Assembly (NCBI GenBank): GCA_900088475.1
Contig: FLMG01001402.1
Span: 1-41,030, forward strand
DNA from: Hyphochytrium catenoides
Lineage: Eukaryota > Sar > Hyphochytriomycetes > Hyphochytriales > Hyphochytriaceae
Direction: 5' to 3'
Length of the DNA: 41,030 nt
Shown here: piece by piece, positions 1-41,030 of the stretch
Numbering within the stretch: the first letter of the stretch is position 1
Layout: every line of letters starts with the position of its first letter
Position numbers and translations under genes: made by a program
Notes under the pieces: model-generated
Told to the model about the DNA's origin: nothing
Database searches by the model: none
The model's input: only the letters and a program-made list of their open reading frames with translations

Positions 1-4
1 CCGG

Positions 5-1460
5 ATGGAGGCTGCTATGAAGGATGAGGTTGAGGCCAAGGCTCGAACATCTCACCTGCGTATGCGGGCATACCAAGAAGCGAGACGAAGATATGAAGGA
101 GGAGAAAAGGTGCCTCCATCACCAGGTCGGTCGTGAAGCTTTTCTTTTTTCTTTTGCTCTCTTCACGTCTTTCAGCCTTTCCGACCATAAAACTGTGTGT
201 TCCAATTGTGGCTAACTCCACAGGCAGGCACTTCTGACATCCCTGAGGATTATATCGCTCAAGCATTAGAGTCTCTTCGCTTGATCGATGAAGCTAAGCG
301 AAAGAAGGACGAGGAGAATGAGAAGAACAGACTAAGATATGAGCAAATTCGACAGGTCACCAAGGCTCTTCCGTTCGCATAAGATTTTCTCTTCAACGTG
401 TCAGCTTGGTCCTTACCTTAGGCATCCCTTTCCCCCAACGTGCTTTGGAGTTTTACTTAAGCGTAGCTCTCCATGTTCTTCTTCGCATTCACAGGCTGAA
501 CTGGCGAGAAGGGAAGAAGAGTTAGCACGACGGAAAGCGCTAGCAGAGAGGAGCCAGAGACTACGGCTACCCTACCCTTGGAAGGAGGTTGTTGATGAAG
601 AGACAGGTAAGACGCGGCAAGTAAAGGCTCTCGAGACGAATCCACTCTAACGCTGTAACTGGCACAGGAAAGCCTTATTATGTGAATGAGTTGACGCAGG
701 AGACGCAGGTGCCATCTAGTCTTCCAAGCACTTTCTGTGCGCCCAGAATCACAGCGATCACCACTAACACACAGCCCATCCCGATCCCCCTTCTAACCTC
801 GTTCCACGCTCACCGAAGTGGGAGAAGCCCAACCCGACACGTTCGAAAACAGTGAGTCAACGGAGCGCAAGGGGTAAGTAGGGACTCTTGGAATAGGTGA
901 CCTTCAGTCTCTCTGGTTGACATCAACCCCTCCCAGTCACGAGGACTGCACTCTCGGTCGTTGACATGGAGGCACATCAGGAGAGTCCATGGGAGGAGCT
1001 TGTGGACGAGGAGACTCAAAAGCCTTACTACTACAATGCCCAGACCGGAGAGACGTCGTGGGAGCCTCCTAAAGTGTCTCTCACGATATCGACTAGGACT
1101 GACGAGCTGGTCCAGGTAAGAGTTAACAGAAAGATAAGTAGGTCATCCCCGGGTAACTACTGACAACTGTTTTCTTATCAAGCAGAGCGAAATAAGGGGT
1201 AAGTAGCACTGTCCTAAGCAACATGGTGCCAACCCCATCTGTGGGCTTTCTATTTTTGCTTCCCCTGCAATCCTCTCCGTCTCCTTTCCTGCTTTGACTC
1301 TTTGTCTAAACGCTAGCTCTCGACCGTTTGCCCTTCGTACGTGTCTCCTACAGATATAGCTGCGGATGGCTGGGAAGAGCTGGTGACCCAGGACGGCGAA
1401 ACTTACTACTATAATGCTGCCCTAAATGTGACCCAGTGGGAGAAACCCGGTAGCCTTTAG
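5..1460 (+). CDS. Triple WW-domain protein with N-terminal coiled coil (5' end probably outside window)
   Basis: Exons: 5-125, 228-355, 495-606, 668-708, 819-873, 937-1115, 1186-1198, 1354-1460; all junctions are GT-AG and keep one frame to the TAG. The visible N-terminal third is charged and helical (runs such as ELARREEELARRK). Three WW domains follow: the first (PWKEVVDEETG to QWEKP) is split over three exons, the second (PWEELVDEETQ to SWEPP) lies in one exon, the third (GWEELVTQDGE to QWEKP) ends the protein. Each keeps both signature Trp residues, the central Tyr pair and the final Pro. WW domains bind proline-rich ligands, often in splicing or transcription factors. An in-frame ATG lies at 5-7, but the true start may be upstream. 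Exon 7 is only 13 nt. No ortholog can be named. Confidence 0.85.
1186..1198 (+). other. 13-nt microexon of the WW gene
   Basis: It is flanked by an upstream acceptor (AAGCAG) and a strong downstream donor (GTAAGTAG). It adds four codons plus one base (Ser-Glu-Ile-Arg) between the second and third WW domains. Leaving it out would shift the frame (13 is not a multiple of 3) and lose the third WW domain, which supports it being a real exon. Confidence 0.7.
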
Positions 1461-1675
1461 AGAGACCTTGAGCTCTGATAGAAGTTAGCAACGGAAGGAA
1501 GCCCATCATCTAGTTCTCTGCCTCCAAAATCCTCCTTCCAGAGCTCATTTATCGTGAAGGATACATCTTGCATCGCACGCAGAGAAGTTTACAAGTAGAG
1601 CCACTACTTCTTGGCGCTTTGCGTGAGCACTTTCGTCTCACTGAGCGTCAAGCTTCTGCTTGGGCGTTCAACCCC

Positions 1676-4600
1676 TCAACGCTCCAAGATGAGAACCAGT
1701 TCGCAGTGTGGAGTTAACGGGAACAGATCCACAGGAATAGCAGCCGTTGGGCGGAATGGCTCTCCCCTAACATTCTGACTCTTTGGACCGCATAGTCTGC
1801 AGTGACATTGCAGTCAGACGCTTTACTCGTCACCGTAACATCTCCTGGCCTCCTAGTATGCTCTACTATGTCTTACCTTCTGATGTCGTCAACAAGAGAA
1901 CCGGTGGGGTTGCAGGAGACATAAACGAGGCGTTTGATTGGTGAGCAAGCCCGAATGGCCCTAAAAGAAGAAGTAGACGGGGTCAGGGCAGTGGAAGGAC
2001 ACGCGAAGGCCGGTAAGATAGGAGTACCCCTTCTAGGACCCTGTCCCGAAGATGAATAACCACTATCCAACGCTTACTTCATCAAGAGCCTTGGTCCACC
2101 TCTCTCTCCCTTCCTTATCCCCTGTCCAATTTCGTCCCGCCACGTTTACTTCCAGATGTTCCTTCTTATTTTGTTGTCCAGACGGCCTTACCGAGTGCAG
2201 TCATGGTGCAATCCACTTCGTGGTGGATCTACGATTGCGGAGATGGGCTTCTTCCTTTCCTGACTCTCCTTTCCTTGAGCCTTTAGTAGCTTATCAAGCA
2301 CAGCCTCAGCCTGAGTAGGAACAAAGTGCAGTGCAATAGATGAGAAGGAAAGTCCATGGTGGGAGCTCTATCAAATAAGGAAAGGTCATAGGAGTTGTGC
2401 CAGAAAAGGAGTGAGTTAGGTCATAAGAAGCAGGACAAGCACGCACTCGGGAGCAGATAAACTCTGCATTGGTGATCTCGTTCAGCTTGGCATTTGCTTC
2501 GGCATCTTCGGTAGCAGCTTTACACAGCTCAATGCCAACAACCTAGCCACATAACACACATCGAATAGTGGGGTGAGGATTCGATGAGTGGCATATCTAC
2601 GGTGCAGTTAAGAGGGACTCTTGGTGAGCATCTGACAAGAATATTAGTTAGGTATCCAATCAGGGACGACCTCCGAAACTGGAAATAGGCAGCTGCAAAC
2701 ACGTTCAGAGTAGGGTAGCATCAGGTTACTCCTGGGCATCAAACCTTCTCAACTTCCTTTGCGGTGCATAGACCGATGGTGCCCGTGCCACAACATACGT
2801 CGTAGACAGTGCTTTCATGACCCAATGCAGCATTGTCCCGTACCAGCTTGTAAAGGATCTCCGCAGCTGGAGTGTTGACCTAAATCCCATGAAGGAGGTA
2901 ACGTAGCAATGAAAGGGGTTAACAAAGGTTTACTTTCAATAACCCCGGATTGCCCCCTGCCTTGTGTCTTCAAAACAATGACCTTCACTGCTGCCTTTAC
3001 CTGGAAGAAAGCGTCTGGCGATACTCTGAACTTCAGCCCTGGCCAATGGAAGGATGAATCAGAAACAATTGTTAGAAACAAGCAAGGGACACAGACAAAC
3101 GGACATGCCAGTGGTTGAATGCAAGCCGGTCAACCAAGAAGGTGTAGGTGTGCCCCTTCCTACAGCTTACCCATGAGCTCTTCTAAGATAAACTCGTCGC
3201 CCCAAAGCCTTTCCATTGGATGGTCAGTGGGAGGACTGGACAATCCTTGATAGTCCTAAAAGGCACACATGGTTGGAAGCACACGAATAGAAGAGGGGAT
3301 GAGAATACGGAAATGCCGGTCGAGCAGACTTGAGAGTCTCGTAGCAGAGAGGAGTGAAGAATCAACGCAAAAGCACTCTGATTCCGAACGACACGTTTTC
3401 CGAACCTGCAGATACAGGGAGGTGAGCTTGAAACCAGAGCCTTCATCCGTCAGATACTCTTTCAGCGCTTGCTTTAGACCATTGACATCCTCATCTGAGA
3501 CCCCCTGCAGGTTCACCTGTATGGATACATTAGATCATTGTCATATCTGGTAATAATGTCCTCCTCTCGATCCCGTCCTGAGCTGAAGGATATGCCCGCT
3601 AACTAGGAGCCTCTTTCGTCAGAGTAGGACGAGTCCGACCTGTATTATGGCCATAAGTCCTCCGGTTCGCTCGCTGTTCCTGGCCGTAAGCTGTCTCCAG
3701 ACTCCCTGATGGGTGAGACGATTGTAGGGAGCGAGGGAAGACTGACGTACGCACTCCTGAAAGCGTGCGCATAGGGCTTTCATCACGGAGGGAACATTAG
3801 GACAATTCTGGGTACAAAGCGTTGTTAAGTGACGGACGTACAAAGTAGTGGCTGCCCTCAGCCAAGAATAGTGAAGGCGGCTGTACTACGGCACCAGGAT
3901 AGGGAAGGAAATGGAGTGCAGTAGGAAAGAAGAAGCATTCTGGGCTCAGCTCGATGAAAGAAGTGCCGTCCTACCTCGGGCGACTCCACCGTAATGGACC
4001 CTTCCTTGTACAGACCCACACGGAAGCCGACGCAAGGCTAGTCCAATGACAACAATAAAGCAGCAATGATAGGCGGATATAAGCAATGATCAGGAAGCAG
4101 AACCTGGCATCTAGGCTTCTTATTCCGGCCTCTCTTTCTCAACGCCTCGTCTTCTTCCCCATTTAACTCTCCATTCAGGAATCGGTACCAGAAGTCCTCA
4201 GAGTCTCTTTGTCGGTACTCACCTGTCCATGAAGGTCGTATCCTGCACTGAACTCGCACTTGTTTCTATAGCCTGTAACTACCGGCGAGGGAACAATGTC
4301 TCTCACCGCTACGGTCAAACCGTTATGGTCTGCCAAGAGTGGCTTCTCGCCCTTTTGAAGAGGTAGTGGAGGCAGAGCGAGAGAGGGAGAGAGCTCTTCC
4401 AACTCTAGTTCATTGACTTCGACACGTAAGGGCTGCTTTAATTGACGGACTTCGCCAGACTTCAACACAACGAGTATTTGACTCGAATGCGACACTACAG
4501 AGGAAGCCTCGGCAAGCCCAACCCAGGAAGCGGTCTCCATGGCGTCTTTGCAGATTTGTACATCAAGATTAGATAAGTTACTGTTGAAAAGGAGTCTTGG

Positions 4601-6894
4601 GAGAGGGGGAGTATGAAGCCAAGGGATTTAGGGAGGGAAGGTGATATGAGCCCTGTAGCACCATGATGGTCAAGGTGAGAACCAGAATGTCGGGGCAGGA
4701 TGTTCAAGAAGAGAGAGAACAACAAGATGATAGAGAACCATACAGATGTACAAGGAAAATGAAAAATTCGCAGGCACAGGTTGTTATCTTTGACACTCGC
4801 GACTCACCGCTCTTTCCTTCTAGGAATGCCCCATTTATCTGGACTAGAGCTCCATCCTTCTTGAGGGCCAACAGGTCACCGCTATGAGAGCAAAGAGACA
4901 TGAAGCCAGTACCTTCCTTGAGCTCGTTCCACTTGTGCGAAGGTCCGGCGTGAAGCAAGTCAGAGGTATAGAGCTGGGATGAGCCTCCGTTAGTTAGCGG
5001 CAATTTAACAAAGCACCCGAAGACAGGAAGGAATCGGGCTTATGCACTCACCGTGCCCTCTACGGATACGGCGACAACCAATCCTCCGTGAAGAGCCGCA
5101 GTCTCAAATGGGGCTGGGGATGTCGCCAATGCAGCCCACTGGGCGCTGCCCCCACTTTCCAGTCCCTTGTCTTCATCCCTACCATGATCTTGCACATCTA
5201 TGGCTACTATGGATCCAGAAGGGGTCACAGCTAAGAGGCGCCCCTGATATGAAAAGAGAGAGGTGAACTCTCCTCCCTCGGCTACACGGGACCAGGTATT
5301 GTCAGCTGTGAAGGAGACACACATAAACGGACAAGTTATTAGTATGGGGTCATGAGGGCTTAAGTCTTAGCTAGAGAGATAGCACGGCCAAGGAATGAAG
5401 GCAGAAAAGCTCACTGCAAGAAAGTGGGCCAACTTTAGACTATGGAATCGAATTTGCTGACTGTCTTTCTATTAAGCGAGGGCCGGAAAGTGAAAGAACT
5501 ATTCAGGTTGCCAAGGTGTGATCTTCCTACCTTTATCTCCTTCTGATTCTGCTCTACTACGGTCCTGCGTGTTGACACGGAATAGGCCATTCCGCCCTGC
5601 AGTGTAGAGATAGCAGCCACTTTGTAGCCAGGATGGCAGCTCAATAGCAGCACCTCCCTCTTTTTCCCCTCCTCCTTTTCTTTGCCCCATCCTGCCTCCT
5701 TTGTTCTTTCCGCCCTGCCCTCCTCCACTCTTCGCCCTCTTTATGAACTCTTTTCTGGTTGCTCGAATAATCTTTATCAATACCCGTCGCATGTTCACCT
5801 CCTTCTGAGCCAATTGACGGTCGTAGGGGACATGGCGCCAGGGGGCAACAACATCTGCAACATCCTTGGGTTCTGCGGTCCCAAGAGAGAGAGACGTGCC
5901 TTCATCTTCCTCGTCTCCTGCCTCTTCTTCATCACCATCTCTAGAGCCGGACTTCTCTTGAGTCTTCCGTCTCTTCTGACTCCTGTCGTCCTGTCTTTCT
6001 CCGCCTTTGGCTTGTCGCTTGGCATGGGCGAACTTCCTAGGGGGTGCGACCTTAACCTCCAGCAGCTTTCCCTTATAAGTCGTCTTGTTGAGTATCTGGC
6101 CGGGAAGGTAATGGATATATAAGCGTAGAAAGTTTCAGTGGACAAAGTGCCAGCAGATGGAGGCAGATGTCCCTTGAAATAGAGAGACAATGACGAAAGT
6201 GAAAGATTGAAGAGTCAGCGTAGAGAGAGATACCACTTCCAAATGCGTAAGGAAGAGTAGGGCCTGGGTCTACGTTCAGAAGACAGCGGATAAAGGAGGG
6301 GAGCGCAAAGCCAAGCAGACCTCCATCCCTCTGGTTCTTGCGTCCACAGAGTCAAACGTCACAAAGCCATAGGAGTCCGTCCGGTTCTGCCGCGAAAGAG
6401 CAAGGTCAGAGAGACTACGACTGAGGGGAGCTTACCCCTCTCTTTTCCTTCGTAGGCCGGAAGGCTGACTCCTATTAGACCTGACGTTCTTGTTCAACTT
6501 TTCACTCTGAATGCTTTGAGAGATTGGTATCATCCTGTCCCTCGCCTACCCTTACGTTATGCCACATTCTCCATCCTGGTCCTATCGTTTGCTTGGTCCT
6601 TCCTCCAGCCTTCCGACTATCGTCCGCCCTGACTCTCTTGCTGTCTGTTCTGCTTCAGGTGCATGTTACCTTATGGACATTTCTGTACTGTAGACCCTCG
6701 AGTTTGTTTAAGAAGTCCCTTAGTTTGCTCTTGTCCGTCCACTTGCCAAAGTTCAGGATACATGCCCGAGGATAGGCATCCATGGGTGTGTCCTCTGCTT
6801 CTGGATTCTCCGCGGGCTCCTCTACCCCATCTACAGCACTCCCCTCGTTCTGTGGAACAGGGACCTGCTCCGCGTCGTCCATTCTGTGCGCCAA
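1676..6894 (-). CDS. TRMT2A: tRNA (uracil-5-)-methyltransferase, TRMT2A/TrmA family, with RRM and inserted beta-propeller-like repeats
   Basis: Sixteen exons on the minus strand: 6894-6670, 6386-6321, 6095-5531, 5305-5052, 4973-4808, 4545-4223, 4037-3975, 3807-3640, 3516-3406, 3255-3171, 3038-3001, 2879-2745, 2542-2447, 2310-2192, 1960-1877, 1796-1676. They total 2619 nt, one frame, 872 residues. Residues 44-115 are an RRM (RNP1-like SYGFVTF). About 170-255 match the TRMT2A linker, ending LPSWLQ. About 253-465 hold Trp-led beta repeats not expected in the family. The catalytic part starts near YRNKCEF (518) and has a FRVSPDAFFQVNTPAAE stretch, SAM motif DVCCGTGTIG (715-724), VDPPRSGLHH (792-801), nucleophile Cys in YVSCNP (C821) and terminal HCELVLILER. 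The family makes 5-methyluridine (T54) in tRNA using SAM. Start: first ATG of the RRM exon. Confidence 0.93.
4400..5600 (-). other. Beta-propeller (tectonin/tachylectin-like) repeat insert inside the TRMT2A-type gene
   Basis: Residues about 253-465, spread over exons 3 to 6, show about five repeats with the pattern Trp-x2-Leu...Phe-x-Ser-Leu-x-Ser-x2-Gly-x-Leu-Leu-Ala-Val-x3-Gly-x-Ile. Example segments are FTSLFSYQGRLLAV and FMSLCSHSGDLLAL. Trp residues fall at 253, 290, 342, 385 and 433, giving blade-sized spacing of 37-52. The insert sits between the LPSWLQ linker and the conserved YRNKCEF block, which are close together in the human and yeast enzymes. Frame and splice signals are continuous on both sides, so it is part of the protein. 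Naming the fold is inference from the repeat pattern. Confidence 0.6.
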
Positions 6895-7794
6895 GGAAGG
6901 TCTACGCTATATAGAGCTAAAGGAGATGTGACACTTAAGGCACATGAGGATGTCAAAGGAAGGAACCTATAACCCGGCGACCGGACAAGTCAGAAGACGG
7001 CCAATGCTTAAGAGTTACTGAGAGCGAGAGAATAGAGAGCTGGGGAGGACGAGCTGTGCACAGTCATCAGGAGCACGGAAGAGGCAGTAGTTGGAGGCGT
7101 GGTGAGGGTGAGAAGGAAGCATCCATGAGCGGAAGCTGGTTGGCATCTCTTGGTGATTTTATGTTCTGATCCTGCCTCCCTGCCATCTGCATCCAGTGAT
7201 TATTCCTCCATCAGTCCGGCAAGGAGGCCCTATTAGAGGAAATACAAAGCGTTCCGTTCCGAATGTCGGTGGGTAGCTGAGCAATTGAGTTTCTTCATAT
7301 GATGCGCAGTACAGTAAGTGAAATGCGGGAGACAGAGGGTTGAATCTATGGTTATAAATACGGCTAAGGAGATAGAGATGGCCTTTCACTTGGTGTGCAG
7401 CTGGATTGAGACTCGAGACTGAAGCCACCGCTCATTCAGTGTCCTCTGGGTCAGATGGTTGCAGGCTCATTTCAGAGACTCATTAGACCCCATAAAGGTC
7501 AGACATCCCGTCACAGAGCCAACGGAGGCCGCATTGTGCCTCACCAAGCTCAATGTCGCAGACTAACTCATCCAGGAAGCATAGACTCTTTCCTCCTTGT
7601 CACTGTCTGCAGGGCCTTGCGTAAGCTCTATCTAGCAGATGCAGAGAATCCGCAGTGTAAACGGCCGCGATCATCCTGCGCATTCAATGAGGGCTGGACA
7701 GTTATAAGAGAGGGTGATAAACGTAGCTGAGGCCAAAGGATACCACCGCACAACGATCCGTCCACCTTGTTTGACAAGTCGCATTACGGGTGCA
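6895..7794. promoter_or_regulatory. Divergent intergenic region between the methyltransferase and coiled-coil genes
   Basis: About 900 bases separate two genes that start in opposite directions, so both promoters should lie here. Short open frames occur on both strands (for example 7159-7428 minus, 7455-7730 plus), but they show no domain signal and no convincing splice partners. No clear TATA element or repeat was found. Confidence 0.3.
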
Positions 7795-8553
7795 ATGAAG
7801 AGCCTGTCAAACACTAGCAAGAGTCGACTGGATGAAGTTCGGCGCGCCGTCGCCAGAGACCTTTACACCAGCGATGCTCAGGCAAGAAAAAGAGGGCTTG
7901 GAGGAGCCTCAAAACCTATGAAGCGAGTGAAATAGTGAGTTGATCTCTTTCTTTTGTCCCATTACCTCCGACCTAAGAGTCTGCCCCTGTCAATAGCGAC
8001 CTCGTAGATATCGTGCAGGAACCTCCACTGCCCATGCCACCACCATCTGTCGAGGAGCTGCAGCTGAGAGAAAAAGTGCGCGCAGCAGCCTTCCGACGCT
8101 TTAGCCAAAATGCAAATCTCTTCAATGACATATTTAGCGAGGACGAGTCCACCGAACGGGGCCCACATGCCATGACGAACAAAGTCAAAAGCCAGAGCTC
8201 TGTCAAGAATGTGATGAAGCAAGAAGACCATTACTCCTTGACGGTCCTAATCAGTAAAATAGCTGAATGCGACTCGGAACTAGTTCAACTGGAAGGCAAA
8301 CAGTCAAAGCTCAACCATAGAGCGGAGAACCTGAAAAGGTAGAGTCGTAGGCCGTCAGACCCGCATCCTCTAAGCTTCCTCAGTGCATTTGCTGACAGAC
8401 TTCTGGCGTGGCAGGTATGAAAATATCAAGAAAGCAATTGCAAGCTCAAGGTCTCCAGCGACCATTCAAAAGCTATCAGAGAATATCGAAGCCGCCCTAA
8501 GAAAGCGGGATAGAGTCAGTGAGGAGGAGAAGCAGAGCATTATCTATTTATGA
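7795..8553 (+). CDS. Uncharacterised coiled-coil protein
   Basis: Three exons: 7795-7934, 7997-8338, 8415-8553; introns 62 and 76 nt, both phase 2, in frame from ATG to TGA (206 residues). The protein is soluble, highly charged and mostly helical. It has a basic N-terminal segment (KPMKRVK), a proline patch (EPPLPMPPPSVEE), a conserved-looking block (VRAAAFRRFSQNANLFNDIF) followed by acidic SEDEST, then a C-terminal coiled coil. Basic and acidic patches would suit a nuclear adaptor, but that is inference. I do not recognise the family. The upstream reading frame stays open before this ATG, so an earlier start is possible. Confidence 0.7.
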
Positions 8554-8879
8554 GGAGTGGGACCGAGCAGAGACCATAAGTTCCCAAGCTTGAGCTGGTG
8601 CTATTTATTGACCTCTAAACTTGACACGCTCGGCCAGCATCAACCATGTACCTTTCCTATTCTTAAGGAGAGGCTTGTCGGGCCACTCTTTCCCATAAAG
8701 GTTATTGACTTATTGCCTGCTATGATGTGGATATGGGCAGTGGTGGACGACGCAGCGGAAGAAGAGAATTAAGTCATAATCTCCCGCTGAAAGAAAAAGA
8801 CGGGCAAAGGTGGTTGATGATGCCAAAGAGAGCTATAAATAGGATTATCTGTAACAAGGTGATGGCTATTCTCCTAAGC
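8554..8879. other. Convergent intergenic spacer
   Basis: About 330 bases between the stop codons of two converging genes. A short open frame (8557-8772) has no recognisable product. Presumed to hold the 3' UTRs of both genes; nothing else seen. Confidence 0.4.
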
Positions 8880-10145
8880 CTATCGCCATCTCTTGTCCTG
8901 ACTGTGGACCGCTAAGATATTGCCTGAGGCTGCCCGGAACATCCGATCAAATACTGCCAGCGTGTGCTCGTGCTGCGACCGGGAGACATCAGCCAAAAAA
9001 ACATGCGTCGCACCCTTAAACTCCTCTGTCCATCTAAGGACACCAAATAGACTGTTGGCAGCTTCTGACACAGAACCTTCAGGAGAAAGGTCTCTGTAAG
9101 CCAAGACCTTGCTTTTCAGGTGTGCTAGACTACCGTTGAAGTCCACGACTACCGCTTTCGCTAGATGCGAGGCAACATAAGACTCGTTTGCTAATTTGAC
9201 TTCCTCAGATGACTCCTCTGCCGAGTCAAAGGAAATAATGAATGTCTCCAACCCTGCGGGGGCATAGTGCGTGATCAAACCTCCTGGAGCTTGTTGGCTC
9301 TGGGAGGTATCTGCTGCGCGAGTCACGCTAATAACCTTTATCCTAGCCAATCCTGCTGCATCCAGGGCTTCACGTAGGGCTTGGTCCGACACCCCGCCTC
9401 GTCTAAACAATATCAGCTCGTTGGTGTCGTCGCAAATTTTGGCGACTGTCGATTCTATTCCAACTTGACAAGTACCGTGGCCATCCTCTTCACCGTTGAT
9501 TATACTGATAGGGCAGCGGCCAAGGTCAGCTAGCACATGACGGGCGGAGGTCGGACTGACATGGCCGAACTTGTTCGCACTTGGAGCGGCGATGGGCACC
9601 TTAGCTGCCGCTAGCAGTCGCTGAGCTATAGGATGTGCAGGAACCCTTATCCCCACGAACCCAGTGTGAGCAGTGACATCAGGAGGAATTTTGCTGCTTG
9701 CCTTGGAGATCAGCGTGAGTGGGCCTGGCCAGAAAGACTGGGCCAAGTGTATGAATATCTTACGACCCTGTTCAGTGAGCTCTAGCAGTGGGAACGCCTC
9801 TTCTAGATAGCTCACATGAACAATCAGCGGATCGGTCAGAGGCCTTCCTTTGTACTCGAAAATTTTGAGCACCGCATCTCGCGAAAGGGCATTAGCACCC
9901 AGACCATAAACAGTCTCCGTTGGAAAGGCCACACAATTCCCAGAGCGTAGCTCCTTGCCAGCTTGGTTGAAGTGCTCCTCACTAAGGGAGAGGAGCTTTG
10001 CTTCGCTGTGCTCCATCGCAATTAAGGCCCTTCTCGTCGTACTTGTCGTTCGACCCCAGAGTTGCCGTCCGGGCAGCTCGTTGACGAATGTGCGGATGAC
10101 TCTATGACAGGGTCTCTCCTTGAGGTGCAGGAAGCTCCTCAGCAT
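8880..10145 (-). CDS. SUA5: Threonylcarbamoyl-AMP synthase (Sua5/YrdC/YRDC family)
   Basis: Single exon, 421 residues. The enzyme makes L-threonylcarbamoyl-AMP from threonine, bicarbonate and ATP, the first step of the t6A37 modification of ANN-decoding tRNAs. Residues about 55-250 form the YrdC domain, with FPTETVYGLG (74-83), K99 and R101 of the KxR motif, FWPGPLT (138-144), and SAN (189-191) of the SxN motif. A linker APGGLITHYAP (286-296) leads to a C-terminal Sua5 domain, so this is the long Sua5 form rather than stand-alone YrdC. The first 43 residues are rich in Arg and Ser/Thr with almost no acidic residues, like a mitochondrial presequence; Met44 could start a cytosolic form. Its 3' end converges on the coiled-coil gene. 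Confidence 0.95.
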   Translation of the reverse strand: MLRSFLHLKERPCHRVIRTFVNELPGRQLWGRTTSTTRRALIAMEHSEAKLLSLSEEHFNQAGKELRSGNCVAFPTETVYGLGANALSRDAVLKIFEYKGRPLTDPLIVHVSYLEEAFPLLELTEQGRKIFIHLAQSFWPGPLTLISKASSKIPPDVTAHTGFVGIRVPAHPIAQRLLAAAKVPIAAPSANKFGHVSPTSARHVLADLGRCPISIINGEEDGHGTCQVGIESTVAKICDDTNELILFRRGGVSDQALREALDAAGLARIKVISVTRAADTSQSQQAPGGLITHYAPAGLETFIISFDSAEESSEEVKLANESYVASHLAKAVVVDFNGSLAHLKSKVLAYRDLSPEGSVSEAANSLFGVLRWTEEFKGATHVFLADVSRSQHEHTLAVFDRMFRAASGNILAVHSQDKRWR

Positions 10146-11248
10146 ACTCGTCAGGTACCCTTTCCTCCTGACGGTTGATGTACAGCCAGACTCACATAGG
10201 AGTTACCCTGGCATGAACTCTGGATATGTGACGTGAAGCTCGTTCGGTCAGCGTCACACAGTGGCCCTTGCGGCTTCATTCACCCCAAGCGACACCGCTC
10301 CAAATAGATAAAGAGGGGTGTACTCTGTCTGTTTACCTCGCTTCCTCTCCCTGGCTCATCTCTCCTCTTCTTTCCCTCTCTCTCTCTCTGTCTGTCTGTC
10401 TATCTGTCTGTGTCTCTCTGTCTCTCTCTCTCATCTCTCTGTCTCTCTGTCTGTCTGTCTGTCTGTCTCTCGCTACCACACTCACACTCACACACTCATT
10501 CTCTTGGTTTTTAATTCACGCTCTCTTGGTCTCTGCCCTCCCTCTCTTCTCTCCTATCTCGGCCTCCTCTGTCTCCCTCCGTTCCCCCCTTTCTCCCTGA
10601 CTTTGCATCTATCTCTGTTTATCTCTTTCCCGCTCTCTTTGTCTCTCTCTTCCACTCTGCTTCTCTCCCTCTCTGTCTCCTCCAGTCCGATGAAGCATCA
10701 GAACATTCTCATCCCAGCGCACCAACCAACCAACATCGGTCACCCAAAGAAGCACCGAAAGCTCTAGTGGTCCCCTAACAATGCTTAGACCAGAAACCAT
10801 CACATAGACCGCCTGTTCCATATCTATTCAGGATCAATAAAGACGTGATAAGAATTGAATGATCTTTATACGGAATACCACCAAAAGGACGCTTCCTCCT
10901 ACCCCGGAGTAAATGGCGGTTATTGAGCAATTGTGTAGTAGATAGGTATCGAGAAGAAAGCGCAGTGGCGCTGGCTACCCTAGCTGGTCCATCGGGAAGG
11001 TCCCCCTTAGGTGTACAGCTAGCGTAGTTCAACTCTAACAACAACAACAGTAGAACCTTCGGCATTGACACATCACTTCGATCTTTTGATCAGAACTTCC
11101 TGCACCGATCTGAAGCCCCACGTCATCACTGCAGTCGGATCTGAAGCTTGTGAAGATCTCAATCTTCAAATAGTGGGAGCAACCACATTATTGATTCTTA
11201 GTAGCGTCAAGCATCGGCAAGACTCCTTAAAAAGTGGACCGGTCAAGG
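10146..11248. promoter_or_regulatory. Divergent intergenic region with CT-rich satellite
   Basis: About 1.1 kb between the Sua5 start (minus) and the C2-protein start (plus), so it should hold both promoters. Its middle third is almost pure pyrimidine on the plus strand. Open frames across it encode only Ser/Leu/Val runs from the repeat and are not taken as genes. Confidence 0.35.
10372..10690. repeat. Polypyrimidine microsatellite (TCTC/TCTG)n
   Basis: From 10372 to about 10470 the sequence is nearly all TCTC and TCTG units with few interruptions, then a short CACTCACAC run near 10480-10495, then a looser CT-rich tract to about 10690. The reverse strand is a purine tract. Such mirror-type purine/pyrimidine runs can form triplex DNA and are usually length-variable. 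Confidence 0.85.
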
Positions 11249-12372
11249 ATGTCGGGCCCAAAAGCTAATGGAAGTGACTCTGCGCGGCAAGCGGAACAAC
11301 AGCCCCGGACGGAATCTGGCCGGGCCCGTTCCGTGCATGTGATAGTCAAAGATGCAACTGACCTACTCATAACGGAGTATGGAAGGAAACAGAATCCGTA
11401 TGGTAATTGAGAATAAGTGATACCTACTTTGCTTTATACTAAGCTGATATGTTTATGTGCAGCTGTTCTTAAGCTTGCAGATATTCCAGAAGAGCAATCG
11501 CCTCGTGTCTGGACTGGTCGCGTTCCAAATGGCGGCCAAAATTTCAACTGGACGGAGGAGCACAATAATCATGTCTACCTACATCTTCCGGGAACCTATA
11601 CAGGGCGCCGAAAGCTCATTGTTGAGCTCTGGGACGGCAACCCAGTCAATGATTCCATGATCGGGGTAGGCGAAGCGGATATCACAGATATCGTCTTAGA
11701 CACCACTTCAGGTAAAACGAAGCCCGGAATCTCTTGAGGCTATGGTATTGCACTAACTATGTACCTATAGGCAATCAGAAGGAGGTAGCAGTACACGAAG
11801 TAGGAGTGAACCTATCTCATAGCCGTGGGGCAAGGGATATTCGAGGACGCGTTGACCTATGCGTCTTCACGGGTCCTCCCATGCGACCGCTAGTGTGGAC
11901 ACTTCATCATTACCTGCGGCGCGCTTGGGAAGTCAGAGACGCACTGGCCCTGGCTGTGAATAACTCTAAGGATCAGGCGGTTTCATCGGCCCGTAAAGCA
12001 GCTCTACATTACTGGCACCGCACACCTCTTAGTCGGATGGATCGCAAAGCATTGCTTCTTGTATCACTCGGTGTGACAGCTGTCTTTGCTGGTCTAGGAG
12101 GCCTCGCCCTTTTATTACTTCTGCCTTTGGCAACAATTGGGATCATTACATTTCCTATGTGGATCATGCCTACTCTTGGCATCGCCCTCGTATCCAGTCC
12201 AGTCTGGCTACCATTGATCCTCATCTCCTTTGTCGTAGCGTCAACAGCACTGGGGCTGTTGCTAGTCTTTCACTTGACGAGGCAGCAGTATCGGGCCCTC
12301 GTGATACGAGCATACTGCTCTTTCAGAGAATCCACGATTGGTCAGAGGCTTCTTCTACAGCCCGAGAGATAA
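11249..12372 (+). CDS. C2-domain protein with oleosin-like hydrophobic hairpin
   Basis: Exons 11249-11402, 11463-11711, 11771-12372; both introns phase 1; 334 residues. After a polar N-terminus, residues about 28-170 read as a C2 domain (SVHVIVKDATDLL, then KLIVELWDGN and GVGEADITDIVLD), a fold that binds membranes or proteins, often with Ca2+. A basic helical stretch follows. Residues about 227-305 are an unbroken hydrophobic block of about 75 residues with only short Pro/Gly breaks. It contains SSPVWLPLILISF, which matches the SPxxxP half of the oleosin proline knot, and a Leu/Gly/Ala/Ser-rich helix after it. The C-terminus is short and basic. It could be a lipid-droplet or ER hairpin protein, or a three-helix membrane protein. 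The oleosin link is inference; C2 is secure. Confidence 0.82.
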
Positions 12373-12830
12373 CAAAATGTAGGTATATTTGCCCTTATCC
12401 CTGGTCTGAATATGAAGAACATGGACCATTTTGGAAACTATGGATTATGTGTTGTTATCAGGGGACTAACCATTATCTACTACATCTATATAGCCGTCAC
12501 TATGAGTAGACGCAATCTATAGTGTGCCGGTTAACGGGTTTGTGACACGAATTCTGAGGGCTGGTGGGGCTTCAAGAAGTGTTCCACGTCCCGGTAGTCT
12601 TGGGAAATCTCCAGATACAGGTTGGGCAGCTAGTACATTGATCAAATACGTCTACCACCAGATAGGTTCCAAATACGCTTTTAGAAGGGTAAGAAGGCGG
12701 GTTGTGTCCTTTCAGCAAAAGTGATATTATCTTTAGAAAACTGGTATAGTTGTCATTGAGTGTAGGAGGTTCTTACAATCATATGTCACCTCACGGTGGT
12801 GTGACATGAAATAGAAGCTTCCAAGTCCCT
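12373..12830. other. Convergent intergenic spacer
   Basis: About 460 bases between converging stop codons. It includes an imperfect inverted repeat near 12785-12807 (TGTCAC...GTGACA). Short open frames have no recognisable product. Presumably the 3' UTRs of both genes. Confidence 0.35.
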
Positions 12831-14114
12831 TTAGTTAGGGAAGACCTCTAGGTACTGTTGAGCGATCTTCTTGAGAACGATGCCCATTCTGTAGCCCCCT
12901 AGCGCCACTCGGTTCCTGAGAATTGCCTTCATATTGTTGATGTAGGAGAGAGGCGGACATTCCAGAGTCTTGTTGGCATTGAGCTCAAACTTTATGTCTG
13001 AACGATATACGTTCTCAATGGCGAGAGCCATAGATTCGTTGATAATCCTGTCAAAGATCTTTTCTGAACCAATGTAGCTGGCAAACTGATTGAAGCTCAT
13101 GTCTTCGGCTTTGGCAAGATTCAAGCTGTCTACAATGGATTCGCTGGCAAGAAGTGACGAAGCGTTGCCACGCACCATTTCTAACACCTGCTCAAGTCCG
13201 TGGCCCACAGGAGACCAGTTGTACGTCATAGTGCCACCCACGGAGTCAGTGAGTTTGTGGAGGTTGTCCACTCCCGAGGGAAGTCCCGGGCATGACGGAG
13301 GCAACCGCCACAGGTTACATCCTTGGTCACCTCTTGGGTATACGGAGCTGAAGGAGGAGACAGAGTGGCATGGGTTGTGGATATCTCCCATGATGTGGAT
13401 GAGCATACGAAGCTGAAAGTTCCATGCCCATTTGGACTTGGAAGTTCTGAAGCTGTTAACAATACCAGATAGTGCCTTAGCTGCATGTGCCTCTTCACCT
13501 AGAGCATTAATCTGGTTAGGAGGGATCTTTGTTGTGTCGTAACCGTTGAGCCCGAAGGCAGTACTGGTGAAGTGGAAGACGGACAGAAAGCTGACAGAAG
13601 GGGTGCTCGGGTCCGGGCAGAACGGTGCAAGAGTGTTACACTTGATAAGATCTGGCCAGATAGCGGCGCCTGGTGCTGTACTGGTGCCTGGAAAATCGTC
13701 TTCCCATGGAGCCAATATTTTTTCAATGGTTGCCGCCTCCAGCTTTGCGCTCTGGAGCCTCCTAACTGTAGGTAGGTCCTTCTTCTCCTCCTTGTCAAAG
13801 TCTTCATAGTCCTGATCACAGTTGCTATCGCCATCAGCTGGGGGTGCAGGTGTGGCAGGAGTTGGGGCAGCAGTTGGGGCGATTGTAGGGGCTACTGTTT
13901 CTGGTGCTGGGGTAGGTGTTGGAGTTGGAGCTCCAGTAGGAGCCGGAGAGGTGATTGCAGGTGGCTCAGGAGTTAGCGGCAGAGGAGCAATGACTCCATT
14001 CAGATAGTCTACGGCAATCTGTGCAGTTACCATGTGACCTGCATCCCACCATGCTTGGACGGAATGAGTGCAGGACGCTGCCACGATGGCCACTGCCAGT
14101 GCCGTGACCTTCAT
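12831..14114 (-). CDS. Secreted P1/S1-type nuclease with Pro/Thr-rich insert
   Basis: Single exon, 427 residues. Signal peptide 1-21 ends VQA, leaving Trp22 as mature N-terminus. In P1/S1 nucleases that Trp amine binds zinc, and the spacing to His27 (WWDAGH) fits. The other expected zinc ligands are all visible: D155 (IWPDLI), H181 (VFHF), H240 and D244 (HIMGDIHNPCH), H250, H286 and D290 (NLHKLTD). These enzymes cleave single-stranded DNA and RNA with three zinc ions. Residues 43-95 are an insert of Pro/Thr/Ala repeats (APTPTPTPAP) followed by an acidic stretch, making the protein longer than the usual 270-300 residues. The usual NLHxxWD Trp is Thr here. Likely role: extracellular or vacuolar nutrient scavenging. 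Confidence 0.93.
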   Translation of the reverse strand: MKVTALAVAIVAASCTHSVQAWWDAGHMVTAQIAVDYLNGVIAPLPLTPEPPAITSPAPTGAPTPTPTPAPETVAPTIAPTAAPTPATPAPPADGDSNCDQDYEDFDKEEKKDLPTVRRLQSAKLEAATIEKILAPWEDDFPGTSTAPGAAIWPDLIKCNTLAPFCPDPSTPSVSFLSVFHFTSTAFGLNGYDTTKIPPNQINALGEEAHAAKALSGIVNSFRTSKSKWAWNFQLRMLIHIMGDIHNPCHSVSSFSSVYPRGDQGCNLWRLPPSCPGLPSGVDNLHKLTDSVGGTMTYNWSPVGHGLEQVLEMVRGNASSLLASESIVDSLNLAKAEDMSFNQFASYIGSEKIFDRIINESMALAIENVYRSDIKFELNANKTLECPPLSYINNMKAILRNRVALGGYRMGIVLKKIAQQYLEVFPN

Positions 14115-15582
14115 TGCTGGTTTGAACTATAAGCTTGCGTATACAGCTGATGCACAAGGAAGAAACTACAACTCTGGCAGTCTGGAGGTCTGCTGCAACG
14201 CTGCTGTGGAGAGCCAGACACAGAGGGATAGTGAAATGGTGTGATGTCGTTCAAGTGGTAGATGGAAGCACACCTCCAGCGATGCATTTCAACTCTGCCC
14301 AGACTCCTATTCTTGACTAGTGATACGCAAAGTAAGACTTACTACTAGGAACTTTTCAGCGCTCGGATAACTTCCCCTAGGGACACACTTTCTACGGAAG
14401 CAGCCTCGGCCATGCTCCTTTGACCAGCAACAGACATCTTCCCCTCAATGAGCAGTACTGGTGGAGCAAACAGGCCCATCATCGGACATGCAGGGATGGA
14501 CTGCAAACAGCGGCACCATCATCCTAAGCCCAGGCCTGCATCCTCACATCGCTCAACAGATTCATGCAGGTTGCCCTTTTATCAACCGTCAGAACGCTTG
14601 CTTGCTGTGAGAGAACGAATCTGGCACTTCCAGAATAAACTTTCATTTCGCATCTTGAACCGCCAAAAACCTAAAGGATCCAGAATAATATGCGAGGAAT
14701 GGGGATATAATCTGTTCAGATGACCGCTCTATCTGGAATCTCCTCTGGTCGGACTGAGGCCTGTCTCATATAACCTGCAAAGCCTCTTTCTTATTCACAG
14801 ATAGAACATACTTCTATATGAGCAGAATTGCAAGTGAAGTCTTCTCTTTGTGAAGCAAGAACTACTTTGTGTACAGAGCTTGGTCATAACAAGAACCAAC
14901 ACCCTCAATCTAAATGAAGCCCACAAAAGCTAGTGTTGTTCAGGATAAAGTTCACAGCAGAATCTCCAAGAACATCGAAAACTGACATAAATACCCAAAC
15001 TTAAGCGAGAGCCGAATATAGGCCGATTTTGACTCCAAGCCTTCCTAAGGTAAGGAGAGGAGAGTCCTAGGAAAGGAATTATAAAAGGAGACAAGGAGAC
15101 TGACCATGAATAACGTTCCTAGCGGCCGCAAATAGCGTTGCCCTTGCCGAGTAAGGTTATTAGGAACAACATGGCTTATTTCTGGGAAGAAGTAGGTGCA
15201 GTAGATGTTGGCGATACTGTATCATCTCATCAATAAGCCAGGTCTCCAAATTACCGATAGAATTTCTAATAAACACTTGGGACTACTACAAGGGAAGGAG
15301 TTGAGCATACTTCTCAAGGGTAATTGCTGTCTGCACAACCAGGCGCCATCACCAGCCAGTTCGTTATCTGGGCGGTTCAACATGGCTGATGAGTTGCTTC
15401 GTGCCCAAAACTTGACTGAAGTTCATTGAAGGCTTTATAGATAGATGCTTTGATGTTATACTAATACTCTAACTAACTAATGATTGAGCAAGTAATAATA
15501 AGGACATCAAGAGATGATGCTGATTGAACTGGAAAGGACCCAAAGGTGATGGGAAAAGATCATTGATCTTGGTCCGCGTTCT

Positions 15583-15616
15583 CTCCTCGCTCTGCTTTTC
15601 TCCTCGCTCTGCTTTT
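15583..15616. repeat. 17-bp tandem duplication
   Basis: The unit CTCCTCGCTCTGCTTTT occurs twice head to tail at 15583-15599 and 15600-15616 without mismatch. Confidence 0.9.
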
Positions 15617-16481
15617 CCTTACAAGAAGTGGAACGCCTACTTTCTTAGTACTGTCGGCAGTCACCATGCAGTAGCTCTGTGGTTCTTCCCTGGCCCCACC
15701 AAATTGTAGGAAGATGTTGTTGACCTGCGTAGAGAAAAAAAGGGGCCAAGAAGAGGAGTCCCGTCTTTGTGTCTCTTCATCCAACAAGGACCATTTTCTT
15801 TGTGAGTGCAGTCTTGGTCTGAACATTACTATAAAGAGTTCCTGCAGAAGATAGAGGGTGGCACACTTCTCATTCGAGAGATACAACAAGGAAGATGACA
15901 ACCGGCACAAATAATGTAGAAGAAATGGTTGCCTAGCTTCTGGGCTGCTGGTGTTTGTCAGTGTAGTAAGGCATTCCTAGCTTCTTTGCAGTAATTTCTT
16001 GCCATCCATTCTTCCGGGCATTCCTGTGAGGACTGGGCAGTAGTGATGATTGATGATGACAACCCTTTGATGGATGCCAGGAGTGGAAGTCTCCTGCTGC
16101 GACATGCGATCTTGATGTGTAGTTGAGCTAATCGAGGATCGAGGATGGTTACCAAGGGCAAGCAACATGTCGTAGCTTCATCAGAAATAGATTTCAGCTC
16201 TATTTACATTGTTTCACAACGGCCGGAGTCGATCTGAATGATGGCGGTCACACGTACACCACTTCTAGATGAATGATTGAGGAGGCCAAAGCAGCGGCAA
16301 AAACGAATAAAGCTCTTCAGAGCAATGGATGATGAAGATCATAACGTCGGACCAACCTTCGTGGTGCCTGTCAGGTGGATAATGGCAGATAATGGAAGAT
16401 CTACTTGCAACAAGGGCGTAGTGATTAAGCGAGCACCATCATGCACTGTGGGCCATGCCCTGTTGTTTCAATTGTTTCCAC

Positions 16482-16498
16482 CATCATCATCATCATTC
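16482..16498. repeat. (CAT)n microsatellite
   Basis: A short run of CAT triplets inside non-coding sequence, flanked by CACCAC and TTCTTC. Confidence 0.8.
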
Positions 16499-16769
16499 TT
16501 CGACACCTTGGATAATAAATCGTAATATCCTACTGAATTGCAGGTGCAAGAGATCATCAGATAATCTTGTTAGCTTGTTAGGCTCTCAGCTAATAAGCCA
16601 ACCACGCACCATCACCCGGGTTAATTCTTGCTATTCCTTCTTCACTTTATTGCTTCCCCCTGTTGTTTGTTCGTTGCTGTGGCTGCCTGCTGCTGCTTTT
16701 TTCCCTACGTTGATGAAAAGAAAGTTCAAGCAGAATCCCCATGGCATAGAACTACAAGTATCGTACAAG

Positions 16770-16910
16770 TTCTGTTACTGATCCAGGGTTTACAAGTACA
16801 AGTACATGTTGTACTTGTGATTCGAGTACATTGTAACCAAAGATTACCTGTACAAAAGTACCTATTCTGAGTATTCCTTTGACAGGTTAAGTATCAAGTA
16901 CCGTACCTAT
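16770..16910. repeat. GTAC-rich stretch with hairpin
   Basis: The palindrome GTAC and close variants recur (CGTACAAG, AAGTACAAGTACATG, TTGTACTTG, GAGTACATT, CTGTACAAAAGTACC, AAGTACCGTACC). One perfect inverted repeat has arms ACAAGTACA (16798-16806) and TGTACTTGT (16810-16818) around a 3-base loop. It could be a cruciform or a cluster of factor-binding sites; no known element is recognised. Confidence 0.7.
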
Positions 16911-17394
16911 TGGATGGTGATTACCTACAAAACTCTTAAGAACTATTTGACCCCTCGAGTCAAGGCGCCGCTGTCATTTGACAGCCTGTTTTAGCTCTGT
17001 GTCCCTTTACTAGAGATGCCTCTTGGAAGAGATCAGTTACATGCACCTAAACGCCACGATATGGCGCTCAGAATAACCCTTGGCTTGCCTCGCTGCCTCT
17101 CGCTACTAGTGAAGACTCACTGCTGGCTCTCCAGCTCAACCGGCGACCACCGGCATTCTTCATGTTCTCTGTTCGCTGTTCACTCTTTTCCTCCACTATT
17201 AGAGTACAGTGACCTATTACTGTGGACCATCTCGTTTATGGCAGATGCATGTACCTCTGTGGTGAAGCCATCATGGTTTCTTCATGCATTCCCGTCGTCG
17301 GCACCCAGTAGAATGAGTTAGCTTGTCATACAAGCTGTCACCTGTACCCAAGCTTAGAAGCTGGTTCTCTTCCGTCTACTTACCTAAAGTATCG

Positions 17395-18279
17395 ATGGAG
17401 GGCTATTTGATCATCCTGAAGGATGCGGAACGCAAAATACACTTTCCTGTGGTCCGTTATTTCAAGTTTGTGGACGGAACCCTGGTCTATTATGCAAGCC
17501 GAACAACCAAGGACCGTTTAGGGCAGGTCGACCTCACTGGCCATAAGGTGGCCATTCGGAAGGTACATGACCAAGAAGACACGACAGTCGCAAGTTTCCC
17601 TTCTCAGTTCCGAATAGACACCCAGCCCGCGAGCTGTGGACGTGGAGGCAGGAGCCATCGTGGAGCTCTCTCGATGAAGCTTCTCCTTAGTGCATCATCA
17701 GATGAAGTAAAAGATGAGTGGTGCAGGGCCTTAAAAGGCTGGAGAAGGCGATTCTGGGCTGAGAGCTACGTTATCTCTGGGCACGGGATGCTTGAGTCTA
17801 TGGTGCTTCTAAAAATGACTCGCCGCTGCTGGAGAGGTCCTTTGACAGAGGCCGTGGAAAACACAAGGCAAATCAAAAGCAATCATATACTGGGAGAGCC
17901 CAAGGAGAGTGAACGTAGGCCACGGGATGTTTGCGAGATGGTGAAGGGTGTCCTTGGAGTCAGCACTCCATCTTCCAATCGTGCTTGTGGCCCGTCAAGT
18001 GTAGCATCGTCACTGGATAGCTTTACCTCCGGAGAGGACGGACTGAGTTGTGCCTCGAGCCACGAGTCAGATACATTCCAAGAATGCATGTCGATTGCCA
18101 CACCTGCAACCTCCATGGAAGAGGGTAGTTCGGACACATGCTGTGTCGAAACAGTAAGTCCAGAGATGTCAGCCATTCCGACCTCAAAGAAACATCAACC
18201 TGTCACATATCGGGAGCAGGAACCTTTATCTTCTTCAGGCAGACGCTCCTCGTCTAACTCTGCGCCTCCTGTGGCGTGA
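17395..18279 (+). CDS. PH-domain protein
   Basis: Single exon, 294 residues from ATG 17395 to TGA. The frame stays open upstream to about 17323 but has no earlier ATG, and the PH domain begins right at this Met. Residues 1-115 form a pleckstrin-homology domain: MEGYLIIL strand, basic VVRYFKF, LVYYASR, GQVDLTGHK, and a C-terminal helix with the invariant Trp (DEVKDEWCRALKGW). PH domains bind phosphoinositides or proteins at membranes. The rest (about 130-294) is Ser/Thr-rich and looks disordered, with many possible phosphorylation sites. No second domain was found. A second PH gene lies 1.3 kb downstream on the same strand. Confidence 0.82.
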   Translation: MEGYLIILKDAERKIHFPVVRYFKFVDGTLVYYASRTTKDRLGQVDLTGHKVAIRKVHDQEDTTVASFPSQFRIDTQPASCGRGGRSHRGALSMKLLLSASSDEVKDEWCRALKGWRRRFWAESYVISGHGMLESMVLLKMTRRCWRGPLTEAVENTRQIKSNHILGEPKESERRPRDVCEMVKGVLGVSTPSSNRACGPSSVASSLDSFTSGEDGLSCASSHESDTFQECMSIATPATSMEEGSSDTCCVETVSPEMSAIPTSKKHQPVTYREQEPLSSSGRRSSSNSAPPVA

Positions 18280-19616
18280 TTAGCCATCTGCTGTCGCACA
18301 TCATGCGCATGCGAGTAGATGCATATAAAAAACCCCAACCCTACTTAGATTGCCTGGACGTATACTTATTGTTCAGCAGAAACGGAAGATGCAAGACTCC
18401 TATCTAAGGTCTTGGCAGGCAGCACCGATACCAACTCTATGTTGTTGACGCTGTGTCATCCACCCCGACAAAACGGGGCTTCAATACCCCGAGCGGACGT
18501 ATGAAGGGAGGCCAACGCCCATCTACTAGAGCACTGCATACCGCTTCACGCCATGCTATCATGAAGCGGCCTATCCCGTCATGCTTATGTGTCGTACAGT
18601 ACGAGTAAATTAGAGGAATAAGGCAGTTCTGTTAGTCAAACAAAAAATCAAAGCCATCGCTTGCTTGGTTCTTTTCGCAGTGACTACACCTACCGCCCGT
18701 CTTACAGAATGGGCAATATCAGTTTTTTAGAATAGTACGATTGGCTGTCCAGAATAAACAAGCTGAGCCATTTCAGAGGATGACAGAGCATCAGCAGTCA
18801 CAATGATCAAGGCTGGTATTTTTCGACCTCACAATTCTTTCGCGATAGGGGTGCGGCGCGAGAGAGCTTATCTTCTCCCTTTGCCCACAGCCCTCACTGG
18901 CGCAAGCATCAGACAGCAGGTAGTGCTCTGAGAGAACGAGACAATTCCTAGCCATCCCAGTGACGACTGTTGGGTCTGCTGTTGCCTCATCAATGAGAAT
19001 GTTGAAGATCATCAGCGTCTATCAACCCCAACACAAATGGGTCCAGGCTTCTGACATCAATAGTTCTTCAACTGAAACCTTCAAAACCTTTCAGCTCAGG
19101 TCCAGTAATAAAGCTACGGTAATCAGGTGGGATAGTTTCCGAAGGTTTCAGTGATACGGTAATATTCGGTCCGTACTTTTCTGATGACAGTCCACACCTC
19201 GCTGGACTTCTAGTTCTATCATAAGCCCAGACAGTAGGGTTCTCATCGCCGCTTCGCTACTTTTCTTCTTCTCCGTACCTGATGTGGCTCGCTAGCAGCT
19301 TGGGCAGGAAATAGATTCTATGCATGCCTGCCGCTGCCCCACGCTCATGCTTCATTCGGGCAAGAAGTTGATACAGTCTGAGCCTAGGAAGTAGTAAGTG
19401 GTCTTTCGCAGGCGACGGGTTTTGGAAGGCAAATGCAACAGTGGGCCTCTTTTGGACTGTGTTCGCTTCTGTTAGGTCAAGGTTGGAAGTGCACGTGATC
19501 GGTGTATTAGAGTTTCCCATCTTCGCCCCCAATCTGTCACAGTCTTCCTATCACACTTGAGGCTGCGACGAGTAGTTTGATATAGAAATGAAGACCTAAC
19601 GGGCTTCGAGCTAACG
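18280..19616. other. Intergenic region between two PH genes
   Basis: About 1.3 kb with only short open frames (up to about 90 codons) and no domain signal. It should contain the 3' UTR of the upstream PH gene and the promoter of the next. No repeat stands out. Confidence 0.4.
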
Positions 19617-20995
19617 ATGTTTCTCAGTGTCGACGAAACGAAAATAAAGGTCAGTGGCTTGCTTGCTCGTGTAGACCAGCAAGACCTGGTTCATAAGAAG
19701 CTAATCTTCTCCTGTCAGGTCCAAGGCTTACCACCTCCAAGGGCAAACCTGCTACGTCAACTGTGCACCAAGTCGGGCTATCTGCAAGTGCAGGAAGCAG
19801 GCTCTAAAGCTTGGAAAAGTCGCTATGTTGTGGTCAAGCCCACAACCTTCGTTTACTTCTTTGAGTCAGAACGCGACACAGAGCCTAAAGGCATTGTAGA
19901 CTTGGAATATTACACGAAGGTAGAGTATTTGGGCTCCGAAGATGGAGAGGTTTCTCCAGAGACGATATTCCGCATGGCCCCAGAGGATAAGTTGGCAGCA
20001 GCCGGTCTGCGGTCTTATCTCTTTGACTTGGAGCCAACTGCTGGCAGCGGTAGTCCCGAAGAGCGGTCTAAAGAAAGAAATCGCTGGATACGTTGCCTAC
20101 AGTCACATAGATATGATGTCCTACTCCAGCAGCGAGAGACATTGCTAAGAGGCTTGGGAGATCGCAGAAACTGGAAGGATAAACACCTTCTAGACCGAGA
20201 CCGAAGCCGCAGTGCACTAAGCTACGTTAATAGAGTCGACCCTCAGCGGCAGCTCAGTCGAACAAGCAGCATAGAAGAATATTTACCCATAGCAAGAGAA
20301 TCGTTAGGACATCTAATGGAGGTTCTGGAGCTCCTCCAATTGGGGTCCTGGCAGTCCCATTACCTCTCACCGGAAGACATGGATCAAAGCCAAGTCATGT
20401 ATACTCTAAAGTCAAGCTCTAGCAAAATAGTCGGAACCGTGCGGCAACAAGTCGCAGACTTGGCAGCACTGCGTCTAGAGCTCCAAGCGCTGAACATGGA
20501 GAAGTCTTCCCTATCCCAAGAGCATAAAGCCACAGAGACGAAGCTTGAAGAAAGTATGAAGCTGATTAAGGAGCTACAAGAGGAAAATAAGCGATTAGCT
20601 GAGCAGAATGCCCATCTCGAGCAGAGCCGGGCTCAGCTCTTGAACGAAGTAAGAGAGGTGAAGGGTCTAAGCCCTATCACTGAACATAAAGCCACGACAG
20701 GCAAATGGGACAAAGGGACCTCAGGGTCTGAGGGCCCATTTCGTGAAAGAAGTCTACGGCCTGCTCCACGCCGAGGTCAGTATATTTCTTCGTTGTAAGA
20801 CAGTCTTAAACCTCCTTCGTTTTCCCTTTAACCCGGGTAACCTCTGCAGGTGACTATGAGAGCAAAAGAGACGAAGAGCAAAACCCGGGCCCAAAGCAGG
20901 GGTCAAAGTGGGGCGAGGTACTCAACGGAGTGATGGAGGTGGCAGGCAGAGCGCGCGGGAAAAGCACGGAACGGACTAACGGCAGCAAGCGTTAA
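19617..20995 (+). CDS. PH-domain and coiled-coil protein
   Basis: Exons 19617-20775 and 20850-20995; the joining intron is phase 1 (GTCAGT...CTGCAG). Residues about 51-168 form a PH domain: SGYLQVQEAG, WKSRYVVV, FVYFFES, KGIVDLEYY and a final helix with Trp (RNRWIRCLQSH). Basic, Ser-rich sequence follows (DRDRSRSALS, RQLSRTSS). Residues about 265-345 are a clear heptad coiled coil (LQALNMEKSSLSQEHKATET, LKELQEENKRL-type runs). The C-terminus is basic and disordered. It is likely a membrane-recruited scaffold or oligomer. Bases 19650-19718 have donor and acceptor signals and are a multiple of three, so an in-frame optional intron may remove 23 residues before the PH domain. Confidence 0.82.
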
Positions 20996-21262
20996 GTTCA
21001 TTCCAAGGATTTTCCTCAAGCTAAGACGTAGTCACTTGAGGAGAGGCAGATACGCTGGGTGACGGTTTGAGGCATTGGGCCTCATTGCATACACTATACT
21101 ATTAGAGAGAGAGTTGTTACCATTCTTCTGTACCATACTCTATAGATAACGCCATCGTATGGACGTGGCTTACATGCAATAACACCAAAAGCTGCGCTAG
21201 ACAAAGGCACCCCAGCAATGTGCCTCTTGGTTTTGCGATGCCGCCGCTAGGGTACTGACCCT

Positions 21263-21886
21263 TCAGGATGAGATGGAAAGCCAGGGGTGCTGGGTTCTGA
21301 CCCTCCTTCGTTCTTCTTCTGAAAAGTCGTTGTCGACTCCAAACATTTGACAAATCGCATTTGGTGACCTTCCCGCTAGTAGTGTGGCCAGCTTAGCGCA
21401 CACTGCGTTGTTGAGATATGTGAACCCAATTGCTTCAGCTATGGCAGCAAGCTCTAGAAGCTCCTCTGCTTCCATATCAAGAAACTTCACCATCCAGGGG
21501 GACATAGTCTTTTCCAAATTAGGACTCTGTAGAGGCCTAATAGCGATCACTTGTTGGAGGGCAGGGCTTGGTGAATCCGGGGATGCCTCACACTCATAAA
21601 CAAGCCTTCCTTCTCGTAGAAATGCTAGCACTCTCCCTAGCATGCGGCTTGACATCAGAGGAACAGCAACCACCATTGCCTTTTGCTCCTCAAGTTTTGG
21701 GTCGCTCAAAATGGCATCCCCACGCCCTGTTTGCGCACGCGCAAGCTGCAGGAGTTCTGGCGCAGTGCACCCTAGCACCTTGCTGCCTTCTTGCAGTGTC
21801 GAAGCGAATCGTTGCCCGTCGTTAGCTACCAGTGTTAACACTATCTGGTACTGTTCACCTTTCAACTTCTGTCGCGTCTCCTGCAT
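21263..21886 (-). CDS. Skp1-like protein (divergent SCF ubiquitin-ligase adaptor)
   Basis: Single exon, 207 residues from ATG 21886; the frame is open a little further upstream, so an extra 5' exon is possible. The last 70 residues match the Skp1 dimerisation/F-box-binding domain: EFLELAAIAEAIGF-like helix (EELLELAAIAEAIGFTYLNN), LAGRSPNAICQMFGVDNDFS, EEERRRVRTQHPW, corresponding to the Skp1 pattern KxPEEIRxxFNIxNDFTxEEExxVRxxNxW. The N-terminal half resembles a BTB/POZ fold (IVLTLVANDGQRFASTLQEG) but is longer and more diverged than the 160-residue canonical protein. Skp1 links cullin-1 to F-box proteins. It may be a lineage-specific paralog rather than the housekeeping copy. Confidence 0.8.
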   Translation of the reverse strand: MQETRQKLKGEQYQIVLTLVANDGQRFASTLQEGSKVLGCTAPELLQLARAQTGRGDAILSDPKLEEQKAMVVAVPLMSSRMLGRVLAFLREGRLVYECEASPDSPSPALQQVIAIRPLQSPNLEKTMSPWMVKFLDMEAEELLELAAIAEAIGFTYLNNAVCAKLATLLAGRSPNAICQMFGVDNDFSEEERRRVRTQHPWLSISS

Positions 21887-24800
21887 GTTCAGATGTAAGC
21901 CCGTAGTCCCAATCACACTTGCCTAAGGGTAAAAAAGAGCTATGGCAAGGGCAAGTGAAGAGGCTTCTATTGCTTTGTCCCTGCTTTTGCAGGACGCTAA
22001 AAGTGCTGGGTAACAGACTTGAACTTGAAGGACTGGTGGCATAGAAGGTTCGCTCAAGTCAGGAAGTAACGACTGTAACTCTCCTTGTTAGCTGCTGGGG
22101 AGGGAAGGTAAGAGTTGAGATGATGGCTTGAGGGAGGACGAGGCTACACTACTACTGCTGCTGCTTCCCTTCTGCAATGGCCTCAAAGAAAGTGGGATCA
22201 TGTGTCCTCCAAGTAAGGAAAAAGAGGCACAGCAGTGATCAGCTATAGAAGAGTACCAGCAGAAAGAACAAGTGGTGGATCTTGAGATGTTCTCTCTTAA
22301 CCTCACTGGGAAGCAGACACAAGCCTCCTGCCTCTCTTTCTGGAGTCTTCTTTTGGTCTCTCTCCCTTCCTCCTCTTTCCCCAGGCCGATCACCTCTTCT
22401 TCTTCTCTCTCTGTGTGTCTGTCTCTTCACTCTCTTTGGCCCCCTGTCTGCCCCTCTTCTCCCTTCACAACTCTTCCTCCGTTGTCTGCCGCTTAGTTAT
22501 ATTCGGCTGTTTCCGAGAATACGGTCCGTTACATTACATCAACAAGAGAGTAAGCGGCGGCGCTTCTTCGCTGTCGGAGAACTAGATCTCCTCTTCCCGT
22601 CACTGAGACGCAGCACCACACCATCATCATTGGCCTCCTCCGTCTCACTTCTTTGTGGTGCAGGAGAACAGGTGATGATGGTGTTCTTACTTGGTGATTC
22701 TCGATATAAATGGGTAAGCCCTCGTTCAACATTCACCAGACCACCTCGCTCGCGCGCCTCCCACCACCATATCATACCTTATCCAGGTCTTTTTGGGATA
22801 GAAGAGGCAGGAGGACTTTGTGGTGGAGATACGCAGGGGTGCAATAGCTTCTCTTCTTTTCTTTTGTGCCGGCATTATTAGTACGGAGCGACATACTAAG
22901 CAATCTAGTCTGGTAGAAAGAGAAGATGATGAGTGAAGTACGATGATATAATAAACGACTCATTGATAAGTGCTTGCCGTCATCGCGATTGGTGACCAGA
23001 TTCTTCTTTGATCGTCCTCCAACAAACATCCAGTTGACTCAGCATACAAAGTGAAAATCATTGCTCAATAGCAGGAGGAGGAGAGGAACGGAACTGATGG
23101 CCCAAGCAATGCATGTGATATCAGTTCCTAGTCGGAAGTCCCTTTGTATCAATAAGGAGGACTGCTCTTGTTGTAGCAATTGGCCCCCATCATTGAAACT
23201 CAACATTCAACTGCGAAGAGGAAGCCTCAGGTGCCAAAACGTCGACACGTGCTAAAGTTGCCGGCGCGCAAACCTACTACCTTGATAATCTCTATGGCCT
23301 TTCACAGGGCCTCGCATCAGTGCTGCTCGTTGTGCTTCCAATGGCAATAATATCTCTATCACTACCCAGCATCAATCCGCACTTCTCCCTGCCTGCCTGG
23401 ACTATCCTGGATTAACCCGCTTCTCTTAGAAGGGTTTTGAAAATGCTGCCTGTCATCACTAAGACAGAAGACATCATTCTACATAATTACGAGTCTATCT
23501 CGGTTCTCTTTCGCGCTACGTCCGTTGACAGATGGGTGGGATACGCAAGTCTCGCTCTTGCCTCTCCAATGTCCGAAAGAAATATGTCTGGGTAACGGAC
23601 TCAGCCGTTCGAGACCAGATGAGAGCTTAATATTACTATGGACTTCGAAGGGACCCAGGTCTTCTTCCCATAGAACCGCAAAACCGCACATTTTTTGCCA
23701 GCATGCTTGGAGCTCCATAAACAATGACCGCTCTCCTTCCCAGAGTGTAACCACCCATTCCCAAGAAAGCTGTCTTAGTACAAAGAAGGAGAGGGGACAA
23801 GAAGGGAGTGCTGAAGAGACCAGAATAATATGGTGCAAATCTGAAACAACAGCATTGGCTGTGTCAAGGTGCGAGGTTTGGATAGGTCGTCTCTTCTTCT
23901 GGAAGAGGGCTGAGCTACTATGAAGACTATATACTTGAAGGGCAGCCCTCCTTTCACTTCTTCCACGTCATCACTCCTAGGCATATTATGACTGGAAGGC
24001 ACGGAAGTCACACTCTCATCAGTGTAGCCCTTCAAGAGACTGGAGAACATTGAGTTGACCGAGACAAGTTTAGAACTAAAAGGCGGCACGCTGAAAGGAT
24101 AAGGAAACGGCAATCCAATGTGCAATGTGGTGTCTTCTGCGGCTTGTATAGAGGTAGAGACGAGAGGAGAGAGTGAGAAGACAGGGAAGAAGGGGTGAGG
24201 AACAATTATGAATTATGAGGAGTGGCAGAGAGGAGTAAGCAAAGGGTAGGAACTAGAGAGAATAGAGACGGAGAGAGAGAGACAAAGAGAAGGACAGCCA
24301 GAAAGAGAGCGCGCTGGAGAACAAGGGGATGAGGAAAAAAGGAAGTGCAAAATCTGAAACCCCCACTCCACATCACTTTGGGCGTTACAAAACATATATT
24401 CGGAATGATATAATAGTTTATGCAGCATGTCAAATATATCCCAAGTCTTAATTAAGGATCAGTACGTCTCGTTGGGCATGATGGTGGCCCCAGAGTCAGG
24501 AAGATGATGAACGGAGTCAGCCCGACGTCGATGCTTCTGCTGCTCGCCGCCTGGGCTGGGCTCTACCATACAACTCTCTTCCTCCACTCCGTCATCTCCT
24601 CCTCCTGCCCCTCCTCCTATTATGATGCCGTCTGTTTCTTCCTCGTCTTCTTGCCTTTTATTACCTTCTTGGGCATAATAATGATGATGTCCCGTGAGCT
24701 GCACAGCTAGCACCAAGTTTCATCAGCTTTGTTGCTGGTACCCTTGTTACACTTGCTTGAACGGCGCGTATCGCAATGTAATAATATGCTGATAGTCCAG

Positions 24801-25357
24801 TGATGGAGGTATTGGAGGAGGAGAAGTCCACTTGCCTGTTCTCTTCTCCCGCATCATAGACTTTCCCCTGACCCATCTCGGCCTCCTAGGTCACTCCCAA
24901 ATGTTAAAGAGGAGGTCTCGTCTTCGTCTTCTGTCACCGGTACTACTTGGCCCTCTATCCCTTACTACACCGACCCTCCTCGGCCCATGTCTTGGAGCAA
25001 GGTAAGGCCCTTATAGCTGCACTGCTGGGTCGAAGATTCACACCTCCTGCTAATATTTAGCTGGGAATAGCGGGGCATGGCTCAAACTTCTTGAAGACCA
25101 TTTGGGAGTAACCTTGTGGAGAAGTATCAATCAATGGGGTCTAGATAATTTCCGCAACTACAAAGTCTTATTCCTTCAACGACGTACTCGGTACTAGAGA
25201 CTGTTAGTCCCCTTAGACAGTCTGCATCTGTCAGCTCCATCAGGTCAATCCTTTAGCTCAGCCAGCTGCCCACGGTACGGCGGCGTAGGGTCTGACGTTC
25301 TTTCACCTATTAAAAGTTGAAGAGCATTAACAGGTGTTGCTGGAGAAGTCATCGACG
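21887..25357. other. Gene-poor region of 3.5 kb upstream of the receptor gene
   Basis: Open frames are short or compositionally biased: a CT-rich tract at about 22340-22480 gives Ser/Leu-only frames, a GA-rich tract lies at about 24160-24330, and 24459-24716 (minus) is Gly/Glu-rich. A 119-codon minus frame at 23479-23838 has normal composition but no recognisable domain. The last part should be the promoter and 5' UTR of the receptor gene. Confidence 0.4.
24160..24330. repeat. GA-rich purine tract
   Basis: The plus strand is nearly all A and G, with GAGAGA runs (for example around 24271-24283). A matching CT-rich tract lies near 22340-22480. Confidence 0.7.
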
Positions 25358-28300
25358 ATGGCGGGGCTAACATCGCGCCCTCTTGGCCGGTTTGCCTACG
25401 GTCTCTTGTTCGCAATAACTCTGATTATTGTCCCTTGTGTCTTCAAGGCAGCCCTGGCAGCCGACACAGCTGCTGTGCCCCCGTTGATCGATCCTGACCT
25501 CTTAAAAGTCCAGTATCCAGATCTTACGGTTGCATCAGGCGTCGGGAGCTCCAGTTCCATGGCCATGATGAGGGATCTGACCTTTATCTACAGAACAGCT
25601 AAGCCTGGAGTCTTCATCAACCATGTGACTGACAGGCAGCTTCGAAGCCCCAGCACGAGAAGTGAATACCTTAACGGAAATGTGGACTATCTGCTCTCCA
25701 TCACGCTGCTCTCCTCTTCAGATATGGCCAAGGTTAGTGACACGCAGAACTATCCTCTAGTCGTGTCCGGCCTGGTGCCGATGGTCAACCTTCCTGAGCT
25801 CGATGATAACGAGGACATCTGGCTGGACAGGAAAAATATGCTAGAAATCTTTAACGGCACCCTGTCAAAGTGGAACGACCCTTCTATCCTCCAAACCAAC
25901 TTGAAAAACCCCGCATACGCCAAAATCGCAGCGTTGAACAAGAAGATAGAGGTCATTGTACGAGCGGACTCCTCCTCGACCACCAATGTCTTTATCAGGA
26001 CACTAATCTCTTTTTCCAACAACACCTTGTCATTTGCGGACAGTGTCTCTCTGTCCAAGTTTCCAATGCCTGACTCCAACTACATCGATCCAGACACAGG
26101 CAAGACCCGTATCCGCCGGTATATCGAGACAGAAGCTTGTCTAGCAGCCCTTCAGACCACTCCTTATGGCATCTCGTACATGCTTTGGACTACCGCCACC
26201 GCCAGCACCTCTAAGGACACCTCAAGGCGTTACAGAGTGAAAGTGGTGCCTTTAATCAATAAGTTCGGTAACCTGGTCCGCCCCACGGTGGAGACCATAC
26301 AGTCAGCGATGGTGGAGAAGTCACAGGCTCTTCTCTCCCCAATCACGAAAGACGTGACTCTCTTCGATGGTGCCAGCCCTGAGTCTTGGCCCATTGCCTA
26401 TATCAACTACTTACTCATCAGGAAAGACTTCGTGCGACCAAAGACAAACTGCGATACCCGTGCCGCCACAGCTGAATTCTTCCATTGGTTCTACACCTCC
26501 TCCTCGGGCACACCAATCGCTGAAAGGTATAACTATCTGATGCTGCCAGAATCTGTGCGACTGAAGCTCGGAGGGTACGTGCAGCAGAATACACTGTGCT
26601 CTGGTGGGAAACCTGCATTTTTCTTTGGGATCAATGGTAAGGGCCCAGAAGAAGTTAACGCTGTACTGCCAGTCTACACAGCCATGTACTCTATCAAGGA
26701 TCCAGCTGCCGCGATTGGCCTTGTCGCTGGTTGGGATGGGGAGAGTGTGGATGCGCTCAGTCAAGTTGCCAATGGCCTAATTCCCTTTGCCGTGCTGCCC
26801 TCAAGCGAAGTCACCAGGGCTTCTGAATCACTGCCCGAAAATGAGAGGGAGCTACTAACTTCAGGACCCATCTTCCTTGCTTCACTGGGGGTTTTCTATA
26901 ACCATCCGGACTTTGATGGGACTAACGAGACGTCTCTTCTTACACTTTCCATGGACACCTTGGCTGGCATACTCTCGGGGTCGATCACGAAGTGGAATGA
27001 TATATCGCTGAGGCGTCTAAACTCTAATGAAGCGGGAGACAAGTTGTCCAAAGCGGAAACGATCAAGATTATTCTCTACGACTCACCCGTGAGATGGGAA
27101 TACACCGCACTCTATCATGCCCTTGCCCGATTCCCAAGCGTCCAAGCTAAGATTTTCCAGCAGTCAACCCTACCCGGAGGGGCACCAAGTCTTCATCTTC
27201 CATCCGAGGTGGAGGCTTACACAGCCGCGTCAGATTCGAACACCCTAGAGTCGCTAATTCTTCAGAACCCTTACTCCATTGGTCTCAAGTTCAGAGTCGC
27301 CAAGCGGGATCCTTTCGTCCCTATAGCCCGGATGATCAGCTCTTCTAGCTCTGTTATCTCGTCCGCGTCCAGCTTGAAGGCTCTCGTGGGAAGCCCATCG
27401 CAGTTAATGGCCTGTGGCCACGACATTCGCATGCCTGTTGAGAAGCCAGCTTCTTTGCTCCACGATGTTAATCTTTCCAGGATTGTGTCCCCCTTCTCCG
27501 CCAGCAATGAGACAGACTGTTGGCCCTTAACTGACAGCTTGTCAGTGGTTCTCAGACGCCAATACGCCGCCGCAACTTGTAGGTCTGTCGCCCATCCGCT
27601 CTTAGGCTTCTGGGGCTGGTATACTGATCCTTCTACTTCGGGAGAAGTGTTTGAGCGCTACGGTCTGTCCTCTCTTTCTGAGGATGTGAAAGCGTACACG
27701 AGGGAGATAATCCTCAGGTCCATCACCTGCGCTAACTCTCCAAACGTCATCTTGAACACGGGTACCTGCATCCCAGCCCATATCAAGGCAAGCGTGGCGC
27801 CGCAGTGTGTACAAGACGGCCCGGTGACCGTCCCTGTACACTTTGAATGGATTGAACCTAAGACTTGTGATGGCGGGCAAACCCTACTCCCGGACCACTC
27901 CATTTGGTGCGACTATTTACCAGGGGGATCAGATTGGGGCCTGGCAATGAAAGCCCACCTCGGTATCTCCCTGAGCTTTGGCGTTGCGCTCGCCACGAGT
28001 GTTATCTTCCTCCGCCATCATCCAGCCATCTTGCTCGCCAACTATACCCTTATGCTTACAATCCTTACCTTCGGCACCCTAAGAATGCTTGCGAGTATCG
28101 GCGTCCTCCTTCGTCCAACGAACCTTAGCTGCGGCTTCTCTTCTTGGCTGGATGACCTGTTTCTCAATGGACTCCTAGACCTTCTCATCGTGCCGACAAT
28201 GTTACAGTGGATTGGTTTCCGAAGCGGAAGATCTGTTCCTCGGGGCCAAGCGATTGTACTTGCTGCTCTGATACCTCTTGGTCTGTTTCTGATAATAACC

Positions 28301-29365
28301 ACCGCCCTAGTAGCGACGAGATCTCCCAGGATAAGGTCTGATCGCGCAGTGACGGTGATGCGTGACTGGACTGCCATGGTGCCGTACTGCGAGCCTACAA
28401 CCGGCTACGGGCTCTACGTGAGCACCTGGACCATCCTAACAGCCACCGTTGGAATTGTAGGCAGTTTCTACTCCTGGAGAGACCAAAAGCACATTCCAAA
28501 TGGGCGCATATCCATTGTCGCACTTTTGATCCTCTTCTCCTTTGAGATAGCGAAGAGAGCGGTGCAAAATAGTGTTGGGAAGCTTGGCGACGCCGCTGTG
28601 GTTCCGGAAGCTGTGGGAGCTCATCTTTTGCTTCTCGGTACCTCCCTCTGTCTATTTACGTTAGTCGCTCCAAAGCTCTACACAGCGCTCACGGTATCCA
28701 AGAGTGAGCGACGGTTCCAAGCGCTGTAAGTCTCCGAAAGCTTTTGCTGCATCTTCTCTTCCATTATCATCTATTATCATTTCTTTATTACAGAGGCTAG
28801 CCTTCGTCGCTCTCCCTACTTATTTATCGCTCTCTCCTCTATGCCCCATCGACTAACCAGACACTCTCTCTTCTTATACGTCTGTTTATGCAGAGACACC
28901 TCATCTTTGACGAAGATAAACTCCACGGAAGCTCTCCTCAACGCACTTCACGGAAATAGCATGGTTCGGTCCAAGTTCCGTGACTACCTCCAGGCCGAGC
29001 ACGCTGAGGAGAATCTGATGTTCTTGGAGATGGCAGATCGTCTAGAAGAAACGTCTGATCCTAGGAGGCGACTCACTTTATTCCAAGATATCCTCGATGA
29101 GTATATCCGACTGGGATCTCCATACGAAGTAAATGTCTCGGATGCTCTGCGAAAGGAACTTATGATGTTCGAAGAAGCAACCTCTGTGGATTCGAAGGTG
29201 CTTAGTGCCACGAAGCAGCAAGTTCTCAGACTTCTGCTAGATTCGTTCATGAGATTCAGCAGAGCTGAGGCACTAGCTTCAATGTCAGCAAGAAGGAAGA
29301 CCCTCTCGAGCTCCCAGGTGGCAGCATTGATGCAGGAGATTGGAGGGGACAAGAAGAAGCCTTAA
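25358..29365 (+). CDS. PstS-like / class C GPCR / RGS fusion receptor
   Basis: Exons 25358-28725 and 28894-29365 (phase 2 intron); 1279 residues. Signal peptide 1-35. Residues about 50-405 match PstS-type phosphate-binding proteins: GVGSSSSMAMM near 61-71, IFNGTLSKWNDPSI (164-177), VRADSSSTTNVF (201-212; compare RADGSGTSxVF), WPIAYINYLLIRKD (344-357), RYNYLMLPESV. Residues about 420-760 repeat the fold (ILSGSITKWNDISL) without the binding motif. A Cys-rich stretch leads to seven hydrophobic helices (about 863-1111). Class C GPCR marks include HHPAILLANYTLMLTILTFG, a Cys before helix 3, and APKLY in helix 7. Residues 1135-1255 are an RGS domain with EEN (1161-1163) and EVN, the residues that contact G-alpha in RGS4. 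Predicted role: ligand-sensing GPCR with built-in GAP activity. The ligand is inferred. Confidence 0.9.
28726..28893 (+). other. Intron separating the 7TM and RGS parts of the receptor
   Basis: 168 nt, GTAAGT donor and TTTATGCAG acceptor. The first bases complete an in-frame CTG TAA, so an unspliced transcript stops one codon after the 7TM part and gives a receptor without RGS. Splicing restores the frame into RGS. Confidence 0.8.
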
Positions 29366-31520
29366 GAAGGAGCTGTTGCATAAGAGTAGCTGTTGCATGT
29401 TAACACTAATCGATATACTACTATACATATTTCCTAGACGCGGTGTGCCCATACACTTAGCATTGACGGTCGCGGCTTATAGATGGTACAATGATATGGT
29501 TCAGACCACGTCCACACTCGCGATCAAGTTGGCCTGATCGACTCTAGAAGAGCTGTTCCTGACTCAGTGATGACGACAGCTGATGTAGAGCCGCTGCGCA
29601 GCGACGCATCGATGCAGAGTGCTTTCCAGTGCGGTTGACTGTTTACTTTCAGTTCGTTGAGATAGCTCTGCGATGACGCCGGAGACTCAAGTGTTTATGG
29701 ATTAGTGCTGAAGAAGAATTTGTACATCATGTGGCACACTTGCGCTATGTGAGATAAAGTTGTTATATCTCGAGTTTGGAACATGATGACCGGACTTGTT
29801 TCTGATGTCAGGGCGCAGGAGTTACATTCTGACTGTCGTCAGGCGACGGAAGTCAAGGCGCTGCGGACGCATATCGACAAGGAAGTGCAAAGATTCAAGG
29901 GGAAAAGCAGCGGGAGCGGAGAAGAGGGAGGCAAGGCTGAGGTACCACGGATCTCTCCCTTGATCTCTTTTCTAATACTCCGGAGTAATAGTTCTAATGT
30001 GTGTGATTGTAAGGATGGCCGGCGGCCAAGAGATGATGCCGCTTGAGGAAGAGGAGGAAGGGGAATGCTTTCCCGTCCCTGATCCTGTCGATCCTGCTAT
30101 CATCACCTCGAAAGGCCCCACTTCAACATCCACCAACTGACCTACACTTTTCCATCACCAGCCATACCTACCCTAGTCGGTCGCACTGACCGCCCGTGCT
30201 ACGGGCTCCTAATAAGAGAAACATGATCATAGATCCTGACACCGGCTATTCTCCGTCTTTCTTACCATTGAAGATGGATCTTTGGGCTATTCCCTCTGTA
30301 GACCTGAGGAGGAGGAAACATCGTGCCTGACCAGCAGAGGTGGCTGCTTCTCCTTTTCCCTTCCTTCGGTTGCTGACGTGCTGGGGCCGCAGCGCTGGCG
30401 TGCCAGGGCCTCGATCTGGCGTCAGTGACCCCTCGGCCATCTGAGAAATAGGCAGAAAATAAGGACCAGCGAAACCTTTGTGGGGAATCCTTCATAGAAT
30501 ACTTTCAAGATAGGCAGCAGTTAACATTTGCCATTAATTTCGCTTGCAATAATCTCATTCTTTCACAGGAAAAATGCACGGTACAATCAGCTCATCTCGC
30601 TCACCTATGCGAATAGAATAGGTAGGCGTTTGCCTTATAACTGCTAGAGGAGGTTCCCAGCCTTCCAGTGATAGACATAAATCAATAGTCAGGACTATGG
30701 GGTAGTTCTTAAACGAATAAATACAGACGACGCGAAAGATCGTCTTTATGTTGGGGCTGTTTCCTTGTTGAAAGGATTTGGTCGGTCTATTCTTGGGGTC
30801 TTGGTTCTATTTTTAGAGGTTCGTGTTAGCTGACAAGTAAGAGCTACGGTGAGATAGAACTAATTGGTATCCAAAGCATGGGATCCCTACGAGACAGAGT
30901 AGGTTAAGAGGCACGTTATCGAGTCTAAAGATTTAGGAAAAGACAGAGGTGGTTGTCCCTGTCGTCTAAAGTCCTTTTGCTGAAGGATAGGCTAGGCATA
31001 AGAAAGGAAGTAGAAGCAGTAGCCAAAAGGTGGCTGAGGAGTCAAGGAGCAGCAGTAGCCTGGATCAGAGAGGAGATGACCAGCCATCAGCCATCATCTA
31101 AGGGAGGTCTAATAATGTATATACACTTTTGACGGGCAGGACCTAAGAGAAAGGTAACAAGTGGACAGGTAGCTCTAGAGAGAGAGAGAGAGACAAGTGC
31201 TGCAAGCAGGAGAAGGGGATGAGTGATGTTTCGTAAGAGAATAGATCGACAGAGATGATTAGCTGTGAGAAGAGAGAGGTGTGGCAGAGAGAGGAACATT
31301 AATTAGCTACCAATGGATTAAAGGTGAGATGACGAGATGCGAGGCTCTCAAGATACCGCAAGCTGTTCTCCCCATCGCCATACGCTTCCACTAGCCCGAG
31401 ATATCTCGATAGGCAGCATTCTCCGTTTTCCTCGACCATCCACACCACGAGGATCACGCGGCAAAGATATACTCCATAGCGATAGAAGGCGATCTCAAAC
31501 ACTGTCGCCGAGAATCGAAC
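29366..31520. other. Gene-poor region of 2.2 kb
   Basis: No convincing gene. A 29783-30046 plus frame begins with a short charged helical stretch (KALRTHIDKEVQRFKGK) and has a possible donor, but downstream joins give only a few residues. A (GA)n run lies near 31177-31193. The last few hundred bases should hold the promoter of the expansin-like gene. Confidence 0.4.
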
Positions 31521-33098
31521 ATGAAGATGAGCAAAGCAATGTTGAGAGCACTGCAAGTGTTAGCGATATTCGCGGCCCTCACTAAAGATGGCGTCAGTGC
31601 AGATTGTCGGCTTACAGCTCCAAGCACAGCTAAGGCGACATATCATTCATACAGCAAGACTGATCCCGACACTACGACTGCTTGTCAACTTCAGTTCCCG
31701 CAAGGTCCAGGACCGCTGATGGTTACGGCAGTCGATGCCACTCTTTTCAAAAGAGGCTTGTCTTGCGGTGATTGCTTGAAAGTGACCAACACACTGCCCG
31801 GAGGCTCCTCAGCCATCGTACAAGTAGTTGATCTTAAGGGAGCAGCAGGACTAGATATGTCGCCGGACTCTTTCAGGGCCATCGCGGGCGCCTCCAACCT
31901 CATTGACTTGGGCTCTGCTGATGTTACATTCTACAAAGTCCCTTGCACTTCCCTGCTGAGCTCACCCAACATCAAGTACAGGTTCAAGGCAGGAAGTGAT
32001 GGAAATCCTTACCTTGGATTCATGGTAGTTGACCATTTAGTACCCATGAAGAGCGTAGCGATCGCACCTAGCAAAGATGGACCCTTCACTTCTTGTTCTA
32101 TGGATGCCAACAATTGGTGGATTTGCTCCAACCATGCAAAACTCAACATTGGAGGTTACGGACCTATCTTTCACGTCAAAATGGAGTCAACCGAGAACAC
32201 TGTTATCTACGATGCCATTCATGAGCTGGACGGGTCCAATGAGGCTCGTGTTTTCTCTTCTAGCGTCCAATTTCCTTCACCATCCAACTGTGGGGGTACC
32301 AAAGCTGAATACTCTCCTAGGGCAGTTCCTACACCGTCGCCGTCAAGCAAGCCAATACCTACCCAAGCAGCTCCAACAACTAATTCTACTTCGCGTTCGC
32401 ATAGAGACACTGACCACGACCTGGACAAACACGGGTCTGACGGTATGAAGAATGACAAATCTAGCTTGGAAATCAAAGAGAGAAACTCAACAGAAAGCTC
32501 TACCGCTGTTACTTCTACCGGAGAAAATAAGCCTTGTCTGGCCACTGGAGCCCTTGCTGGCAATAAAGACGCCGATGCATGGTGTGCCACAGTGGCTGGT
32601 GATGCTAGCGCCACAGCTTGCACCTGTGGTTCGGTACAAACAACGGAGAGTGCCGCCTCAGAGGTGACATGTACTGCCCTAAATGAATATTCCGACCAGG
32701 CCAGTGGATGGTGTAAACTGCAGTGCAGCACTGGTCTCTGTCCCCAGGATCTTTGCCGTTGCGAGACAGAACAGTCGTCACTGACGTCAGATGTCATGGG
32801 ATCAGAGGACGACGGGAGGAACAGTGATAAGCTAGAAAACTCGAACTCAAACGCAGCGACAAAGGCAGCTGATGGATCCTCTTCCGGTATTCCCACAGGA
32901 GGCATAGTAGTCATTGTCGTTGTTGCTGTGGGCATGGTTGTCGTTGCTGGGGCGCTGGCGGTCAGCCGCTTCCGAAAGCGCAACGAAGAGAGTGACGACG
33001 ACGCCCCAGATGTTTGTCAAGTGACCCCAACGGCTGGTGAGTTTCAAGGCCAATACGCCCGCTACCCTTCCCTAGACCACGCTTCTTATAGTATCTAG
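31521..33098 (+). CDS. Membrane-anchored expansin-like protein with Cys-rich module
   Basis: Single exon, 525 residues. Signal peptide 1-27 (ends GVSA). Residues about 28-135 are a double-psi beta-barrel like expansin domain 1: ACQLQFPQG, SCGDCLKVTN, and GLDMSPDSFRAIAG, which corresponds to the DLS/Asp motif of expansins. Residues about 145-255 fit the second, cellulose-binding-like beta-sandwich (YLGFMVVDH, NNWWICSNH with exposed aromatic residues). A Pro/Thr/Ser linker follows, then a Cys-rich module (about 337-416; GWCKLQCSTGLCPQDLCRC), then one transmembrane helix (about 459-482), basic stop-transfer RFRKR and a 40-residue acidic, Tyr-containing cytoplasmic tail. Expansins loosen wall polysaccharides without hydrolysis. 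Most are secreted; the anchor is unusual. A possible AATAAA lies at 33253-33258. Confidence 0.88.
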   Translation: MKMSKAMLRALQVLAIFAALTKDGVSADCRLTAPSTAKATYHSYSKTDPDTTTACQLQFPQGPGPLMVTAVDATLFKRGLSCGDCLKVTNTLPGGSSAIVQVVDLKGAAGLDMSPDSFRAIAGASNLIDLGSADVTFYKVPCTSLLSSPNIKYRFKAGSDGNPYLGFMVVDHLVPMKSVAIAPSKDGPFTSCSMDANNWWICSNHAKLNIGGYGPIFHVKMESTENTVIYDAIHELDGSNEARVFSSSVQFPSPSNCGGTKAEYSPRAVPTPSPSSKPIPTQAAPTTNSTSRSHRDTDHDLDKHGSDGMKNDKSSLEIKERNSTESSTAVTSTGENKPCLATGALAGNKDADAWCATVAGDASATACTCGSVQTTESAASEVTCTALNEYSDQASGWCKLQCSTGLCPQDLCRCETEQSSLTSDVMGSEDDGRNSDKLENSNSNAATKAADGSSSGIPTGGIVVIVVVAVGMVVVAGALAVSRFRKRNEESDDDAPDVCQVTPTAGEFQGQYARYPSLDHASYSI

Positions 33099-34056
33099 AG
33101 TCGCCAATGTAGCACCCAATCGCCACCCCTACGCCGGAGGCGCTTCTTCTATTTATTGCTTTATGCTAAGGCACACAGCACAGGTTAATAATAATAGATC
33201 GGGTCTACAGTCCCACACACATAATGACTCAATCTTAGATAGCAGCATACGCAATAAATAAGAACTTTGCCTGCACTCTATTGCTAGTCTTCTTGAGGCT
33301 GTCCGCTTCTCATTGTGCCACTGGCAAAGTTGTTCACTGCCGGAGCGGCGGCGCTTATCCGTTTCTGATCTTTCTTGGCGTTAGCGGTCATTTGCGGGAG
33401 GAAGGGCTTTGTGTTTGTATCCGAGGAGGTCCAGAGTTTGCCGTTGCTGTTGTTGTTACGGTTACAGAGACACCTCAGATCGCTAGACAGAGTCAGCAAT
33501 CTTTATAGTTATAATAGCAAAGGGCGGTCACAATAGAGGAATCAGAGACCAGGATACGACGCTGAACACCACAGAGAAAAATCCACTTCGTCTAGCCAAT
33601 TCTTTGCCTTCGTACTGTACAAGTACCTGCGAAGGAACCAGAAGGCCGTCACGTCGTCACGACCTGTTTGTGCTGACAGAGAACAGAGAACTGATAGGAA
33701 CATTTTTAAGAGAGATTCGCCGGCAGAGTAGTGCTGAGAGATCTGCTGCTGAGAGATCTGCTGCTGCCGTTGCGCTCTTACATTGGAGGGACGGGGGTCC
33801 AAAGGAAGAAGAGACAAGGGAGAGCAAGGCTAGGTCACCATTTTCCCAGTGCCTGCCACTTTGCTGCCAGTATCTTGTCATTCTTACTTGTGCTGAAGCG
33901 TTGTGAAGACTTGGTACCCCTAACAGAAACGTTCTTCCCTTGAAGCAGTATATGTTCAGCTTCAGATTCAGAGATTGATGCTCTGCCGGGTATCCCTTGC
34001 TGATAGCGCTTGTTCATTCTCTCAGATCTTACTTGCTTCTCAACCATCGTCTGACA
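33099..34056. other. Intergenic region between expansin-like and channel genes
   Basis: About 960 bases with a possible polyadenylation signal (AATAAA, 33253-33258) and a 15-bp tandem duplication (33733-33762). Short open frames on both strands lack domain signals. It should hold the promoter of the channel gene. Confidence 0.4.
33733..33762. repeat. 15-bp tandem duplication
   Basis: GCTGAGAGATCTGCT occurs twice in direct, perfect tandem (33733-33747, 33748-33762). Confidence 0.9.
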
Positions 34057-35530
34057 ATGGCGAGCCTAGGGATGCAGGCTGCGGCCGAACTGATCGGTAC
34101 ATGGTGGATTCTTGCTGTAGGCAATTCCCTTATCGCCAACGAAGTTCTAGCCAGCACAAAGGGAAATAAGATGGGCTTTGGATTCATTGCTCTCTACTTT
34201 GGCTTAGCTTTCTTCTTGCCACTGATATGCTTCAGCGATGTTAGCGCCACATTCAATCCTGCCTCAGCGATCTTCAAGTGGGTACTAGGACGGATCTCAA
34301 CCTCTCAGTTCTTTGTCTTCTGTGCTATGGAGCTTGCCGGTGCATTCTTAGGAGGCGTCACCGCTTGGCTCTATCACATTGGCCACTTTAACCTGAAGCC
34401 TAAGCCACCCCTCAGCCCGCATTGGACTGATGCTTTTCTAAGACCAATGGAGAGACGAGAAGAGACTGCGGCCACGTACACTTCCTTTGCTGGTATACCG
34501 TTTCCGGAGAGATTGCGCTTTCGCAAGGCTACAAGCGCAGACGAGGAGTTACAACGCAATCGTGCAGCCACTAGCCCCAGGGCTCCAGGTTCCCAGGATC
34601 TGGATACAAGCGCTGTGGCCACGAACAGCAGGGCTGAGACAAAGAAGGTGCAATCCCTAGCGCAGGAGATCACAAAGCCAAAGCGCAAGTATGGGATGAC
34701 TGACAGTGACTTAATGGAAGGACTACATGACGCTTATGAGACGCTGTCGGCAGAGGACTGGGCCTACACAGCGAACGTCATTGCTGATCAGTCGTCCAAA
34801 CTTAGTGTCTTTGCAACGCGGCCAGCAATATTTAACTGGTGGCAGAACCTACTGACAGAGACACTGGGAACAATGCTACTGATCTGGGGTGCCTTCACTT
34901 TAGAAGATGTCGTCGAGCTACTTCCAGTGGAGTTCAGACCTCTCTACCTCAAAGCTATATTCCCATTCTACCTTTCCCTGTATGTCGTCGCTTGCGTTGG
35001 TGCCCTGGGCGGACCGACGGTAGGTGGTGCGGTCGCTGGCTTAAACAAGTGTACTTTTCCTCAAATTTGTTAAGATTTATAGTGCGAATGAAAGCGCAGC
35101 GTATTGCTCCGTTCGTGTCTCTTCAATCAACCTTTCTCCCCCCTTCTTAGCTTTCACTATTCTTTCAGATTAACCTGCTTTCCCTCTTGCAACATCAACT
35201 GATTAACTAACTCTCACCACTCTCCATGCTGCGTGCACCTGGACGTGTCACTCCACGCCTACTCTGTCCACAGGGCTATGCAGCCAACCCAGGTATGCTC
35301 AGTGGTGTACGGAATGCGGTCATCGCGGGGGTGCTAACTGACCTGCCTGTTTTGTCTTTTCAGCAAGAGATCTAGGTCCTAGGCTAGCTCATTGGATCTT
35401 GCCCATCCCCAACAAGGGCTCATCCGAGTGGCACTACGCGTGGATTCCTATCGTAGGACCATTTCTGGGAGGTCTACTAGCAGCTGCACTCTATGAAGGC
35501 ACTTCAAGGGTGATGCTGACGAATAAGTAG
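34057..35530 (+). CDS. Aquaglyceroporin-like channel (MIP family) with very long loop C
   Basis: Exons 34057-35031, 35274-35292, 35364-35530; 386 residues. Half 1 has helix [14 protein letters not shown], loop B with the first NPA ([11 protein letters not shown]67-P68-A69) and helix 3 ([20 protein letters not shown]). Half 2 starts at about 259 ([17 protein letters not shown]) and has [20 protein letters not shown] with the second NPA (N330-P331-A332) and the selectivity-filter Arg333. Asp after that Arg (NPARD) is typical of glycerol facilitators rather than pure water channels. Residues about 111-258 are a hydrophilic insert in loop C, about 150 residues where 20-30 is usual. The second NPA is built from a 19-nt microexon and split in its Ala codon. 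The start is ATG 34057, directly before helix 1. Confidence 0.9.
35274..35292 (+). other. 19-nt microexon carrying the second NPA motif
   Basis: Acceptor GTCCACAG and donor GTATGC flank the bases for Gly-Tyr-Ala-Ala-Asn-Pro plus the first base of Ala. The preceding donor (GTCGCT after 35031) is weak, but this join recreates the MIP consensus GGA-G-Y-x-x-NPARD-x-GP, which supports it strongly. Confidence 0.85.
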
Positions 35531-35734
35531 CACATCAAAGAGGAGTTAAGGGTTGTGCTGCTAGAACTAATTTATTGAGACGTCTCCCTATGTAACGAAT
35601 TAATAGCGGTGATAAGGGATAAAGGTACATTGATGCCACGGAGGCACATGAAAAATAGTAAGAGCAGCTAGCAATGGCGGTAATGTGCCAAACCTCTCTA
35701 ACTGCTCCTGTCTTTGCTTGGTTCCTTGGTCCTA

Positions 35735-37788
35735 TCATACTCTAGTACCCTTGAGTCCGCGCTTGGGATAAGCTCTGGCCCTATCAGAACGAACGACACC
35801 AAGTTCGTCATCTTGTTGCAAGTCCAATTCATCATGACCAAGGTCAGCACCTACATCGGGGGGTGGGATCTCTAAAGCCAACAGCTCTTGGTCCGTGAAC
35901 CAAATGCCGCCAGAGTCCATAACGCTAGGGTTCTCAATGCGATGATACTGGAATACGCCGACTAGCTTAGAGGCTCTTTCGCTCTTCAGTAAATGACTCA
36001 CAGGAGTTCCGGTCACTGACTCCAAAAACCCAAAGGCCTGGGATCGCTTTTCTGATGATAGGGAATGCGATCGCGGCGAAGCTGAAGGCTTCATCGCCAT
36101 CAGCCTGTTCACCAGCTCCAAGAGCTTTCGAGGGGCATCTCCAGCAAAGGAATTCCACCACGCATTGGCATCAGTCTTTTCGGCGACATCCCAAAGAATT
36201 TCGCCTGCAAACCTGCCCGCGCGGCCCCTGAAGTTGATGACCTCCGCACAAATGTCCGCGGTCTCGCCCTCTGTGGCGTTATCTGCTGCAACTTGGTCCT
36301 TAAGGAACTTCAATGTCTCTGCATATTCTTCATTGGACAAAGCTGACCCTGCAAACCTAGGGTCGAGGAGGTATGCGAGCTGCATCACTGGGTGTCTGAT
36401 CCTTCCCCAGTATGAATTCAGCTTCTCGTGGATGAAGGCCTTAAGTTTGGGCGTGAAGTCTTTGCATGGCCCATCAGGACTAAAGTAATAGTTGAGCTCT
36501 GTGAAGACGTGGAATACTTGCGAAACCGATGCGGAATCAGACTGAAGGCTGATTATATGTTGGCCAAGGACCTCAAGGACCCGATTCTGCGAATCCACCA
36601 TGCTCCAGAACTCCTCGTCCATTGTAAGCGCTCGGATTTCATGTGGGAGAAGTCGGTTTTCATCAAGAAATGCTGATCCCGCAATGATACCGTCCCTGTT
36701 GCTCATTAGGGACTGGTACATCTGAGAATAGGAATGCCAGCTCGTCGTCATGGGCACGCTTGGTAGCGGAGTATCCTTGGTTCGGTCGGCGCGTTGGCGG
36801 AGAGTGGCCTTCGCTGCATCATTATCTCGGAAGAAGGAGGACACGCGTTTGGCTTTCTCAGCAGCGGTAGCGCAGTAGTCAGTCCCCAGAATGTCATCCT
36901 CGGTTAGGCGGATGAGGGCCGTAGAAGCGCAGCCATAGAAACTGATCCGCGGATATCGGGGTGCTAGGATCTTCCAAGCAGCCTTAATCTTGGGACCCAC
37001 GTCAGATACAACCGAGACAACTTTATGGCGTCCAACTTCTTCAATAATCTTGGCAATCCCTGCCGCTACCCCTTCTGCAGTTTGAAAATCTGGATTAGCT
37101 GCTATGGCTCTGTAAAATATTGGCTTAGGAGTCATGACCATAAAGTTAATGAGGCCTTCCTCGCCGTCGGCCGCCCTATATATCAAGGTAAGAAGAAGAG
37201 GCAAAATGTTAGCTAGAGGGAAGAAATGGGGAGGGACAGAGATGAGACTTACCAGGCGTCTGCTGTGACGGTCACCGCCTTCGCCTGAGAGATAAGGCTT
37301 GTAGTCTTTTCTCTGATAAATGCTGATTCCTTATCCAGCAATACGTCAGCTACCTGCTCCCGGCTTGGCACCGGAGCGTGAGGGTTGAGAGATTTTATCA
37401 TCTTAACAAACAATGGGTGCTCCACCACTGAGAAGGGAATGCCGGTTCCATATATCATACGCGCGATGGCAAGACTGACATCTTCACTGCCTCGCTTGTC
37501 TAACGCATAGCCCGCCTTGCGCTTGCCGCCTATTAGCTGCTTCGACTTACGATCATCGTCAAACTCACCGCTACCTGGCTTGCCATAGTTCATCTTCTTC
37601 TTGCTGAACTGCTCTTGCGCGACGGCTGAAGGTGCATTGGTGCAGACTCTCATGTGGTCCGCGGCTCGAGTAGCATTGGCGAGGAGCTCTTTCCCGCAAT
37701 AAAGGCAGATAGCTCTACCTTTCTTCCCATCCATTGGGGGAGCTTCCATCTTGTAGTGCTTCCAGACATCACTTGGCAACCGTGGCAT
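35735..37788 (-). CDS. hAT-superfamily transposase-like protein with BED zinc finger
   Basis: Exons 37788-37253 and 37175-35735 (phase 2 intron); 658 residues from the ATG just before the BED finger; the frame is open upstream, so an extra exon is possible. BED finger: SDVWKHY then C28-x2-C31...H45-x3-C49. The transposase core follows: VTADAW (D177, rejoined by the intron) and INFMVMTPK; VVSDVG (D237) fits the second acidic residue. The usual CxxH after it reads FYGCASTAL, so the conserved His is missing. Then HPVMQLAYLLDPRF (typical hAT) and a C-terminal dimerisation-like region starting WWNSFAG, with the usual SSxxSER motif poorly kept. There is no internal stop or frameshift. It is either an ageing element or a host-recruited gene. 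Confidence 0.85.
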
Positions 37789-38859
37789 GGCTCCCAGAAG
37801 GTTGGATATAAGATCAGCCTCTGCCGGGACGTGCTGCAGGAGATCCACAGGGATGGACTTATCCTCTCTATCTAACACTTCCCCGGATGGTCAGCTATAA
37901 TAGAGGGATATCTTCCAGAGCTTCTGATTGCCCTTGAGGCACTCAAAATCCGTGGAACAGCAAGAGTCTGAAGTTTCCTTTTCAATTTGGCCCTGTCGAA
38001 ATGTTCCAGAGCAAGAAAGAGACGCGCCGATAATTCCCAGGAGCGCGGATTATTCCGTTGTGAGGGTGGATTGCCTTCCAATCGGGCGGCCTGTGAAACT
38101 TTCCTGTGACAGTTCCAGGGAGATTTTAGACTGCAGCAAGGTCATATCTAGTGTGAGGTAACACTAAACGAGAGCCAAGCCTGGTGTATACCAGCAAGGA
38201 TTTAAAATTGTAGCTTAACGTGCTGCTTCTCGGGAGGTTCATCTCTGAGTGTTTGATTTAGGCGAAAAGCCCAGGCCAGGAATTGTTCAAAGCATAGTCC
38301 TGTGGCCTTGTAACATCAAAATGGCCATGAGATTAGGGTTGCAGCCCGTTTCTCATTCAGGGAGGGAGGATAGTTGGGGGGCTAATGCCTGAAGACCTGT
38401 TGTTGCCATTAAATGTCAAAGCACTAGAAGAGGGGTTTGGGAAGAATTTTACGAGGTGTAGAATTGAATATTTAAATGCGGTTTCTTCCCTTCCAAATAC
38501 CTAATCCAAGCGTAATATAGCTGGTAAGTGACTAGCAATCGTTTCCTACTTTGCATTTTCGGGTGGGTGGGACGTCGAATGGTTGTGTGGCGATTCCAGG
38601 CAATTTGAAACAGGAACATTCAAAGGCTAAAACTTCGAAGCCGTCACTTTGGTTGCCGGAATTATTTCTCCAATTTTCGGTCGTTTCAAACTTGCAGGTA
38701 TCTTCCACGTTTGAATTTGTTGTGGGGATGAAGTCTCTTGTCTCTTGACTTGCCAGATCCATCATTCCATCTTTTTTGTTGTTGGTGTGCTAAAAATTGA
38801 AAAAATAATTATTGGAGGATACTGCACTACTATCTACTAGTTCCTACCAAGAGATAGTA

Positions 38860-39560
38860 TTGCTGATGATGATGACGTGTGATGACCAAGAGGGAGGAGG
38901 AGGGCGGCTAAGGCGGCGCCTTCGTTGTTGTTTCAACTAATAACTCCTTTTTGGCCTGCTACTACTAGCTGCTCGTGGTGGTGGCGGCAGCGGCGGCGGC
39001 GGCACTACTACTGCTGCTGGTGGTGGTAATAATGATGATGATAGGGATGATAATACTACGCTGTTGGGTGGGGCAATGATAGCAAGAAGAAGAAGAGGAA
39101 GCAGCAGCAGCACCTCACACTACCACTACTACTATTACACTATTTTCTTCAAACAACAAGAAGTCATCATCATCATCATCGTCATCATCATCAGGATCTT
39201 TTTGGATTTTTTTGTTTTGTTTACTATCATGATGATCAAGCAAACACTCAAGAGTGAAGCCCTGGTAGTAGTACTACTACATATAACCTCCTCCTTTTCC
39301 TCCTGCCAAAACGCCACAACAACTCCATCAAACCATCTGCTGTCCTTTCACTGCGTCTGTGTCGTTCTCCCGACGGTGAAGCGCACCACCGCCATTGATG
39401 ATCGATATCATACATCATTCGGAGATTGCTTTTTGTTATTATTGCTTCTTTTTTTTTTATTTTATCATCATCATTGGGCTCATCTTCTACGACATCATCA
39501 TGTCCTCTTCTTCAGCTGCTGCTGTCATTCAGCGCTTCCTCTTGAATGAGGAGGTAGCAG
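38860..39560. repeat. Cluster of trinucleotide microsatellites
   Basis: Runs of several triplet families lie close together: GAT/ATG near 38862-38875, GGC/GGT and CTA/CTG near 38970-39010, ATG near 39030-39045, AGA/GCA near 39083-39112, ACT near 39120-39135, CAT near 39163-39192, CAT/TTC near 39460-39475. None is long, but the density is far above the rest of the window. Confidence 0.8.
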
Positions 39561-39727
39561 CAGCAGTAAGAAGGAGGAGCAACATAATGCAAATTCTCTT
39601 GCTCTTCCATCATTGTTTCCATTATTCTCCTATTATGTGATCACCCTCACAAACATACAGGAGCAGGAGGAAATATTCCCGCAACAGTAGCTGCTGCCAT
39701 CAGTGCTGCTAATGCTATGAATATAAT

Positions 39728-39747
39728 GTACATATATATATATATTA
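39728..39747. repeat. (TA)n microsatellite
   Basis: A run of about nine TA dinucleotides, bordered by TACA and TATAATAG, in non-coding sequence. Confidence 0.85.
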
Positions 39748-41030
39748 TAATAGCCGACCACCCTCTATCATCATTTGAACTCGATTTTTTGATGAAGAAA
39801 AGCACGTCTTTTGCCCTCCACCATTATTGCTCGAATAGTGTTTTCTCTTTCATGGCGGTGTGATTGGCGATGGTGACCTGAGACTGCCGGGAGGTTGCAT
39901 CGAGACTGCGCTAGCTGCTACTACCCCTTGGCATGGTGAGCCCATCAACCCTCTCTATCTACTCTACATTATTAATAGTTTTTTTTGTCATCAACAACCG
40001 GATTAGCAGTAACAATAATCTTCTTTTTCAACAACAACCTTTGTTAGTTGTTTGTGTTCTATGTTGTCGTTGGTATCTTGTTCTTGTATTCAGTGGCGTA
40101 AGTTGTTGCTGCTCGTACCGAGTTGCGCCTAAATAATGATGACGACAATAGTAGTAGGAGTTGTCGGCGGATTCTCATTGTGGGTACTTGCTTCTTGTTC
40201 TTATTAGGGGCGGAAGTACCTACTAATCCTAGCGACCAAGTAAGAATTTGTCGCAAATCCTCCTTGGTCGTCGTCGGTACATATCAAAGGCGTTGCCGTT
40301 CAATAAGAAGGATGGCGATTATTCGCCTCCTCCGACCTTCTTCCTTCCCCGTAACTTCCTAGGGGCTAATAAGTTTTGATGATATCGATGATGCACCAAA
40401 CTACTACGGGCTGTGCCGTCACTGAATGATTATGATTCATCATAGTCACTACTCCATCCGTCTATCCATATTTATTGCCCCATAACATCGTTGTTTCTTA
40501 TGGGGCTATTTGGACTGTGCTAGGGTGATGAGGTTCTTCCCATATTATTCTATCACTGATGACCCAAAGCAACGGGCAACAATCAGCCAACGGTAGACAA
40601 ATACTGAGGAAAGCACCTGAAGAAGAGACCAGAAGAAGATGCCTCTCCCCTCCGCTGCTGCTACTATGTGGCGACAGAAGATTGAAGTAAGAGACCTCAA
40701 TCTTGTTCTTCATCATCAAGCATGGACCAACAACGTATGAAGGATGGCACCTGGATAAGAGTATTATCCAAGACACAACCGATCAAAAGAGACTCCTCTT
40801 CTCTACCATCGTTCCTTTTGATGCTAGATATGTGACGCCCAGCTGGTGAGGATAGAGGATAGATGAAGACATTGATTTGCTTGGTAGCAAGAAGGATGGA
40901 ATCCACCGGTAATACTAGCTATACTACACAAAACGTGAAAGGAAGGGCTATGCACCACAAATGGAGAGGACAGAAAAGAAGAAACGGAAGTAAAGTAGTC
41001 CTTGTTGCTCTTACCACAACCGTGAACATA

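Follow-up and report, generated by a model that had tools for sequence, protein, structure and literature searches.

A predicted Hyphochytrium catenoides protein joining tandem PstS-type domains, a class C-like seven-helix bundle and an RGS domain

The locus and its gene model

The window, by which we mean the whole 41,030-nucleotide stretch of Hyphochytrium catenoides DNA analysed here (from an assembly of 42.5 Mb in 1,105 contigs), carries a two-exon gene on its forward strand. Exon 1 lies in an open frame at 25331–28729 (+) with its ATG at 25358, and a frame of this length (1,132 codons) has a chance of about 2.5e-24 if equal base use is assumed. The RGS frame occupies 28730–29365 (+). A 168-base phase-2 intron at 28726–28893 (+; GTAAGT...GCAG), of the GT-AG type with a consensus donor and acceptor and a CTAAC-like branch site, connects the two, and the spliced product runs unbroken over 1,279 residues with no inner stops, which confirms the two exons and coordinates of the original prediction. 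A paralog on contig C788 has the same layout, with tandem PstS-type domains and a seven-helix (7TM) bundle followed by a phase-2 intron and an RGS domain, and this shared intron phase argues for the splice. Judged by these gene models, the PstS-PstS-7TM-RGS architecture is not unique in its genome. Introns and a paralog family within the same assembly rule out bacterial contamination.

Read differently, the locus would hold two adjacent genes: one, for a tandem-PstS 7TM receptor, would stop at 28729, and the other, for an RGS protein, would start from an in-frame ATG at 28841. The stop of exon 1 does lie within the donor site, and the RGS frame does have this upstream ATG, but only about 110 bases separate that stop from that ATG, the donor and acceptor match consensus, C788 repeats both layout and intron phase, and other RGS frames in the genome sit right behind hydrophobic segments. 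We regard two separate genes as very improbable.

The spliced protein begins with a putative signal peptide (residues 1–35; 25358–25462, +), recognizable as a hydrophobic stretch at 16–34 followed by AALAA. Pfam then finds PBP_like_2, a borderline 7tm_3 and, in exon 2 (28894–29365, +), an RGS domain at 28949–29263 (E 6.5e-13), and hydropathy at a threshold chosen in this analysis gives one signal-peptide stretch plus seven transmembrane segments. Together these matches confirm the proposed order of a periplasmic-binding-type ectodomain, a seven-helix bundle and an RGS domain, and the gene model predicts 7TM and RGS within one chain.

Three other frames lie downstream in the window. A Barwin/DPBB (expansin-like) protein at 31518–33098 (+) has weak matches and a C-terminal hydrophobic segment. 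The aquaporin-like MIP frame at 33979–35073 (+) matches Pfam in its first half only, with a long stretch separating that half from a second membrane part. A DUF659 frame at 35735–37330 (−) presumably derives from a hAT-like transposon.

The PstS-type ectodomain and its candidate ligand site

Domain 1 (residues 58–405; 25529–26572, +) matches PBP_like_2 over residues 59–315 (E 5e-17) and resembles PstS in fold and sequence over its whole length, bearing out the PstS-like fold predicted for residues 50–405. This type II fold rules out a type I flytrap for the domain. Its TIGR00975 equivalog score is 126.5 bits against a cut-off of 205, which makes it a relative and not an orthologue. A homology search that scored 7,998 candidates returned at least 70 matches of 205–401 residues, all carrying PF12849 and called PstS-like wherever named; no full-length homologue appeared at E ≤ 0.001 among the 8,000 top word-sharing candidates, drawn from a database that is possibly eukaryote-poor. 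E. coli PstS (1ixh/2abh) has the fold and several phosphate contacts in common with domain 1 but is a soluble, single-domain ABC-transporter component, unlike the window receptor. The calcium-sensing receptor has a type I flytrap, with a phosphate site different from the PstS type. It is a class C receptor that responds to phosphate, according to the available text of PMC8476121.

The original prediction of phosphate sensing can be weighed at the ligand site of domain 1. As the phosphate contacts of E. coli PstS we take T10, F11, S38, D56, R135, D137, S139, G140 and T141. At these nine positions, alignment gives S, S, S, I, R, D, S, S and T in the window protein and T, L, S, D, R, D, S, G and T in C788, which keeps eight of the nine. 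The phosphate-loop equivalent, R202-A-D204-S-S206-S207-T208 (25961–25981, +), corresponds to PstS through R202 (R135), D204 (D137), S206 (S139) and T208 (T141), with S207 replacing G140; Ser-Ser stands in place of Thr10-Phe11, and Ile115 (25700–25702, +) takes the place of Asp56. Phosphate sensing thus appears plausible from the retained loop residues but is weakened in this protein by the changes from Asp56 to Ile and Gly140 to Ser.

The ectodomain may instead bind another ligand (sulfate, phosphonate or a phospho-organic molecule) or none, with the PstS fold serving only as a scaffold. The substitutions at D56, G140 and T10-F11 speak for such a reading, as does the partial or complete loss of the loop in six non-fused paralogs assessed, while the four conserved loop residues and the near-complete site of C788 speak against it; we consider it unlikely.

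Those six paralogs are tandem PstS-7TM genes. Three lie on contigs C604, C858 and C995, on which there are no RGS matches, and three lie on C896, where the nearest RGS match is about 20 kb away. At the last five contact positions, alignment gives R D D P V in C604, P V L A V in C858, P I L G V, P L L G V and P G P K S in C896a, C896b and C896c, and R D S Q C in C995, which lacks only the Thr. The R-x-D-x-S-x-T loop is complete in both RGS-fused receptors and in none of the six non-fused ones, a pattern of small, phylogenetically linked counts from which the first domain of a gene on C183 was left out. That gene looks by eye like a tandem-PstS class C-like receptor, with a separate RGS match close by on the opposite strand.

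The original prediction identified domain 1 correctly but missed what follows it. Residues ~430–795 (26645–27742, +) form a second, degenerate PstS-type domain that lacks the phosphate loop, its fold assigned with a biased alignment and with matches that spanned only model residues 1–373. NCBIfam gave no match for the C788 exon that carries the remainder of domain 2 together with the 7TM. By alignment, a Cys-rich linker (27728–27910, +) comes next and is common to the genome's non-RGS class C paralogs.

The seven-helix bundle, the RGS domain and the paralog trees

The seven hydrophobic segments form a predicted seven-helix domain with divergent, borderline 7tm_3 similarity (27941–28675, +). 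Pfam places 7tm_3 at residues 862–1106 with an E of 5e-8 and 33.3 bits, just below the 33.5 cut-off, and the bundle reaches 37.6 bits, above that cut-off, in a genome-wide search. By itself, the window bundle fails to match a profile built from ten of the genome's non-fused class C bundles (2.8% by hhalign; E 0.18 by hmmsearch); the C788 bundle gives 0.8% against the same profile, and the two fused bundles match each other weakly (10.9%). A profile of the fused pair matches the class C profile at 77.8% (E 1.9e-5, 242 columns), and a profile for the genome's other candidate 7TM-RGS bundles, made from 16 or 17 incomplete upstream pieces, gave 0.2% against the pair and 1.6% against class C. The 16 PDB sequences that matched at E ≤ 1 included no GPCR chain, and the modelled 7TM has low pLDDT. 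The type I flytrap expected of class C receptors is absent, a type II PstS fold standing in its place; given published fungal type II cases, the flytrap is not essential to the class.

The inner end of TM3 can carry a K-x-x-R motif, which matters for G-protein coupling. This motif is present in all ten aligned non-fused class C bundles and in neither fused one (window and C788), and because it is missing, a role as G-protein activator is doubtful. Of what the original term GPCR implies, the predicted seven-helix bundle is class C-like with a borderline 7tm_3 match, and the activating function comes into question. By analogy with a proposal for fungal class VI receptors, the protein might still be a true GPCR with a built-in brake, in which ligand activates G-alpha through the 7TM and the RGS domain shortens the signal. 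The Cys-rich linker and tandem ectodomain that it has in common with class C receptors of a more canonical type in this genome would fit, as would the 7tm_3 match and a PKLY motif at TM7; both fused bundles, however, lack K-x-x-R and are very divergent, and we judge this account to be improbable.

The RGS domain looks intact. AEEN, EVN and D-S-x-x-R are residues through which RGS domains contact G-alpha, and alignment finds all three in the window protein (the last as DSFMR), so that the predicted EEN and EVN contacts are present and a further one joins them. Its best match among solved structures is RGS5 (E 1.6e-5), and NCBIfam gave no match for the window RGS exon. C788 has P/T at the D163/S164 equivalents. 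The genome's best-matching G-alpha, on contig C746, has the switch-I RTTGI glycine; in Naegleria, as the available text of PMC9283941 reports, a switch-I Gly-to-Ser change abolishes the effect of the 7TM-RGS domain.

Profile searches of the genome returned 15 7tm_3, 9 PBP_like_2 and 44 RGS matches, as exon-level counts. They also gave 7 HSF matches and none for a chlorophyll-binding protein, a search that scored in 1 control genome; Fungal_trans matched neither here nor in any control genome, so that its silence does not argue for absence. Among 17 loci picked from 30 fetched (L009–L038) of the 44 RGS matches, inspection by eye shows at 15 a V-x-E/D-A-F-like motif in common, set within hydrophobic segments immediately upstream of RGS. 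This large RGS expansion suggests an extensive 7TM-RGS family comparable to the one in Naegleria. At L038 (C632), an RGS match is followed by a kinase-like start, resembling by eye a GRK or an AGC kinase with RGS. L041, L042 and L043 (C633, C594 and C913) are class C receptors whose ectodomains appear by eye to be repeated type I binding domains; both flytrap types may have been duplicated within one genome.

The window and C788 RGS domains are sisters (UFBoot 98) in a tree of 18 of the 30 fetched loci, from which partial, interrupted and two odd ones were dropped. For domain 1, a tree with 17 of the at least 70 bacterial-type matches plus E. coli, but without C896b, unites the seven eukaryotic domains in a single clade (99) within bacterial PstS; the window domain branches first (85), and the placement of C788 has a support of only 38. 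The two fused receptors pair neither in this tree nor in that of domain 2, where supports are low (39–83). An unrooted 7TM tree of 12 sequences places all non-fused bundles in one group (99). These trees would be consistent with a single capture of a bacterial PstS, and they would permit RGS fusion as the older state.

Known systems and a proposed mechanism

Two premises of the original prediction do not hold. Class C receptors were said to capture ligand by a type I fold, yet type II binding domains are published for about half of the class C receptors of gut fungi (PMC5168858, in its available text), and S. punctatus SPPG_06488 is described as a class C receptor with PBP_like_2 (PMC3251606, likewise). 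Known 7TM-RGS proteins were said to lack such an ectodomain, yet the available text of PMC9283941 describes 28 7TM-RGS proteins in Naegleria fowleri, several with large EGF-like or lectin ectodomains. Elsewhere, the accessible accounts report seven diatom receptors with PBP1-type domains and with C-termini unlike any known protein (PMC3727952) and an RGS domain in fungal class VI receptors (PMC10794492). The original prediction knew of no described protein with this order, and PstS-PstS-7TM-RGS has no record among the top full-text literature matches, with subscription journals mostly outside. The window protein is a new combination of parts, a variant rather than a new kind.

AtRGS1-type proteins of plants and Naegleria likewise place a 7TM before a cytoplasmic RGS domain, but the available text of PMC9283941 describes no periplasmic-binding ectodomain for them, and the 7TM of the window protein resembles class C. 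Fungal class C receptors, SPPG_06488 and those of gut fungi, likewise carry a type II ectodomain on 7tm_3, in SPPG_06488 from the same Pfam family; unlike the window protein, they are not mentioned as having RGS in the available text of PMC3251606 or the main text of PMC5168858. The gut-fungal binding domains resemble sugar-binding proteins, where the window ectodomain is PstS-type (PMC5168858, available text). GPR158 and GPR179, acting with RGS7-Gbeta5, are also class C with G-alpha deactivation via RGS as their output, but there the RGS is a separate protein and the GPR158 ectodomain has a PAS domain (PMC8611064, available text).

We propose, with about an even chance of being right, that the window protein is a ligand-regulated RGS with a paired PstS-type ectodomain, a reading that we favour because an outer sensor and an intact-looking inner RGS domain flank a bundle without the class C motif. 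Two extracellular PstS-type clamshells would top the divergent, class C-like bundle of seven helices. Domain 1 would probably close on phosphate or a related oxyanion, its candidate ligands, and domain 2, its loop lost, would play a structural part or act as dimer partner. Clamshell movement would travel through the Cys-rich linker and the 7TM to the RGS domain and alter RGS-stimulated GTP hydrolysis on the cell's G-alpha, where we infer both the direction of control and the GAP activity. AtRGS1 is thought to act in this way for sugars. Both halves of this logic exist in nature, as shown by AtRGS1 (PMC3386157) and GPR158-RGS7 (PMC8611064), each in its available text.

Computation gives the domain order, the domain 1 fold, the site and RGS contact residues and the same-layout paralog, and likewise, with a biased alignment, the domain 2 fold. 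At the level of sequence, a ligand-regulated RGS would be favoured by the PstS identity, the second domain, the C788 order and sister RGS, the retained RGS contacts, the contrasting loop (2/2 fused against 0/6 non-fused) and K-x-x-R (0/2 against 10/10) patterns, the RTTGI glycine of the best-matching G-alpha and the upstream hydrophobic motif at 15 of 17 picked RGS loci. Against it stand the altered Asp56, Gly140 and Thr10-Phe11 positions, the P/T residues of the C788 RGS, the borderline 7tm_3, the 2.8% and 10.9% bundle matches and PBP trees without a window-C788 pairing. Only tentatively do we extend the ligand-regulated RGS to a eukaryotic phosphate receptor, in which a captured PstS, duplicated and fused to a 7TM-RGS, would have become a ligand-gated GAP reporting external phosphate.

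To our knowledge, direct sensing of external phosphate by eukaryotic cells is poorly known, and for most 7TM-RGS proteins no ligand is known. The window protein offers a sharp and testable ligand hypothesis, and since its sensor comes from a bacterial family of well-understood structure, purified parts would allow separate tests of ligand binding and of RGS output. The paralogs differ in having or lacking RGS and in having or lacking the phosphate loop, and as a series they would provide a natural experiment in the interconversion of class C-like receptors and ligand-gated RGS proteins.
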